Shown here piece after piece: positions 1 to 64,000 of a stretch of 64,000 nt of DNA. Source of the DNA: Chloroflexota bacterium (lineage in GTDB: Bacteria; Chloroflexota; Anaerolineae; JAAEKA01); assembly GCA_029558955.1 (NCBI GenBank), contig JAKQCW010000031.1, positions 1-64,000 on the forward strand, given 5' to 3'. The translations under genes and the position numbers were made by a program. A model generated the notes under the pieces. It ran no database searches and was not told the DNA's origin. It saw nothing but the letters and a program-made list of their open reading frames with translations. How positions within the stretch are numbered: position 1 is the first letter of the stretch; each line of letters starts with the position of its first letter.

Positions 1-32
1 TTACGCATTACGCATTACGGGTTACGAGTCAC
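1..32. repeat. GTTACG/CATTACG short-repeat tract
   Basis: The window opens in a string of TTACG-containing heptamer-like units (ttacgcattacgcattacg and on). The same kind of tract recurs at 29711-29833 and 54341-54391. It ends at the stop codon of the neighbouring permease gene, so it may form that gene's 3' region. It continues off the left edge. Confidence 0.6.
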
Positions 33-769
33 ATCACCAGCCTCACCCCCAACACCACCAACATCAGCAGCACGATCCGGCTGTACAGGGCGGGGTCGAT
101 GCGCTTGGCCAGGCGGGCGCCGGCGATGAAGCCCAAGGCCAGCGGCAGCAACGCGATCAGATAGTTGCGCCAGACTGCGGGGGTCATGTTGCCCGCGGCC
201 GTGTGATTGGCGATGACCAGCACGTCGATGACCAGGAAGAAGCCCTGCAGGTTGCCGCGGAACTCCTCTGGCGGCCAACGCTTGCAGTGGCCATAGATCA
301 CCACCGGCGGGCCGGCAGTGTTGTAGGCCCCACCCAGTAGGCCGGAGAGAAAGCCCGCGCCATAGGCCCAAAGGTTGCTCTCCAGCCTGGGCAGCCGCAG
401 ACGCAGCAGGCCATAGACCGCATAGCCGGTGATCACCACCCCCAACACCGTCAGCACGATCTCCTCGTCGATGCGCTGGATGGCCAACACCCCCAGCGGG
501 ATGCCGATCACAGCCGCGGCAATCAGCCGCCAGATCACCGTCAGGCTGACGCTTTGGCGGTAATAGGCCAGCATGGCGATCTCCAACGTCAGCCCCAGCA
601 GGGCGATCAGCGGGGAGGAGGTCTGGATGCCCAGCACGCCGACCATCAGCGGCATGCCGACCATGGCCGTGCCGAAGCCGACCACGCTCTGGGTGAAGGA
701 GGAGAAAAAGACGATGGCCGCCACGGCCAGGGTGAGCAGAGAGATCAGATCTGATGAAGGGTGTGACAA
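29..769 (-). CDS. TauE/SafE-family sulfite exporter-like permease
   Basis: Predicted inner-membrane permease of the TauE/SafE (DUF81) family, which exports sulfite, sulfoacetate or other organic anions. The 246-residue protein is almost entirely hydrophobic helices: an N-terminal segment with FFSSFTQSVVGFGTAMVGMP, then AAAVIGIPLGVLAIQRID and further helices to the C-terminus GVRLVM. The repeated glycine/proline-rich helix pairs are characteristic of the family. The frame stays open upstream to ATG codons at 844 and 946, but residues encoded by 770-844 are Cys/Trp-rich and unlike a membrane N-terminus. A TTG at 769 is therefore preferred; no clear ribosome binding site supports any of the three. 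It is divergent from the phosphofructokinase gene. The substrate cannot be read from sequence. Confidence 0.8.
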   Translation of the reverse strand: MSHPSSDLISLLTLAVAAIVFFSSFTQSVVGFGTAMVGMPLMVGVLGIQTSSPLIALLGLTLEIAMLAYYRQSVSLTVIWRLIAAAVIGIPLGVLAIQRIDEEIVLTVLGVVITGYAVYGLLRLRLPRLESNLWAYGAGFLSGLLGGAYNTAGPPVVIYGHCKRWPPEEFRGNLQGFFLVIDVLVIANHTAAGNMTPAVWRNYLIALLPLALGFIAGARLAKRIDPALYSRIVLLMLVVLGVRLVM

Positions 770-917
770 GGATCGTAACCCGCGATGAGGATGACATGGC
801 CAGCAGCGGCCTGGACAGATGCCATTGTACGTCCATGGCCTCATGCCTGCCAAGTTAGAAAAGGACTCGTCGCCGCCAGTCAGCACTGTCAGTCCTGTGC
901 GACGCACGCCCGATAGG

Positions 918-946
918 TTGCGATTTTGCCCCTCTGATGGTATCAT
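918..946 (+). promoter_or_regulatory. Promoter of the phosphofructokinase gene
   Basis: TTGCGA (918-923), 17-bp spacer, TATCAT (941-946), with TGG just before the -10 giving an extended -10. The predicted start near 953 leaves a leader of about 93 nt before the ATG at 1046. Confidence 0.6.
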
Positions 947-1045
947 GGGCCTGTTTTTGCAGCTTCATGGCGCCGTTTCCCACCCCGCCGGCCGCTCAGC
1001 CGGAGGAGGAAACGGAGTTTATTTCAACTGCTCGGAGGTCCATCT

Positions 1046-2251
1046 ATGACAAACGGAAAATCCTACAAGGGCACCATCGGCATCCTGACTGGCGGCGGCG
1101 ACGTACCTGGCCTCAACCCTGCCATCCGCGGGGTCACCATCCGCGCGCTGCGCGAGGGCTATCAGGTCATCGGCATCCGCCGCGGCTGGAAGGGCGCCAT
1201 CGAGATCGTGCGCGAAAAAGATTATGACAACCATGAAAACTTCCAGGTGCTGACCGAGGATGTGGTCAACCGCGCCGGACGCACCGGCGGCACCTTTCTG
1301 CACTCCTCCCGCACCCGCCCCAGCCATGTCAAGGCCGACGATGTGCCGCTGCACCTGCGCGACAAGTACACCGACAAGGTCAACGATCTGACGCCGGAGG
1401 TGCTGGCCAACCTGGAATGGCTGGGCATCGACTACATGATCCCCATCGGCGGCGATGACACGCTCAGCTATGGCGTGCACCTGGCGAAGCAGGGCTTCAA
1501 GGTGGTGGCCATCCCCAAGACCATGGACAACGACGTGCCCGGCACCGACTACTGCATCGGCTTCAGCACCTGCGTCTCACGCACCATCGCCCTGACCAAC
1601 AACCTGCGCACCTCGGCCGGCTCCCACGAGCGCTTCCTGGTGCTGGAGGTCTTCGGTCGCTACGCCGGTTTCACGGCCATGCTGCCCACCATGGCCGGCG
1701 CAGCCAACCGCTGCGTCATCCCGGAGCACCGCTTCGACATCGAAAAGCTGACGGAGCTGCTGGTGGCGGACCGCAATCGCAACCCCAGCAAATACTCCAT
1801 CGTCATGGTCTCGGAAGGGGCCATGTTCTCCGGCGGCGAGATGGTCTTCCAGAGCCAGACCACCGACGCCTATGGCCACAAGAAGCTGGGCGGCATCGGC
1901 GATCTGATCTCGCAGGAGCTGCAGGCGCGCTCTTCTACCTACAACAACGGCAAACCGATCAACGTCATCAACCAACGGCTGGGCTATCTGGTGCGCGGCG
2001 GCGACCCCGATGCCATCGACTCCATCGTGCCCATGGCCTACGGCAACCTGGCGCTGGATCTGATCCTGAATGGCCTGCATGGCCGGCTGGTGGTGCTCAA
2101 GAACGGTCGCTACGACGATGTGCCCATCGAGGTGGTCACCAGCAGCAAGAAGGTGGTGAATGTGGAGAACTTCTACGACACCGAACGCTATCGCCCGCAT
2201 TACCGCAAGTTCGCCATGAAGCCGCTGTTCATCATGACCAGCGAGCTGTGA
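1046..2251 (+). CDS. 6-phosphofructokinase, probably pyrophosphate-dependent
   Basis: Phosphorylates fructose 6-phosphate in glycolysis. This 401-residue protein has the PFK fold hallmarks: the N-terminal phosphate loop GILTGGGDVPGLN, IGGDDTLSYG near residue 135, PKTMDNDVPGTD near 157 with the catalytic Asp, and GRYAGFTAM for sugar phosphate binding. Two positions matter for phosphoryl donor. Known ATP-PFKs carry GGDGS and PGTIDND, whereas PPi-PFKs carry a second Asp (GGDD) and Lys (PKT). Both PPi-type residues are present here, so PPi use, and hence a reversible reaction, is inferred. Start ATG 1046 is set by GGAGG at 1034-1038. It stands alone between a divergent permease and a convergent epimerase gene. 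Confidence 0.93.
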   Translation: MTNGKSYKGTIGILTGGGDVPGLNPAIRGVTIRALREGYQVIGIRRGWKGAIEIVREKDYDNHENFQVLTEDVVNRAGRTGGTFLHSSRTRPSHVKADDVPLHLRDKYTDKVNDLTPEVLANLEWLGIDYMIPIGGDDTLSYGVHLAKQGFKVVAIPKTMDNDVPGTDYCIGFSTCVSRTIALTNNLRTSAGSHERFLVLEVFGRYAGFTAMLPTMAGAANRCVIPEHRFDIEKLTELLVADRNRNPSKYSIVMVSEGAMFSGGEMVFQSQTTDAYGHKKLGGIGDLISQELQARSSTYNNGKPINVINQRLGYLVRGGDPDAIDSIVPMAYGNLALDLILNGLHGRLVVLKNGRYDDVPIEVVTSSKKVVNVENFYDTERYRPHYRKFAMKPLFIMTSEL

Positions 2252-2288
2252 GCGGGCGCTCGGCGATGGAACGCCAGGCGATGGAACG

Positions 2289-2309
2289 CCAGACAATGGA
2301 ATTGTCTGG
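2289..2309. terminator. Hairpin after phosphofructokinase gene
   Basis: Perfect 9-bp stem ccagacaat / attgtctgg with a 3-nt loop, 38 nt past the stop codon. No T-run follows. It overlaps the end of a short direct repeat (gatggaacgccag twice, 2265-2292). Confidence 0.45.
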
Positions 2310-2353
2310 CTGACAGCACAAAACGCCCTCAGGCTCTGGGAACTGTCGGATTG

Positions 2354-2389
2354 CAGACGCCCGTTCGATATGGATCGAACGGGCGTCTG
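2354..2389. terminator. 16-bp perfect hairpin in a convergent intergenic gap
   Basis: Left arm cagacgcccgttcgat (2354-2369), 4-nt loop, right arm 2374-2389, fully complementary. It lies between the phosphofructokinase gene (+) and the epimerase gene (-), so it could stop transcription in both directions. There is no U-tract, so it is not a textbook intrinsic terminator. Confidence 0.55.
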
Positions 2390-2453
2390 TGGTTCCTGGC
2401 GTGCCCCGGCGTCAGACCGGTGTGTCGGGTGGGCTGGCGGCCGTGCCCGAAGG

Positions 2454-3455
2454 TCAGGCCGGTGCGCCGGAGGGCTGGCGGCCGGCCTTGCCGGTGCGCG
2501 GCGGGTAGTTGGGCGACAGGCGCAGCAGATGCCGCCGGATCAGCGGTCGCAGTGCGATCACGGCCGGCCGCCGCAGGCCGAGGGTCGCCCGCACGTCGGC
2601 CAGATAGTCGTCCAGGGTGTGACGCTGGAAGCGCAACACCTGCTGGCTCTCGGTCGTATCCAGCCAGTCCACGGCGAATGGCTCGCTGCGAAAGGCCCAA
2701 TCGGGCAACATGCCGACGCCGAAGGCATCCAGCACCCGCGCGGCCAGGTCGCGGTAGATGTACTGACAGGCCGCCCCGCCGCCGATGTGCCAGGTGCGCC
2801 CCCAGGCCGCCTCAGTTTGCAGGGTGTTGGCCATGGCCAGCGCCACATCGCGGCCATGCACGTACTCGATGCGGTTGTCCAGCGGCACGTCGAACACCCC
2901 CGAATCGACGATCAGCCGGATGGGCATGGCCGCGGCCAGGCGCAGGATGGCCCAACGCAGGCCCGCATCCCTGACCATCTCCTCGCAGGCCACCTTGTGC
3001 CGGGCGTAGTGCTCCACCGGCTGGGGCTTGTCGCTGACGCGGCGCGGCGGCGGCAGGTGCTGCGTGGGGCCATAGATGTGCAGCGACGAGGCGAAGACAA
3101 AGGCGGGGCGCTGCGGGCTGGCCACGGCCGCCTCCAGCAGATTGCGGGTGCCCCCCACGTTGACCTGGTGCGCAAAGTCGGGGCGCTCCTCGCTGCGAAC
3201 GCCGGTCACTGAGAGGTTGGGGATCACGAAAGCCAGGTGAACGATGGCCTCCTGGCCCTGCACCGCGGCCGCCACCTCATCCGGCTTGCGCAGATCGCCC
3301 CAAACCACCTCGAAAGGGCCGGGGATCTGTTGGGCGCGGCGCTGGTTTTCCTTGGTGGCCACATCGAAGCAGCGCACGGTGTGGCCCTGCGCCAGCAACT
3401 CGCGCAGGGTGTGCGAGCCGATGTTGCCAAACGCGCCGGTAAGCAGTACTTGCAT
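2454..3455 (-). CDS. NAD(P)-dependent epimerase/dehydratase (extended SDR)
   Basis: A 333-residue extended short-chain dehydrogenase. The N-terminal Rossmann motif is TGAFGNIGSHTL (GxxGxxG), followed by an acidic residue (CFD) after the second strand that favours NAD(H). The catalytic pair lies in YARHK (YxxxK), preceded by the Ser-containing strand FASSLHIYG. Family members act on nucleotide sugars or small carbonyl compounds; the substrate is not predictable. ATG 3455 is preceded by aggag, a good ribosome binding site. It lies 44 nt downstream of the tetR-type gene on the same strand and is probably its co-transcribed target. Confidence 0.85.
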   Translation of the reverse strand: MQVLLTGAFGNIGSHTLRELLAQGHTVRCFDVATKENQRRAQQIPGPFEVVWGDLRKPDEVAAAVQGQEAIVHLAFVIPNLSVTGVRSEERPDFAHQVNVGGTRNLLEAAVASPQRPAFVFASSLHIYGPTQHLPPPRRVSDKPQPVEHYARHKVACEEMVRDAGLRWAILRLAAAMPIRLIVDSGVFDVPLDNRIEYVHGRDVALAMANTLQTEAAWGRTWHIGGGAACQYIYRDLAARVLDAFGVGMLPDWAFRSEPFAVDWLDTTESQQVLRFQRHTLDDYLADVRATLGLRRPAVIALRPLIRRHLLRLSPNYPPRTGKAGRQPSGAPA

Positions 3456-3499
3456 CTTGGTTTGCTCCTGTTTTTCTTGAATTTATGTCGTCTCGACGG

Positions 3500-4156
3500 C
3501 TACTCGACCCTCGGGGTCGCGTCGAGACCAGTTTCTGTTGTTGCGACCTGGACAGTCGCGGCTGGGCTGAGCAGTCCTGTCAGAAAGAGATCGACGCCCA
3601 GTTGCGCCGAACGCTCCCAGTCGCTGCCAGAGGAGTCCAGCGCGCTCTGCAAGATCATGCCCACGGCCATAGAGACAAGGGTGCGCGCCGCCTCCTGCGC
3701 GTCGCAGGGCCGCAGCGAGCCGTCGGCGATGCCCTGCTCGATCAACTGAGCCAGCAACGCGCGGTAGCGCTGAAAGGGCGCGATCGTGGCCTGCCAGAGG
3801 CTCTCGTCGCGCGCGGCCTGACGCCAGAACTCCAGGTAGATCATCAGGTGCCCGCTGGCGTCACGGAACACCCGCTGCAAGAGGCCGGCCAACGCCTGCA
3901 AGCTCTCGGCGGCCGGGGCCGAAGGGGCGGCCAGCCGCGTCATCTCATGTTCCAGGGTTGCCAGCCACTGATCCAGCAGCGCCAGGAAGAGCGCTTGCTT
4001 GCTGACAAAATGATAGTAGAACGCGCCCTTGCTGACGCCGGCCCGCTGGCAGATCTCTGCCACGCCGGTCGCGTCGTAGCCGCGCTCGGCAAAACAGGCC
4101 AACGCGGCCTCCATCAGGCGCGTCTTGGTTTCTTCGCTGCGGGGTTGTGTGCTCAT
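3500..4156 (-). CDS. TetR-family transcriptional repressor
   Basis: 218-residue regulator with the N-terminal TetR helix-turn-helix: TKTRLMEAALACFAERGYDATGVAEICQRAGVSKGAFYYHF, here split by the HTH turn at AGVSKG. The remainder is the variable helical ligand-binding domain. ATG 4156 is chosen over upstream starts because the MSTQPRSEE N-terminus fits the family and gagg lies just upstream. A palindrome ACCGAC-TG-GTCGGT lies between its -10 box and the start codon, suggesting autorepression. The epimerase gene follows closely, so it probably belongs to the same regulon. The ligand is unknown. Confidence 0.9.
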   Translation of the reverse strand: MSTQPRSEETKTRLMEAALACFAERGYDATGVAEICQRAGVSKGAFYYHFVSKQALFLALLDQWLATLEHEMTRLAAPSAPAAESLQALAGLLQRVFRDASGHLMIYLEFWRQAARDESLWQATIAPFQRYRALLAQLIEQGIADGSLRPCDAQEAARTLVSMAVGMILQSALDSSGSDWERSAQLGVDLFLTGLLSPAATVQVATTETGLDATPRVE

Positions 4157-4172
4157 CGTTGCCTCAAAACAT

Positions 4173-4186
4173 ACCGACTGGTCGGT
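4173..4186. promoter_or_regulatory. TetR-type operator palindrome
   Basis: ACCGAC-TG-GTCGGT, perfect 6-bp arms, located just downstream of the -10 of the tetR-type gene and 17 nt before its start codon. This placement is typical of autorepression by TetR proteins. Confidence 0.7.
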
Positions 4187-4194
4187 TTTATCCA

Positions 4195-4222
4195 ATTCTA
4201 CAGCAGTTGCGCCAGAATGCAA
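4195..4222 (-). promoter_or_regulatory. Promoter of the TetR-type gene
   Basis: On the minus strand TTGCAT (4222-4217), 16-bp spacer, TAGAAT (4200-4195). Predicted start near 4188, inside or beside the operator palindrome. Confidence 0.55.
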
Positions 4223-4240
4223 GAATGACAGATGCGCCGA

Positions 4241-4269
4241 TTGACACAAGCCTGCAAAAGCGTTACTAT
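4241..4269 (+). promoter_or_regulatory. Near-consensus promoter giving a leaderless mRNA
   Basis: TTGACA (4241-4246), 17-bp spacer, TACTAT (4264-4269). The ATG at 4276 begins 7 nt after the -10, which is where transcription should start. This decides the start codon of the phosphatase gene. Confidence 0.75.
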
Positions 4270-4275
4270 AGCGGC

Positions 4276-6318
4276 ATGATCAGCTATCTGGTGCACCTGG
4301 TTCGCCGCCGCTGGCCTGGCTTCGAGCAGTTGACAGACCGGGAACGCGCGCTTCTGATCTCCGATATCGCGCTGGTGTCGCTCAGCCTGCCGCTGGGCGT
4401 GCTGGCGCTGGCCGTGTTGGCGGCCGTCTCCAGCCCCGCGCTGATGCGCAGCCAGTGGCCGGCCGCCCTGATAATCCTGACCCTCGGCGTTTCGCTCACG
4501 CACATCGGCTTCTTTCAGATCCTCGGCGCGCGCGCCGGCGAGTACAGCTACACCGGCGCCACGTTGCTGCCGGTGCTGGCAAATGCGGCCCTGCTGCTCT
4601 TCGGTCCCAGCTCGATCTGGCTGATCCTGGCGCTGGACATCCCGTTCTACTTCCCCCGCCTGCGCCATGCCCAGAGCGCGCCCCAGCGCTGGACCCTCGC
4701 GCGCAACTGGCTGTACAGCGTGTGGAACGTCCCCCTGAGCATGCTGCTGGCGCTGCTGGTTTACCGGCTGGCCGGCGGCGTCATTCCCCTGCCCGACCTG
4801 TCCTGGCGCTCAACTCTTCCCGGTTTTCTGGCCGTGCTGGCGTCGCTGGTCTGCCAGATGGCCTCCCTGATCCTGCTGATGGCGATCCACCAGCGCTCGC
4901 TGCGGGCGCTCGATCAGCCGGCAACGCCGCGCCGCCGTTGGCTGACGCTCCGCTTCTCGCTGATCGCCGAAATCTCCGCCTTCTTCGGCATCATGGCTGC
5001 CGCGCTTTACTCGCAGAACGGCGTATGGGGCTTTCTCTTCTTCATGCTGGGCGTCCACCTGGTCAGCCTGCTGGCGCGGCGGCTGAGCAAGGCCGCCATG
5101 CTCAGCCAGGAGCAGTCGCGCGAGGTGACGCAGTTGGAGCGGCTGGGGCGGGCGATCATCGCCGCACCCCCCGGCGCGCTGGACCTGCCCGCGCTGCTGG
5201 CCGAGTATGTCCCGGCCATGTTCCGCTATCGCCAGATCGAGATCCGCCTCTTCCCCGACCAGACTTTGCTGCACCTGCCCGAGGGCCAGCCGGCGCCAGC
5301 GCGCGCAGCCTGGGAGTGGCTGGCTGCCCACGCTGAGTACTGCGACATCAAGGTGCGCCAGACTGCCCCCTGGGAGGACCGGCCAGCCCGTGACCGCCTG
5401 GTGCTCTGCCCGATTATGACCAGCGACACCGGCCAACCGCTGGGCGGCATCTGCCTGACGGAGGAGACCAACATCTTCGAGGATCTCGCCATCGACCTGC
5501 AGCCGCCCATGCAAACGCTGGCCGCGCAGATCGCCTCCGCCCTGCACAGCGTCGAGGCCTACCGGCGCGACCTGCAACACCAGCGGGTGGCGCAGGAGCT
5601 GGCTGTGGCCGGCCAAATCCAGGCCACCTTCCTGCCGCCCAGCCTGCCGGCGCTGTCCGGCTGGCAACTGGTCGCAGATCTGCAGCCGGCGCGCGAGACT
5701 TCGGGGGATTTCTACGACGCGTTCGATCTGCCGGGGGGCAAGCTGGGCTTTTTGGTGGCCGACGTCTCCGACAAGGGCATGGGCGCGGCGCTGGTCATGG
5801 CGCTCAGCCGCACCCTTCTGCGGACCTACGCCTACGAATACCACGCGCAGCCCGATGACGTGCTGCGCATCGCCAACCGGCGCATCCTGGCCGACACCCA
5901 GTCTGGCCTCTTCGTCAGCGCGTTCTACGGCGTGATCGACCCCGGCGCGGGGATAGTCACCTATGCCAACGCCGGCCACAACCCGCCCTACCTGCTGCGC
6001 AACCACGGCTCGGCCAGCACGGCCGCGCTGACCCAGACCGGGATGGTGCTGGGGGTGCTGGACGACGTCGAGTGGGAGTCTGTCACCATCGCCATGCAGC
6101 CCGGCGACATGTTGGTGATCTACTCGGACGGCGTCAGCGACGCGCTGAACGAGGCCGACGAGTTTTTCGGCGAGGAGCGGCTGCGGGCCCTGGTCGAGCA
6201 ACACCGCAGCGCGTCCGCCCAACAGATGCTCGACGCGATTGTCGAGACGCAGCGCCGCTTCGTGGGCCGCCGCCCATGGTTCGACGACGCCACGCTGATG
6301 GTCCTCAAACGAGAATAG
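4276..6318 (+). CDS. Membrane-anchored SpoIIE/RsbU-type PP2C serine phosphatase
   Basis: 680-residue sensor phosphatase. The N-terminal part (about residues 25-290) has seven or eight hydrophobic segments such as LGVLALAVLAAV and FSLIAEISAFFGIMAAALYS. A GAF-like linker follows (about 300-430), then a PP2C-type (SpoIIE) catalytic domain from about 440 to the end. Metal-binding aspartates are visible in SGDFYDAF, VADVSDKGMG and IYSDGVSDAL. Such proteins dephosphorylate anti-sigma-factor antagonists in partner-switching pathways; no antagonist or anti-sigma gene lies nearby. ATGs at 4147 and 4225 are in frame but would lie upstream of the predicted transcription start, so 4276 is preferred. It is divergent from the tetR-type gene. 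Confidence 0.88.
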   Translation: MISYLVHLVRRRWPGFEQLTDRERALLISDIALVSLSLPLGVLALAVLAAVSSPALMRSQWPAALIILTLGVSLTHIGFFQILGARAGEYSYTGATLLPVLANAALLLFGPSSIWLILALDIPFYFPRLRHAQSAPQRWTLARNWLYSVWNVPLSMLLALLVYRLAGGVIPLPDLSWRSTLPGFLAVLASLVCQMASLILLMAIHQRSLRALDQPATPRRRWLTLRFSLIAEISAFFGIMAAALYSQNGVWGFLFFMLGVHLVSLLARRLSKAAMLSQEQSREVTQLERLGRAIIAAPPGALDLPALLAEYVPAMFRYRQIEIRLFPDQTLLHLPEGQPAPARAAWEWLAAHAEYCDIKVRQTAPWEDRPARDRLVLCPIMTSDTGQPLGGICLTEETNIFEDLAIDLQPPMQTLAAQIASALHSVEAYRRDLQHQRVAQELAVAGQIQATFLPPSLPALSGWQLVADLQPARETSGDFYDAFDLPGGKLGFLVADVSDKGMGAALVMALSRTLLRTYAYEYHAQPDDVLRIANRRILADTQSGLFVSAFYGVIDPGAGIVTYANAGHNPPYLLRNHGSASTAALTQTGMVLGVLDDVEWESVTIAMQPGDMLVIYSDGVSDALNEADEFFGEERLRALVEQHRSASAQQMLDAIVETQRRFVGRRPWFDDATLMVLKRE

Positions 6319-6427
6319 GCCTGTACCTATCGTCAATCAGGAGTCGAGCCTTCTGGCGCTCGGCCCACCCACCTCCCACCGCCGGACCTGCCGCAGCCCC
6401 ACCTTGGCGCCCATTCAGGAGAAACCC

Positions 6428-7210
6428 ATGTCCCAACAGATACTCATCACCACCCACGACGCCGTTGTGCGCATTCAGATCAACCGGCCGGAGAAGAAGA
6501 ACGCCCTGACCCTGGCCATGTACGACGCCATGACCGAGGCCCTGCTGGCGGCCGAAGCCGACCCGGCCGTGCGCGTGATCCTTTTTGCCGGCGCCGACAC
6601 CTGCTTCACGGCCGGCAACGACCTGGGGGACTTCCTCGACAACCCGCCCAGCGGCGATGACAGCCCCGTTTTCCGCTTTCTCAAGACGCTGATCGCGGCG
6701 CAGAAGCCGGTGCTGGCGGCTGTGCACGGCGTGGCTGTGGGCATCGGCACCACCATGCTGCTGCACTGCGACCTGGTCTGGGCCGGCCCCAGCGCGCGCT
6801 TCCAACTGCCCTTCGTCAACCTGGGATTGACCCCCGAGGCCGCATCCAGCCTGCTCCTGCCGCAGCTCATGGGCCACCGCCGCGCGGCCGAGCTGTTGTT
6901 GCTGGGCGAGACCTTCGACGCCGAGACTGCCCTGGCCGTGGGGCTGGTCAACGGCCTGCGCGCCGACAGCGAGCTGGACGACTACGTGCTGCACAAGGCG
7001 CGGGCGCTGGCCGCCAAGCCGCCCACGGCTGTGCGGCTGAGCAAGCAGTTGATGAAGCGCTGGCCGGCCGAGGCGGTGCGCCAGACCATGGCCGCCGAGG
7101 GGGAGATCTTCATCGCCCGCCTGCATTCCCCCGAGGCCCGCGAGGCCATGACCGCCTTCTTCGAGCGTCGCCAGCCTGATTTCTCACGGGTGGTGGATGA
7201 TGTGATGTGA
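6428..7210 (+). CDS. Enoyl-CoA hydratase/isomerase family protein
   Basis: 260-residue crotonase-fold protein that likely hydrates or isomerises an acyl-CoA. The N-terminal CoA-binding pattern INRPEKKNALTLAMYDAM and the oxyanion-hole segments AGADTCFTAGNDLGDF and VHGVAVGIGTTMLLHCDLV are clear. The position of the second catalytic Glu region reads FVNLGLTPEAASSLLLP, close to the isomerase-like subgroup. ATG 6428 has aggaga 7 nt upstream. It is monocistronic, followed by a MITE-like repeat and convergent with the ABC exporter operon. The substrate cannot be deduced. Confidence 0.88.
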   Translation: MSQQILITTHDAVVRIQINRPEKKNALTLAMYDAMTEALLAAEADPAVRVILFAGADTCFTAGNDLGDFLDNPPSGDDSPVFRFLKTLIAAQKPVLAAVHGVAVGIGTTMLLHCDLVWAGPSARFQLPFVNLGLTPEAASSLLLPQLMGHRRAAELLLLGETFDAETALAVGLVNGLRADSELDDYVLHKARALAAKPPTAVRLSKQLMKRWPAEAVRQTMAAEGEIFIARLHSPEAREAMTAFFERRQPDFSRVVDDVM

Positions 7211-7244
7211 ACTGCTCGTTGGGTCAAACGCACAGAAAGACAAT

Positions 7245-7462
7245 CAGCAATTCCAAATATGGTGGCTGCCATGCCGGAGTCGAGCCTTCAGGCGGGTCAG
7301 CACGCCCGACTCACGTCGGCCAGACCCGGCTGAAGCCTCGACTCCTCGCCATGTTTGATGGCTGCCACGCCGGAGTCGAGCCTTCAGGCGGGTCAGCACG
7401 CCCGACTCACGTCGGCAAGACCCGGCTGAAGCCTCGACTCCTCGCCATATTTGGAATTGCTG
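7245..7462. mobile_element. MITE-like element with 18-bp terminal inverted repeats
   Basis: The left end CAGCAATTCCAAATATGG (7245-7262) is exactly complementary to 7445-7462. Between the ends are two 96-bp direct repeats (from 7264 and 7360), each with GGAGTCGAGCCTTCAGGCGG facing GGCTGAAGCCTCGACTCC. The unit is 218 bp, has no transposase, and shows no convincing target-site duplication. The internal sequence belongs to repeat family A, found in five other places in the window. Confidence 0.6.
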
Positions 7463-7490
7463 GGCATTGCTTCACATTGGTGCAAGAGCC

Positions 7491-11407
<3,917 letters not shown>

Positions 11408-11437
11408 AGTCAATGCTCCTTATCTAAATCGGGATGA

Positions 11438-11908
11438 TCAGCACTGAGACTTGGGCGTCTGGCTGTCCGGGTCAAGCCGCAGCGCCACGTCGATCAACGC
11501 CTCCAACGCGGTCGCGATGGCTGATTGTTCCTCCGCAGAGAGGGCCGTGGTCAGCTCAGTCATCCAGTGAACGCGCGCCTCGATGCCATCCTGGATCAGC
11601 CGCCGGCCGGCCGGGGAGAGGTCCACCTGTTTGACGCGGCGATCGTTGGGATCCTCGTTGCGCGCCAGCCAGCCCTGCTGCACCAGCCGTTCGACGGCCT
11701 GGCTGGCCGCGGCGTTGCTCACGGCCAGGTGGCTGGCGATGTCGCTCACGCCGCACTGACCCCGATAGTACAGACGGAAGAGCAACGAGACCTGCGACAT
11801 CGAAAGTTCATGATCACGCATGAACGAGACGAAATCGCGCATCGACCGGCTCATGGAGAGCTCGGTCCAGCGCCGCAGCACTTGGTTGAACGGTGTAGTG
11901 GTTGTCAT
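11438..11908 (-). CDS. MarR-family transcriptional regulator
   Basis: 156-residue winged-helix regulator. The recognition region reads GVSDIASHLAVSNAAASQAV and the wing has the family's DRR signature in NEDPNDRRVKQVDLS. MarR proteins usually repress their own operon and respond to small aromatic compounds or oxidants. It is the first gene of an operon with two ABC exporter halves, so efflux control is likely. A consensus promoter and a TTAAC/GTTAA inverted repeat lie just upstream. The two C-terminal residues are QC, and a single Cys at the C-terminus is of uncertain meaning. Confidence 0.9.
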   Translation of the reverse strand: MTTTTPFNQVLRRWTELSMSRSMRDFVSFMRDHELSMSQVSLLFRLYYRGQCGVSDIASHLAVSNAAASQAVERLVQQGWLARNEDPNDRRVKQVDLSPAGRRLIQDGIEARVHWMTELTTALSAEEQSAIATALEALIDVALRLDPDSQTPKSQC

Positions 11909-11910
11909 AG

Positions 11911-11931
11911 TTAACCATCCTAAGAAGTTAA
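11911..11931. promoter_or_regulatory. Candidate MarR operator
   Basis: Inverted repeat TTAAC (11911-11915) and GTTAA (11927-11931), also readable as a direct repeat of AGTTAA, located between the -10 box and the marR-type start codon. Confidence 0.5.
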
Positions 11932-11941
11932 TACAGATGAA

Positions 11942-11969
11942 ATATTAAGCATTCTTATGCATTTGTCAA
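11942..11969 (-). promoter_or_regulatory. Promoter of the marR-ABC exporter operon
   Basis: Minus strand TTGACA (11969-11964), 16-bp spacer, TAATAT (11947-11942). Predicted start near 11935. Confidence 0.7.
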
Positions 11970-12015
11970 GTATGCCGCGCTCCCATTGGCCGTTGCTGTT
12001 GCCAGGGGTCTGACA

Positions 12016-12044
12016 TTGCACAGAACGGCAGTCAATGATACACT
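12016..12044 (+). promoter_or_regulatory. Promoter of the CDP-alcohol phosphotransferase gene
   Basis: TTGCAC (12016-12021), 17-bp spacer, TACACT (12039-12044). A 12-codon frame starts right after it (ATG 12045), followed by aggaagg at 12082-12088 and the gene's ATG at 12097. Confidence 0.6.
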
Positions 12045-12096
12045 ATGGCTCATTATCCACCCCCACTTTTCCATGTTGCTTAGGAAGGTTCCCACC

Positions 12097-12789
12097 ATGG
12101 CGACACCCACCGACCACAAACGTGTCAACGACATCCTGCTGGGTCCCATCGAGCGCCCGGCCTTGCAGTGGCTGGCGGCCCATGCGCCGGCCTGGATGAC
12201 CCCCGACAAGCTGACCGCGATTGGCACGGCCGGCGCGTTTCTGATCTTCTTCAGCTATCTGGCCACCCGCATCCACCCCGGTTTCCTCTGGCTGGCCAGC
12301 CTGGGCTACCTGATCAACTGGTACGGCGACAGCCTGGACGGCACCCTGGCCCGCTATCGCAAGATCCAGCGGCCCAAATATGGCTTCTTCATCGACCACA
12401 CGGTGGACGCCTTCAACGAGATGCTGGTGGTGTTGGGGCTGGGCCTCTCCATCTACGTCACCTTCGATGTGGCGGCCATGGCGTTGATCGGCTACCTGAT
12501 GCTATCGGTTTTCGTCTACGTGCGCACCTTCGTGGACGGCGTCTTCCAGATCTCCTACGGCAAGCTGGGGCCGACCGAGGTGCGGGTGATCCTGGTGATT
12601 CTCAACACGGCTATGTTTTTCTTTGGCGTTCCCAGGATCACCCTGCCCTTTGGCCAGTTCACGGTCTACGACATCCCGGTGGCGCTGCTCGCCCTGATTC
12701 TCGTCGTGATCTTCGTGGTTTCCTCCTGGACCAAGGCGCGCGAGCTGGCGGCCATCGACCGGCCGCCAGCTCCTGGTTCCGCGCCATGA
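12097..12789 (+). CDS. CDP-alcohol phosphatidyltransferase family membrane protein
   Basis: 230-residue integral membrane enzyme that transfers a phospho-alcohol group from a CDP-linked donor, as in phospholipid synthesis. The family signature D-x2-DG-x2-AR-x9-G-x3-D-x3-D is complete at about residues 77-108: GDSLDGTLARYRK, then YGFFIDHTVDAF. All catalytic aspartates are present. About six membrane helices follow the usual pattern, ending in VALLALILVVIFVVSS. ATG 12097 is preceded by aggaagg at optimal distance. The acceptor alcohol cannot be assigned. The gene is alone, convergent with the Pel-like locus. Confidence 0.85.
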   Translation: MATPTDHKRVNDILLGPIERPALQWLAAHAPAWMTPDKLTAIGTAGAFLIFFSYLATRIHPGFLWLASLGYLINWYGDSLDGTLARYRKIQRPKYGFFIDHTVDAFNEMLVVLGLGLSIYVTFDVAAMALIGYLMLSVFVYVRTFVDGVFQISYGKLGPTEVRVILVILNTAMFFFGVPRITLPFGQFTVYDIPVALLALILVVIFVVSSWTKARELAAIDRPPAPGSAP

Positions 12790-12818
12790 ACCCGCCGATC
12801 AACCTGGCGACCGGTTGA

Positions 12819-13925
12819 TCAGGGATCCCAGCCAGGGTTGACGCGCATGTCGTCAAGGGCGACTACAGTGCAGTAGGGCACAAAGCCGGCCGCGCGTGCC
12901 CGGGTGTAGGCGTCGGCGATGTTGGCCGATCGGTTGGCGTAGTCGACTGCCAGCACCAGCTTGCCGGCGCTGGCCACCGCGGCGGCCTCGGCGCGGTTTT
13001 CGGCGCACCAGCTCTGGGTGCAGGCCCGATCGGTGGCCCGATAGTACAGCTCCTCCATGCCCAGCCCATCGATGGCCGGCAGATATTTCGGCCAACTGCG
13101 CAGCTCAGGCGCATTCTGGGGCACGACCTTGAAATCGGAATCGATGGACTTGGCATAGTCCGAGATCTGATCGATCAGGTCCACCATCTTGCTGGCCAGG
13201 TCGGCGCGGTTGGTGCCGGCCGAGTTGGCGGGGATCTCCTCATAGGTCACGATCATGTCCAGGTAGGCGCCGTCGAAACCGGCGGCGATGGCCTGATCGA
13301 TGCGGCCGCGCACGATGGGCCACCAGCGCGGATCCCAATATTTGACGTATTGTTCGCCCGGCCAGCCATTGACCGGCCCCAGCTTCATGTCCGCCGGCAC
13401 CTGCGGCCACTCTGGCCGGTAGTTCTCGATCGCGCCGATCTCGAAATAGGCCAGCACGAACTTGCCGCTGGCCTTCACCGCCGCGACCTCGCTGGCCGTG
13501 AAGTAATCGCCGGAGCCGTCACGCGCCAGATCGACCACGGCCAGTTGGAAGTTGGAGCCGGCGATCTGGTTCAGGCTGTCGCTGGGATAGCCGGTCAACT
13601 GATAGACCCAACTGCTGACCGCCAGCCATTGACCGCCGCCGGTGTTGCCAGGAACGCACAGCCCCAGCTCTGTTTGCCAGGCGCCGGCTACGCTGCTCAG
13701 GTCCACAAGATTCACCTGGCCATCGCCGTTGACGTCGTAGCCGGGCAGGTAGCCGGGATCAGTGACGTGTCCAGCCACCTGCTGGACGTCGATGATGTTG
13801 ATCAGGCCATCGCCATTGATGTCATGACAATCTGATCGCCGGCTGATTGCGGCCGCGCTGTGCGGCGTGAGCAAGGTCGCCAGGACCAGAAACGACAGAA
13901 TCGCTGCTTGCTTCTTGAAATTCAT
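12819..13925 (-). CDS. Secreted GH114/PelA-hydrolase-like protein with dockerin-like repeats
   Basis: 368 residues. A signal peptide (MNFKKQAAILSFLVLATLL to SAAA) is followed by two dockerin-like calcium loops, DINGDGLINIIDVQQVAGH and DVNGDGQVNLVDLSSVAGAW, about residues 30-75. The rest is a TIM-barrel hydrolase domain of the TM1410/MJ1477 (endo-alpha-1,4-polygalactosaminidase, GH114) type. It is marked by VLAYFEIGAIENYRPEW, YWDPRWWPIVRGRID and GFDGAYLDMIVTYEE with probable catalytic acids. The related PelA hydrolase domain cleaves the galactosamine-rich Pel polysaccharide. Its place beside PelF- and PelG-like genes supports that role. ATG 13925 is chosen for the signal peptide. Confidence 0.83.
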   Translation of the reverse strand: MNFKKQAAILSFLVLATLLTPHSAAAISRRSDCHDINGDGLINIIDVQQVAGHVTDPGYLPGYDVNGDGQVNLVDLSSVAGAWQTELGLCVPGNTGGGQWLAVSSWVYQLTGYPSDSLNQIAGSNFQLAVVDLARDGSGDYFTASEVAAVKASGKFVLAYFEIGAIENYRPEWPQVPADMKLGPVNGWPGEQYVKYWDPRWWPIVRGRIDQAIAAGFDGAYLDMIVTYEEIPANSAGTNRADLASKMVDLIDQISDYAKSIDSDFKVVPQNAPELRSWPKYLPAIDGLGMEELYYRATDRACTQSWCAENRAEAAAVASAGKLVLAVDYANRSANIADAYTRARAAGFVPYCTVVALDDMRVNPGWDP

Positions 13926-14006
13926 GGTACTCCGCAGGCGCCGGACGCCGCAGAGGCCGGGCCGCAGAGGGCTGGCCGCCTGGCAATCCGGCAAGTGTGA
14001 TGCGTG

Positions 14007-14015
14007 AGTATACCA
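14007..14015 (-). promoter_or_regulatory. Extended -10 promoter of the secreted GH114-like gene
   Basis: Minus strand TGGTATACT, i.e. TATACT with the TGn extension, 82 nt upstream of the ATG at 13925. The -35 region is weak. Confidence 0.45.
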
Positions 14016-14123
14016 CGTTGCTGCACCTGCCGAAAGCACGCTCAACCTGTGAACAGCCGACGCCAGCCCTACGGGCGCTGAAAATCGAGCCGTCAGCGCC
14101 CATCATCCTGCCTGAAGCCCGCC

Positions 14124-14888
14124 ATGATTCCACTGTCCATCGACCGCTTTGCCTGTTACTACGGCCCCGGTCGCCTGGCCGACCTGGCCGCATTCGACCT
14201 GCTCATCTTGCAGCACGGTCACTACACCCTGGCCCAGACCAGCCATTTGCAGCAGGCCGGCTGCACCTGCCTGGCCTATCTCTCGCTGGGCGAGCTACCT
14301 GAGCCGGAGGCCAGCCCGTCCTGGCTTCTGCGCCACCCTGAGACTGGCCAGAAGCTGGTCAACCCCCGGTGGCGCACGGCGTACCTGGACTGCCGGCTGC
14401 CCGCCTGGCAGGATGACGTGGTGCTGCGCCAGGTTCCCGCCATCCTGGCCCGCGGCTTCGCCGGCCTCTTCCTGGACACCGTGGACGTTCAGGAGCTTTT
14501 CCCTGCCACGCGTCCAGGTGTTGCGCATCTGATCGGGCGGCTGCGGGCCAGCTTCCCGGCCGCCCGGCTGATGGTCAACCGCGGCTTCTCCCTGCTGCCG
14601 CAGATCATGCCGGCGCTGGACGGCGTCCTCTTCGAGGCCTTCACCACCCACTGCCAGGATGGGTCCTACGTCGCCTGGGCCGGCCCCGACCTGCTCTGGA
14701 CCGAGGGCAAGGCGGCCGAGCTGCGGGCGCTCTGCGGCGATCGGCCCATCCTGGCACTGGATTATGCCGCGCCGGACGACGACAGCCTGCGCCAGTTGGC
14801 GCAGGCGCGCGCCGCCCGGCATGGCTTTGCCTCCTTCGTCTCGACGCGCTACCTGGACTGGCTGCCGGCCAGAACAGGCGCCGCGTGA
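14124..14888 (+). CDS. Cytoplasmic GH114/polygalactosaminidase-like protein
   Basis: 254-residue single-domain protein of the same TM1410/GH114-like family as its divergent neighbour, but without a signal peptide. Shared landmarks are CLAYLSLGELPEPE, NPRWRTAYLDCRLPAWQDDV, GFAGLFLDTVDVQE and the C-terminal LALDYAAPDDD. Acidic residues at the strand ends (GE, LD, E in VLFEAF) fit the catalytic positions of the family. It could process an intracellular aminosugar polymer or be exported by an unrecognised route. Its 3' end overlaps that of the convergent nucleotidyltransferase gene by 40 bp. Confidence 0.75.
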   Translation: MIPLSIDRFACYYGPGRLADLAAFDLLILQHGHYTLAQTSHLQQAGCTCLAYLSLGELPEPEASPSWLLRHPETGQKLVNPRWRTAYLDCRLPAWQDDVVLRQVPAILARGFAGLFLDTVDVQELFPATRPGVAHLIGRLRASFPAARLMVNRGFSLLPQIMPALDGVLFEAFTTHCQDGSYVAWAGPDLLWTEGKAAELRALCGDRPILALDYAAPDDDSLRQLAQARAARHGFASFVSTRYLDWLPARTGAA

Positions 14889-15625
14889 CCGTTGCTCCTG
14901 GGCGGGCGCACCGTGTCGATGGTCAGCGTGGCCGCGTTGATCAGGTACTCGTAGTTCTCCACGGCCATCATGTAGTCCTGCGGGCGACCGATATCGACCC
15001 AATCGCCGTGGAAGACACGCCCGACAACCTTCTCGCCATGGCTCAGCAACGTCTTGATCAGGTCGGGGATGTCGCAGCGCTGGCCGGTGGGCAGATAGTC
15101 CAACACCCGGGGAGAGAACACGTAGATGCCCATGCTGGCCAGGTAGGAATAGTTGGGCTTCTCCTGGTAGCTGACCACCTCCGATCGCTCGTCCACCTCC
15201 AGCACGCCCAGGCTGATCTCCACCGTCTTGGGGTACAGGCTGACGGTGGCCGTCGCGCCATGTTCCAGGTGATAGGCGTAGAGTGCGTCGAAGTCCAGGT
15301 TGGTCAGCACATCGCCGTTCATCACCAGGAAAGGCTCATCCAGTCCATCAATCAGCGACAGCGGGCCGGCGGTGCCCAGCGGTTGATCCTCGTAGGAGTA
15401 CTCGATTTGCACCCCCAGGCGCTCGCCATGCTCGAAGTAGGCCTCCAGCAGATGGCGCAGGTAGCCCACGGCCATGGTGATGTCCGTGAAGCCATGCTTC
15501 TTGAGCTGGCACAGGATGATCTCCAGCACCGGGTGATTGCCCAAAGGCATCAGCGGCTTAGGTAGAATGGTGGTGTAGGGCGCCAGACGTGTTCCCCGGC
15601 CGCCCGCCAGAATTACTGCCTTCAT
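14849..15625 (-). CDS. Sugar-1-phosphate nucleotidyltransferase
   Basis: 258-residue GT-A-like enzyme that activates a sugar 1-phosphate with an NTP. The N-terminal signature MKAVILAGGRGTRLAPYTT and KPLMPLGNHPVLE hold the phosphate loop and catalytic Lys. LVMNGDVLTNLDF carries the metal-binding Asp and FHGDWVDIGRPQDY the substrate-binding loop. It resembles RfbA/mannose-1-phosphate guanylyltransferase-like proteins of polysaccharide loci; nucleotide and sugar are not distinguishable. ATG 15625 is set by ggagg. It is the last gene on the strand of the Pel-like operon, 123 nt after the PelG-like gene, and may supply the activated sugar. Confidence 0.87.
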   Translation of the reverse strand: MKAVILAGGRGTRLAPYTTILPKPLMPLGNHPVLEIILCQLKKHGFTDITMAVGYLRHLLEAYFEHGERLGVQIEYSYEDQPLGTAGPLSLIDGLDEPFLVMNGDVLTNLDFDALYAYHLEHGATATVSLYPKTVEISLGVLEVDERSEVVSYQEKPNYSYLASMGIYVFSPRVLDYLPTGQRCDIPDLIKTLLSHGEKVVGRVFHGDWVDIGRPQDYMMAVENYEYLINAATLTIDTVRPPRSNGHAAPVLAGSQSR

Positions 15626-15748
15626 AGTCTTGCCTCCGGAAACTTTCAACGTCATCGACTTGCACAATACGCCGGTCGATTGGACCTGGTGGATCTCGAA
15701 TACTCGCTCCACCGGGCCGGATCGGGACCTGTCTTGCGCAGGTTCGGT

Positions 15749-17377
15749 CTAGAACGAAGCGTAGTAGTAATAGTCAACCTGTCGCAGAACCTGCTGCAAA
15801 TTGCGTCGGGCGGCCAGGGCAAAGGCCAGGCTGCCGCAGACGACGCCCAGCGCGCTGTAGGGATAGTAGGTCAACTGACCGGCCAGCGCGCCCACGATCA
15901 GCGTGCAGGCGATCCCGATCACCACAGCCTCGGTGGCCATGCCCGGTCGGGACAGCGTGATCAGAAACATGCACTGAAAGACCCCCAGCGCCATGATGCC
16001 GTAGCCGACCAGGCCCAACGCCATGATGAACTGCGTCTCCGCGGTCCAGGGCAGGATGGTCGCGCCGCGGCCAGAGGTCGCGGCCTGGAAGATCAGCAGC
16101 AACGCCGCCACCAGCGCGCTGCACAGCGCCAGAACCACGCCATAGCGCAGAATCTCGCGTCGGAAAAAGGTCTGGATCAGGCGGGAGAACTCAGCCGGCT
16201 GCGCGGGCGAGACCTTGAGCTGATAGCTCTTGATCAGCCGCCAGAAGCGCGCCACGGTGCGTTCAGCCACCCCGCCCGCCAGGATGACGCCGCCCAGCGC
16301 GATGGTCAAGCCGACCTCCGTCGCCGTCACGGCCATCATGCGACCCGCGCCGCCCGGCGCTGCGCCCAGCCAGCCGCTGATATGCCCGCTGAGCACCAGC
16401 ACCACATAGAGCACGCCATAGGCGAAGTAGGGCGCCAGATTGACCAGCAGATGCGGCGTGGCCGGCAGCACCACCGCCTGCGAGCTGACGGGCGAGAGCG
16501 CTGCACGGCGCGCCAGCGTGCGCCGCGCAGCCAGGTACATCACCGCCAGGGCGCCGCTGAAGCCGACGAAGGTGGCCGCCAGCATCGCCCAGGAGCGTTC
16601 ACCCACCCAGGCGGTCAGGCCATGCAACACGGCCGCGATCAGGGTCACACCGACCGCCAGGCCGAGGCCGAACCAGATCACCTGGCCCAGGAGAAAGAGG
16701 ACGCCGGCCGCCAGCCAGAGGCAGGAGAGCACCAGAAAGGAAACGCCCATGGTGACCACCACCTCGGTGGGAGGGGCCAGATAGCGCAGCACCGCGGCCA
16801 CCAGCGCCCCGCCCACGATGCAGGCCGCGAGCAGGCCGGCGCCCATGATGATGCTGACGATGCGGCGGGCGGCCACGATGTAGCCCTGGCTGAGATAGCT
16901 GGAGCCCTTGCGGCTGGCGGCCTGCACGAAGCCGCTGGTGACCAACAGGCTGGTCACCACCGACAGGCTGAAGGCCAGCACCTGCGCCGAGGACCACTCG
17001 CCATAGGACTGGTAGACCATGATCACGGCCGACAGCAGTACCATGGGCAGCAGGGTCAGGGGACCGCGCAGGTAGTCCATGGCCGCCTGCCAGCGCAGCT
17101 CCGGCGCGGCCGGGGTCAGGGCCGCAGCCGATGAGACGGCCGGCTGCGGAGTGATGCGCCGCGTCACGCTTTCAGCCAGGTCGAAGACCGAGACATGGCC
17201 GTAGCGCAGCATGGCGCTGTTGTCGGTGATGCCGGCTGTCTCCAGCAGCGCAGCCACTTGCAGCACATCGATCGGCTGCACGCAGACACACTGCACCTCG
17301 TCGGCCAGCCGATCGAGGGTGGCGTCAGGCGCCGGCGCCGGCCCGGGCAGGTCAATGGTACCCCAGGTTGCACTCAT
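15749..17377 (-). CDS. PelG-like polysaccharide export membrane protein
   Basis: 542-residue polytopic protein of the MATE/Wzx-like PelG family. A soluble N-terminal stretch of about 110 residues precedes 12 or so hydrophobic helices, for example LTLLPMVLLSAVIMVY and MGVSFLVLSCLWLAAGVLFLL. The segment LAPYFAYGVLYVVLVLSGHI is close to the conserved PYF-YG--Y motif of PelG. In the Pel system PelG moves the growing polymer across the inner membrane together with PelD and PelE. The start overlaps the PelF-like stop as ATGA, so the two are translationally coupled. Confidence 0.82.
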   Translation of the reverse strand: MSATWGTIDLPGPAPAPDATLDRLADEVQCVCVQPIDVLQVAALLETAGITDNSAMLRYGHVSVFDLAESVTRRITPQPAVSSAAALTPAAPELRWQAAMDYLRGPLTLLPMVLLSAVIMVYQSYGEWSSAQVLAFSLSVVTSLLVTSGFVQAASRKGSSYLSQGYIVAARRIVSIIMGAGLLAACIVGGALVAAVLRYLAPPTEVVVTMGVSFLVLSCLWLAAGVLFLLGQVIWFGLGLAVGVTLIAAVLHGLTAWVGERSWAMLAATFVGFSGALAVMYLAARRTLARRAALSPVSSQAVVLPATPHLLVNLAPYFAYGVLYVVLVLSGHISGWLGAAPGGAGRMMAVTATEVGLTIALGGVILAGGVAERTVARFWRLIKSYQLKVSPAQPAEFSRLIQTFFRREILRYGVVLALCSALVAALLLIFQAATSGRGATILPWTAETQFIMALGLVGYGIMALGVFQCMFLITLSRPGMATEAVVIGIACTLIVGALAGQLTYYPYSALGVVCGSLAFALAARRNLQQVLRQVDYYYYASF

Positions 17378-19050
17378 CCTTCACCTCCGATCTCCAGCCA
17401 GGCGCCGGCAGGCGCTGGCGTCGCAGCGCGCTGGCCGGCCGTTGCCTGCCTGGCGGCCAACTCCACCTCGGCCCGTCGGACGCGGGCCTCGGTGGCCAGA
17501 TGTTGAAAGACCGCCAGATAGGCGGCGTTGCATTGCTGCAAGCTGAAGCGTTCCAGCGCCTTGGCCCGGGCCCGCAGCCCCAGCTCCCGGCACAGCGCCG
17601 GGTCATCCAGCAGTTGCAGACAGGCAGCCGCCATCTGCTCCGGATTGCGCGGCTCCACCACCAGCCCGCACCCTTCCAGCGCCTCGCTGACGCCGCCCAC
17701 GTCCGCGCCGACCACCGTTCGGGCGCACATCATGGCCTCAACCACGCTGTAGGGAAAGCCTTCGCTGATGCTCGACAGCAGCACGAAGTCGCCCTCGTTG
17801 TAGGCGGCGGCCGCGCTGGCGGCAAAGCCGGCGAAGATCACGGCGTGCTGCAGGCCCAACGCATCGCGCAGCTTGACGCAACGTTCGTAGTACCATTCAT
17901 TGCCGCGCGGCGCCTTGCCGTAGAGAACAAAGCGCACGTGCGGCATCTGGCCATGGACGATGGAGGCCGCCCGGATCAGCGTCTCCAGATCCTTGAGCGG
18001 GTCGATGCGCCCCAGCCAGACCACCGTGGGCGGCTCGCCGGCCGGCCGCGGCTGCAAGACGGGGGTGAACTCGCTCGGATCTGGCCCGTTGTAGATGGTC
18101 TGGATCCGCTCAGGCGCCGCGCCGTTGCGCAGCTCCCAGCGGTGATTGTAGTTGCTGCCCGGCGCGATGCGGTCGGCGAAGTAGTAGCTGGCCTCGGTCA
18201 GGCGCTGGGCAAACCGACTTTGGAAGACCTGGTCGAAGAGGCTGCCGGCCTCGGCCCGGCTCAACGCCAGCAGCCGTTCCCGCAGGTAGACGCCATGCTC
18301 GGTCAGCAGGAAGGCCGCGTCCTGATTGTGACGGGCCAGGATGCCGGGCGCCGCACAGAGGCCGGCCGCGGCGGCATGCACCACATCCACCTGCGGCAGC
18401 GAGATGGTCAGGAGGGTCAGCCAGCGGTACAGCAGGCGCATGCCGTCGGTGGCGTCCAGCAGGCTGGCGCTGGCCGGCGCGCCGATGGCGCTGCAGAACT
18501 GCTGGAAGCCGCGGGCGCTCTCAGCCAGGAAGCATTTCCAGACCGGCCGTGACTTGAGCGTCTGATCGAAGTCGCGGCGCTGGAAATAGGCCGCCATGCC
18601 GTGCAACACCTGGCCAAACAGCGCGGGCTGGGCTGTGGCGCTCCAGAACAGGCGCATGAAACGCTGGAACAGGGGCAGGAACTCACGCTCCACCGCCCAT
18701 TCGGGCGCGCTGCGCTTGCGCCGGATGATGGCCGCCAGACCCAGATCGCGCTGAATCTCCAACACCTCGCCGGTGCCCCAGAGCGGCACTGTGATCAGCC
18801 GTTCGACGTTGGATGGCAACTCGAAGACCGGCCGCACGCTGGGATTGGCGGTCAGGCTGATCAGGGTGAAGCGCACCTCTGGCAGGCCGCGCACCAGCAT
18901 GTCGCACCAGGTGCTGACCCCACCGGTATAGTGGGGATAGCTGCCCTCAGCCACCAGGCAAACGCGCAACGGTGCGGTGTCAGGTTCATTGATTTGGCTG
19001 CGGTCTCGCGCCGCAGCCGCGCTGGATGCCTTGTGACGCCAGGCTGTCAT
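17374..19050 (-). CDS. pelF: PelF-like cytoplasmic glycosyltransferase (GT4)
   Basis: 558-residue GT-B glycosyltransferase. The N-terminal block LRVCLVAEGSYPHYTGGVSTW is the signature of the PelF subfamily (DUF3492), which uses a UDP-linked aminosugar to polymerise Pel. The C-terminal donor domain has WLGRIDPLKDLETLI and the E-x7-E motif in SEGFPYSVVEAMM. It overlaps the next gene (PelG-like) and the previous one (secreted anchor-like protein) by 4 nt each, so it sits in the middle of a tight operon. The donor in this organism is inferred from family knowledge only. Confidence 0.87.
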   Translation of the reverse strand: MTAWRHKASSAAAARDRSQINEPDTAPLRVCLVAEGSYPHYTGGVSTWCDMLVRGLPEVRFTLISLTANPSVRPVFELPSNVERLITVPLWGTGEVLEIQRDLGLAAIIRRKRSAPEWAVEREFLPLFQRFMRLFWSATAQPALFGQVLHGMAAYFQRRDFDQTLKSRPVWKCFLAESARGFQQFCSAIGAPASASLLDATDGMRLLYRWLTLLTISLPQVDVVHAAAAGLCAAPGILARHNQDAAFLLTEHGVYLRERLLALSRAEAGSLFDQVFQSRFAQRLTEASYYFADRIAPGSNYNHRWELRNGAAPERIQTIYNGPDPSEFTPVLQPRPAGEPPTVVWLGRIDPLKDLETLIRAASIVHGQMPHVRFVLYGKAPRGNEWYYERCVKLRDALGLQHAVIFAGFAASAAAAYNEGDFVLLSSISEGFPYSVVEAMMCARTVVGADVGGVSEALEGCGLVVEPRNPEQMAAACLQLLDDPALCRELGLRARAKALERFSLQQCNAAYLAVFQHLATEARVRRAEVELAARQATAGQRAATPAPAGAWLEIGGEG

Positions 19051-19991
19051 TTTTTCCCTTGTGCCTTCCAGGCCGCGGCGGCCAGGCTGGCCAGCGCCAG
19101 CAAGGCCGCCATGAGACTGCCGCCGCCAGCGGCGCCGGGCTGAGCCGTCAAAGCGACCAGACCGACCGCGGTCGGCGCGCCGTCGAAGTAGACGCTGACC
19201 GGGCCGTGCTCTTCTGGCTGCCCTGCCAGGTCGATGCTCTCCAACAGATAGTAGTAGGTGGCGCCGGGCGTTACCTCCCGGTCCAGAAAGTCATAGCTGT
19301 AGCCCATGGTGCTGCCTGGCGCCTGGCTGGGGATCAGCAGATCGTTCAACTGGGTCCAGGGGCCATCGGCCGCCAGGCCGCGGTAGAGGTTGAAGCCTTG
19401 CAGATCGATCTCGCTGGCCGTCTCCCACGCCGCCAGCACCGCATCCTCCTGCGCCGTGGCCGTGAAGGAGTTGAGCGTGACCGCCAGCGGGTTCATCACC
19501 TCGCAGCCGCCGCCCTGCTGGTAGCTGAAGGTTCCCGTCGGGATGGCGGCCGATGGGAAGAAGATCTCGACCGGCATGAGCACGGAGATATCAACCTGGA
19601 TGCCAGGCGTGCCGCGTCCATTGGCGCCGACGATCACCGAACAGGAAACCACATCGGGCGCGTAGGGATCGGGCACGTTGAACACCCGCAGCACCAGGCT
19701 GTAATGCCCGGGAGCGAGGCCGGTGTTGGCCACCACCCTGCCGGCTCGCGGCGTGACATAGCCATCGCCGATGTGCGCCGTGGCCAGCGGAGCAACGCCG
19801 TTCTCATGCCACAGCTCCACCAGCGCGCCCACCGGAACCAGTTGGCCGCCGTTGTTATCGTCGGTGATGGTTGCCACGGGGTTCGACCAGGGGTCTGTGC
19901 CCCACTGCAACGTTCCCTGGTCAGCCAGGGCCGGCGTCGCCAGGCCCAGCAGACTGCACAGCATAATCAAGGCAATTGCGATCTGTTTCAT
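19047..19991 (-). CDS. Secreted protein with C-terminal membrane anchor, Pel-locus associated
   Basis: 314 residues, no named family recognised. A signal peptide (MKQIAIALIMLCSLLGLATPALA) is followed by a beta-rich region and a fibronectin-III-like domain (AVTLNSFTATAQEDAVLAAW to YYYLLESIDLAG, about residues 170-270). The end has a Gly-rich linker, a hydrophobic helix (SLMAALLALASLAAAAW) and a basic tail KAQGKK, the layout of a sorting or anchoring signal without an LPxTG motif. ATG 19991 has agagg upstream. Its stop overlaps the pelF-like start by 4 nt. It may tether a Pel-processing complex to the envelope; that is inference. Confidence 0.75.
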   Translation of the reverse strand: MKQIAIALIMLCSLLGLATPALADQGTLQWGTDPWSNPVATITDDNNGGQLVPVGALVELWHENGVAPLATAHIGDGYVTPRAGRVVANTGLAPGHYSLVLRVFNVPDPYAPDVVSCSVIVGANGRGTPGIQVDISVLMPVEIFFPSAAIPTGTFSYQQGGGCEVMNPLAVTLNSFTATAQEDAVLAAWETASEIDLQGFNLYRGLAADGPWTQLNDLLIPSQAPGSTMGYSYDFLDREVTPGATYYYLLESIDLAGQPEEHGPVSVYFDGAPTAVGLVALTAQPGAAGGGSLMAALLALASLAAAAWKAQGKK

Positions 19992-20061
19992 CTCAGAACC
20001 TCTTTCACCACAAGCCACCCAACAAGGCTGCTGCCCAAGTCGCAGGTCGCCCCGGTCAACC

Positions 20062-23000
20062 TCAGGGCAGCGGATAGTTCCAGTAGAATGGGTTGTTCGG
20101 CGTCCGGTTGTGGAACCAGTAGCCCCGGCCCGGCTCCAACGTCAGAGCGCTGGGGTTGGGGTAGTTTTGTCCATCGGCCCAGACGCCGCCATCGATCAGC
20201 ACGGCCAGCGCGTCATAGGCCTGTGCGTCGGGGCCGAAGCGCAGGAGGCGGTCTCCGGTGTCTGCGCTGTCGCCGCCGTTGGCGCCGCTCTGCCACAGGT
20301 TCGTATCGGCCAGGGGCAGAGGGCCCACAGCGCCGCTGCCGATGATCTGATAGGGGCCGGCGCCGATGGTCAGCCCACGCTCCGCGGGCGTGGCCGTCCG
20401 GCCCAGCGCCACCACCGTGCGCTGATCGTTGAAGCGGTGCTGCAGCCAGAAGCCGGCGTGCAGCTCCAGCGTGATGCCCGACGGCTGGCCGGGAAAGCCG
20501 GCCACATCGTGCCACTGTCCATCCAGCGGCGTGCCCGTGCCGTCGATGTAGACCGCGCTCTGGTCATAGCTCTGCGTGGCCGGGTTGAAGCTCAGCATCC
20601 GGTCGCCGCTGTCGAGGCTCTCGCCGCCGCTCAGTTGCGTGCCCAACACAGCCTGGATCGCCGGATCGGCCGCGATCAGCGGCATGGAGAGCAGGTTGTA
20701 GCCAGGTTTGATCAGCCAGACCGCCTTGGCCAGCCGTGCGGACTCGGCCGACTCGCGCTTCCAGCAGTTGTCGCCCACGGCCGTCACCACGTATGTGTAG
20801 ATGGCGGGGCCGGTCGCCGCGTTCAGATGAGTGAAGGAAGGAACGGCGACCTCGGCCAGGCGGGTGAACTGGTCCAGCGTTACCCCGGCCGCATCGCCGG
20901 CATAGCCGTAGACCCGATAGCGCAGCGCGCTCAGCGGCTGGCCGGCCGTGTCCTGGCTGGTCGGATCCCAGCTCAGCGTCACATCGTCCCCGCTGCGCAG
21001 GGCGGTGAGGCCAGTGACGGCCGCGGGCACGCTGGCCGCGGCGCCGGGGATCACCGTCACGCCGTTGGCCGCCATGGCCACATGCGAGATCGACTGGCCG
21101 GCGTAGCTTTCCACGTTGCCGCCGAAGCCGACGCCCGTGACGGGAATCGTGGCGGCGTTGACGGTGCGCAGCGTGATCTCGCCGCCGCAGCGCAGCTCGC
21201 CGCTGACGCCTGAGGCGTCATAGGCCATGCGATCCCACATGCGCTGGCCGATCTCCTGGGTGCGCAGGCTGAGCACCGGCACGTTGCTGTTGATGTAGCT
21301 GTTGAGCTTGGCATAGAGCATCTCGATGTAGTCGGTCATCAGCGTCTGCCCGCCGCCGTAGTCATCCAGGTTGTTCATGTGGAACATGGTCGGGTTGACG
21401 CTGAAATCCAGCAGAAAGCCCAGCGCCTGGTTGGTCACGCTCTCCATGATCGCCTCATAGGTGAAGCACGGGATCGGATTGCCCGGATAGCCAGGGCAGT
21501 AGATCACGTTGTAGAGGTCGGTCTGCTGGGCCGGCGTGCTGGCGGCGTAGAAGATGTTGTTGGCGTAGCGCGGTATCTGCAAGATCGCCGTCTGATCGGG
21601 ATGTGGAATGCCGGTGTTGGGCGTCGGATTGTAGAACATCGGGTCCGATGCGTTGACCAGGATATAGCGCACACCCAAAGCATAGGCGGCCGGCGCCAGC
21701 GCCGTGTTGCGCGGCGTGGGCGGATTGATGCTGCGGCCCATGCCGCTGTAGTCGCCGGTCAGCAGCGTGGACTGGCTATAATCAGTCCAGCCGAAGATGC
21801 CTGCGGCCCCGTTGTTCTCAGAGATCTCAGCGCTGATCACGCTGGGGCTGGCCGCATCCAGGTCAGCATGGCTGTAGGTGTGATTGAGCCAGGTGAACTG
21901 CCCCTGAAGCTGCACCGCCTTGGCCGCCAGCGTGCCGGGCACCACCTGGCCATTGACCACCTCCGGCGGATTGCCCTCGAAGACCTCCTCCGAGTTGAAG
22001 GGCATCTCGATGCGGAAACCGGCGGCGTTGGGCACGGTGGCCTTGAACGTGTTCTGCCAGGCCGCCAGGTTGTCCAGGTCGTGAGGCTCGTTGCGGTAGC
22101 AGGTGTCCAGAATGTAGACGTGATTGATCGGGTCCCAGCAGTCGCCCCAGCCCAGCACGTCATCGGGCTGCGGTGCGAAGTAGAGGTGGCGTTGGCCCAG
22201 GAACACCCCGCGCAGCGCCCAGTTGATCATGCCATAGGGCAGCAGCCGGGCATGGATGTTCGACGGCGGAATGGCGGGGTAGAAAGAAGACATGGTGAAG
22301 ACCATCTGCTCCCGTCCATCGCCCGGCCGGAACACCGCCAGCAGCGTCTTGGCCGCCGGGTCCTGCAACAGCGTCGTGACATCGGCCCCGCCGGCCGGCT
22401 GCGCCAGATAGCCATAGACCTCGTTCAGGTGGAATGGGATCGTGACGTCCGGGCGCAGGTAGCTGAACACCCCCTGCCCGCCGCTGCTCAGCGTCGCGTT
22501 CAGCGGCAGCGACGCCACGTTGACCAGGTCCAGCCCATATTCAGCCGCATTGGGATAGGCGTAGAGTGTCACCTGGCGCACGCCAAACGCGCGCTCATAG
22601 GCCTCGATCAGGCTGCGCTCCGCGGCGTCCAGATGGCTCGCCCAGACGTTGCTGGTGGTGATGAAAATCGCCTGGTAGTGGCCGCGGTTGACGCCATCCC
22701 ACAGGTCGCCCTCCTCCACAGTCCCAGCCGGGGCGGCCGCAGCGGTGTCGATGACGTCGAAGGGGATGCCCAGAATCTGGAGATAGGCGCTGATGGTCGC
22801 GTACACCCCGCCCGCGTCCCCCGCGGCGTGCAACACCAACGCCCTCATCTCGATCACCGGGTCGCTGATGATGCCGCCCAGATCCTCCGGCGCGTGTGCG
22901 CGCGGCAGCCCTGCCGCCGGAAGGGGTTTCAGCGCGGGGGCTGACGCCTGAGGCGCCGGCCCGGCCGAGGGCGCTTCAGGCACATTGGGATCTGCGTAAC

Positions 23001-23082
23001 CGGGGCCCGCCGCCAGGATCAGCATGGCAAGAACAAGCAACAATGCGCAGGTAACACGAAGATTCCGTCCATGTACCAACAT
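20062..23082 (-). CDS. Large secreted PelA-type polysaccharide deacetylase-like protein
   Basis: 1006 residues with a signal peptide (residues 1-30). About 60-630 resembles the deacetylase half of PelA. DCWDP holds a candidate metal-binding Asp, LNHTYSHADLD gives the HxxxH metal pair of CE4-type deacetylases, and a later segment reads VNPTMFHMNNLDDYGGG. About 680-780 is a fibronectin-III-like domain (VTGLTALRSGDDVTLSWDP). The last 220 residues form two related repeats, beginning GYNLLSMPL and GPYQIIGSG, each ending in a YWFHNR/FWLQHR-type motif, perhaps a carbohydrate- or surface-binding unit. ATG 23082 is preceded by GGGAGG. It heads the operon, 70 nt before the anchored protein gene. Confidence 0.78.
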   Translation of the reverse strand: MLVHGRNLRVTCALLLVLAMLILAAGPGYADPNVPEAPSAGPAPQASAPALKPLPAAGLPRAHAPEDLGGIISDPVIEMRALVLHAAGDAGGVYATISAYLQILGIPFDVIDTAAAAPAGTVEEGDLWDGVNRGHYQAIFITTSNVWASHLDAAERSLIEAYERAFGVRQVTLYAYPNAAEYGLDLVNVASLPLNATLSSGGQGVFSYLRPDVTIPFHLNEVYGYLAQPAGGADVTTLLQDPAAKTLLAVFRPGDGREQMVFTMSSFYPAIPPSNIHARLLPYGMINWALRGVFLGQRHLYFAPQPDDVLGWGDCWDPINHVYILDTCYRNEPHDLDNLAAWQNTFKATVPNAAGFRIEMPFNSEEVFEGNPPEVVNGQVVPGTLAAKAVQLQGQFTWLNHTYSHADLDAASPSVISAEISENNGAAGIFGWTDYSQSTLLTGDYSGMGRSINPPTPRNTALAPAAYALGVRYILVNASDPMFYNPTPNTGIPHPDQTAILQIPRYANNIFYAASTPAQQTDLYNVIYCPGYPGNPIPCFTYEAIMESVTNQALGFLLDFSVNPTMFHMNNLDDYGGGQTLMTDYIEMLYAKLNSYINSNVPVLSLRTQEIGQRMWDRMAYDASGVSGELRCGGEITLRTVNAATIPVTGVGFGGNVESYAGQSISHVAMAANGVTVIPGAAASVPAAVTGLTALRSGDDVTLSWDPTSQDTAGQPLSALRYRVYGYAGDAAGVTLDQFTRLAEVAVPSFTHLNAATGPAIYTYVVTAVGDNCWKRESAESARLAKAVWLIKPGYNLLSMPLIAADPAIQAVLGTQLSGGESLDSGDRMLSFNPATQSYDQSAVYIDGTGTPLDGQWHDVAGFPGQPSGITLELHAGFWLQHRFNDQRTVVALGRTATPAERGLTIGAGPYQIIGSGAVGPLPLADTNLWQSGANGGDSADTGDRLLRFGPDAQAYDALAVLIDGGVWADGQNYPNPSALTLEPGRGYWFHNRTPNNPFYWNYPLP

Positions 23083-23125
23083 CTGGTACCTCCCGATTTG
23101 ATTTCGTCAGTGGTCCCGATCGACC

Positions 23126-23157
23126 GTCACGAGATATGAATATCCACCTCTCGTGAC
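23126..23157. repeat. Inverted repeat in the Pel-like operon leader
   Basis: GTCACGAG (23126-23133) and CTCGTGAC (23150-23157), perfect 8-bp arms with a 16-nt loop, 44 nt upstream of the deacetylase-like start codon. It could be an operator or an RNA hairpin. Confidence 0.5.
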
Positions 23158-23427
23158 ATCACGAAAAGAACGCAGCGAATAGCCATTCACCACGTTCACG
23201 GAAGACTGCCTTGTCGAAAGGAGAAGCTCGGAAGGGCCCTGCGATGAAGACGACGATGACTTGCGCTTATCCCTCAACACCCGTGACACACCCTCGGGCC
23301 CGGCCTGCCCACCCACAGCCTCTATGCTGCCAGGCGTGCGGCCTGCCGGCCGCTTGACCGCAGGTCACCCAACTGTCCTGCGGCGCTGTCATAGCCATGA
23401 TTACATGGGTTGTTCCACTCTGATAGC

Positions 23428-23456
23428 ACTGTATCACACAAATTTTCAGTCGTCAA
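23428..23456 (-). promoter_or_regulatory. Candidate promoter of the Pel-like operon
   Basis: Minus strand TTGACG (23456-23451), 17-bp spacer, TACAGT (23433-23428) with TGA before it. It would give a leader of about 340 nt before the ATG at 23082. The gap 23083-23683 holds no other supported gene. Confidence 0.4.
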
Positions 23457-23614
23457 CGGGGATTCCCGCCCAGCGACAGAACTGTCAAATGAGTTTTTGA
23501 AATTGTCACACTATCCTGACAGCATCCTTGTAAGGCATGGGCAGGGCTGACGACGCCCAGCCCGCCTGGAATTGCCGGCGCTATTGGCCGGCGCCGTCAG
23601 TCCTCGCCAAAGGC

Positions 23615-23643
23615 TTGGCGCAATGCGCCAGTGAGGGTATAAT
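23615..23643 (+). promoter_or_regulatory. Promoter of the PAC2-men operon with overlapping palindrome
   Basis: TTGGCG (23615-23620), 17-bp spacer, TATAAT (23638-23643). A perfect palindrome TGGCGCA-A-TGCGCCA (23616-23630) covers the -35 box and half the spacer, where a repressor would block RNA polymerase. Predicted start near 23650, consistent with translation from ATG 23684. Confidence 0.65.
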
Positions 23644-23683
23644 GACGGGCATCGAGTTCATGACACGCGATACGAGGCAGGCA

Positions 23684-24610
23684 ATGAACGAACCCAACGA
23701 CCTTCTGCAACTGTGGCAACGGCCTGAGACCGACGAAACCTATATGCTGGCCGGCTGGCGCCAATGGGCCGACGCGGGCAACACCTCCTCCGGCCTGGTC
23801 CAGTACCTGGTCGAGCAGACCGGCGCGCCGCGCATCGGCCTGATCAAGCCCACCCACTTCTATCTCTTCCAGGCGCCCGGCACGCACCACTTTCTGCGGC
23901 CGGACGTGGCGCTGGAGGAGGGCTTGATCAAGTCCCACGACATCCGCCGCAACGAGTTTCACTATTGGCGCAACGGTCACAAAGGGATGGTGTTCTTCCT
24001 GGGCGATGAGCCGCACCTCAACGCTGAGCTCTACGCCGATATCTGGCTGGACGCGGTCGAGGCGCTGGGCGTCAGGCGCGTCATCTGCCTGGGCGGGGTC
24101 TATGGCTCCATGCCCTACGACCGGGAGCGCGAGATCCACGCCATCTACAGCCTGCCGCGGCTCAAGCCTGAACTCGACCACTACGCCGTCAAATACAGCA
24201 ACTACGAGGGCGGATCCACCATCGGCGCCTACCTGGCCTTCCGCGCCGGGCAGCGCGGCATCGAGCTGGTCGATCTCTACGCCTTCGTGCCAGCCTATGA
24301 CTTCTCCCAGGTCTCCAACCAGGTGCAGGGGCTGCGCATCGAAAACGACTTCCAGGCCTGGTTCGACGTCATGCGCCGCATCCGGCACATGTTCGAGCTG
24401 GAGATCGACCTGAGCGATCTGGAAACGCGCGGCCTGGAGATGGCCTCCTCCATGGACAGCCAGGTGGAGGAGCTCAGCCGCCGCTACCCCAAGCTCAAGG
24501 TGCGGGAACTGATGCAACAGCTCTCCGATTCCTTCGAGGAGACGCCCTTCATGCCGCTGGATGATCTTCTGGCGCGCGAGCTGGGCGATCTGCTGGATGA
24601 CCTGGGTTGA
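23684..24610 (+). CDS. PAC2 family protein
   Basis: 308-residue protein of the PAC2 (COG2047/proteasome-assembly-chaperone 2-like) family, whose bacterial function is not established. Family features are LAGWRQWADAGNTSSGLVQYLVEQ at the N-terminus and GVRRVICLGGVYGSMPYDR, with a nucleoside-phosphorylase-like alpha/beta core. The C-terminal 70 residues are acidic and helical (LEIDLSDLETRGLEMASSM). ATG 23684 is chosen because it lies downstream of the predicted transcription start and has gagg 6 nt upstream. The stop overlaps the TTG start of menF, so it heads the menaquinone operon. Confidence 0.85.
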   Translation: MNEPNDLLQLWQRPETDETYMLAGWRQWADAGNTSSGLVQYLVEQTGAPRIGLIKPTHFYLFQAPGTHHFLRPDVALEEGLIKSHDIRRNEFHYWRNGHKGMVFFLGDEPHLNAELYADIWLDAVEALGVRRVICLGGVYGSMPYDREREIHAIYSLPRLKPELDHYAVKYSNYEGGSTIGAYLAFRAGQRGIELVDLYAFVPAYDFSQVSNQVQGLRIENDFQAWFDVMRRIRHMFELEIDLSDLETRGLEMASSMDSQVEELSRRYPKLKVRELMQQLSDSFEETPFMPLDDLLARELGDLLDDLG

Positions 24611-25887
24611 GCGCCTTCACGACAGCCATGCAACGGCCCGACACAAACCAATTCCTTGCCTTGCACCCCGATGACAGCCGCGCCGCGGCCGCGTTCTTCG
24701 ACGCGGCCGTGACTGCCCAACTGGCCGTGGCCCTTTGGCGCCCGCCAGGGGAACAAGCCACCCAGGGCGTCGTGGATCTGGGCGCATCGGCCCAGCCCGC
24801 GGCCATCGATTTCCACGCCGGCGAGCCAGCCTTCATCTTCTCCCCCTTCTACAGCGCCGCTGGCCAGCCGCCGCTGCGCATCCGGGCCGACGTGCAACTG
24901 ACGCCCCAGGGCCTGCGCACCCATCAGACCCCCTGGAACGGCCAGCGCCAGCGCTACGAGCGCTTCTACGGCCAGTTTCTGGCCCGGCTGGCCGGCCAGC
25001 CGCCGGCCGCCCTGCGCGGCTGGCCCACCCCGCAGCCGCCCCAGCCCCTGCACTGCAGCGGCTACGCTGAATACTGCACCCTGGTCGACTCGGCCATCGA
25101 TTTCATCGTCGCCAGCGGCATCAAAAAGGTCGTCGTCTCACGCGCCGCCTCTACCCACCTGGCGGTCGGCTTCGATCCGGCGACCACCTTCCAGGCGCTC
25201 TGCCGACGCTACCCCGCGGCCTTCGTCTCGCTGGTGGCCATTCCCGGCGTCGGGACCTGGATCGGCGCCAGCCCTGAGCTGCTGCTGGCCACCGATGGCC
25301 GCGCCCTGCACACCATGGCCCTGGCCAGCACCCAGGCCCTCCCTCCCGACCGCCCGCTGCACGCGGTGCGCTGGGCTGCCAAGGAGATCGAGGAGCAGGC
25401 GCTGGTGGGCGACTACATCCGCGACTTCTTCGGCCGCGCCGGCGCCCAGCAGGTGCAGGAGGTCGGGCCGCGCACCGTGGCCGCGGGCAATGTGGTGCAT
25501 CTGCAGAGCGATTTCACCGTCGAAGCGCCCCGCGACCAACTGATGACCCTGGCCAACCGGGTGCTGCACGAGCTGCACCCCACCTCGGCCGTCTGCGGCA
25601 TGCCCAAGGACAAGGCGCTGGCCTTCATCCTGCAACACGAGGGCTACGACCGCAGCTTCTACAGCGGCTATCTGGGCCCGGTACACATCGATGGCCAGTC
25701 CCAGCTTTATGTCAATTTACGCTGTATGCAGTTGGGGGAAACTCACGCCTACCTCTACGTCGGCGGCGGCGTCACCGCCGATTCCTCCCCTGACGCGGAG
25801 TGGCGCGAGACCGAGCTGAAGGCCGACACCCTGCTGGCCGTGTTGCAGGCGGCCATCGACGCGCCGGCGCTGCCCAGCCTGGCGTAG
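24607..25887 (+). CDS. menF: Isochorismate synthase (MenF)
   Basis: Converts chorismate to isochorismate, the first step to menaquinone. The 426-residue protein has a chorismate-binding C-terminal half with VVVSRAASTHLAV, GASPELLLAT, EEQALVGDYIRDFF, HPTSAVCGMPKDKA and FYSGYLGPVHIDG. These supply the Lys and Glu residues of MST-family enzymes. Synteny with menD, menB and menC separates it from salicylate or anthranilate synthases. The start is either TTG 24607, overlapping the PAC2 stop, or ATG 24628; neither has a strong ribosome binding site, so coupling to the upstream gene is likely. Confidence 0.92.
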   Translation: MSAFTTAMQRPDTNQFLALHPDDSRAAAAFFDAAVTAQLAVALWRPPGEQATQGVVDLGASAQPAAIDFHAGEPAFIFSPFYSAAGQPPLRIRADVQLTPQGLRTHQTPWNGQRQRYERFYGQFLARLAGQPPAALRGWPTPQPPQPLHCSGYAEYCTLVDSAIDFIVASGIKKVVVSRAASTHLAVGFDPATTFQALCRRYPAAFVSLVAIPGVGTWIGASPELLLATDGRALHTMALASTQALPPDRPLHAVRWAAKEIEEQALVGDYIRDFFGRAGAQQVQEVGPRTVAAGNVVHLQSDFTVEAPRDQLMTLANRVLHELHPTSAVCGMPKDKALAFILQHEGYDRSFYSGYLGPVHIDGQSQLYVNLRCMQLGETHAYLYVGGGVTADSSPDAEWRETELKADTLLAVLQAAIDAPALPSLA

Positions 25888-25919
25888 CCGCGCGGCCTTT
25901 TCCCCCCGCTCCCCCGGCA

Positions 25920-27674
25920 ATGGCTGCCCAAGACGCCCCTGTTTCCCACCGTCAAACGCTGTTGCAGGCCATCGCCCGCCTGTGCGTCGATCACGGACTG
26001 ACCGATTTCATCGTCGCGCCCGGCTCCCGTTCAGCGCCGCTGAGCATCGCCCTGGCCCGGCAGCCGGGCCTGCGCTGCCGCGTGGTCTACGATGAGCGCG
26101 CGGCCGGCCACCTGGCGCTGGGGCTGGCGCAGCAAAGCGGCCGGCCGGTGGGGCTGGTCTGCACCTCGGGCACCGCGGCCCTCAACCTGGCGCCGGCGCT
26201 GGCCGAGGCCTTCTACCAACAGGTTCCCCTCCTGGCGCTGACGGCCGACCGGCCGCCGGAGTGGATCGATCAACAGGACAATCAGGCGATCCATCAGCGC
26301 GGACTCTACGAACCCCACGTGCGCGCCAGCTATGAGCTGCCGGTGGACTATGGACACCCCGATGCGGCCTGGCACGCGCTGCGCACCATGCACGAGGCGA
26401 TCCAGCGCGCGACCGCGCCGCTGCCAGGTCCGGTGCATGTCAACGTGCCGCTGCGGGAGCCGCTCTATCCGGCGACGCCGCAGACTGCGGCGTCTGTTGC
26501 GGGGCTGCCGGGGCCCTGGCTTTCCAGGAAGGCGCTGCCGGCCCGGCCGCAGCTCACCGGTCCGGCCTGGGAGGAGCTGCTGGCCACATGGCGTTCGACT
26601 ACGCGCAAGCTGATCGTGGCCGGCCTGCACCCGCGCTGCGACCCGCTGCGCCGCGCCCTGGGCAAGCTCAGCGCCCGGCCTGACGTGGCGGTCATCGCCG
26701 ATGTGACCGCCAATCTCTTCCCCGACGGCACGCCGCTGCACCATGGCGATGCCATCCTGGGCGTGCAGGACCCGGCCGCGCTGCGCGACCTGCAACCGGA
26801 GCTGGTGATCAGCTTCGGCGGACCGGCGACCTCGAAATATCTCAAACAGTTCCTGCGCGGCCTGCCGCCGCACGCCCACTGGCGCGTTCAACCGGCCGGC
26901 GACGCGCCCGACACCTATCAGACGTTGACGCATCTGCTGCCGATGTGGCCGGACGATTTCTTCGCCGAGCTGGCGCGCCGCGTCGCCCCCCTGCCCCAAC
27001 CGGGCGACTACGCCGCCCACTGGCTGCGGCTGGAGACCAGCGCCGGCCAGCTTCTGGAGCGTTTTCTGGCCCAGGCCGATTTCGGCGAGTTCCAGGCCAT
27101 CTGGCGGGTGTTGCAGGCGCTGCCCGCGGGGAGTCGCTTGCAGATCGGCAGCAGCATGCCTGTTCGCTACGCGAACCTGATCGGACACGCCAGTCCCGGC
27201 GCGCTGCTCAGCGTCCACAGCAACCGCGGCGTCAGCGGCATCGACGGCGCGGTCAGCACCGCCGTGGGCGCGGCCCTGGCCGGCGAGGCGCTGACCACGC
27301 TGATCGTGGGCGATCTGAGCTTTTTCTACGACCGCAACGGGCTCTGGCATGCCCATGTGCCGCCCAACCTGCGCATCGTGCTGCTCAACAACCACGGCGG
27401 CGGCATCTTCGACATCATCGACGGCCCCGACCGCCTGCCGCCCGACCTGCGTCGCACCTATTTCCTGACGCCGCAGCCGCTGACCGCCCAGCGCACGGCC
27501 GCAGATCATGGCCTGGACTACCTGCACGCGGCCGACGCCCCGAGCCTGGATGCGGCGCTGGCCAGCTTTTTTACAGCGCGCCCGCGCGCCGCGCTGCTGG
27601 AGATCGAAAGCGCCATGGCGGTCAACAGCCAGGTGTTCCGCCAGTTTAAGGCGCTGCTGGCCCAGCTCGCCTAG
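25920..27674 (+). CDS. menD: SEPHCHC synthase (MenD)
   Basis: ThDP-dependent enzyme that adds the succinic semialdehyde unit of 2-oxoglutarate to isochorismate. The 584 residues show the MenD pattern: [30 protein letters not shown] with the ThDP-activating Glu, [15 protein letters not shown] and the DRPPEW loop. At the C-terminus are [31 protein letters not shown] and [13 protein letters not shown] for ThDP/Mg binding. ATG 25920 gives the family's usual N-terminus and lies 32 nt after menF. The length is typical. Confidence 0.95.
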
Positions 27675-27743
27675 CCCACACGTCGCAGGACGCGCTGCTG
27701 AGCGCGCCGCCTTGCGATTATTCCCCGCCAAGGAGCAAACACC

Positions 27744-28568
27744 GTGACCGAAACCTTCCCGTGGCAGACCATCAAAGAGTACGAGGAGATCCTTTTCCAG
27801 TTCTACGACGGCATCGCCAAGATCACCATCAACCGACCGGAGCGGCGCAACGCCTTCACCCCGCTGACGGTGCAGGAGATGATCGACGCCATGATCATCT
27901 GCCGCGAGGACCCCACCATCGACGTGATCATCTTCACCGGCGCGGGCGATCTGGCCTTCTGCAGCGGCGGCGACCAGACCGTGCGCGGCGTGGGCGGCTA
28001 CGTGGGCAAGGACCAGGTGCCGCGGCTCAACGTGCTGGACCTGCAAAAGCTGATCCGCTCGATTCCCAAGGCGGTGATCGCCATGGTGGCCGGCTATGCC
28101 ATCGGCGGCGGGCATGTGCTGCACGTGGTCTGCGACCTGACCATCGCGGCCGAGAATGCCCGCTTCGGGCAGACCGGCCCCAAGGTGGGCAGCTTCGACG
28201 GCGGCTTCGGCGCCTCCTACCTGGCGCGCATCGTCGGCCAGAAGAAGGCGCGCGAGATTTGGTATCTGTGCGACCAGTACGACGCGCAGGAGGCCTTGCA
28301 GATGGGGCTGGTCAACAAGGTTGTGCCGCTGGAGCAGCTCGAGGCTGTCACCGTGGAGTGGTGTCGCAAGATCCAGCAGAAGAGCCCGCTCTCCATCCGC
28401 ATGCTCAAATCCTCCTTCAACGCCGAGCTGGACGGCCAGGCCGGCATCCAGGAGCTGGCCGGCAACGCCACCCTGCTCTACTACCTTTCGGAGGAGGCGC
28501 AGGAGGGACGCAACGCCTACGTGGAGAAGCGCACGCCGGACTTCGACAAGTTCCCCAAGTTCCCGTGA
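27744..28568 (+). CDS. menB: 1,4-dihydroxy-2-naphthoyl-CoA synthase (MenB)
   Basis: Closes the second ring by intramolecular Claisen condensation of o-succinylbenzoyl-CoA. The 274-residue crotonase-fold protein has the MenB-specific [23 protein letters not shown] and [12 protein letters not shown] motifs and the C-terminal FDKFPKFP tail. The Gly of QTGP, rather than the Asp found in the mycobacterial enzyme (QTDA), marks the bicarbonate-dependent type I group. Translation starts at GTG 27744 with aaggag upstream. menD ends 69 nt earlier and menC begins 15 nt later. Confidence 0.96.
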
Positions 28569-28583
28569 TCCACGCCGGCGACC

Positions 28584-29621
28584 ATGCCCAAAGTCACGCT
28601 ACATCCCTATTCGCTGCACTTCAAGCGCCCTGCGGCCACCTCGCGGGGCGCGTTGCGCGTGCGGCCGGTGATCTTTCTGCGGGCTGAGCAGGATGGCGCG
28701 GTGGGCTGGGGCGAGTGCGGGACTGTGCCGGGCCTCAGCCGCGATGACCGGGCCGATTACGCCGATGCAGTCGCGGCGGTCTGCGCCCAGATCAACCGCG
28801 GCGCAACGCCGGCCGAGCTGGAGCTGGCCGACCTGCCCAGCGTGGCCTTCGGGCTGGAAACTGCCCTGCTGGACCTGGCCGGCGGCGGCCAACAACGGCT
28901 CTTCGACACCCCCTTCAGCCGCGGCCAGGCCGCGCTGCCGCTGCACGGGCTGATCTGGATGGATGCGCCGGCCGGCATGTGGGCGCAGATCGAGGCCAAG
29001 GTGGGCCAGGGCTGCCGGGTGATCAAGCTCAAAGTGGGCGCGCTGCCCTTCGACGCCGAGCTGGCGCTGTTGACTGAGCTGCGGCGGCGCTGGCCGGCCA
29101 GCCAGGTAGAGCTGCGCCTGGACGCCAACGGCGCCTGGCAGCCCGCCGAGGCGTTGCACTGCCTGCAACGGCTGGCGGAGCTGGAGGTGGCCTTCCTGGA
29201 ACAGCCCATCGCGCCCGGCCGGACGCAGGAGATGGCCGCGCTCTGTGCAGATTCCCCCATCCCCATTGCCCTGGACGAGGAGCTGATCCACGCCGCCGCC
29301 CCTGCATCCCTGCTGGCCGCCATCGGGCCGCAGCATGTGGTGCTCAAGCCGACGCTGCTGGGCGGGCTGGCCGCCTGCCAGGCCTGGATCGACGCGGCCG
29401 AGCGGCTGGGGGTGCAGTGGTGGATCAACTCGCTGCTGGAGTCCAACGTCGGCCTGAACGCCATCGCCCAGTGGACCAGCAGCCTGAACGATGACCGCGT
29501 GCATGGCCTGGGCACGGGCCAGCTTTTCGCCGACAACCTGCCGTCGCCGCTGCGGCTGGAGGGGTGTGGACTGCGGCTGGAGCAAGGTTTCACCTGGGAT
29601 TTTGCGCGGTTCGCCGGCTGA
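28584..29621 (+). CDS. menC: o-Succinylbenzoate synthase (MenC)
   Basis: Enolase-superfamily dehydratase making o-succinylbenzoate from SHCHC. The 345-residue protein has the capping domain ([16 protein letters not shown]) and barrel residues in family order. These are the catalytic KxK in IKLKVG, metal ligands in [15 protein letters not shown] and ALDEELI, and the second Lys in [10 protein letters not shown]. It is 15 nt downstream of menB. The homologous dipeptide epimerases share the fold, but the operon context settles the call. After it the men order is broken by a repeat tract and a secreted protein gene before menE. Confidence 0.93.
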
Positions 29622-29710
29622 TCTGTGCAGATTTCGGGGCGCGGTTGCGTTGAACTGCTTGTGTCATCCTTGCTGTGCATTGCCGGGGTGGCTCGCTGGA
29701 GATCCGAGAT

Positions 29711-29833
29711 GCGCAATGCGTAACCCGTAACCCGTAACCCGGAAAGGCGTGTGTTGGCTGGGATGCACAGGAGCTGCATCTCGCGCCGAGGCCAGCGACC
29801 ACCCTCATCCGGTTACGCAATACGCATTACGCA
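29711..29833. repeat. Opposed GTTACG-type repeat tracts
   Basis: gcgcaatgcgtaacccgtaa and continuing CCCGTAA units (29711-29740) face ggttacgcaatacgcattac and on (29811-29833), i.e. the same heptamer type in opposite orientation about 70 bp apart. They fill the 314-bp gap after menC (29622-29935), in which no gene is supported. The same tracts occur at 1-32 and 54341-54391. Confidence 0.6.
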
Positions 29834-29935
29834 GCATCGAGCGACAAGTCGTTGTCACGCGCTGCGTGACCGGTCCACCACCAGGTCCCAACCCGTGGGA
29901 ACCTGAACACGATCCCCAACAGGAGAACACTTGCC

Positions 29936-31138
29936 ATGACTCTCGCCGCCCGCATATCCGTCGCAATCTCATTCCTGGGGCTGCTGCTGTTCACCGGCAC
30001 GGCCTTTGCCCAAGAGACGCCTCTGGCCGGCCCGTGCGCCCCGGGCGTTGTCTACGCTTCGGCCTGCGACGTTGACCACGATGGCGACATCGACATCTTC
30101 GATATTCAGCTCATCGCTGGACGCTGGAGCCAGACCGGCGTGTGGACCAGCGACAACGAGCACAACCACCTGGGCCAGACGTGGACCGGCGCCAACAATC
30201 CGCTCACCATCGGCGGATCGTTCGGCGCGACCGGCTGGGCGCCGCTGGTGCTGAGCAACAGCGCCCCCGGCGGCGACGGACTCCGAATCCAATCGTCCGG
30301 CGGCGACGGCGTCAGCGTGACCTCGGCCACCTTCGCCGGTTTTTACGTGGAGTCGACCGGTGGGGTTGGTTTTCAGGTCAACTCGGCCGGCACCTACGGC
30401 GTGGCCACCAGCAACACGGAGTACGACGGCGTGCGGGTGCGGCTGGCGGGACAACACGGCGTCTCCGCCGAGTCCACCTCAGCCACCCACTACGGCGGCC
30501 TGTTCTACAACATAGCGAACGGCGGCGCGGGGCTGTACGCGCGCGGCGGCAGCACCCTGGCCCCTGACGTGGTGCTGGGCGGCAACAGCGCCTCCAACGA
30601 CGACGGTCGGATCATGTCGCAGCCCAGCTACGCCGGCAGCGACATCATGCTGCACAGCAACGACGAGATTTGGCTGTATCTGGACGACGACGCCGACGCC
30701 GACGCCGGCAATTTCGTCATCTTCAACAGCGCCAACGCCTCCGTCTTCACGGTCGCCGAAAACGGCAACATGACCGCGACCGGAACCAAGTCGGCCGTGG
30801 TCGAGACGGAGTCGCACGGACCGCGGCTGCTGTACGCCATGGAAAGCCCGCAGAACTGGTTCGAGGACTTCGGCGGCGGCCAGTTGACCGCGGGACAAGC
30901 CACCATTGCCTTCGATCCGGTCTTCGCCGAGACCGTCAACCTGGAAGAACCGTACCGCGTCTTCCTGACTCCGATGGGAGACTGCCAGCTCTACGTCGCC
31001 GGGAAGACCGCGGCCTCGTTCACCGTGCGCGCGATGGGCGGCCAGACCTGCGACATCGCCTTCGACTACCGCGTCGTCGCCCTGCGCAAAGGCTACGAGC
31101 AGCTCAGGCTGGAAACGCCAGAGGTGATCGAGGACTAG
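29936..31138 (+). CDS. Secreted protein with a dockerin-like loop, function unknown
   Basis: 400 residues, not assigned to a functional family. A signal peptide (ending FTGTAFA) is followed by one dockerin-like calcium loop, CDVDHDGDIDIFDIQLIAGRW. Then comes a Gly/Ser/Asn-rich stretch with short repeating beta units (SGGDGVSVTSATFAGFYVES, STGGVGFQVNSAG, YDGVRVRLAGQHGVSAES) resembling the shaft of phage-tail or right-handed beta-helix proteins. The final 110 residues (VETESHGPRLLYAMESPQNW to VALRKGYEQL) resemble a tail-fibre-like C-terminal domain. It is inserted between menC and menE in the same direction, although its role has no evident link to quinones. Confidence 0.75.
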   Translation: MTLAARISVAISFLGLLLFTGTAFAQETPLAGPCAPGVVYASACDVDHDGDIDIFDIQLIAGRWSQTGVWTSDNEHNHLGQTWTGANNPLTIGGSFGATGWAPLVLSNSAPGGDGLRIQSSGGDGVSVTSATFAGFYVESTGGVGFQVNSAGTYGVATSNTEYDGVRVRLAGQHGVSAESTSATHYGGLFYNIANGGAGLYARGGSTLAPDVVLGGNSASNDDGRIMSQPSYAGSDIMLHSNDEIWLYLDDDADADAGNFVIFNSANASVFTVAENGNMTATGTKSAVVETESHGPRLLYAMESPQNWFEDFGGGQLTAGQATIAFDPVFAETVNLEEPYRVFLTPMGDCQLYVAGKTAASFTVRAMGGQTCDIAFDYRVVALRKGYEQLRLETPEVIED

Positions 31139-31218
31139 CACGCGCCGGCGCGCATGATTCACCGTCGCAACTGCGCAGCCAGCCGCTGGCCCACCGGCTG
31201 CGCAATCACCACCCATCC

Positions 31219-31546
31219 GGAGTCAAGGCTTCAGCCGGGTCCCGCCCAGGTCGGAGTCAAGGCTTCAGCCGGGTCCCGCCCAGGTCGGAGTCAAGGCTTC
31301 AGCCGGGTCCCGCCCAGGTCGGAGTCAAGGCTTCAGCCGGGTCCCATCCAGGTCGGAGTCAAGGCTTCAGCCGGGTCCCGCCCAGGTCGGAGTCGAGGCT
31401 TCAGCCGGGTCCCGTCCAGGTCGGAGTCGAGGCTTCAGCCGGGTCCCGTCCAGGTCGGAGTCGAGGCTTCAGCCGGGTCCCGTCCAGGTCGGAGTCAAGG
31501 CTTCAGCCGGGTCTTCAGCGCCAACGCCGGCTGAAGCCTCAACTCC
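31219..31546. repeat. 34-bp tandem array, nine copies, with inverted cap (family A)
   Basis: Units start at 31219 and every 34 bp to 31491, each opening GGAGTCAAGGCTTCAGCCGG with Ala/Gly-type A/G variants and ending near CCCAGGT. There are no unique spacers. The last unit faces an inverted copy, ccggctgaagcctcaactcc (31527-31546), forming a 20-bp stem. The 34-bp period is not a multiple of three and the array is not coding. It fills most of the 31139-31606 gap between the secreted protein gene and menE. Confidence 0.9.
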
Positions 31547-31606
31547 CACCAGCAAAGGTCCTCGCGCCTCGATGCAGCAGACAGGTTCCCTTCCCCGCCG
31601 CCCCGC

Positions 31607-32743
31607 ATGACCACAACCCTAACGATCAACTCCCGCGTCTACACCGCAAGCGAGCTCCTGGCCGGGATCCCGGACCATGGTGCGCTCGGCGACAACGCGC
31701 GCGCCGCCCTGGACTTCTGCCGCCGCTGGCTGTCCGGCCAGGTCGAGTTCACCGTCCACACCTCCGGCTCCACCGGCGCGCCCAAGCCGATCGCCCTGCA
31801 CCGGGAGCAGATGGAGGCCAGCGCGCGGGCCACGGGCCAGGCGCTGGGCCTGCGGCCGGGCATGGCCGCGCTGGTCTGCCTGCCGCTGCGCGCCATCGCC
31901 GGCCAGATGATGCTGGTGCGCGGCCTGACGCTGGGGCTGGCCATGACGCTGGTCGAGCCATCGGGCGATCCCCTGGCCGACCTGCCCGCCGCCGCGGTTG
32001 ACTTCACAGCGGTCGTGCCGTTGCAGTTGCAGACCCTGTTGGATGGCCCCCCTGGCTATCGGGAACGGCTGGATCGGATGCAGGCCATTCTGGTCGGCGG
32101 CGCGCCGGTCAGCGCGGCGCTGGAGCAGCGTTTGCAAACCGTGGTCGCGCCCCTTTGGCACACCTACGGCATGACCGAGACCGCCACCCATGTCGCGCTG
32201 CGCCGGCTGAACGGCCCGGAGACGTCGCCCTGGTTCCATCCGCTGCCGGGCGTGGAATTGGCCGTGGACGACCGCGGCTGTCTGCGCGTCAGGGGGCCGA
32301 TGACCCTCGACCGGTGGGTGCAGACCAACGACCTGGTGGAACTGGCCTCCCTGCCGCCGGGCCGGGCCGCCTTCCGCTGGCTGGGCCGTTGGGACCACGT
32401 GATCAACAGCGGCGGGGTGAAAGTCACGGTGGAGATGGTCGAGGCGGCCGTGGAGCGGGCCTGGCCGGCGAGCGGGCTGGAAGCGCGGCGTTTCTTCGTG
32501 GCCGGCCTGCCCGATGAACGGCTGGGGGAAGCTGTGACGCTGGTGATCGAAGGGGAACCGCTGGGCGAGGCCGGCGAGAGCGCGCTGCGCGACGCAAGCA
32601 TGCGCGGCCTGGAGCGCTATCAGGCGCCGCGGCGCATCGTCTACCGGCCGCGGTTCATCGAGACCGAGACCGGCAAGATCGACCGCGCGGCCACTCTCGC
32701 CGCAGTTGAGGACCCGTCCGCGCTGCCCAGCGCGCGCCCGTGA
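31607..32743 (+). CDS. menE: o-Succinylbenzoate-CoA ligase (MenE)
   Basis: Adenylate-forming enzyme that activates o-succinylbenzoate for MenB. The 378-residue protein is shorter than typical MenE (about 450-490), as in some compact versions with a reduced N-terminal domain. The phosphate loop VHTSGSTGAPKPI, the A5 motif YGMTETATHVA, WLGRWDHVINSGGVKV and the C-terminal catalytic Lys region IETETGKIDRAA are all present. It begins 468 bp after the preceding secreted protein gene, across the 34-bp array, so whether it is still transcribed from the men promoter is uncertain. It converges on the helicase gene. Confidence 0.9.
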   Translation: MTTTLTINSRVYTASELLAGIPDHGALGDNARAALDFCRRWLSGQVEFTVHTSGSTGAPKPIALHREQMEASARATGQALGLRPGMAALVCLPLRAIAGQMMLVRGLTLGLAMTLVEPSGDPLADLPAAAVDFTAVVPLQLQTLLDGPPGYRERLDRMQAILVGGAPVSAALEQRLQTVVAPLWHTYGMTETATHVALRRLNGPETSPWFHPLPGVELAVDDRGCLRVRGPMTLDRWVQTNDLVELASLPPGRAAFRWLGRWDHVINSGGVKVTVEMVEAAVERAWPASGLEARRFFVAGLPDERLGEAVTLVIEGEPLGEAGESALRDASMRGLERYQAPRRIVYRPRFIETETGKIDRAATLAAVEDPSALPSARP

Positions 32744-32778
32744 TCCCCTCACAGCCGTGGCCGGTTGCCCCGCCAATC

Positions 32779-32810
32779 AAGTTGCCAATTTTTCCGAAAG
32801 TTGGCAACTT
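32779..32810. terminator. Hairpin between menE and helicase genes
   Basis: AAGTTGCCAA (32779-32788) pairs perfectly with TTGGCAACTT (32801-32810) across a 12-nt loop containing a T-run. It sits in the 72-bp convergent gap and could serve both genes. Confidence 0.55.
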
Positions 32811-32815
32811 TGGCG

Positions 32816-34291
32816 CTACCTGCGCCGTGAGCGACCGCCGCGGCGGTTGCCGCGGCGCGGGCCGCCTGAAGATGCGGCGGCCGGCGGGCGGGGGGGCGTG
32901 GGGAGCGCGCCCGGCTGCACAGCCGGCGCGTGCAGCATCTGCTGGTAGGTGTCATCCAGCAGCATGGTGATCAGCGGCAGCTCGTCCTCGGCCTCGGCCA
33001 GGGCACGCGCCAGGGGGACGAAGCGACGGCTGCGCTCCCCTTGCAGCTTGTCCCGGTCGCGCAACCGCGCTTCCAGCAGCGTCACCAGCCGCTCGGCCAC
33101 CACCGCCTCCACATCGGCATCGCTGGGCATCTGGCGCTCGATCATCTCGATCTCGTAATGCTTGGCGATGCGGTTGAAGGCCATGCGCTCGCCGGCGCTG
33201 ACCAGGCTGATGGCCGTTCCGGCTGCGCCGGCGCGCCCCGTCCGTCCCGCGCGGTGGATGTAGCTCTCCACATCCTCCGGCGTCTCGTACTGGATCACAT
33301 GCGACAGGTCGGGGATGTCCAGCCCGCGCGCGGCCACGTCGGTGGCCACCAGGAAGCGCAGCGTGCCCAGCCGCACCCGCTCCAGCACCTGCTCGCGCTC
33401 CTTCTGCCCCAGGTCGGCGCTCAGCTCGTCGGCGTCGTAGCCGAAACGCTGCAAGACCGCCGTGACATAGTGTACCTTGACCTTGGTGTTACAGAAGATG
33501 ATGGCTGAGCTGGGGTTCTCCACCTCGATCAGCCGCACCAGGGCCCGGTCCTTGTCCATGCCGGGCACGGTGTAGAAGATGTGCTCGGTGTCGGTGACGT
33601 GGACATGATCGCTGCTCAGGCTGATGAACTGCGGATCGCGCAGGAAATCCTGGGCCAGGCGCATAACATAGCTGGGGAAGGTGGCCGAAAACATGCTGGT
33701 ATGGACGCGGCGCTCCGGCAGGTAGCGCTGCACCCGCACCATGTCGGGGTAGAAGCCCATGGAAAGCATGCGGTCGGCCTCGTCGAAGACCAACATGCGC
33801 AGGCCGTCCAGCGAGAGGGTGCGGCGCAAGAGGTGATCCAGCACGCGGCCGGGGGTGCCGATCACGATCTGAGCGCCCTGCTTGAGCGCGTCGATCTGGC
33901 TGCCGTAGCCGACGCCGCCGTAGACTGCGACGGTGCGCAGGCCAGCCGCGCCGCAGAGAGTCTCAGCCTCGCGCCAGACCTGGCGGGCCAGCTCGCGGGT
34001 GGGCACAAGAATCAGCGCCTGGCAGGCGTCGCGCCGGGGATCCAGGCGCTCCAGCATGGGCAAGAGAAATGCGCCGGTCTTGCCGCTGCCGGTGCGGGCC
34101 TGGGCCATGATATCCTGGCCGGCCAGCAGATAGGGGATGGCCCGCGCCTGAACGGGCATCAGCGCCGGCCAGCCGGCGCGGGCCACGGCTGCCGCCAGGC
34201 TGGCCGGCAGGCTCTCCAGGGCGATCTCAGGCAACTGATCGGCAGCTTCGGATGGGGTAGATTGGTCGGATGTAGTCAAGCTAGGCACCAC
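32816..34291 (-). CDS. DEAD-box ATP-dependent RNA helicase
   Basis: 491-residue helicase for RNA remodelling, as in cold-shock or ribosome assembly. The motifs in order are the Q-motif region (PALMPVQARAIP), I AQARTGSGKT, Ia PTRELARQ, II VFDEADRML near residue 170, III SATF, IV IIFCNTKV, V ATDVAARGLDIPD and VI HRAGRTGRAG near residue 347. The C-terminus is an Arg/Gly-rich tail (GNRRGGRSRRR) that probably binds RNA. No ATG is available; GTG codons at 34291 or 34288 are the likely start. It is monocistronic. Confidence 0.93.
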   Translation of the reverse strand: MVPSLTTSDQSTPSEAADQLPEIALESLPASLAAAVARAGWPALMPVQARAIPYLLAGQDIMAQARTGSGKTGAFLLPMLERLDPRRDACQALILVPTRELARQVWREAETLCGAAGLRTVAVYGGVGYGSQIDALKQGAQIVIGTPGRVLDHLLRRTLSLDGLRMLVFDEADRMLSMGFYPDMVRVQRYLPERRVHTSMFSATFPSYVMRLAQDFLRDPQFISLSSDHVHVTDTEHIFYTVPGMDKDRALVRLIEVENPSSAIIFCNTKVKVHYVTAVLQRFGYDADELSADLGQKEREQVLERVRLGTLRFLVATDVAARGLDIPDLSHVIQYETPEDVESYIHRAGRTGRAGAAGTAISLVSAGERMAFNRIAKHYEIEMIERQMPSDADVEAVVAERLVTLLEARLRDRDKLQGERSRRFVPLARALAEAEDELPLITMLLDDTYQQMLHAPAVQPGALPTPPRPPAAASSGGPRRGNRRGGRSRRR

Positions 34292-34322
34292 TGATCGAAA
34301 TCTGGGTCAAACTGACGAAAAA

Positions 34323-34350
34323 CGCCCCCAGGGCCGATGCTCTGGGGGCG
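34323..34350 (-). terminator. Rho-independent terminator of the three-repeat secreted protein gene
   Basis: Stem CGCCCCCAG / CTGGGGGCG with a 10-nt loop, followed on the minus strand by GCG-free TTTTT (34322-34318). It begins 25 nt after the stop codon at 34375. Confidence 0.88.
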
Positions 34351-34374
34351 CTGCTGTCTGACGATGAGCCGCGG

Positions 34375-35538
34375 TTATTCGGCGTTGGCGATGACGAAGC
34401 TGGTGATGTACTCGCTGTAGTTCTGCTTGGGGTTGGTCACCACACGCAGGCTGAAGCCGTACTCGCCGTTGGGGAAGTTGGTGGTGTCCACATCGACGCT
34501 GAACTCGCCAGCCTCGCTGCCGGTGGCAACCCAGGACATGGCGTCCTCATTGCCAGCCGGGAAGATGAACAGGTCCCAGCGGCGGAAGTTCGGGTCGTCG
34601 GCATAGCCGGTGACGGTGGCCGTGCCGCTGAGGGAGGCGCCTTCCTCCAGATCGAAGCCGTTGGCGCGCACTTCGGCGGCCGGGGCCTCGACCGCGGCCG
34701 GAGCCTCGGCTTCCACGGTCTCGGTGGTGGTCTCGGTAGCAGCGACCTCTTCGACGACCGGCTCGGCGGCGGCGTTGGCAATCGCGAAGTCAGCCGTGTA
34801 CTCGCTGTAGTTCTGCTTGGGGTTGGTCACCACACGCAGGTTGAAGGTGTAGTCGCCATCGGGGAAGTTGGTGGTGTCCACATCGACGCTGAACTCGCCA
34901 GCCTCGTCGCCGGTGGCAACCCAGGACATGGCGTCCTCATTGCCGGCGGGGTAGATGAACAGGTCCCAGCGGCGGAAGTTCGGGTCGTCGGCATAGCCGG
35001 TGACGGTGGCCGTGCCGCTGAGGGAAGCGTCTTCCTTCAGATCGAAGCCGTTGGCAGGGGCAGCAGGCTCTTCAGCCGGGGCCGGAGCGGCCACTTCGGC
35101 CTCTTCAGCCTCTTCGGCCTCTTCCTCAACCTCAGCCGGAGCGGCCGCGGCAGGAGCGTCGCCGTTGGCAATGGTGAAGCTGGTCAGGTACTCACTGTAG
35201 TTCCGCTGGGGGTTGGTCACCACACGCAGGCTGAGGACATGCTCGCCATCGGCGAAGTTGGTGGTTTCCAGATCAGCGCTGAACTCGCCGGCCGAGCTGC
35301 CCGAAGCAATCCAGGCCCTGGCATTCTCATCGCCGCCGGGGAAGATGAACAGATCCCAGCGATAGAAATTCGGGTCGTCGGCATAGCCGGTGACAGTGAC
35401 AGTGCCGCTGACGGTGGCGCCTTCGGCGGGTACGGTGATGCCGTTGTCGGTCTGAGCGCTGACGAAGAGCGGCGCAGCGATCAGCGACGCCAGAATGGTC
35501 AACACCAACGCGACTCTAAACCATGCTTTTCGGAACAT
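34375..35538 (-). CDS. Secreted three-repeat beta-domain protein with acidic linkers
   Basis: 387 residues; no enzyme family recognised. A signal peptide (MFRKAWFRVALVLTILASLI to VSA) is followed by three homologous domains of about 85 residues. Each runs from SGTVTVTGYADDPNF through RWDLFIFP, W-A-G-EFS-D, TTNF-DGE and LRVVTNP--NYSEY to FTIAN. Ala/Glu/Pro-rich linkers join them (EEEAEEAEEAEVAAPAPAEE). The second and third copies are nearly identical in DNA as well, which points to recent duplication. The layout resembles Ig-like surface domains; adhesion or S-layer association is a guess. ATG 35538 has ggagg upstream. A near-consensus promoter, a 108-nt leader with a hairpin and a strong terminator suggest high expression. 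Confidence 0.82.
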   Translation of the reverse strand: MFRKAWFRVALVLTILASLIAAPLFVSAQTDNGITVPAEGATVSGTVTVTGYADDPNFYRWDLFIFPGGDENARAWIASGSSAGEFSADLETTNFADGEHVLSLRVVTNPQRNYSEYLTSFTIANGDAPAAAAPAEVEEEAEEAEEAEVAAPAPAEEPAAPANGFDLKEDASLSGTATVTGYADDPNFRRWDLFIYPAGNEDAMSWVATGDEAGEFSVDVDTTNFPDGDYTFNLRVVTNPKQNYSEYTADFAIANAAAEPVVEEVAATETTTETVEAEAPAAVEAPAAEVRANGFDLEEGASLSGTATVTGYADDPNFRRWDLFIFPAGNEDAMSWVATGSEAGEFSVDVDTTNFPNGEYGFSLRVVTNPKQNYSEYITSFVIANAE

Positions 35539-35591
35539 AAGTCTTTGCCTCCTTGTGTTTGGCTGTAATAGTGTTCCTAGTTCGAAAATTG

Positions 35592-35640
35592 ACAATGAAC
35601 ACGGCCTGCTGGATGGATATTTCAGCAGACCGTGCGTGTT
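35592..35640 (-). promoter_or_regulatory. Imperfect hairpin in the 5' leader
   Basis: TGAACACGG and CCTGCTG near 35593-35609 pair imperfectly with CAGCAG and CGTGCGTGTTCA near 35624-35641. It is transcribed as the 5' end of the secreted protein mRNA and may stabilise it. Confidence 0.4.
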
Positions 35641-35652
35641 CACAACGCCCTG

Positions 35653-35681
35653 TTTATAACACAGTCCCGCCGATTTGTCAA
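35653..35681 (-). promoter_or_regulatory. Near-consensus promoter of the three-repeat secreted protein
   Basis: Minus strand TTGACA (35681-35676), 17-bp spacer, TATAAA (35658-35653). Predicted start near 35646. Confidence 0.75.
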
Positions 35682-35765
35682 TCCAAGAAAGGACTGAGCA
35701 GCAAGCTCAAGGCAGTCAAGAGGTCGGCGTGCGGAGATGCAGCACAATTCGTCGCCGCCGCAGAT

Positions 35766-35794
35766 TTGGCGCTCCTCCCCCCCTGTGGTAAAAT
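35766..35794 (+). promoter_or_regulatory. Promoter of tRNA-Gln
   Basis: TTGGCG (35766-35771), 17-bp spacer, TAAAAT (35789-35794), with TGG before the -10. The tRNA 5' end lies 13 nt after the -10. Confidence 0.65.
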
Positions 35795-35806
35795 CCCTGG
35801 CGTCAC

Positions 35807-35881
35807 TGGGGTGTCGTCTAATTGGCAGGACAGCTGACTCTGGATCAGTAAGTTGGGGTTCGAGTCCCTGCACCCCAGCCA
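35807..35881 (+). tRNA. tRNA-Gln (anticodon CTG)
   Basis: 75-nt cloverleaf. The acceptor stem is TGGGGTG / CACCCCA, a D-arm follows with AATTGGCAGGA, and the anticodon stem CTGA / TCAG encloses the loop CTCTGGA with anticodon CTG. The T-loop is GTTCGAGTC. Discriminator G and a genome-encoded CCA end the molecule at 35881. UGGGG at the 5' end is typical of glutamine tRNAs. Confidence 0.95.
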
Positions 35882-35893
35882 GTAACCGAAGAA

Positions 35894-35928
35894 GCGACTA
35901 GCTGATTGTGAATCGGCTGGTCGCTTTT
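35894..35928 (+). terminator. Rho-independent terminator of tRNA-Gln
   Basis: 14-bp stem GCGACTAGCTGATT / AATCGGCTGGTCGC with two G-U pairs and a GTG loop, followed by TTTT. It starts 13 nt after the tRNA. Confidence 0.9.
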
Positions 35929-36356
35929 GCGTTGGCGGCGGGGAAGTGTTCGACAGCCATTGGCGCTGCCGCTTCAGTTCAGGCGCTGGCATCGAGCATT
36001 CTCCACCAATATGTGGAAGGCGCGCTGCGCGAAAGTAGTTAGGCCCAGCGCTTCGGGCGGATGGGCTGCTATGGCCGTTGGGCCATCGGCCGAAATCCGA
36101 TTCCGGTGATTCCGCGCGAGGCCGAGACTGCACTATACTCTGACTGCTGGCGCCCGTTGGACAGTCTTCCTCTCCCCGCCACTGTCTCAGCGGGCGTTGT
36201 CGCGTCCGGTACCCGGTTCCGCGAGCTGCCCCCGCGCCTCAGCGCATCCCCGCTCCTCGTCGATCAATTGTAAAGGATGTACCGGTCGGTGCAGATCTGG
36301 CGCTCGTGCATCTGTTGTGGGCCATGGTCAATAGGCTTTACGGCGGGGACGGCTGA
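35929..36356. other. Intergenic region without a recognised feature
   Basis: 428 bp between the tRNA terminator and the S9 peptidase gene. Short frames here lack a ribosome binding site and recognisable protein sequence. No repeat-family member was found. Confidence 0.5.
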
Positions 36357-38291
36357 TCACGCTGGCAGGTTTTCGATGATTATCCCCGGCAGCTCGTCGG
36401 CCGGCGTGATTCCCAGCACCTGGGCGTAGAAGGCCAGTTCTGCCTGCCGCGCGTGGATGACGTTCTCGGCGCGGCGGAAGCCGTGGCCTTCGCCTTCATA
36501 GGCGATGTATGCCACGGGGATTCCTTTCTTGCGCAGCACATCCACCATCATCTCCGCCTGGTTAGGCAACACGATCTTGTCATCCAATCCCTGGAAAAAG
36601 ATCACCGGGCTGCTAAGCTTGTCGGCGTGCGTCAGCGCCGAACGCTCCAGGTAGAGGTCGCGGCGTTCCGGGTAGGGACCGATCAGCCAGTCGAGGTAGC
36701 GCGACTCGAACTTGTGCGTTTCCAGCGCCAGCGCCTCGGCATCGCTCACACCGAAGTAGCTGGCGCCGGCGGCGAAGGCATCGGAGGAAACAAGCGCCAT
36801 CAACGTGGTGTAGCCCCCCGCGCTTCCCCCGCGAATCAACAAGCGGCCGCCGTCGATGCGCCTCTGGCTTGCCAGCCAGCGCGCACCGGCGATGCAATCC
36901 TCGACGTCCGCGATGCCCCACTGACCGTTGAGCAGCTCCCGATAGCGCCGCCCATAGCCGGTGCTGCCGCGGTAATTGACATCAAGCACGCCAAAGCCGC
37001 GACTCGTCCAGTACTGAACTCCCAATTGGAGGGCGCCATCAGTGGCGCCGGTTGGTCCACCGTGGCTGAAGACAATCAAAGGCGGCAGTTCGTCCGCGGG
37101 CGCCTGATAGAAGGGATTCAACGGCGGGTAGTAGAAGGCATGGACGATGACGTTGTCACTGGTGGGGAAACTCACCACTTCGGGCGCGGAGAGAAAGGCC
37201 GGATCGACCTGCAATGTCGAACCGGAGTAGAGCATATGCAGTGAACGGTCTGCAAGATTGAGATGCATGACCGCTTCGTGCTCGGTCGCCGCACCGGCGA
37301 TGAAGATGGCGTGCGCGAGGTGAACGTGCAGGCTATACGCATTCGCAAAGGTACATAACGGCTCCAGCGCCCCGCCCACCAGGTCAAGACGGGCAACTGT
37401 CATGCTGCCATCGCGCAGATATGTGCAGACTGCGGTGTCGGCGTCGACGAAGCCATAGGTTGTCATACCCAGGTGCCATTGGGGCATACCAAACTCGGCA
37501 TCCAGCGGCGCCAGCGCCTCCGCGCCATGCGGCGTCCAGCGGTATAGATTCCACCAGTCGGTACGATCCGACACGAAGTAGAGCTGGCCATCCGGGGCCC
37601 ACATGGGTTGAAAGATCGACTCGCCGCCCCGCTCACCCTCAACACAGCGGGCATTGCTCAGCCGGCCATCGGAGGCTATGTCGCCCAACCAGAGCTCGGT
37701 AGCCGTCCATGGCATGTTGGGATGGCGCCACGCCAGCCAGCAAAGCTGCCTGCCATCCGGGCTGATCTGAGGAGTCGAGTAGAAGTCGTGGCCCGACGCC
37801 AACACTTCACCCGCGCCGCCGGCCACATAATCGATTGCGACCAGTGTGTTGACCGCCTCCTGCCCTGCGGCGGTGTGATCTTCACGCACACAGATGATAC
37901 GGTTGCGCGCTCGGTCGATCACGCCATCCGCGTAGCGGTAGTCAGGCGGAGTCAGTGGAACGGGCGCTTCATCCGGCATCTGGCGATAAAGAATCTGGTC
38001 AGCGAAATTGACGAAGTAGATCACGCCTGCATCAACCCAATACGAGCCGCCGCCATATTCATGCACCCGTGTGCGCGCGTTGAAGTCAGGCGGCGTCACA
38101 TCTACCGCGCCCGTCGCCGCGGTCCAGCGCACAATCACAGAGCGTCCCTTTTCGGCCGGGCGCATCTCCACCCAGTAGATGGCATCGCCATCGCCCCTCA
38201 CATCGTCCAGAAAGGCGACGCCTTCCGCCAGCATCTCCGCCGTGATCGGCGATCGCCAAGAGCCGTAGTTGGAAATGAGTCGATCTGCCAT
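36357..38291 (-). CDS. S9 family prolyl-oligopeptidase-like serine peptidase
   Basis: 644-residue cytoplasmic peptidase, with no signal peptide, probably an acylaminoacyl-peptidase or oligopeptidase. The first 370 residues form a beta-propeller (WVEMRPAEKGRSVIVRW, LYFVSDRTDWWNLYRW). The C-terminal alpha/beta-hydrolase domain has the nucleophile in RGGSAGGYTTL (about 490), Asp in FFQGLDDKIVLP (about 570) and His in YEGEGHGFRRAEN (about 604). GYGRRYRELLNGQWG and the HGGPTG oxyanion strand are typical of S9. ATG 38291 has gaggaga upstream. The M14 carboxypeptidase gene lies 58 nt upstream on the same strand, suggesting a peptide-degradation pair. Confidence 0.93.
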   Translation of the reverse strand: MADRLISNYGSWRSPITAEMLAEGVAFLDDVRGDGDAIYWVEMRPAEKGRSVIVRWTAATGAVDVTPPDFNARTRVHEYGGGSYWVDAGVIYFVNFADQILYRQMPDEAPVPLTPPDYRYADGVIDRARNRIICVREDHTAAGQEAVNTLVAIDYVAGGAGEVLASGHDFYSTPQISPDGRQLCWLAWRHPNMPWTATELWLGDIASDGRLSNARCVEGERGGESIFQPMWAPDGQLYFVSDRTDWWNLYRWTPHGAEALAPLDAEFGMPQWHLGMTTYGFVDADTAVCTYLRDGSMTVARLDLVGGALEPLCTFANAYSLHVHLAHAIFIAGAATEHEAVMHLNLADRSLHMLYSGSTLQVDPAFLSAPEVVSFPTSDNVIVHAFYYPPLNPFYQAPADELPPLIVFSHGGPTGATDGALQLGVQYWTSRGFGVLDVNYRGSTGYGRRYRELLNGQWGIADVEDCIAGARWLASQRRIDGGRLLIRGGSAGGYTTLMALVSSDAFAAGASYFGVSDAEALALETHKFESRYLDWLIGPYPERRDLYLERSALTHADKLSSPVIFFQGLDDKIVLPNQAEMMVDVLRKKGIPVAYIAYEGEGHGFRRAENVIHARQAELAFYAQVLGITPADELPGIIIENLPA

Positions 38292-38349
38292 GCTGTTCTC
38301 CTCAAACTGTTTCACCAAACGTCAGGTGGTCTCTGTCATCAACTTCCCT

Positions 38350-40068
38350 TCATTGACCATCCGCCGCTCCGGCCACCGACCGCGCATCCAGCGCCACGAC
38401 CGCGCGCACCACGCCGGCCCGCGGGTGCCGGGCCAATAGCCTGACCACGCCCCCCTGCGGCGCGGTCACCACCCATTCCACCTTCAGCCGATCGTCGGTG
38501 ACATCGGCCGTCCAGCCCAGCGGCGCGGCGGGCAGATAGGCGCGTCCCTCCAACTGGCCCAGTTCCTCGCGCACTTTGCCGGTGGCCAGCGCGGCCCCCT
38601 CAGGCAGCTCGATCTCGGCCACCACGCCGCGCACGGCCTTGCGCTCCATGGCCTTCTTGGTGATGTAGCTCGGCAGCCAGCCGCTGTTCTGCACCACCAG
38701 TCGCACGCGGTGCGCGCCGTCGCCCAGCGGCTCGGCGCTGGCCTCCAACAGCTCCAGCCGCGGCGAGATGGCCAGATGCCAGAGCAGCCAGCGGGGAAAG
38801 AGGGCCAGCTCCTCCTCCAACAGGTGCGGCGGCGGGTTGCGGAAGACCAACTGCCCATCCCAGCCGCCCAGCTCCACCGGCCCCAACTGCGGATGCACGA
38901 AGGGGTACCAGTCCACGTAGCCCTGACCCCCCAGCTTCTCATCGCTCCAGGCCAGCAGCTTCAGATCGTCCGCGAAGGGGTGCTCACGGAACCAATCGAT
39001 GAACTTGTAGTCGGCGATGCCCGCCTGGCGCTGCGGGCTCCAGATCTCCACCGTCCACGCGTAGACGCCCACATGGTCGTACAGCCAGTCGTCCAGCGCG
39101 CCGGTGATGACCTCCTTGGGATGATAGCGGAAGTCGTGGTAGACCGAAACCGCCGGATAGCCGGTCAGTTCCTTGCCCTTCTCGCCGATCTTCTGGAAGG
39201 TCCACAGGTCTTCGGCCGGCATGTCGTCGTCAGGATGGGTGCTGAAGGGGCGCAACAGCACGCCGCCGAAGGTGTGAAAGGCTACCCCGCCGGTGATGTT
39301 GGGGTGGGAGGCGATAAAATGGACCACCGCGCGCACCTCTGGCTCCGAGGCGGGGAAGGGCCCCGCGCCTGGCTGCTCCCCTTCGGTGCGCCACTCCATG
39401 GGGAAGTTCCGGTTCAGGTCCAGCCCCTCCTTGGGGCGCTGCAACCGGATGGTGACGCCGTCGTAGCTCTCGATGCGCCCCTCCGGCAGCACGCGGTAAT
39501 ACTGGCCGTCGCTTTCGTCCGGCTCGCGGCGCACCAACAGCCGCGGTTCGTCGGGCGACGCCTTCCAGCCGCCGTTGGCATCGGGGATGCGCATGAACAG
39601 CAGGCGGCCATCGCCGTCCATGTCCTCCTGCGCCAGCCCATCGATGGGATCCTCGCCATAGGGATAGGGCCGCGTGCTGGAACGAATGAGCTTGGGCCGG
39701 TCGGCCAGCGCCCATTCAGCCCCGTCCGGGTTGACCCGCGGGCAGATGTAGAAGACGCGGCTGTCCAGCGTCTGGGTGATGGCCGCGTCCTGGCCGTGGC
39801 CCTTGGTCAGCCAGTCGATGAAATAGAGGCAGGCGCTGGCTGGGGAGACCTCGGTGGCGTGGATGTTGCCGTCGATCCAGAGCGCCGGCTTTTCAGCGGC
39901 CGGGCCGCTGGCCGTGTTGGTCACCGTGGCCAGCCAGATGGCGCGGCCCTCGTGGCTCTGGCCGATGCTCTCCACCTGCACCAACTGGGGATACTCCGCG
40001 GCGTAAGCGTGCAGCAGCCGGGTCAGATCGTCGTAGCGGTAGTAGCGGTCGAAGTGTATGGTGGGCAT
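38350..40068 (-). CDS. M14 family zinc carboxypeptidase
   Basis: 572-residue metallocarboxypeptidase. The catalytic domain (about 1-360) has zinc ligands HxxE in DGNIHATEVSPAS, substrate-binding RVNPDGAEW and DLNRNFPMEW, the third ligand His in GVAFHTFGGVLLRP, and the general-base Glu in YAWTVEIWSPQ. A C-terminal region of about 200 residues (RLELLEASAEPLGDGAHRVR and on) looks like a beta-sandwich. No signal peptide is visible, so it is probably intracellular or exported by another route. ATG 40068 has gagg upstream. It is followed by the S9 peptidase gene, 58 nt away. Confidence 0.92.
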   Translation of the reverse strand: MPTIHFDRYYRYDDLTRLLHAYAAEYPQLVQVESIGQSHEGRAIWLATVTNTASGPAAEKPALWIDGNIHATEVSPASACLYFIDWLTKGHGQDAAITQTLDSRVFYICPRVNPDGAEWALADRPKLIRSSTRPYPYGEDPIDGLAQEDMDGDGRLLFMRIPDANGGWKASPDEPRLLVRREPDESDGQYYRVLPEGRIESYDGVTIRLQRPKEGLDLNRNFPMEWRTEGEQPGAGPFPASEPEVRAVVHFIASHPNITGGVAFHTFGGVLLRPFSTHPDDDMPAEDLWTFQKIGEKGKELTGYPAVSVYHDFRYHPKEVITGALDDWLYDHVGVYAWTVEIWSPQRQAGIADYKFIDWFREHPFADDLKLLAWSDEKLGGQGYVDWYPFVHPQLGPVELGGWDGQLVFRNPPPHLLEEELALFPRWLLWHLAISPRLELLEASAEPLGDGAHRVRLVVQNSGWLPSYITKKAMERKAVRGVVAEIELPEGAALATGKVREELGQLEGRAYLPAAPLGWTADVTDDRLKVEWVVTAPQGGVVRLLARHPRAGVVRAVVALDARSVAGAADGQ

Positions 40069-40140
40069 GGGATCCTCTTGTGCGCATGGGTTCACAGCAG
40101 ACTGCGCCCATTATACACCCCCGAAACGAAAATGGCAGCT

Positions 40141-41529
40141 TCAGAAGGGGCTGAGGCCCTGCGACGCCACGCTTTGAGCCGGATCGGTCGGGCGACGCCG
40201 CCGCTCGGCCAGCGCGGCCCGCACCGCTTTGGCTGCCCCCCAGAGCAGCGCCGGATGCAGCAGGCGCAAGAGGATCTGCCGGTAGGAGCCGCTGCCGGTG
40301 TACATGTCCCATTGCACCGCGCTCATGCGGCGCAGCGGGCCGGGCTGCCCCTGCTCGTCCAGGATCATCTGCATCACCACGCTGCGGGCGAAGCGCCGGG
40401 CGCGCATCTGGCTGACCGCGGCGAAGATCAGCCGGCCCGCCTGGTTGTCCTGCTCGATGGCCTGGCAGGCGGGCAGGTAGTGGCGACGGAAGTCCTCGGC
40501 CCCCACGCCATGCTCCATGGCCGCGGCCGCGGCCGCCCGCGCCGTGCGGTAGGCTGAGCCGATGCCATCCTTGAACAGCCGCGTCGAGGCGCTGTCGCCG
40601 ATGAAGACCACCCGGTCGCCGTAGGGCTGGGTTGCCCCCAGGGTGTTGATGCGCGGCGCGCACTGGCAGGAGGGCTTTTCCAGCGTCATGCCCGGCGGCA
40701 GGCAGCGGCGCACCTCCGGCGCGGCCAGAAAGGCCTGCAACAGCTCGTTGTCGACCTCCTCCCCCAACAGGCAGAGGGTGATGTATTCCCCCTTGGGGAT
40801 CAACATGCCAAACTCCAGCCGCGGGATGTCCAGCAGAAAGACCTGGATCGCGTTGCCCAGCGTTTGGTCCACCGTGGCCGCGCCCAGGAAATACTCGCGC
40901 ACGAAGGTCTTGCTGGTCTGGGGGGGCTGATAGCCGGGGACGATCTCGCTGAACAGCTTGAGCGCCGCGCTGTTGACCCCTGCGGTGACGGCCAGCAGCT
41001 CGTAGGGCTGGGCGTCGTCGGCGCGGGTGCTGACCGTGGGCCGCCCATCCGCCCAGGCCACCTCGCTCACCCGTTGAGGGATCACCTGGGCGCCGCGCGC
41101 CGTGGCCAGCCCCAACACGTGGGCATCCAGCCCGGTCCAGGTGGCCTGGCGCAGGTCACGCGGGCCGGCCCCGCGGTGCACCGCGGCGATGCGCATGCCT
41201 GGCCGCGGCGGGGTGATGTGCGCGCTGCCCGCGTCCATGTGGATGACGTAGGAATCGATCTCCCGCTGCACCACGCTGGCCGGCAGCTCGATCCCCTCCT
41301 GGGCCAGCAGTTGCACCAGGCTCTCGGAGACGATGCCGGCGCAGCCGTTGCAGCCCTGCGCGCCGACCTGGGTGAAATCGCGCGGCTCGTAGATGTCTAC
41401 CGCGATGCGACGGCCAGATTCGGCCGCCATCTCCAACAGAAACCAGGCAAAGAACGCGCCAGCCGGCCCGCCGCCGATCACCGCCACGCGGGCGCCGTCC
41501 TGCAGTCGATAAGGATGCTTGTCAGTCAT
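40141..41529 (-). CDS. Geranylgeranyl reductase-like FAD oxidoreductase (paralogue 1)
   Basis: 462-residue flavoprotein. The N-terminal dinucleotide fold has VAVIGGGPAGAFFAWFLLEM, a Cys motif follows in QGCNGCAGIVSESL, and the FAD phosphate-binding motif is RVVFIGDSAS. Members of this family reduce isoprenoid chains of chlorophyll, archaeal lipids or quinones, or act as related monooxygenases. ATG 41529 has ggagg upstream. A clear paralogue lies 450 bp upstream on the same strand. A role in saturating the menaquinone side chain is possible given the men operon in the window, but unproven. Confidence 0.83.
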   Translation of the reverse strand: MTDKHPYRLQDGARVAVIGGGPAGAFFAWFLLEMAAESGRRIAVDIYEPRDFTQVGAQGCNGCAGIVSESLVQLLAQEGIELPASVVQREIDSYVIHMDAGSAHITPPRPGMRIAAVHRGAGPRDLRQATWTGLDAHVLGLATARGAQVIPQRVSEVAWADGRPTVSTRADDAQPYELLAVTAGVNSAALKLFSEIVPGYQPPQTSKTFVREYFLGAATVDQTLGNAIQVFLLDIPRLEFGMLIPKGEYITLCLLGEEVDNELLQAFLAAPEVRRCLPPGMTLEKPSCQCAPRINTLGATQPYGDRVVFIGDSASTRLFKDGIGSAYRTARAAAAAAMEHGVGAEDFRRHYLPACQAIEQDNQAGRLIFAAVSQMRARRFARSVVMQMILDEQGQPGPLRRMSAVQWDMYTGSGSYRQILLRLLHPALLWGAAKAVRAALAERRRRPTDPAQSVASQGLSPF

Positions 41530-41740
41530 GATGGTTGCCTCCAGACACAGCCGGCCAATCGCGGGAAGACAGGCTGCGGCGGCGACGGTTTCCTGGTGCA
41601 TCCTTGCCCAGGGCGCCCGGCTTCGGTTCCGCTGATTGCGAAATGAACTGCGTACAAGCCACATACGAGCGCCATTCTAGCACAGCACAGCGCGATCTGG
41701 CAAGAGGCCGCGCGCGTCCACAGCGCTTCCAACTGCGGCG

Positions 41741-41769
41741 CGGAGTCGAGGCTTTAGCCGGGCCTGGCC
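41741..41769. repeat. Family A repeat, single copy
   Basis: GGAGTCGAGGCTTTAGCCGG followed by gcctggcc, matching the core of the family A array. It lies in the 450-bp gap 41530-41979, which has no gene. Confidence 0.65.
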
Positions 41770-41782
41770 GGCGCGTCATTAT

Positions 41783-41932
41783 GTCATGCTGAGCCGTCTG
41801 CGGCGAAGCATCCCCCTGGCGGTGTGAGTGCGCGGGGATGCTTCACTGGCGTTGGGTGCGCCTAAGCCGGTCAGCCGCTGGAGAACGTTGTGTCCGCCAA
41901 GAACCTTGGCCGTTCGACCCGTTCAGCATGAC
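41783..41932. repeat. GTCATGCTG...CAGCATGAC palindromic element
   Basis: 150-bp element with ends GTCATGCTG / CAGCATGAC and an internal hairpin GAAGCATCCCC (41805-41815) / GGGGATGCTTC (41834-41844). This type of dispersed non-coding element is common in bacterial genomes. Confidence 0.6.
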
Positions 41933-41979
41933 GGGTATCAGTCGCTTTGCGTGCCGATCCTCCCCCGCTGTGCGGGTTC

Positions 41980-43266
41980 TCAGGACGACATCCTGAGCAG
42001 GTTGGTTGCGCCGGCCTGAACGACGGCGGCCATGATGGAGGGACGCATGGAGTGGGCGACGACCTCGCGGTAGGAGGAGTGGGCCGACACCGCGTCGAAC
42101 AGGGCGGTGCGCAGCGCAGGCTGCCGGCGCGCCGCATCCAGCACCGCGTCCAACTGATTGGTGCGGCTGAGCAGCATGGTCAGCCGGCGCATGGCCTGGC
42201 CATAGGGCATGTCGGCGATGATGTCCTGGTTGGCCGGGCGGAAATGCTCGGCGAAGGCCTGCTGAGAGATGCCGGCCAGGAGCATGGTGCGCGCGGCCCG
42301 GATGCCGGTCAACACCGCTGAGGTGACCCCCTTGCCCTTGAAGGCGCGCAACAGCCCGCCCGCATCGCCGATCAGCACGTAGCGGTCGCCGTAGAAGCGG
42401 TGGGCCAAGGCGCAGGGAAAACGCCCCTTGAAGATGCGCAGATCGTTGGGCTGGTGGCGCCCGGTGTCGTGCAGCCCCGGCAGGCAGGCGCGCACCTCGG
42501 GCAGGTCCAGAAATGCCTGCATGGTCGGCGCATCCACCGAGCTGCCGGCGATGTTGATGGTCAGATGATTGCCCTTCGGGGTGATCGCACCGAACTCAAC
42601 GCGGCGCACGGGGGGCAGAAAGGTGTGGATTCGCAGGCCGAAGTTGTCCATGGCCTCCTGCCCCGGGTGATATTTGGTGACCACCGAGCTGAGAAAGCTG
42701 GGCATCCGATAGCCGACAGCGCGCGAGAAAAGCGCGCCGGTGCCTTCGTCCAGGCCAAAGGCGCCGACCACCACATCCCCCTCCAGCGGCGCGTTCTCGC
42801 TGTACACCACCACCTTGTCGGCGTGCAGCTCCAGGTCCACGGCCCGCGCCGGCCAGGTCTTGATGCCGCGCTGCCGCGCCTGCTCCAGCATGTAGTCATC
42901 GAACTGCACCCGGCGCAGCGCGATGGAGGGCTCGCCCGTTTCGGGCAGGTCCAAGGCCTGGCGCCGGCTGTGCAGCACGTAGCCATCGATTGCGCCGCGG
43001 CTCAGGTGCTGGGGAAACGCTACCTCCAGCTCCTCGGCCATGAGGCGGGGCAGGGGAGGCGACAGCACGCCGGCGCACTGGTTGTAGTGCCGCTCGCTGT
43101 GAAAATCCTTGCCCTCCAGAATGGTGATCTGCACGCGGCGGCCCAGTTGTGCGGCCTGACGCTGCAAGGCCAGCGCGCAGGCTGCGCCGCCAGGCCCGCC
43201 GCCGATGATGATGACGTGCGCCTGGTCGGCCAGCGGCCCCAGGCTTCCAGCAGTGGGTGTTTTCAT
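41980..43266 (-). CDS. Geranylgeranyl reductase-like FAD oxidoreductase (paralogue 2)
   Basis: 428-residue flavoprotein related to the gene at 40141. HVIIIGGGPGGAACALALQ is the FAD-binding fold, HYNQCAGVLSPPL the family Cys motif, and RYVLIGDAGGLLRAFKGKG the conserved GD region with the geranylgeranyl-reductase-like tail. VEFGAITPKGNHLTINI matches LEFGMLIPKGEYITLCL of paralogue 1, showing shared descent. The substrate is unknown. No strong ribosome binding site is seen at ATG 43266. It is divergent from the sugar-isomerase-like gene. Confidence 0.82.
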   Translation of the reverse strand: MKTPTAGSLGPLADQAHVIIIGGGPGGAACALALQRQAAQLGRRVQITILEGKDFHSERHYNQCAGVLSPPLPRLMAEELEVAFPQHLSRGAIDGYVLHSRRQALDLPETGEPSIALRRVQFDDYMLEQARQRGIKTWPARAVDLELHADKVVVYSENAPLEGDVVVGAFGLDEGTGALFSRAVGYRMPSFLSSVVTKYHPGQEAMDNFGLRIHTFLPPVRRVEFGAITPKGNHLTINIAGSSVDAPTMQAFLDLPEVRACLPGLHDTGRHQPNDLRIFKGRFPCALAHRFYGDRYVLIGDAGGLLRAFKGKGVTSAVLTGIRAARTMLLAGISQQAFAEHFRPANQDIIADMPYGQAMRRLTMLLSRTNQLDAVLDAARRQPALRTALFDAVSAHSSYREVVAHSMRPSIMAAVVQAGATNLLRMSS

Positions 43267-43414
43267 GGCGTAAGTCCAGGCTGAGGAGATGCGATGGTCG
43301 GATGGGTGTGTGACGCTTGTGCGGCGCTGATTCTAGCATGGAACGCCGCGCGGCGCAAAGTCAGATCGCCAAAACCGCGGGCCTCTGCCCGGCTCTTGGT
43401 TTCGTCCCGAATGT

Positions 43415-43422
43415 GGTACAAT
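43415..43422 (+). promoter_or_regulatory. Extended -10 of a leaderless gene
   Basis: GGTACAAT within TGGTACAAT; the -10 TACAAT (43417-43422) ends 8 nt before ATG 43430. The surrounding segment 43412-43435 matches 47775-47798 almost base for base. Confidence 0.6.
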
Positions 43423-43429
43423 GCCGGCC

Positions 43430-44305
43430 ATGAACAGATCCCCTGCCAATGCTACCCTTGCCGCCGGCGCGTGGTGCTGGCACGATGCCTACTACGCCGG
43501 CCGCTGGTCGCTGTTGGATCAGCCGGCCGGGGCGCAGGCCGCCGGCCTGGCAACCATCGAGTGCAACGACTTCATGCTGCCGCCGCCGCGGCTCAGCCGG
43601 GTGCGCCAGCCGCTGATCGGCCTGCTGCCGGGCGCGCCGCCGGAGCTCTGGCGCTACAGCCGGGCCAGCCTGCGCCAGCTCCAGGCCAACGCCCAGGCTC
43701 AGGGCGTCCAGATCCTGACCTGGGCCATCAACAGCGATCTTACCGTGACCGGCAGCGCCTGGCCGGCCCAGCAGCTCTACCTGCGCCGCGGGCTGGCCGC
43801 GGCCCGTCAACTGGCCACCCCCCTGCTGCGCGTCACCCTGGGCGGCAGCACGGAGACGCCACAAGCGCTCGATGGACAGATCGCCCAACGACTGGCGGCG
43901 CTGGCGCAGGCCAGCCCCTGCCCGGTCACTCTGGAAAATCACTGGGGGCTGAGCGGGGAGATCGAGCGCCACCTGGCGATCTTCGACGCGGCCCGCGCGG
44001 CCCTGCCGGTTGGCGCGCACGCCCGCCTGGGCTGCTGCTTCGACCCGGGCAACGTGCCTGAAGGGCCGCAGCAGGCGCGCTGGTGGGCTGAGCTGGCCCG
44101 CCGCGCCAACCACTTCCACCTCAAGACCGTCGCCTTCGACGCCGCGGGGGAGGAGACGCACCTGCCCCACGCCGAGATCTACGCGCTGCTGGCCGAGGCC
44201 GGCTACCGCGGCCCCACGACCATCGAGTACGCCGGCGACGGGGATCCGGTGGCCGGTCTGCGGCAGAGCGTGGCCCTGCACCAACGCCTGGCGGCCGCGC
44301 CGTAG
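43430..44305 (+). CDS. Sugar phosphate isomerase/epimerase-like TIM-barrel protein
   Basis: 291-residue protein of the AP-endonuclease-2-like barrel family (xylose isomerase-like, COG1082). TIM-barrel strands carry the expected polar residues: GLATIECNDF, LTWAINSD, LRVTLGG, VTLENHWG, LGCCFDPGN, NHFHLKTVAFD and PTTIEYAGDGDP. Glu, Asp and His at strand ends probably bind a divalent metal. The reaction is not predictable. ATG 43430 is preferred over the in-frame ATG at 43421 because the latter overlaps the -10 box; transcription should begin at about 43430, making the mRNA leaderless. Confidence 0.8.
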   Translation: MNRSPANATLAAGAWCWHDAYYAGRWSLLDQPAGAQAAGLATIECNDFMLPPPRLSRVRQPLIGLLPGAPPELWRYSRASLRQLQANAQAQGVQILTWAINSDLTVTGSAWPAQQLYLRRGLAAARQLATPLLRVTLGGSTETPQALDGQIAQRLAALAQASPCPVTLENHWGLSGEIERHLAIFDAARAALPVGAHARLGCCFDPGNVPEGPQQARWWAELARRANHFHLKTVAFDAAGEETHLPHAEIYALLAEAGYRGPTTIEYAGDGDPVAGLRQSVALHQRLAAAP

Positions 44306-44367
44306 CCCGGCCAGCCAGCAGATGATATCTCAGATGCCACCTTGGCGAGCATCGAAGCAGCTCCCCC

Positions 44368-44568
44368 ATGCAGCTTGACGATTGTTTTCCACCCTCTGCG
44401 GAGATCGGGCAGCGGCTGAAGGCTGCGCTGGCGACCATGGCCAGCGAGCAGGCCAAAGCCGCGCAGGCCGCCGCGCTGGCGGCCTATGAGCAGGCCCGGC
44501 TGGATGGTCTGTGCGACGAGGGGGCGTGGGAGTGCGCGCTGGAGGCCGCGCGGCGGGCGCAGGCGTAG
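44368..44568 (+). CDS. Small hypothetical helical protein
   Basis: 66 residues, unrecognised. It is Ala-rich and strongly helical (LKAALATMASEQAKAAQAAALAAYEQARLDGLCDEGAWECALEA, read in two halves), with two Cys near the C-terminus. GC-rich third positions match the neighbouring genes, which favours coding. There is no convincing ribosome binding site. It ends 11 nt before the convergent decarboxylase gene. Confidence 0.5.
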   Translation: MQLDDCFPPSAEIGQRLKAALATMASEQAKAAQAAALAAYEQARLDGLCDEGAWECALEAARRAQA

Positions 44569-44579
44569 CCCAGGATCGA

Positions 44580-46082
44580 TCACTCCACCCGATAGAGCGC
44601 GTCGACGATGCGCTTGAGCAGCTCCTCCACCAGCCCGTGCATCGGCAGGGTGGCTGCAATGCCGTAGACCGGCGCCATGCCCCCCTTGCTGGCCGGCTGC
44701 AGTCTGACCTCCGCCACGGCCTCCGCCAGGTCCTCCAGAAAACGTTGCGCCACGCCCGGCTCGGTGTGGCGCAGGGTGACGCAGAGGTGAATGGCCGCGG
44801 GACGATGCAGGCCGTTGAGACTCCAGCCGCGCGCGGTCATGGCGTCCAGCACCCGGTAGATATCCAGCGTGGGGGATGCCAGGGCGATCACGAAGAGCGG
44901 GTCGCCCAGCACCACCAGATCGGGCATGCGCTCGATGGAGCGGCGGATGAAGTGCGCCGTGGCCAGGATCTTGGCAGCCGCCGCGCGGTAGCCGCTCTCG
45001 CCCATGCTGACCATGGCCGCCCAGCAGGTGGCGCTCAACGCGCCGGCGCGACTGCCGGCCAGCGTGGGGGAGAAGTACAGGCCGCCCGGCCAGTCCGCCG
45101 CCGCGTAATATTGATAGCGCCGCAGCGCCTCGCCCCGGTAGAGCACCACCGACGTGCCCTTGGCCGCATAGCCGTACTTGTGCGTGTCTGCGGACATGGA
45201 GGTGACGCCGGGCAGGCGAAAATCGAAATCGGGCATGTCGTAGCCCAATTCGCGGGCAAAGGGCAGCACGAAGCCGCCCAGGCAGGCGTCCACGTGCAGC
45301 CCGACCCCCCTCGCCTGCGCCAGCTCCGCCAGCGCCGGGATCGGGTCGACGATGCCGTGGGGGAAGGAGGGGGTGGAGCCGACGATGGCCACCGTGTTGC
45401 GGTCGATGGCGGCTGCCATGGCCGCGACATCGGCGCGATAGCCGGCATCCACTGCCACGCGCACCAGCTCGATGCCGAAGGATTGGGCGGCCTTGTCGAA
45501 GGCGGCGTGCGCGGTCGTCGGCGCCACGATGCGCGGCTGGGCGATGCCGCGCTCGCTGCGCCCGCGATCGCGGTAGCTGCGCATGGCCAACAGGATGCTT
45601 TCCGTGCCGCCGGAGGTCACCGTGCCCACAATCGGCTCCGGCGACGCGCCGGCGCCCAACAGATGGGCAGTCATGGCGACGATTTCCGCCTCGTATTTCA
45701 CCGTGCTGGGCCAGAGGTCGAAGTGCAGCGGGTTGCTCTGCGAATTGAGCGCGTAGACGGCGTTGAGAAAGTCGATGTGCCCGTGGTCGCCGTGATAGAC
45801 CGCGCCGGAGACGAAGCCATCGCGCCAGCGCACCTGCTCTGCCTCCTGCAGGGCCGTCATCTCGTCCAGGATGTCGGCGCGGGAGCGACCCTGGGCGGGC
45901 AGACGGGTGTAGCCCGCCAGCCGGCCGCGATAGGGATGCAGCGAGGCGTCGAGATCGGCCACCAGCGCGTCGTACTGGCGGTCAAGCTGGCGCCGCAGCG
46001 CGGGGGAGCGATGGAGCGCGCCTTCGACAAAACGGAGCGCGGCAGGCGGCAGCTTGTTGAGCAGATCGAGGAACGCGGTCAT
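44580..46082 (-). CDS. PLP-dependent decarboxylase, sphingosine-1-phosphate lyase-like
   Basis: 500-residue fold-type I PLP enzyme of the group II decarboxylase/S1P-lyase branch. [51 protein letters not shown] with the PLP-binding Asp, and [17 protein letters not shown] with the Schiff-base Lys are all in lyase-like order. Known members cleave phosphorylated long-chain bases or decarboxylate amino acids; S1P-lyase similarity is stronger here. No membrane anchor is present at the N-terminus. It follows the FGGY kinase gene by 3 nt, so the two are co-translated. A phosphorylation-then-cleavage pathway is an attractive inference. Confidence 0.85.
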
Positions 46083-46085
46083 GGT

Positions 46086-47678
46086 TCAGGACTCGCTTTC
46101 ATGGCCGCGGTTGAGGCGGCGATAGATGGGATGCGTCTTGCGGTAGATGGCGACGAACTCGGCAAAGAGAGTATCGTAGAGCGCGGCCAATGCGGGGCGC
46201 GGTTCATAGCGGCGGGCGACAGGCGTATGGGCGGCCAGGTCCTCCAGGCGCAGATAGCCCAGCCCGATCGCGGCCAGGAAGGCCGCGCCGCGCGTGCTGA
46301 CGTGTACCGGATCGGCGATCTGCAAGACCGGGCGCTGCAAGATGTCGGCGTGAAGCTGGCACCAGAGTTCGGAACGGGCGCCGCCCCCCACCAGGCGCAC
46401 CTCCTCCAGCGGGCGACCGATGAATTTCTCGACGTAGACCTGCAGCCAGCGCGTGTTGAGCGCCACACCTTCGTAGACGCTGCGCACCAGATCGCCGCGG
46501 GTCGTGCGCAGGGAGAGGTTGTGCCAGCCGGCGCGCACCGTGTGATCGTCGATGGGCGCGCGTTCGCCGTTGAGCCAGGGGGTGAAGATCACACGCTGGC
46601 TGGCGGGCGGCGCGGCCGCGGCCAGGGCCTCGAGCCGGTCGAAGAGATCGTCGGGCGGGGGATGGCTGGCCAGCGCATCGTCGTCGAAAAAGACGCGATC
46701 GCGCAGAAAATTCAGCGCCGCGCCGGCTATCTCCTGCTCGTTGATCAGCAGATAGCGGCCGGGCAGCGCCGAAGGCAGCGCCGCCATGTTGTGCATCAGG
46801 TCAGTGCGCTTGAAGGGCACGTGACAACTGAGCCACGACGAGGTGCCGAGGTAAGCATGGGCGGCATAGTCCGCCACCGCGCCGGAGCCGATGGCGGTGG
46901 CGTGAATGTCGGGCGCGCCGCCCACGACCCTGACCTGCCGGCTCAGCCCCAGATCGGCGGCCGCGGCCGGCGTCAGCGTCCCCAACACATCCACGGAGCG
47001 CAGCAGCTCGTCGGGCAGCTTGGCGCGGTCAAGGCCAGCCAGCCGCAGCAGCTCGTCGTCGTACTGAATGGCGTCGATGGCGCGGTTGTCGGTGACCCAG
47101 TGCAAGGTCATCGTCTCGCCGGTGGAGGCGATGCGCCCGGTCAGCTTGTAGTTGATGTAGTCCTTGGGCTCGAGAAATTTGGCCGCGGCTGCGTAGCGCT
47201 CAGGCTGCTCGTGGCGCAGAAAGAGGATATGGGCGACGGAATCTTTGCCTGAATGGGCGGGTATGCCGCCGGACTTGCGGATCCAGGTCCACAGCTTGCG
47301 GGCGCCGTAGCCGGAGATGGCGGGAAAGCCGCCGGTGACCCGGCGAATGTAGCGGGCGCCGCGGGCATCCATCCAGATGATGGCGTTGCCCAACGGCTGG
47401 CCATCGGCGCCGACCGGCGTCGTGCCCGACCACTGGGTCGTCACGCCGATGCCGGTCACGCGGGCGGCGGCGCCATCCACCTGGGCCAGCGCGCGCCGCG
47501 CGGCCGTGCAGATCGCCTCCCACCAGGCGGCCGGGGACTGTTCGACGCCGCCGTGGGGGGTGAAGATCAAGGGCGTCGGCGCGTCGGCGCCGGCCAACAG
47601 CTCGCCCTCCACCGTGTAGAGGGCAACTTTCGGGCCGGACGTGCCCAGGTCGATAGCCAGTAGGAGTGGACTGTTCAT
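46086..47678 (-). CDS. FGGY-family carbohydrate kinase (xylulokinase-like)
   Basis: 530-residue sugar kinase. The N-terminal phosphate loop LLAIDLGTSGPKVALY, the substrate loop VTTQWSGTTPVG, IIWMDARGARY, the AYLGTSSWLSCH segment and VRLVGGGARSELWCQ (ATP-binding GGG-S) define the FGGY fold. The frame opens with GTG-ACC-ATG; ATG 47678 is favoured because aaggtg lies upstream. The sugar cannot be assigned. It is the first gene of a pair with the S1P-lyase-like decarboxylase. Confidence 0.88.
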   Translation of the reverse strand: MNSPLLLAIDLGTSGPKVALYTVEGELLAGADAPTPLIFTPHGGVEQSPAAWWEAICTAARRALAQVDGAAARVTGIGVTTQWSGTTPVGADGQPLGNAIIWMDARGARYIRRVTGGFPAISGYGARKLWTWIRKSGGIPAHSGKDSVAHILFLRHEQPERYAAAAKFLEPKDYINYKLTGRIASTGETMTLHWVTDNRAIDAIQYDDELLRLAGLDRAKLPDELLRSVDVLGTLTPAAAADLGLSRQVRVVGGAPDIHATAIGSGAVADYAAHAYLGTSSWLSCHVPFKRTDLMHNMAALPSALPGRYLLINEQEIAGAALNFLRDRVFFDDDALASHPPPDDLFDRLEALAAAAPPASQRVIFTPWLNGERAPIDDHTVRAGWHNLSLRTTRGDLVRSVYEGVALNTRWLQVYVEKFIGRPLEEVRLVGGGARSELWCQLHADILQRPVLQIADPVHVSTRGAAFLAAIGLGYLRLEDLAAHTPVARRYEPRPALAALYDTLFAEFVAIYRKTHPIYRRLNRGHESES

Positions 47679-47777
47679 GGTCACCTTGTCTGCGTATGAG
47701 GGTCGCGCGGGGATTGTACCAGATCATGCGACTGGCACCAAGTAGCGGGCGCCTGTGGCTGATTCGTTGCCCCCTGT

Positions 47778-47785
47778 GGTATAAT
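47778..47785 (+). promoter_or_regulatory. Extended -10 promoter of the crp/fnr-type unit
   Basis: GGTATAAT within TGGTATAAT, consensus -10 at 47780-47785 and a TGn extension. Its ATG (47793) is 8 nt downstream. The same module occurs at 43412-43435. Confidence 0.65.
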
Positions 47786-47792
47786 GCCGGCC

Positions 47793-47870
47793 ATGAACCA
47801 ACCCATCGCGAGATGCGCCGTGCGAGCTGCGCGCCGCGCCCTGGCGGCCGAGGAAAGCGACGAAGAGTAA
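47793..47870 (+). CDS. Candidate 25-residue leaderless upstream ORF
   Basis: ATG 47793 lies where transcription should begin after the TATAAT box. The frame encodes MNQPIARCAVRAARRALAAE plus an acidic tail ESDEE and stops at 47870, 6 nt before the regulator's ATG. The basic-helix-then-acidic pattern has no recognised family. It may be a real small protein or may couple ribosomes onto the Crp/Fnr gene, which has only a weak ribosome binding site. Confidence 0.4.
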   Translation: MNQPIARCAVRAARRALAAEESDEE

Positions 47871-47876
47871 ACAGGC

Positions 47877-48620
47877 ATGGCAGACGGCCCATCACTGACC
47901 GCGGCTATCGCCGACAGCGTGCAGCAGAGCCCCCTCTTTCGCGAGCTGAGCGCGGCGCAGATCGGGGAGATGCTGCGCGCCGGCCGGCCGCGCAAGGTCG
48001 CGCGCGATGCCTTCCTCTTTCAACAGGGCGAGCCGGCCGCGGCGCTCTATCTGCTGTTGACCGGCCGAATGCGCATCCAGCAGGTGACGCCCGAAGGTCA
48101 ACAGGTGCTGCTGCGGGTCATCACCCCGGGCGAGATGTTCGGCGGCATCACGCTGTTGAAGGAGGCCCTTTTTCCCGCCTCGGCGCGGGCTGTTGAGGAA
48201 TGCACCGCGCTGGGCTGGGATTTGGATACCATGATCCAGTTGATGGAGCAACACCCACGGCTGGCGCTGAACGCGCTGGGCCTGCTGGCCGCCCGCCTGG
48301 AAACGCTGCAAGAACGCTACCGCGAGCTGGCCACGGAGCGGGTGGAACGCCGGGTGGCGCGCACGCTGCTGCGGCTAACCCGCCAGACAGGCCGCCGGGT
48401 CGCAGAAGGGGTGCTGATCGACTTCCCCCTCTCGCGCGAGGACCTGGCCGAGATGACCGGCGCCACTCTCTACACCGTCAGCCGCATTCTCAGCGGCTGG
48501 GAACGCCAGGGCCTGATCGAATCGGGTCGCCAGCGCATTCTCATCCGCCGCCCGCACGGGCTGGTCTCCATCGCCGAGGATCTGCCCACCGACCGGCCGC
48601 TGAAGGGGCCTGGTCAATAG
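47877..48620 (+). CDS. Crp/Fnr-family transcriptional regulator, probable NO/redox sensor
   Basis: 247 residues: a cyclic-nucleotide-binding-like beta-roll (FQQGEPAAALYLLLTGRMRI, about 20-130), a dimerisation helix and a winged HTH (SREDLAEMTGATLYTVSRIL). The N-terminus has no Cys cluster, so it is not an iron-sulfur FNR; DNR/NNR-type sensing is more likely. The recognition helix reads YTVSR, keeping the Ser and Arg of FNR's ExxSR but with Tyr for Glu. TTG-N8-CAA palindromes precede three nearby promoters, the target expected for this branch. Stop overlaps the convergent CBS gene by 7 bp. Confidence 0.88.
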   Translation: MADGPSLTAAIADSVQQSPLFRELSAAQIGEMLRAGRPRKVARDAFLFQQGEPAAALYLLLTGRMRIQQVTPEGQQVLLRVITPGEMFGGITLLKEALFPASARAVEECTALGWDLDTMIQLMEQHPRLALNALGLLAARLETLQERYRELATERVERRVARTLLRLTRQTGRRVAEGVLIDFPLSREDLAEMTGATLYTVSRILSGWERQGLIESGRQRILIRRPHGLVSIAEDLPTDRPLKGPGQ

Positions 48621-49081
48621 CTGGGAAATGCAGGATAGGAGGAGATCCCGGCGCCGGTGATGTACCGCTCCAGGTTGGTGATGGTGAATTCCTGTTGAGC
48701 GATGACCGCCTTGACCACATCGCCGATGGAGACGAGGCCGGCCAGATGGCCGGCGTCGTCCAGCACAGGCAGATGCCGGACACGTTTTTCGGTCATCAGC
48801 GCCATGCACTCCGCCACAGTCTGTCGGACGCGCACGCAGAGGACGCGCGCCGTCATGATCTCAGAGACCGCGGTCTCCCTGGAGCTCTTGCCCATCAGAA
48901 TCACCCTGCGTGCATAATCGCGCTCGGACATGATGCCCACCAGCCTGCCATCGTCCAGCACCAGCACCGCGCCGATGTTCTTCTCGGCCATCAGCTCGAG
49001 CGCCTCGAACACCGTCGCGTCTGGCCTGACGGCCCACACAGCAGTCCCTTTTTCCCGCAACAGGTCGCTAACCGTCATCAT
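48614..49081 (-). CDS. CBS-domain pair protein
   Basis: 155-residue protein consisting of two CBS motifs: VSDLLREKGTAVWAVRPDAT to GIMSERDYARRV, and VSEIMTARVLCVRVRQTVAE to GLVSIGDVVKAVI. CBS pairs bind adenosine nucleotides such as AMP, ATP or NAD and act as energy sensors. There is no catalytic partner domain. The tandem ATGs at 49081 and 49078 follow gaggaga. It converges with the crp/fnr-type gene and is divergent from the DUF1858 gene, placing it in the redox region. Confidence 0.9.
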   Translation of the reverse strand: MMTVSDLLREKGTAVWAVRPDATVFEALELMAEKNIGAVLVLDDGRLVGIMSERDYARRVILMGKSSRETAVSEIMTARVLCVRVRQTVAECMALMTEKRVRHLPVLDDAGHLAGLVSIGDVVKAVIAQQEFTITNLERYITGAGISSYPAFPSY

Positions 49082-49203
49082 GATCGTTTCTCCTCTTTGA
49101 GCATGAACGAACCAGCGCAACCGAAAGTTCAACTTGTGTGTTGATTGTACACTACATGTGCGCTCTCTCCAAACGACACGCAGCCGTCTAGATGGAGACT
49201 CCC

Positions 49204-49425
49204 ATGGAAGAAGCTGTGTTGACCGAACTGACTGTGGCCGAGCTGCTGACGCGCTGGCCGCAGGCGATCCCCCTGTTTCTGCACCATCAGATGGCCTGTG
49301 TGGGGTGTACCATGTCGCCCTTCGAGACCCTGGCCGACGTCGCCGCGGTCTACGACATCCCGTTTGCGCAGCTCATCGGCGAGCTGCAAGAGACGATTCT
49401 CCCGCACGCAACGCACCAAGCGTAA
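49204..49425 (+). CDS. DUF1858 redox-disulfide domain protein
   Basis: 73-residue protein of the DUF1858 family (hybrid-cluster-protein-associated redox disulfide domain). The pattern TVAELLTRWPQAIPLFLHHQ followed by MACVGCTMSPFETLADVAAVY carries the CxxC pair. Such domains occur beside hybrid cluster proteins and RIC proteins, fitting a nitrosative-stress role. ATG 49204 is preferred to 49192 because ggag lies 6 nt before it. Confidence 0.85.
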   Translation: MEEAVLTELTVAELLTRWPQAIPLFLHHQMACVGCTMSPFETLADVAAVYDIPFAQLIGELQETILPHATHQA

Positions 49426-49433
49426 CAAGACGC

Positions 49434-49472
49434 CCCGGAACAGCGGCTGGCAGGGACAGCCGCTGTTCCGGG
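49434..49472. terminator. 16-bp hairpin after the DUF1858 gene
   Basis: CCCGGAACAGCGGCTG (49434-49449) pairs perfectly with 49457-49472 across a 7-nt loop, 8 nt after the DUF1858 stop codon. No U-tract follows. Confidence 0.6.
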
Positions 49473-49480
49473 TTGCGGCG

Positions 49481-49510
49481 CGGAGGCGAGGCTTCAGCCG
49501 GGTCTGGCCC
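49481..49510. repeat. Family A repeat, single copy
   Basis: cggaggcgaggcttcagccg followed by ggtctggccc, one unit of the family A core directly after the 49434-49472 hairpin. Confidence 0.65.
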
Positions 49511-49546
49511 ATGCGAAGCGGACGCCCGGCGACCGTGAAAGACGCG

Positions 49547-49587
49547 GCGCTCGCCATGACCGCATCGGCTGGCGTCATGGCGAGCGC
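49547..49587. terminator. 14-bp hairpin between DUF1858 and RIC genes
   Basis: GCGCTCGCCATGAC (49547-49560) pairs with GTCATGGCGAGCGC (49574-49587). It lies 15 nt past the RIC gene's stop (minus strand) in a convergent gap. Confidence 0.55.
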
Positions 49588-49602
49588 CCCCCTTCTGCCG
49601 AC

Positions 49603-50358
49603 TCAGGCCGGTCCAGCCGCCAGCAGCTCCCGTTCCAGCCGGATAGCCTTGGGGAAGAGGATGTTGTTCTCCAAATGAACATGCTTCTTGGTGGCGGCGT
49701 CGAACTGGGCCAACAGCGCATAGAGGGTGCGATAGGTGGTGCAGGCGTCGGCCGGCGGGGTATGGCCGCCGCTCAGGCGTGCGATCTCGGCCAGCTCATC
49801 GCCGGTGGCGTCGTGCTCCTCCTCCAGCGTGTCGATCAGATCCGCCAGCGTGCCGCTGGGCAGCGGCTTGGGCGCGGCCCCCTCCTCCTGGCTGCGGGCC
49901 AGACGCTTGATGTAGGGGAAGACCAGCAGTTCCTCCCGCTGGGTGTGCATGCCCATCTCCCCCTGCACGCGCGGCCAGAGCTCGGCGATGGCCACCGTCT
50001 CGGGGTGGGCCGCGCCATGGACCGCCGCCACGGTGGCCGCGTAGTCGGCGATCTGGGGCATGATCTGGCGGCCGGGGTTGTGGAACTGGTTGACGATGTA
50101 GTCGGCCAGAAAGTCCAGCGCCCATTGATCGTACTGCTCGCCGCCGTTGGCGGTGGCGGTCACCTGTCGGGTCTCAGCCAGCAGCGTCTCCAGGTCGACC
50201 CCCTGCTCGGCGCAGGCCTGGGCCAGCGGCTTGTCGCCGCCGCAGCAAAAGTCGATGCCGTTGCGCTCGAACAGCGCCGCCAGCCGGTAATCGGCCGTGA
50301 CCCAGGCGCCGACGCTTTGATCAGGGCTCAGGGTGGATACACGTTCTGATGTGGTCAT
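49603..50358 (-). CDS. ric: RIC family di-iron Fe-S cluster repair protein (ScdA/YtfE)
   Basis: 251-residue hemerythrin-like protein that restores iron-sulfur clusters damaged by nitric oxide or peroxide. The N-terminal ScdA domain (about 15-60) has VGAWVTADYRLAALFERNGIDFCCGGDKPL with the conserved CCGG. The C-terminal four-helix domain supplies di-iron ligands in DYIVNQFHNPGRQ, AAVHGAAHPE, MHTQREELLVFPYIK, EEEHDATGDELAEI and KKHVHLENNILFPKA. ATG 50358 has gagga upstream. A TTGCG-N4-CGCAA palindrome and -10 lie about 100 bp upstream, so control by the Crp/Fnr regulator is likely. Confidence 0.95.
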   Translation of the reverse strand: MTTSERVSTLSPDQSVGAWVTADYRLAALFERNGIDFCCGGDKPLAQACAEQGVDLETLLAETRQVTATANGGEQYDQWALDFLADYIVNQFHNPGRQIMPQIADYAATVAAVHGAAHPETVAIAELWPRVQGEMGMHTQREELLVFPYIKRLARSQEEGAAPKPLPSGTLADLIDTLEEEHDATGDELAEIARLSGGHTPPADACTTYRTLYALLAQFDAATKKHVHLENNILFPKAIRLERELLAAGPA

Positions 50359-50425
50359 GAAGTTCCTCGTGATATGGTGATTCGGACGCTTCCGAAGCTG
50401 GGCTTGATGCACGTTCCGTTCTCCG

Positions 50426-50468
50426 AGCATACCCCAATGGCCGAGCGTCCGTCTTTGCGCTGGCGCAA
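50426..50468 (-). promoter_or_regulatory. Crp/Fnr-type class II promoter of the RIC gene
   Basis: Perfect palindrome TTGCG-CTGG-CGCAA (50455-50468) and, on the minus strand, -10 TATGCT (50431-50426). Predicted start near 50419, placing the palindrome centre at about -42. Confidence 0.7.
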
Positions 50469-50504
50469 GTCCCACCCTCCGCCTCCGCCGATCGCTGACA
50501 GGCG

Positions 50505-50789
50505 GCGGGCTCGGTCAGGAGACCGGCCCGAGCGGGGCAGAACGGCGGGCTCGGTCGGGAGACCGGCCCGAGCGGCGTGCGGCGTGAAATGGCGGGCTCG
50601 GTCGGGAGACCGGTCCGAGCGGGGCAAAACGGCGGGCTCGGTCAGGAGACCGGCCTGAGCGGCGAAAAACGGCTGGCTCGGTCAGGAGACCGGCCTGAGC
50701 GGGGCAAAACGGCGGGCTCGGTCGGGAGACCGGCCTGAGCGGCGTGCGGCGTGAAATGCGGGATCGGTCGGGAGACCGGCCCGAGCGGC
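50505..50789. repeat. Family B tandem array, seven copies
   Basis: Copies of GCTCGGTCnGGAGACCGG, continuing CCnGAGCGG, start near 50509, 50549, 50596, 50636, 50676, 50716 and 50762, spaced 40 or 46-47 bp. Each can fold because GCTCGG pairs with CCGAGC. The array fills the space between the two divergent Fnr-type promoters (gap 50359-50926). Confidence 0.9.
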
Positions 50790-50826
50790 GCTTTTCAGGT
50801 CAGATGCGTCTTTGCCAGCCGCGACC

Positions 50827-50868
50827 TTGCTTTGGCGCAAAGACAACCGCCGTTGGATGTCGTATCCT
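50827..50868 (+). promoter_or_regulatory. Crp/Fnr-type class II promoter of the FAD reductase operon
   Basis: TTGCT-TTGG-CGCAA (50827-50840) and -10 TATCCT (50863-50868). Predicted start near 50875 puts the site centre at -41.5. Confidence 0.7.
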
Positions 50869-50926
50869 GAGCTGGCGCTGTCGCCGGTTCGGGAACTGGC
50901 GCCAAAACAGAACCAAGGAGTGGACC

Positions 50927-52108
50927 ATGCAATCATACAAATACCTGATTGTCGGAGGCGGCATGACCGCCGATGCAGCGGTGCGCGGCATTCGCCAGCT
51001 CGACCCGGACGGCGCCATCGGTTTGATCGGCGCTGAGCCTGACATGCCCTACAGCCGGCCGCCGCTCTCCAAAGGCATGTGGAAGGGCCGCCCGCTGGAG
51101 AAGATCTGGCGCGGGACCGATCAGCTCAACGTCGCTTTTCACCTGGGGCGCACAGCGGTCGCGCTGGATCCAACGACGCAACGGGTGCGCGATGACCAGG
51201 GCGCGGAGTACGCCTACGACCGGCTGCTGCTGGCCACCGGCGGAACGCCCGTTCACCTGCCGTTCGGAGATGAGAGCATCATCTACTACCGCACGCTGCG
51301 CGACTATAGCCGTCTGCGCAGCTTGACGGAACAGGGGCAGCGTTTCCTGGTGATCGGCGCCGGTTTCATCGGTTCCGAGATTGCGGCCGCGCTGGCTATG
51401 CAGGGCAAACAGGTGACCATGGTTTTCCCGGAGAACCTGGTCGGCGAGCGGATCTTTCCACCTGATCTTGCGCAGTTCATCAGTGAGGCCTACAGCCAAG
51501 AAGGGGTGGCGCTGGTCCCTGGCGACAGAGCGGCCAGCGTCGAAAAGAGTCCGGAGGGCCTCACGGTCCAGACGGAAAACGGGCGCGTCTTCACCGTGGA
51601 TGGCGTGGTGGCGGGGCTTGGGATCCGCCCCAACGTCGAGCTGGCCCAGGCCGCGGGCTTGAGCGTCGGCAACGGCATCGTGGTCGATGAGCACCTGCGC
51701 ACCTCCGCGCCTCACGTCTACGCGGCCGGCGATGTGGCGCTCTTCCCCCACGCCACGCTGGGCAAGCTGATGCGCGTCGAACATGAGGACAACGCCCTGG
51801 TCATGGGCCGGCAGGCTGGCCGCAACATGGCCGGCGCGGACGAGCCCTACACCCACACGCCCTACTTCTACGCAGACCTGTTCCAGTACGGCTATGAGGC
51901 TGTCGGCCAACTGAGCAGCAAGATGCAGATGGTTGCAGACTGGCAGGAGCCGCATCGGCAGGGCGTGGTCTACTATCTCGACGGCGGCCGCGTGCGCGGC
52001 GTGCTGCTGTGGAACGTGTGGGACAAGGTCAAGGATGCGACGGCCCTGCTGGCTGAGACCGGCCCCTTCGAAGCAGCAGAGCTGATCGGCAGAATTCGCG
52101 CGGCATAG
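50927..52108 (+). CDS. FAD-dependent pyridine nucleotide-disulfide-type oxidoreductase
   Basis: 393-residue reductase with two Rossmann domains. FAD binding: YLIVGGGMTADAAVRGI and, near the C-terminus, HVYAAGDVALFPH. NAD(P) binding: FLVIGAGFIGSEIAAALAM. MPYSRPPLSKGMWKG resembles the ferredoxin/rubredoxin reductase and AIF-like group, and no CxxC redox pair is present at the disulfide position. It could pass electrons from NADH to a small redox partner, for example in NO detoxification as NorW does; that is inference. ATG 50927 follows aaggag by 6 nt. It is the first gene after a predicted Fnr-type promoter, and the DsbA-like gene follows by 16 nt. Confidence 0.87.
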   Translation: MQSYKYLIVGGGMTADAAVRGIRQLDPDGAIGLIGAEPDMPYSRPPLSKGMWKGRPLEKIWRGTDQLNVAFHLGRTAVALDPTTQRVRDDQGAEYAYDRLLLATGGTPVHLPFGDESIIYYRTLRDYSRLRSLTEQGQRFLVIGAGFIGSEIAAALAMQGKQVTMVFPENLVGERIFPPDLAQFISEAYSQEGVALVPGDRAASVEKSPEGLTVQTENGRVFTVDGVVAGLGIRPNVELAQAAGLSVGNGIVVDEHLRTSAPHVYAAGDVALFPHATLGKLMRVEHEDNALVMGRQAGRNMAGADEPYTHTPYFYADLFQYGYEAVGQLSSKMQMVADWQEPHRQGVVYYLDGGRVRGVLLWNVWDKVKDATALLAETGPFEAAELIGRIRAA

Positions 52109-52124
52109 CCAACAAGGAGTTCCA

Positions 52125-52796
52125 ATGACAACAAATATCCCCGAGCTGTGGGAATGGGCTGAGTATTATTGCCCCTGGTGCTACGTGGCGGCGGTTCGCC
52201 TGGCCAAGATCGCGCCCGAATACCGGGGGCGCGTTCGCCTGGTCACCCGGGCCTTTCCCCTGGAGGTCTACGGCGGAGGGCCGCCTGACCGGACGGAGCT
52301 GGAGCTGGAGATCTGGCTGGCGGCCTTGCAGGAGCCGGAGGCCACCTTCAAGCCCTTTGGCAGCCAATGGCCCACGACGACGCTGCCCGCCTTCGAGGCC
52401 GCCTGGTGCGCCTTCCAGCAGGGGGAAGAGGTGGGCCTGGACTTCGACCTGCGCATCCGCCGCGCCTTCTTCGCCGAAGCGCGCAACATCGGGCAGCGGG
52501 AGGTCATGCTGGAGCTGGCCCGCGAGGCTGGCCTCGACCTGGAGCGTTTCGCCCGCGACTTCGCCAGCGATGCACCACGCGCCGCGGTGCTGGAAGAGGG
52601 ACGGCTGGGCAAGGAACGCTACCATGTGCGCGGCACCCCGACCATCATGCTCAGCGACGGCACGCGCTTTCGTCACCCGCTGGCCTACCCGCAGATCAGC
52701 GATGGCCAGATCGTCTCGGTGGGAAAGCTGCCCTGCTGCGGCGAAGGCTGCTACGATGCGACCCGCGCCATGTTCGAGAGCGCACTCGCGACCTGA
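52125..52796 (+). CDS. DsbA-family (FrnE-like) thioredoxin-fold protein
   Basis: 223-residue thioredoxin-fold oxidoreductase with helical insertion. The active site is YYCPWCYVAAVRL (CPWC) at about residue 18, and the cis-Pro loop is VRGTPTIMLSDG. A second Cys group, GKLPCCGEGCYDA, near the C-terminus is unusual and could be a metal or redox site. There is no signal peptide, so it acts in the cytoplasm as FrnE-like proteins do. ATG 52125 has aaggag upstream; it is co-transcribed with the FAD reductase. Confidence 0.88.
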   Translation: MTTNIPELWEWAEYYCPWCYVAAVRLAKIAPEYRGRVRLVTRAFPLEVYGGGPPDRTELELEIWLAALQEPEATFKPFGSQWPTTTLPAFEAAWCAFQQGEEVGLDFDLRIRRAFFAEARNIGQREVMLELAREAGLDLERFARDFASDAPRAAVLEEGRLGKERYHVRGTPTIMLSDGTRFRHPLAYPQISDGQIVSVGKLPCCGEGCYDATRAMFESALAT

Positions 52797-52826
52797 GAGC
52801 TCCCAAGTCGCCGCACGTTCGGGCGC

Positions 52827-52868
52827 TTGATCTAGCGCAAAGACAGCGCGGCGCGCTTGCAGTATGCT
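52827..52868 (+). promoter_or_regulatory. Crp/Fnr-type class II promoter of the CopD-like operon
   Basis: TTGAT-CTAG-CGCAA (52827-52840) and -10 TATGCT (52863-52868). Predicted start at 52875 puts the site centre at -41.5, identical to the promoter at 50827-50868. Confidence 0.7.
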
Positions 52869-52991
52869 GAAGCCATGAAACGCCTGACCAGCCCGGCAGC
52901 TAACCTCTACACGCCGCCCGGCTTCTCCCATCGTGGGGAGATGACCGCCGGTCAGCTTGCCGGCTATCAAACAGTTGCAGAAGGTGAGATC

Positions 52992-53972
52992 ATGAGCGCT
53001 GTTTCTTCCTCCGTGCCCGCCACGGCCTCCACGAACCTGCTGGACAAGTACATGCTGCCCAAGGTGGCGTTGACGGTCATCACCATCGCCTCCCTGGTGG
53101 GCACGTGGCTGACCATGACCACCCACGGCGCCGGCGCGCTGGGGCCGGTGGCCGTGCGTTGGCTCCACCTGATCAGCTTCGCCGCCCTGACCGGCGGCTT
53201 CATGTGGATGGGCCTGTTCATTCGCCCCGCTGAGAAGCCTGCCCAGGCGCCCTACTTCGCCAACTTCGCGACCGCCTCCGAGGCGCGCTTCCGGCGCATC
53301 GTTCAGGCCGCGCTGCCCCTCTTCCTGCTGACCGCGTTGCTGGACCTGCGCCGCTTCGGTGCATGGGGCGTCGGCTGGCTGGTCTGGCTCGAGGCTGCCC
53401 TGCTGATCGGGATCGGGCTGGCGGTTGGCTGGTTCGCCTATGGCCGCCGCGTCCAGGATCCCTACCGTCAACAGCCGCTGGCCCGCCTGGCGCTGGGGCT
53501 GCTGTTGCTGGACGCGCTGGTGCAGGCCGCCTTCGACGTGACGCTGGCCCAGGGCGGTCAACCGCTGCCGCTGGCCGTGCGCTGGCTGCACCTGGCCGCC
53601 TTTGGGCTCTGGTTCGGCGGCGCGATGTGGAACATCTTCATCGCCGTGCCCTCGGCCCGCGGCATGGTCTCGCTTCCGGTGGTGGTGGCCTCCAGCCAGC
53701 AGTTGGAGCGCTTTCGGGTGGCCGTGCGCATCATCCTGCCCACGTTGATCATCACCGGCCTGATCCAGGCCTACCCCTATGTCGGCCTCAACCCCAGCGC
53801 GCTGCTGACCTCGCCCTTTGGCCGGCTGATCTTGGTCAAGCTCCTGCTCATCGTCGTGTTGGTGGTCGTCTTCATCACCTGTCCCATGTGGCGGGCCTGC
53901 TCGCCCATCGCCGGCATGTGCAACCTGGACGATCTCTACACGCCCCAGAACAGCCCGGAGGCAAGCTCATGA
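52992..53972 (+). CDS. CopD-like polytopic membrane protein
   Basis: 326 residues with about eight membrane helices, e.g. VALTVITIASLVGTWLTM, LHLISFAALTGGFMWMGLFI, LHLAAFGLWFGGAMWNIFI and LILVKLLLIVVLVVVF. Conserved WLH motifs at two helix starts recall the heme- or copper-binding His of the CopD/YqhA-type superfamily. ATG 52992 has aaggtgag upstream. However, an in-frame ATG at 52875 coincides with the predicted transcription start and could give a leaderless version 39 residues longer; that extension has AT-richer third positions and no family features. It overlaps the TusA-like gene by 4 nt. Likely role: heme/copper handling or quinol-linked NO metabolism, unproven. Confidence 0.8.
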   Translation: MSAVSSSVPATASTNLLDKYMLPKVALTVITIASLVGTWLTMTTHGAGALGPVAVRWLHLISFAALTGGFMWMGLFIRPAEKPAQAPYFANFATASEARFRRIVQAALPLFLLTALLDLRRFGAWGVGWLVWLEAALLIGIGLAVGWFAYGRRVQDPYRQQPLARLALGLLLLDALVQAAFDVTLAQGGQPLPLAVRWLHLAAFGLWFGGAMWNIFIAVPSARGMVSLPVVVASSQQLERFRVAVRIILPTLIITGLIQAYPYVGLNPSALLTSPFGRLILVKLLLIVVLVVVFITCPMWRACSPIAGMCNLDDLYTPQNSPEASS

Positions 53973-54238
53973 CCACAACCGTGATCGATGCGCCGACCAA
54001 GACCCTGGACAATCGCGGCAGCAACTGCGCCGCCGGCTTCGTGCAACTGTTGGAGATGATGGAGAGCCTGGCCCCCGGCGAGACCCTGGCCATCCTCAGC
54101 ACCGACGCCGCCTCCCAGCGGGAGCTGCGGGAGTGGTCCAACCGCTCCGGCAACACCCTGGTGCAGGCCACCACCAACGGCCCCTTCTGGCGCCGCGAGT
54201 ACCACTACCTAATTCGCAAGGCAGCCGCCATCTCGTAA
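53969..54238 (+). CDS. TusA/SirA-like small protein
   Basis: 89-residue protein with the TusA-like beta-alpha-beta fold: TLDNRGSNCAAGFVQLLEMM, LAPGETLAILSTDAAS, and REYHYLIRKAA at the end. TusA sulfur carriers have CPxP at the first motif; here it reads NCAAG, keeping the Cys but losing both prolines, so sulfur transfer is plausible but altered. The ATG overlaps the CopD-like stop codon (ATGA), which fixes the start. Confidence 0.8.
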   Translation: MTTTVIDAPTKTLDNRGSNCAAGFVQLLEMMESLAPGETLAILSTDAASQRELREWSNRSGNTLVQATTNGPFWRREYHYLIRKAAAIS

Positions 54239-54240
54239 AC

Positions 54241-54310
54241 CCTTACCCTTCACCGTTCACCGTATACCGTATACCGTTCACCGTTCACAGTTCACCCGTC
54301 ACCCTTCACC
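54241..54310. repeat. ACCGTTC/ACCGTAT short-repeat tract
   Basis: Degenerate 7-mer repeats (caccgttcaccgtataccgt and on) directly after the TusA-like gene. A different motif from the GTTACG tract 30 bp further on. Confidence 0.7.
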
Positions 54311-54340
54311 GAATCCAAAAGCCAACCCACATCAACTCTG

Positions 54341-54391
54341 GGTTACGGGTTACGAGTTACGCATTACGAGTCACGCATTACGAGTTACGCA
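54341..54391. repeat. GTTACG/CATTACG short-repeat tract
   Basis: About seven units of the GGTTACG, AGTTACG, CATTACG type, similar to 1-32 and 29711-29833. It lies between the TusA-like and DUF2249 genes. Confidence 0.75.
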
Positions 54392-54464
54392 ATCGAAAGC
54401 CACGGCGCCTGTACGGCCTGCCTGAGCTTCCGAAAAACCACATCTTTCAAGGAGTTCATTTCAC

Positions 54465-54701
54465 ATGAGCAACGATTCGACGCTGGACATCCGCACCATC
54501 CCCCCCATGTACCGCCATCCCTTGATCTTCGACAAGTTCGCGGCCCTGGGGCCAGGCGAGGCTTTCGAGTTGGTCAACGACCACAACCCCAAGCCGCTCT
54601 ATTACCAGTTCCAGGCCGAGCTGGCCGGTCAGTTCACCTGGGAGTATCTGGAGGAGGGCCCGGAGGCATGGCGGGTACGCATCGGCCGTCCGGCGGCCTG
54701 A
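54465..54701 (+). CDS. DUF2249 domain protein
   Basis: 78-residue DUF2249 protein: LDIRTIPPMYRHPLIFDKFA, then LGPGEAFELVNDHNPKPLYYQFQ and FTWEYLEEGPEAWRVRIGR. The family is structurally related to TusA and often found next to NO-reduction and RIC-type genes; a heme or metal role has been suggested but not established. Start ATG 54465 follows aaggag at a longer than usual spacing. It overlaps the DUF488 gene by 34 bp. Confidence 0.88.
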   Translation: MSNDSTLDIRTIPPMYRHPLIFDKFAALGPGEAFELVNDHNPKPLYYQFQAELAGQFTWEYLEEGPEAWRVRIGRPAA

Positions 54702-55054
54702 TTCGCATCAAGCGCGCCTATGACGCGGTCGAGGCGTCCGACGGGGAGCGTTTCCTCGTGGACCGCCTCTGGCCGCGCGGGGTGAAGAAAGAGGCGCTGC
54801 ATCTGACCGGCTGGCAGCGCGACGTCGCACCCAGCACCGAGCTGCGCCAATGGTTCGGCCATGACCCGGCGCGCTGGGCCGAATTCCAGCAGCGCTACCA
54901 GGCCGAGCTGGACCAGAAACCGGAAAGCTGGCAGCCGCTGCTGGAAGCGGCCGTCCGCGGCGATGTCACCCTGGTCTACGGGGCCAAAGACACGCAACAC
55001 AACGACGCCGTGGTCCTCAAAGCCTACCTGGAAACGCGGCTGACCAACGCATAG
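54668..55054 (+). CDS. DUF488 family protein
   Basis: 128-residue DUF488 (YeaO-like) protein, function unknown. Family core: IRIKRAYDAVEASDGERFLVDRLWPRGVKKE, here read in segments, with W-RDVAPSTELRQWFGHDPARW and the C-terminal LVYGAKDTQHNDAVVLKAYL. Most members begin at the MIR(L)KR segment, so ten residues before IRIKR look superfluous. No standard start codon lies there, so ATG 54668 inside the DUF2249 gene is used. It ends the redox gene cluster. Confidence 0.85.
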   Translation: MAGTHRPSGGLIRIKRAYDAVEASDGERFLVDRLWPRGVKKEALHLTGWQRDVAPSTELRQWFGHDPARWAEFQQRYQAELDQKPESWQPLLEAAVRGDVTLVYGAKDTQHNDAVVLKAYLETRLTNA

Positions 55055-55059
55055 CCGCC

Positions 55060-55236
55060 GCTCTGGCCGGTCTCCTGACCGAGCCAGCGCCATCGCCGCT
55101 CTGGCCGGTCTCCTGACCGAGCCAGCGCCGTGCCGCTCTGGCCAATCTCCCGACCAAGCCACCCCAGGTCGTCGCTCTGGCCAATCTCCTGACCGAGCCA
55201 GCTCCGTCGCCGCTCTGGCCGGTCTCCCGACCGAGC
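55060..55236. repeat. Family B array, five inverted copies
   Basis: 25-bp copies of GCTCTGGCCnnTCTCCTGAC and CGAGC start at 55060, 55098, 55135, 55174 and 55212. They are the reverse complement of the units at 50505-50789. The array begins 5 nt after the DUF488 stop. Confidence 0.88.
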
Positions 55237-55252
55237 CAGCCCGCGCGACACC

Positions 55253-55291
55253 ACAAGGCCGGCGCACCGACAGCGTGTGCGCCGGCCTTGT
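55253..55291. terminator. 15-bp hairpin downstream of the redox cluster
   Basis: ACAAGGCCGGCGCAC (55253-55267) pairs with GTGCGCCGGCCTTGT (55277-55291). A short T-rich segment (TTGTTGCTT) overlaps the 3' side. Confidence 0.55.
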
Positions 55292-55307
55292 TGCTTCCCA
55301 CCATCAA

Positions 55308-55366
55308 ACGCGGAGTCGAGGCTTTAGCCAGGTTTGACGGACCCAGCTAGAGCCTCGACTCCGCGT
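55308..55366. repeat. Family A hairpin
   Basis: ACGCGGAGTCGAGGCT (55308-55323) is exactly complementary to 55351-55366; the loop contains TTAGCCAGG, a family A core. Part of the 454-bp gene-free gap 55055-55508. Confidence 0.85.
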
Positions 55367-55387
55367 CGACTCGTCTGCCGCTGCGCG

Positions 55388-55417
55388 TTGACCAACCCCT
55401 CCCCGCGGTGCTATAAT
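55388..55417 (+). promoter_or_regulatory. Promoter of the VOC gene
   Basis: TTGACC (55388-55393), 18-bp spacer, TATAAT (55412-55417). Predicted start near 55424, leaving a leader of about 85 nt. Confidence 0.65.
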
Positions 55418-55508
55418 CCCCGAACCCGTTCGGGCGCCTGGCGCGCCACAGAAATCTCGTTGTCATTGGGCGGGCCGCGCAGCAACCGGCCGTCCAGAGG
55501 AGTTCAGC

Positions 55509-55880
55509 ATGGACCTCGGCGCGTTCTCCATCAGCCTGGCCGTCAAGGATATCCAGGCCTCCAGATCGTTTTATGACAAGCTCGGCTTCGTGGCCGTCAT
55601 GGGCGATCCCTCGCAGAACTGGTTGATCCTGAAGAATGGCCAGCATGTGATCGGCCTCTTTCAGGGAATGTTCGAGCGAAACATCCTGACCTTCAACCCT
55701 GGCTGGGACCAAGGCGCGGCCAAACTCCCTGCGTTCACCGATGTGCGCGACTTGCAGCGCCAGCTAATGGCGCAAGGGGTCACGTTCCAGAGCGCAGCCG
55801 ACGAGACCACCACCGGCCCTGCCAGCTTCCTCATCGTTGACCCTGACGGAAACCCGATTCTGGTGGATCAGCACGTCTGA
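55509..55880 (+). CDS. VOC (glyoxalase/bleomycin-resistance-like) family protein
   Basis: 123-residue vicinal-oxygen-chelate protein: two beta-alpha-beta-beta-beta units, SISLAVKDIQASRSFYDKLGF to LILKNGQHVIGLFQG, and VRDLQRQLMAQGVTF to PASFLIVDPDGNPILVDQHV. The end has the DPDGN turn, and family metal positions are only partly visible. Could be a dioxygenase-like enzyme or a binding protein. ATG 55509 follows aggag. It has its own promoter and may continue into the sigma factor gene 59 nt later. Confidence 0.88.
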   Translation: MDLGAFSISLAVKDIQASRSFYDKLGFVAVMGDPSQNWLILKNGQHVIGLFQGMFERNILTFNPGWDQGAAKLPAFTDVRDLQRQLMAQGVTFQSAADETTTGPASFLIVDPDGNPILVDQHV

Positions 55881-55939
55881 ACGGGCGCCGTGGTCATGTC
55901 AAACCGCCTGTCCCGCCATCCCATGCCTGAGGTCCCGTT

Positions 55940-56506
55940 GTGAGCAAAAACCACGAAAAAACCGACCAGGAGCTGATCGACGCCTGCCGCGCGGGGCGTT
56001 CGGACGCCTGGCAGGAGGTGCTCACCCGCTACGAGCGCCTCGTCTTCTCCATTCCGCTCACCTACGGCCTGAGCCGCGCCGATGCGGCCGACATCGCCCA
56101 ACTCACCTTCTGCGCGCTGGTCGAGCGCCTGGACCACCTGCGGCCCGACAGCAACCTGGCCGCCTGGCTGGCCACCGTGGCCCGCCGTCACGCCTTCCGC
56201 CTGCTGCGCCAACAGCAGCGCCAGCCGCTGGGTCAGGAGGAGGACATCGGCGACAGCCTGCTGCTGATGAAGGACCCCGCCCCCCCGCCCGCGGCCGCCT
56301 GGGAGCGGGTCGAATGGCTCAACCAGGGGCTGCGCCTGCTGGATCAGCGCTGCCAGAAGCTGCTGCTGCGGCTCTATTTCTCCGAGGAACCGCCGGCCTA
56401 TGAGGTGGTCGCGGCCGAATTGGGGCTGCGCGTCGGCAGCATTGGCCCAATTCGCGGCCGCTGCCTGGAGCGGTTGCGGCTGATCCTGCTGGAGCGCAGC
56501 GCCTAA
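55940..56506 (+). CDS. ECF-type RNA polymerase sigma factor
   Basis: 188-residue sigma factor. Region 2: LIDACRAGRSDAWQEVLTRY, DAADIAQLTFCALVERL and NLAAWLATVARRHAFRLLRQ. Region 4: LLDQRCQKLLLRLYFSEEPPAYEVVAAELGLRVGSIGPIRGR. There is no region 3 or 1.1, as in ECF factors. Translation starts at GTG 55940. The next gene resembles a small anti-sigma-like protein and the third is a TPR-CHAT protease, a recurrent arrangement that suggests the sigma factor is controlled by or controls the CHAT protein. Confidence 0.9.
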   Translation: MSKNHEKTDQELIDACRAGRSDAWQEVLTRYERLVFSIPLTYGLSRADAADIAQLTFCALVERLDHLRPDSNLAAWLATVARRHAFRLLRQQQRQPLGQEEDIGDSLLLMKDPAPPPAAAWERVEWLNQGLRLLDQRCQKLLLRLYFSEEPPAYEVVAAELGLRVGSIGPIRGRCLERLRLILLERSA

Positions 56507-56601
56507 ACAAAGTCACGGCAAAGAGCTGTATTTTTCGGGCCGCTGGCGGCTTTTGTCTGATGACCGACGCGATATTTCAGGCTTCGACAAAGGGTATGCA
56601 C

Positions 56602-57225
56602 ATGACCGGGACACCGACACCCAGCACTGCACAGTTGCTGGATTGGCTGGAAAATCGACTGCCAGCAGCCGATGCCGAGGCGCTGGCCCAGGCCGTTCAG
56701 GCCGATGCCCAGCTCCAGGCCACCGCGGCCTGGCTGAGCGATTTCCTGCACCTCAGCGCCGGCGTCGTGCTGGCCGATCCGCCCCCCCAGGTGCACCGCG
56801 CGGCCAGCGCGGCCTTTGCCGCCTACGCCCAGAGCAAACGGCCGCCCGGCATCGTGCAGACGCTCAGCGCCCTGCTCAGCTCCGACAGTTGGCAGCGCCT
56901 CTCCCTGGCCGGCGTGCGCCACGTGACCCTCTCCACCGCCCCCCGCCAGTTGATCTACAGCAGCGACGCGGCCGATGTGGCGCTCAACATCCGCGCCCAG
57001 CGCGACGGGCAGGGCATCGACCTGGAGGGGCAGATCTTCCCCCTGGACGAGACCGACCCGGCCGCCTTCGTGGTGCAACTGCTGCAAGAGGGCATCGAAC
57101 GACGCCTGACCGCCAGCGACGCGGGAGGCAAGTTCAGCCTGGCCGGGCTGCCCGCGGGCCAGTACGAGCTGGTGATCGGCGGCGACCGGGCCGAGATCGA
57201 GATCGGCCCCCTGGAGCTGGCCTGA
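56602..57225 (+). CDS. Sigma-adjacent protein, possible anti-sigma factor
   Basis: 207 residues, unrecognised as a whole. The N-terminal half is helical (AQLLDWLENRLPAADAEALA, QADAQLQATAAWLSDFL), resembling the short anti-sigma domain without zinc ligands. The C-terminal 90 residues form a beta domain ending in AGGKFSLAGLPAGQYELVIGG, the pattern of carboxypeptidase-regulatory-like or Cna-B-type folds. No membrane helix is present. ATG 56602 has aaaggg upstream; ATGs at 56560 and 56596 are alternatives. It lies between the ECF sigma gene and the CHAT gene (4 nt before its GTG). Confidence 0.65.
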   Translation: MTGTPTPSTAQLLDWLENRLPAADAEALAQAVQADAQLQATAAWLSDFLHLSAGVVLADPPPQVHRAASAAFAAYAQSKRPPGIVQTLSALLSSDSWQRLSLAGVRHVTLSTAPRQLIYSSDAADVALNIRAQRDGQGIDLEGQIFPLDETDPAAFVVQLLQEGIERRLTASDAGGKFSLAGLPAGQYELVIGGDRAEIEIGPLELA

Positions 57226-57228
57226 GCC

Positions 57229-60105
57229 GTGACCACGCCCACCGCCGCCCTGACGCCGGAGCAGATCGCTGACCTGCTGGCCCAGCCCGACCCCGAGGCG
57301 CAGCGCCGCTGGCTGCACGCGGCCCAGCTTTGGCACGAGGCCGGCCTGGCCAGCCTGCTGGAGGCCGGCGACCAACTGGTCAACCATGATCTGGCCCAGG
57401 CGCGCCGGCTGCTGGACCTGTGCGTCGAGCTGGCCCCCACACTGTCCCCATCGCTGCAACCGCAGGCGCGCTACCTGCGCGCCCAGACCTTCGCCCTGGC
57501 CGGCGACTTCGACCAGGCGCTGGCGGAGATCGCCGCGGCGCGCGCCGGCTACCTGGCCAGCGGCCAGACCGTGGCCGCGCTGCGCACCGATGTCGGCCTG
57601 CTGCACGTGCTGATCCACCTGGGACGCCACCAGGAAGCGCTGGCCACGGCCGCGGCCAGCCTGGAGGCGATTGCGCAGGAGGCCGACCACCTGCCGCCGG
57701 AGAGCGCGGCCCGGCTGACCGCCCTTGTGCAGCAGAACCGGGGCATCTGCTACAAGAACATGGGGCGCTACGCCGAGGCGCTGGAGGCCTACCGCGTCGC
57801 CCAGAGCCACTTCGAGGCGCTGGATCAGGCCGAGGACGCGGCCACCATCCGCATGAACCAGGGGGTCATCCTGGCCGAGCTGGGCCGCGGCGGGGAGGCG
57901 TTGGCCGCCTACGAGGCCGCGGGCGCGGTTTTCCAGCAGACGGGCAACCGCCTGCGCCAGGCGCAGATCCTGGAAAACCTGGGGGAGCTGCACCAACTGC
58001 TGGGCAACTACAGCCAGAGCCTGGCCGTGCTGGCCGAGGCGCGCACGGCCTTCGCCGCGCTGGACGCGCCCATCGAACAACAGATCCTGGAGCGGCTGAC
58101 GGCCGACGCCTACCTGGCCCTCAACCTCCTGCCCGAAGCCGTCGCCGCCTACCGCGCCGCCAGCGCCGGCCTGGAGGCCAGCGACATGCCCTACGACCTG
58201 GCCTGGGCGCTGTGGGGGTTGGGCGCGGCGCTGCTGCGTCAACAGCGGCTGGGCGAGGCCGACGACGCGCTGCGCCAGGCCGCCGCGCTCTTCACCGCGG
58301 CCGGCAACGAGCACCTGCGTTCGGCCGTGCTGCTGGAGCAGGCCGCGCTGGCCGGGGCGCGCGGCGACCGGGCGGCCGCGCTGGCGCAGACCCAGCAGGC
58401 GCTGGCGTTAATCGGCGAGCAGGACTGGCCGGTGCAGCGCATCTACGCCCACCTGCGGCTGGCCGACCTGCTGCTGCCCGACGCGCCCGACGCGCCCGAC
58501 GCTGACGCGGCCGAGGCTGAAGCGCTGCTGCTGGCGGCTCAGGGCTGGGCCGCTGCGCTGCCGCTGCCCACCCTGCGCATCCAGGTGGCGCAGCGGTTGG
58601 GCCGGCTTTTCCGGCTGCAGGGCCGCGCTGCCGAGGCCGAGGCGGTGCTGACCGCGGCCACCGGCGAGATCGAGCGCCTGCGCGGCGCGCTGGCCCGCGA
58701 GAACCTGCGCGCCTCCTTCCTGCATGACAAGAGCGCCCCCTTCGAGGAGCTGATCCGGCTGTATCTGGCGCGGGGCGACCAGGCCAGCCTGCACGCGGCC
58801 TTCGCCGTCGCCGAGCAGGCCAAGTCGCGCACCTTGGTGGACCTGCTCAGCGGGGCGGCGGCGGGCGAAACGGCGCTGGACCCGGCCCTGGCTGCACGGC
58901 TGCACGCGCTGCACGCCGAGCTGAACGCCCTCTACAACCAGGCGCTGGATGCCGGCCCGCAGGGAGACCGCAACCTGCGCCTGGCCGAGCTGAACGCCCG
59001 CGCCGTCGATCTGGAGCAGGAGATCAGCCGCCTGCGCCTGCATGCGGGCGGGTCGGACGAGCCGGCCGCGCTGGCCCGGCCCACCTCGCTGGCCGGCCTG
59101 CGCCAGACGCTGCCGGCCGATCTGACGTTGGTGGCCTATCACCTGCTGGGCGACGAGCTGATGGCCTTCGTCTACCGGGCCGGCGCGCTGCACGTGGTGC
59201 GCGGGCTGGCCGACGCGCGCGCCGTGAGCCGGGGCCTGGCCGAGCTGGAGATCGAGTGGCAGCGTTTCGAGGCCGGGCCGGCCTTCGTGCAACGCCACCT
59301 GGCGCGGCTGACCCGCTCCACGCAGCAGGTGTTGCAGGGACTACACGCCCTGCTGATCGCACCGCTGGACGGGCTGCTGGCAGAGAGCCGGCGGCTGGCC
59401 ATCGTTCCCCACGGCGCGCTGCATCACCTGCCCTTCGCCGCGCTGCACGACGGTCAGTCCTACCTGATCGACCGCTGCCAGTTGACCGTGGCCCCCAGCG
59501 CCACGGTGTTGAGCCTGGTGGGGCGGCGGGCCGCCCCGCCGGCGCGCCAGGCGGCCATCTTCGCCGTCGCCGACCCGCTGATCCCCTTCGCCCAGCAGGA
59601 GGCCGCGGCCGTGGGCCGGCATCTGCCCCAGGCGCGCCTGCACCTGGGCCGGCAGGCCACCCTGGAACGGCTGCGCGCGGCCAGCGCCGGCAGCGACCTG
59701 CTACACCTGGCCTGCCATGGCGTCTTCCGCCGCGACAACCCCCTCTTCTCCAGCCTCAAGCTGCACGACGGCTGGCTGACGGCCGGCGACGTGCTGCACC
59801 TGCCGCTGGCCGGCGCGTTCGTGACCCTCAGCGCCTGCGAGTCGGGGCGCAGCCAGGTGTTGGGGGGCGATGAGCTGCTGGGCCTGCCCTACGCGTTTCT
59901 GGGCGCCGGGGCCGCGGGGCTGCTGGTCAGCCTGTGGCTGGTGGAGGACGAGGCGACGGCCGCGCTGATGCCGGCCTTCTACCAGCAGTTGGCGCACGGA
60001 GCCAGCTATCCAGCCGCCCTGCGCCAGGCCCAGCTCGAGCTCAGAGCCACCCATCCCCACCCCTACTACTGGGCGCCCTTCGTCCTCATCGGCCGCTACG
60101 CCTGA
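57229..60105 (+). CDS. TPR-CHAT caspase-like protease
   Basis: 958 residues. About 20-470 is a tetratricopeptide superhelix (YAEALEAYRVAQSHFEALDQ, GEALAAYEAAGAVFQQTGNR, YSQSLAVLAEARTAFAALDA). About 600-958 is a CHAT caspase-like domain. The catalytic His is in LLHLACHGVFRRDNP (about 828) and Cys in FVTLSACESGRSQVLGGDEL (about 869), followed by SLWLVEDEATAALMPAFYQQ. CHAT proteases cleave partner proteins in conflict, cell-death or signalling systems, with TPRs sensing the trigger. Start is GTG 57229. Genes before it encode an ECF sigma factor and a possible anti-sigma factor, which are candidate substrates. Confidence 0.9.
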   Translation: MTTPTAALTPEQIADLLAQPDPEAQRRWLHAAQLWHEAGLASLLEAGDQLVNHDLAQARRLLDLCVELAPTLSPSLQPQARYLRAQTFALAGDFDQALAEIAAARAGYLASGQTVAALRTDVGLLHVLIHLGRHQEALATAAASLEAIAQEADHLPPESAARLTALVQQNRGICYKNMGRYAEALEAYRVAQSHFEALDQAEDAATIRMNQGVILAELGRGGEALAAYEAAGAVFQQTGNRLRQAQILENLGELHQLLGNYSQSLAVLAEARTAFAALDAPIEQQILERLTADAYLALNLLPEAVAAYRAASAGLEASDMPYDLAWALWGLGAALLRQQRLGEADDALRQAAALFTAAGNEHLRSAVLLEQAALAGARGDRAAALAQTQQALALIGEQDWPVQRIYAHLRLADLLLPDAPDAPDADAAEAEALLLAAQGWAAALPLPTLRIQVAQRLGRLFRLQGRAAEAEAVLTAATGEIERLRGALARENLRASFLHDKSAPFEELIRLYLARGDQASLHAAFAVAEQAKSRTLVDLLSGAAAGETALDPALAARLHALHAELNALYNQALDAGPQGDRNLRLAELNARAVDLEQEISRLRLHAGGSDEPAALARPTSLAGLRQTLPADLTLVAYHLLGDELMAFVYRAGALHVVRGLADARAVSRGLAELEIEWQRFEAGPAFVQRHLARLTRSTQQVLQGLHALLIAPLDGLLAESRRLAIVPHGALHHLPFAALHDGQSYLIDRCQLTVAPSATVLSLVGRRAAPPARQAAIFAVADPLIPFAQQEAAAVGRHLPQARLHLGRQATLERLRAASAGSDLLHLACHGVFRRDNPLFSSLKLHDGWLTAGDVLHLPLAGAFVTLSACESGRSQVLGGDELLGLPYAFLGAGAAGLLVSLWLVEDEATAALMPAFYQQLAHGASYPAALRQAQLELRATHPHPYYWAPFVLIGRYA

Positions 60106-60129
60106 TCACTTGTCCGGGCAACTGCCAAA

Positions 60130-60233
60130 CCCGCGCCCGCGCGCACGTGGATTGAGTAGGCCGCCGTATCGAAATCACGTGCCCGCACCCGCGCGCACGT
60201 GGATTGAGTAGGCCGCCGTATCGAAATCACGTG
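60130..60233. repeat. 52-bp tandem duplication, CRISPR-repeat-like edge
   Basis: Two 52-bp copies (60130-60181 and 60182-60233) differing at one base (G60135/A60187). Each holds CACGTGGATT facing AAATCACGTG and includes CGCACGTGGATTGAG, which recalls the 3' end of some CRISPR repeats. Only two units exist, the would-be spacers are identical, and no cas gene is near. Confidence 0.8.
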
Positions 60234-60256
60234 CGCCCACCGCGTTGGGCCACCGC

Positions 60257-60985
60257 TCATTGACGGTTGCCGTCGGTTTGCAGGCGGTAGCTGGCGACGT
60301 CGGCGTAGTCGTCCCGGCGCGTGAACGTGTTCTCGAACGGGCTGCTTTGACCAGGATTGAGCGACGATGGGTTGGCCAGGGCGGCATCGCAGTCGAGCGC
60401 CGCGCCGGTGGCGCTGTGCAGGGTGGCGATGACCTCGGCGCCGGTGACCCGCACGGAATCGTCGTTGCGCACGCGGCCGGTGATCTTGTACCAACCGAAC
60501 TGGTTGATCGAAGCGTTCACGTCGGTGGTGGCCAGCACAGGCCCGGTCGAGGATGTGGCCACATAGGTGGGCGTCTCGAACTCGTAGCGCGTCCAGGCGG
60601 CCGGATCGATCAGTTGCAGGTTGAAACAGGTGCGTTCGCCGGGCGGAAGATATTTCAGGAAGGTATAGACCGCTTCGGTTTTCACCACCTGCCCGCTGGC
60701 ATTGATGAGATTGACGGTGACCAGCACCGCTGTGACGGTCTGGCTGCCGTTGTTTTGCACCTCGCCGATGACCCGGACCGTCGAGGAACCGGCCTGATAC
60801 CATGAGCTGTTGGGGAGCACGACTACGGCCGGCGCAGGGGAGGTCGCTGTCGCCGTCGGAGCCGCGCTGTTGCGGAGAGCCAACGGCAGGTGAACATCGA
60901 ACGGGCCATTGCCGGCAGCCATCAGAGTCAGTGAACCGATGGCCAACACGAAGACGATCCATGTAGCCTTGATCTGGGGACGCAT
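60257..60985 (-). CDS. Secreted FxLYD-like two-domain protein
   Basis: 242 residues. A signal peptide or N-terminal anchor (ATWIVFVLAIGSLTLMAAG) and a Thr/Pro/Ala-rich linker are followed by two related beta-sandwich domains. Their starts align: STVRVIGEVQNNGSQTVTAV and GWYKITGRVRNDDSVRVTGA. The pattern matches FxLYD/CARDB-like domains that decorate bacterial surface proteins. No catalytic residues are visible. ATG 60985 has aaggcggtgg upstream. It points toward the CHAT gene, ending 152 bp from it. Confidence 0.75.
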   Translation of the reverse strand: MRPQIKATWIVFVLAIGSLTLMAAGNGPFDVHLPLALRNSAAPTATATSPAPAVVVLPNSSWYQAGSSTVRVIGEVQNNGSQTVTAVLVTVNLINASGQVVKTEAVYTFLKYLPPGERTCFNLQLIDPAAWTRYEFETPTYVATSSTGPVLATTDVNASINQFGWYKITGRVRNDDSVRVTGAEVIATLHSATGAALDCDAALANPSSLNPGQSSPFENTFTRRDDYADVASYRLQTDGNRQ

Positions 60986-61481
60986 ATTCCACCGCCTTTC
61001 GAATCAAACAAAGCCGGCCAACAGTCGATCAACTGGCGCGGACGGGTGATGGATGGGAGCGGAAGGGCGACGACGGCGATGACAACGGCCACGTCGGGGC
61101 AACTGGGGAAAAGCCCCGGTGAGCCGAATTCGTGCGACGGAGAGACAACCAAAGTCGGGGGCGAGGGGGGTGCGCCTTGGAGGTCCGAGCTCACAGGCCC
61201 GGACCGTGCGTGCTGCCACGCCACGCCCCGCCAGCCACTGACGACGGGATTATAGCGCGCGTTCACGTTGTGGCAAAATGACAGTCGGTTGGGGGATTTT
61301 GCCGGCATGTTCTGGTGTATTTTCACCGCCGCGCGGGGTATAACTCTATACATGGACAATCCCTGGAAACGCCTGACCCGTGGAGCGGACGGCAACGTGG
61401 CCTGACCCTGCCTGCGATACCGGTCGAACTGCCAACTTCCTATCCAATCCCTCTGAACTGCCATCGATTGTGGAGACCAAG
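60986..61481 (+). other. Divergent intergenic region upstream of the subtilisin gene
   Basis: 496 bp with no supported gene. TATAAC (61339-61344) and TATACA (61347-61352) are possible -10 elements for the subtilisin gene, but no good -35 accompanies them. GGAG just before 61482 is its likely ribosome binding site. Confidence 0.4.
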
Positions 61482-62846
61482 ATGCTGAAACCAAAACCCA
61501 ACGTAAGCCAGGTTGTTGTGTTGCTGATCGCCCTGACGCTGGCGACCACGGCCGTTCCCGCGGCCCGCGCCTCCGATCCGGACAACGCGGTCTTTCTGCC
61601 GGTGATCGCCTTGGGGCGGCCCGCCCAGTCTGCCCTGGACGAGCTGATCGTCAAGCTGAACGCCGCGCAGCCCGGGGCCACCGCGGCGGCCATCAACCAG
61701 AGCTATGGCACCACGACCCTGCGCGTGCTGGCGCCCAGCCGGGCCCTCTACCTGCTGGAGGCGCCGGCCGGCGTCGACCCGGAAGACCTGGCAGAGGCGA
61801 TGGCCGACGACCCACGCATCCTCTACGTTGAGCTGAACCGCGTCACCGATGCGCCCGAGGCCATCGGACGCTCCGGCTTCGCCTGGGGCGGCTATGACCC
61901 GGCCCCCTACAACTCGCAGTACCCGCAGCAGATGCTGGGCCTGCCGGCGGCCCACGCCATCAGCCAGGGCGCGGGGGTGACGGTGGCGGTGATCGACACC
62001 GGCGTGCAGTTGACGCACCCGGAGCTGGCCGGCCACCTGAGCGCGGCGGGCATCGACTTCGTGGACGGCGACAACAGGCCGGAGGACGAGTTCAGCGGCG
62101 GCGCAAACTACGGCGCCGGCCACGGCACCCACGTGGCCGGGATCATCCACCTGGTGGCGCCGCAGGCGCAGATCATGCCGATCCGCGTGCTGGACACCGA
62201 CGGCCGTGGCTACTCCGCCGTCATCGGCGAGGCCATTCTGTACGCGCTGGAGAACGGCGCACAGGTCATCAACCTCAGCCTGGGCATGCCGGAGAACGCC
62301 TCCGACTACCTGGAGGAGATCGTGGAAGAGGCGGCCCGGCAGGGCGTGCTGGTGGTGGCGGCCGCCGGCAACCTGAACAACACGCAGCAGCAGTACCCCG
62401 CGGCCGCGGACTGCGCCCTGGGCGTGACGGCCATCGACCCCGACCGCGTCAAGGCCACTTTCGCCAGCTACGGCGACTGGGTCTCGCTGGCCGCGCCCGG
62501 CGTGGGCATCCACAGCACCCTGCCGGTGGACGGCTACGGCAGTTGGAGCGGCACCTCCATGGCGGCGCCCTTTGCCGCCGGCCAGGCCGCGCTGCTGCTC
62601 AGCCTGAACCCCAGCCTGAGCGTGGTGCAGTTGGCCGACCTGATGGGGGGCACGGCGGTGAACCTCAACCCCACCAACCCCGGCTACGTCAACCAGTTGG
62701 GCGCCGGCCAGATCGACGTGCTGGCCAGCCTGCTGGCGCTGCAAACCGGCGTCATTCCCGACCTGGGGCTGCTGGACGACGACTGCGACCGGGGCCACAG
62801 CGACCACGGCCTGCACAGGGGGCCGGGAGGCGAGGCGACGCCATGA
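61482..62846 (+). CDS. Secreted S8 family subtilisin-like serine peptidase
   Basis: 454 residues: signal peptide (MLKPKPNVSQ to PAARA), an I9-type inhibitor propeptide (about 35-135, ELIVKLNAAQPGATAAAINQ to PRILYVELNR) and a subtilase domain. The triad is Asp in VAVIDTGVQLTHPEL (about 171), His in GAGHGTHVAGII (about 214) and Ser in WSGTSMAAPFAAGQAALL (about 360), with the oxyanion Asn in VVAAAGNLNN. The C-terminus is short and acidic (LLDDDCDRGHSDHG). It acts outside the cell after propeptide removal. ATG 61482 is chosen for the signal peptide. Its stop overlaps the next start (ATGA). Confidence 0.93.
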   Translation: MLKPKPNVSQVVVLLIALTLATTAVPAARASDPDNAVFLPVIALGRPAQSALDELIVKLNAAQPGATAAAINQSYGTTTLRVLAPSRALYLLEAPAGVDPEDLAEAMADDPRILYVELNRVTDAPEAIGRSGFAWGGYDPAPYNSQYPQQMLGLPAAHAISQGAGVTVAVIDTGVQLTHPELAGHLSAAGIDFVDGDNRPEDEFSGGANYGAGHGTHVAGIIHLVAPQAQIMPIRVLDTDGRGYSAVIGEAILYALENGAQVINLSLGMPENASDYLEEIVEEAARQGVLVVAAAGNLNNTQQQYPAAADCALGVTAIDPDRVKATFASYGDWVSLAAPGVGIHSTLPVDGYGSWSGTSMAAPFAAGQAALLLSLNPSLSVVQLADLMGGTAVNLNPTNPGYVNQLGAGQIDVLASLLALQTGVIPDLGLLDDDCDRGHSDHGLHRGPGGEATP

Positions 62847-64000
62847 AAAAGCCGAAGATCCTGCTCTATTCCCACGACACCTACGGGCTGGGCCACCTGC
62901 GCCGCAGCCTGAGCATCGCCGGCCAGATCGCCCACGACCTGCCCCAGGCCAGCCAACTGCTGCTCACCGGCTCCATGGTGGCCGGCGCCTTCAGCCTGCC
63001 GCCGCGGCTGGACCTGATCAAGCTGCCGGCGCTGAGCAAGCGCAGCAGCGGCCGCTACAAGGCGCGCGCCCTGCCCCTCACCCTACGCCAGACCATCCTC
63101 TGGCGCCAGGAGATGATCCTGCACGCGGTGGACGCGTTCAAGCCTGACCTGGTGCTGGTGGACAAGGCCGCGGCCGGCGTGCAGGGGGAGATGCTGCCGG
63201 CGCTGCACCATCTGCGGGCCTGTGCGCCACAGACCCGGCTGGTGCTGGGCATGCGCGACATCGAGGACAGCCCCGAGGCCACCCGCCGCGAGTGGCAGGA
63301 GCAGGGGATCGCCCACCTGCACGCCCACACCTACGACGCCATCCTGCTCTACGGCGAGCGGGCCTTTTTCGACCCGGTGACGGCCTATGGGATGTCGGCC
63401 GCGGCCGCCGGCAAGCTGATCTCCTGCGGCTATCTGCGCCGCGCTGCGCCGGCCCGGCCGGCCGCCGAGGTGCGCCGCGAGCTGGGCATCGACGACCGGC
63501 CGCTGCACGTGGCCACGGTGGGCGGCGGCGGCGACGGCTTCGAGATCCTGAAAACCTACCTGGAGATGCTGGGCCAGGGCGCCCCCCCGCCCGTCCACAG
63601 CCTGCTGGTCACCGGGCCGATGATGGCCCAGGCCAAGCGTCAGGCGCTGCGCCGGCTGGCCGCCGGCCTGCCCGTCAGCTTCATGGAGTTCACCGCCGAC
63701 CTGGACAGCTACCTGGCCGCGGCCGATCTGGTGATCAGCATGGCCGGCTACAACAGTGTGTGCGAGATCCTTTCGCTGGGCAAACGCAGCCTGCTCATCC
63801 CGCGCGGCCACACCCGCGCCGAGCAGCGTATACGGGCGACGCTGCTGGCCGAGCGCGGCCTGGCGCACCTGCTGCCGCCGGAGGCGCTCACCCCCGCCAA
63901 CCTGCGCCAGGCCATCGACGCGGCGCAGCACGGCCCGCCGCCCGCGGCCACCCTCAACCTGAACGGCCTGGAGAACATCAGCCGCGCGATCAGCGGCCTG
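62843..64000 (+). CDS. Glycosyltransferase-like protein (MurG/COG4671-like), cut by window end
   Basis: 386 codons are visible and the frame remains open at the right edge. The protein opens KILLYSHDTYGLGHLRRSLS, the HDTxGxGHxRR signature of the predicted GT-B glycosyltransferases of COG4671. Later blocks are the linker HVATVGGGGDGFEILK and the donor-binding region FMEFTADLDSYLAAADLVIS then MAGYNSVCEILSLGKRSLLIPR, with the conserved Gly/Glu of MurG-like enzymes. ATG 62843 overlaps the subtilisin stop codon and has gggagg upstream, so the two are coupled. The acceptor is unknown; a surface glycan is a reasonable guess. Confidence 0.87.
   Translation, partial: MKKPKILLYSHDTYGLGHLRRSLSIAGQIAHDLPQASQLLLTGSMVAGAFSLPPRLDLIKLPALSKRSSGRYKARALPLTLRQTILWRQEMILHAVDAFKPDLVLVDKAAAGVQGEMLPALHHLRACAPQTRLVLGMRDIEDSPEATRREWQEQGIAHLHAHTYDAILLYGERAFFDPVTAYGMSAAAAGKLISCGYLRRAAPARPAAEVRRELGIDDRPLHVATVGGGGDGFEILKTYLEMLGQGAPPPVHSLLVTGPMMAQAKRQALRRLAAGLPVSFMEFTADLDSYLAAADLVISMAGYNSVCEILSLGKRSLLIPRGHTRAEQRIRATLLAERGLAHLLPPEALTPANLRQAIDAAQHGPPPAATLNLNGLENISRAISGL

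Follow-up and report, generated by a model that had tools for sequence, protein, structure and literature searches.

Predicted operators of an NnrR-type Crp/Fnr regulator at three promoters of a Chloroflexota genome

Three promoters in a 64-kb stretch of Chloroflexota DNA (the window, by which we mean the whole stretch analysed) carry boxes that are very probably operators of the NnrR-type protein encoded at 47877–48620; this protein would act by class II activation, with NO as its most likely signal, and we give this reading a probability of roughly 0.84. The case is built on computed features, namely the boxes, their spacing, their conservation, their association with the regulator and the content of the target genes.

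An earlier note on this DNA had described three palindromes of the TTG-N8-CAA type, each with a TATnCT −10 element 29–30 bp from its centre. The palindromes, TTGCGCTGGCGCAA (50455–50468), TTGCTTTGGCGCAA (50827–50840) and TTGATCTAGCGCAA (52827–52840), are all present, and the −10 elements TATGCT of the RIC promoter (50426–50431, minus strand), TATCCT (50863–50868, plus strand) and TATGCT (52863–52868, plus strand) start 30, 29 and 29 bp past the centres of boxes 1, 2 and 3, respectively. The transcription starts predicted in the earlier note (50419, 50875 and 52875) and a box position of about −41.5 are consistent with the −10 positions. The TTG-N8-CAA sites are thus real, but the element that they share is longer: read along transcription, the predicted NnrR boxes TTGCGCCAGCGCAAAGAC (50451–50468, minus strand), TTGCTTTGGCGCAAAGAC (50827–50844, plus strand) and TTGATCTAGCGCAAAGAC (52827–52844, plus strand) have TTG-N5-GCGCAAAGAC in common, a pattern whose exact form occurs three times in the window, only at these promoters. 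As this pattern was derived from the three boxes themselves, the class-wide scan described below is the independent test. The bare TTG-N8-CAA form, found 14 times in the window versus 8.1 expected (about 1.7-fold; 2 of 100 shuffles reach 14), is near background and therefore weak evidence by itself, in contrast to the extended motif combined with the −10 spacing, which constitutes strong evidence. In boxes 2 and 3 the palindrome is imperfect, the left halves being TTGCT and TTGAT; the published NnrR consensus, ctTTGcgnnnncgCAAag (PMC1274295), fits box 1 in full and boxes 2 and 3 in their right halves.

Downstream of box 1, on the minus strand, lies the gene for a RIC/ScdA/YtfE-type di-iron protein (iron-sulfur cluster repair; 49603–50358), which contains the Pfam domains ScdA_N and Hemerythrin and scores 198.5 bits against NCBIfam TIGR03652, slightly below the cut-off of 204.7. 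The plus-strand genes behind box 2 form one operon and encode an FAD-dependent NAD(P)H ferredoxin/rubredoxin-reductase-type protein (50927–52108; Pyr_redox_2, HcaD/NorW-like) and a DsbA/FrnE-type thiol-disulfide protein (52125–52796; PF01323). Box 3 precedes the gene for a CopD-domain membrane protein (52992–53972, plus strand; PF05425), for which a start at ATG 52875 could give a longer product, but this leader is not kept open in relatives (G105); the gene for a TusA-type sulfurtransferase (53969–54238, plus strand; PF01206, 46.7 bits) overlaps the CopD gene and probably belongs to its operon. Between promoters 1 and 2 stand seven tandem copies (50500–50790) of a palindromic repeat of about 40 bp, GGCTCGGTCRGGAGACCGGCCYGAGC, with five further copies on the other strand at 55060–55237 and none expected by chance; a related repeat precedes the FAD-reductase gene in another genome (G001, L232).

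The candidate regulator, a Crp/Fnr-family protein of 247 residues (47877–48620, plus strand; PF00027 and PF13545), combines a cNMP-binding fold with an HTH_Crp_2 domain whose recognition helix reads GATLYTVSRILSGW. As the earlier note had observed, it lacks a Cys cluster: it contains a single Cys, C109, and the helix LYTVSR, whereas FNR has a four-Cys [4Fe-4S] cluster and a VETISR helix. Nor does it possess the residues by which CRP contacts cAMP (E72, R82 and S83) or the CRP helix residues R180/E181/R185, its pocket being GEMFGGI...FPASA. The protein is 44–59% identical to Crp/Fnr proteins encoded on rhizobial and Azospirillum plasmids next to nirK, nirV, nnrU, nnrS and DUF1858 genes, and its orthologue on pSymA of S. 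meliloti 1021 lies beside nirK, nirV and nnrS. In a maximum-likelihood tree, which is midpoint-rooted, settles no order inside the NnrR clade and leaves out a fragment on contig C202, all ten alphaproteobacterial NnrR proteins, that of S. meliloti among them, group with the window protein in one clade (99/95), with CRP, FNR and a host paralogue on contig C267 outside it. Nearly the whole clade has [HYF]TVSR as its recognition helix, whereas the paralogues from Chloroflexota have VETAIR; the ligand pocket is variable among clade members. Clade, motif and helix thus support the assignment of the predicted regulator to the NnrR type, not to DNR or FNR, and narrow the earlier label of a DNR/NNR/FNR-type system, of which the link to nitrogen oxides is retained. 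A gene for a CBS-domain protein (48614–49132) adjoins the regulator gene in the window, and such a gene also lies near the NnrR-type gene on Mesorhizobium and Desulfosarcina plasmids (L222, L228). Also common in the class is another clade of Crp/Fnr proteins from Chloroflexota, in which the helix is of the VETAIR type (L028–L044, and the C267 protein, L008).

NnrR is described from Alphaproteobacteria. The system reported here resembles NnrR of that group (Rhodobacter, Bradyrhizobium, Sinorhizobium) in protein clade and in box, ctTTGcgnnnncgCAAag, and shares with its regulon the targets nirK and DUF1858 (PMC6710368) and the neighbours nnrS, nirK, nirV and nnrU. Among the members of the NnrR regulon of B. 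diazoefficiens are nirK, with TTGTTGCAGCGCAA, and a gene for DUF1858 (29-fold) (PMC6710368), and S. meliloti NnrR is NO-specific, a reporter being raised about 15-fold with NO but not in an nnrR mutant (PMC3147055). The differences lie in the phylum, in the helix (YTVSR in the window versus HTVSR), in the −10 spacing, which is sharply fixed here, in the strong downstream CAAAGAC extension, and in the host targets, which comprise RIC, FAD reductase–DsbA, CopD–TusA, DUF1858–hemerythrin–cupin and flavodoxin, with NirK not found. DNR and NNR (Pseudomonas, Paracoccus) have in common with the window regulator the Crp/Fnr fold, a link to NO and a TTG-N8-CAA target; the published DNR box, however, is CTTGATnnnnATCAAG, as against a class consensus of TTGCGC-N2-GCGCAA, TTGAT is seen only in the left half of box 3, and P. 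aeruginosa DNR is only a distant PDB match. HcpR likewise belongs to the Crp/Fnr family and controls nitrosative-stress genes, among them dnrN in some genomes, but its published motif, TTGACnnnnGTCAA or CRP-like, is unlike the NnrR box found here, and no hcp was seen among the target clusters of the class. Some relatives that respond to NO, HcpR for example, are known to contain haem.

Next, 396 genomes from this class were scanned for the extended motif, with the reversed pattern as the control. TTGCGCNNGCGCAAAGA yielded 133 sites in 81 genomes versus fewer than 20 for the control. Relatives of the window regulator at E≤1e-50 occur in 83 of the 396 genomes: 47 genomes have both regulator and motif, 36 (of these 83) the regulator without the strict motif, 34 the motif without a regulator match at this threshold, and 279 neither (Fisher p=2.5e-17, uncorrected for phylogeny). 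Some of the 34, such as G045 and G008, have a diverged clade member. In 26 cases the site lies 10–153 bp past the 3′ end of the regulator gene, 25 times on the same strand, giving the order regulator, box, target. Beyond the class, 80 named loci with regulator relatives, from Chloroflexota, Alphaproteobacteria, Planctomycetota, Acidobacteriota, Armatimonadota and Deltaproteobacteria, were scanned; 64 have the motif within about 2.5 kb of the gene (97 sites versus 4 in the control). Co-occurrence, adjacency and the common clade with NnrR all back the earlier proposal that the Crp/Fnr gene near the boxes encodes their regulator.

The spacing is equally regular. A TANNNT hexamer starts at offset 29 in 58 of 131 distinct sites and at offset 30 in 10, with 1–2 sites at most other offsets; the class II geometry proposed earlier thus agrees with a sharp peak, 68 of the 131 sites having a −10 element that would place the box at the class II position, with transcription starts deduced from the −10 itself. 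Grouping the reading frames that follow 72 sites with a −10, with Pfam checks of representatives, gave the target clusters. They include DUF1858 (31 sites), a cytochrome-c-fused cupredoxin nitrite reductase (17), for which the name NirK rests on the cytochrome c and Cu-oxidase domains and on sequence, RIC/hemerythrin (16), NosZ (5), multihaem cytochromes, CopD-like proteins and cupins (4 each) and others. DUF1858, RIC/hemerythrin, NirK or NosZ lie downstream of 41 of 60 strict sites with a −10; for strict sites that have no −10 the figure is 4 of 47 (p=2e-10), and on the other side of the 60 it is 3. We infer that the same regulator and box control denitrification and NO-defence genes across the class and in other phyla. 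A 371-residue membrane protein considered as NnrS has no Pfam match and was given no name.

The individual boxes are conserved in relatives. Box 1 is identical in G003, a genome of the same genus, and in G034, and box 3 is kept before the CopD orthologue in G003, G034, G105 and G175, although the −10 of G034, some 27 bp from the centre, falls outside the usual range. CopD orthologues occur only in these four of 14 genomes tried, the ones whose regulator is closest. In G003, where the FAD reductase is absent, a box spaced like box 2 lies directly before the dsbA orthologue, suggesting that box 2 follows the dsbA operon; the FAD-reductase orthologue of G034 is without a box.

The regulon extends beyond the window. 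The earlier note had proposed a local regulon, and the three local promoters stand, but two more sites with the correct −10 spacing occur elsewhere in the host genome: TTGCGCCAGCGCAAAGAT at C309:7080, before genes for DUF1858, hemerythrin and cupin, and TTGTGCCAGCACAAAGAC at C302:7677, with the −10 TACACT, before a flavodoxin gene. A scan of this genome with up to 3 mismatches was swamped by chance (78 matches versus 91 in the reversed control). Matches were kept only if they combined no more than 2 mismatches with a −10; C91:18205 and C117:3173, which have no −10, were set aside. NirK (TIGR02376) gave only a sub-threshold match in the host assembly, which is 94% complete, so that the regulon looks like one of NO defence rather than denitrification. 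The NnrS profile PF05940 found no match in the host genome, but the control genomes were equally silent, so that this absence carries no weight. The flavodoxin gene is followed by a tandem array (L199, ~400–800) of a repeat, CCCGGCTGAAGCCTCGACKCCGCGCCATGA, of about 30 bp.

How would such a system work? Binding, the direction of control, the NO signal and the sensing chemistry are the parts that we infer. On sensing its inducer, most likely nitric oxide, the NnrR-type dimer would bind TTG(c/a)N4-GCGCAAAGAC, which, with its centre near −41.5, overlaps the −35 region, and would recruit RNA polymerase, thereby activating sigma-70-type promoters with a −10 located 29–30 bp downstream of the centre. 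The activated genes would repair or bypass NO damage: RIC would repair Fe-S clusters, hemerythrin would bind or move NO or oxygen and flavodoxin would replace damaged ferredoxin, while the two thiol/sulfur/membrane operons, FAD reductase–DsbA and CopD–TusA, would be activated as well.

Genes of the nitrosative response include those for RIC, hemerythrin and DUF1858. A box conserved in spacing cannot tell activation by NO from activation by another signal, and the boxes might bind the regulator in response to oxygen, redox state or another nitrogen oxide instead; we regard this as unlikely. The variable ligand pocket of the NnrR clade, the disulfide and sulfur-transfer proteins among the window targets and the failure to find NirK in the host would fit such a signal, but the nitrosative-response targets point to NO, as does the NO specificity of S. 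meliloti NnrR, a member of the same clade (PMC3147055), and the regulator is without both the Fe-S Cys cluster and the cAMP residues of CRP. Of the earlier alternative 'NO or redox', a nitrogen-oxide role is thus backed by the targets and by homology to the S. meliloti protein, and redox state is left without support.

That another Crp/Fnr paralogue, on contig C267 or C202, activates the boxes is highly improbable. The host genome does encode three HTH_Crp_2 proteins above the family cut-off, but the C267 protein, with its VETAIR helix, sits in another clade, and across genomes the sites track the NnrR-type gene and adjoin it. Chance combinations of TTG-N8-CAA with AT-rich hexamers, to which the slight excess of the bare form in the window would be no obstacle, are disfavoured and seem almost negligible as an explanation, given the extended motif, the fixed −10 spacing, the target content and the retention of box 3 in G003, G034, G105 and G175.

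We therefore retain control by the NnrR-type protein as the preferred reading. The system is of a known kind, in a group for which we found no description: a literature search on NnrR with Chloroflexi and on Chloroflexota nirK regulation found no such regulon described, and a paper on Chloroflexi nitrite reductases does not mention Crp. What makes it notable is the taxonomic reach and the sharp, testable promoter grammar. Tentatively, and with somewhat less than even confidence, we suggest that the NnrR module (regulator, box, DUF1858/hemerythrin) is an ancient unit spread across phyla, which some non-denitrifying Chloroflexota turned into a regulon purely for NO defence, with FAD reductase–DsbA and CopD–TusA as new members for thiol and sulfur transfer. 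The near-perfect grammar predicts co-induced genes of uncultured Chloroflexota, such as those for cytochrome-c-fused NirK, NosZ, hemerythrins and DUF1858, and a class-wide NnrR regulon is relevant to how NO and N2O are turned over in sediments and wastewater; DUF1858, CopD–TusA and FAD reductase–DsbA gain a testable role in the NO response.

Among 128 boxed promoters, ATG is enriched 6, 9 and 20 nt past the −10 (9, 14 and 13 sites, respectively, over a background of about 2–3), so that some NnrR targets, for example dsbA in G003 (L236), look leaderless.
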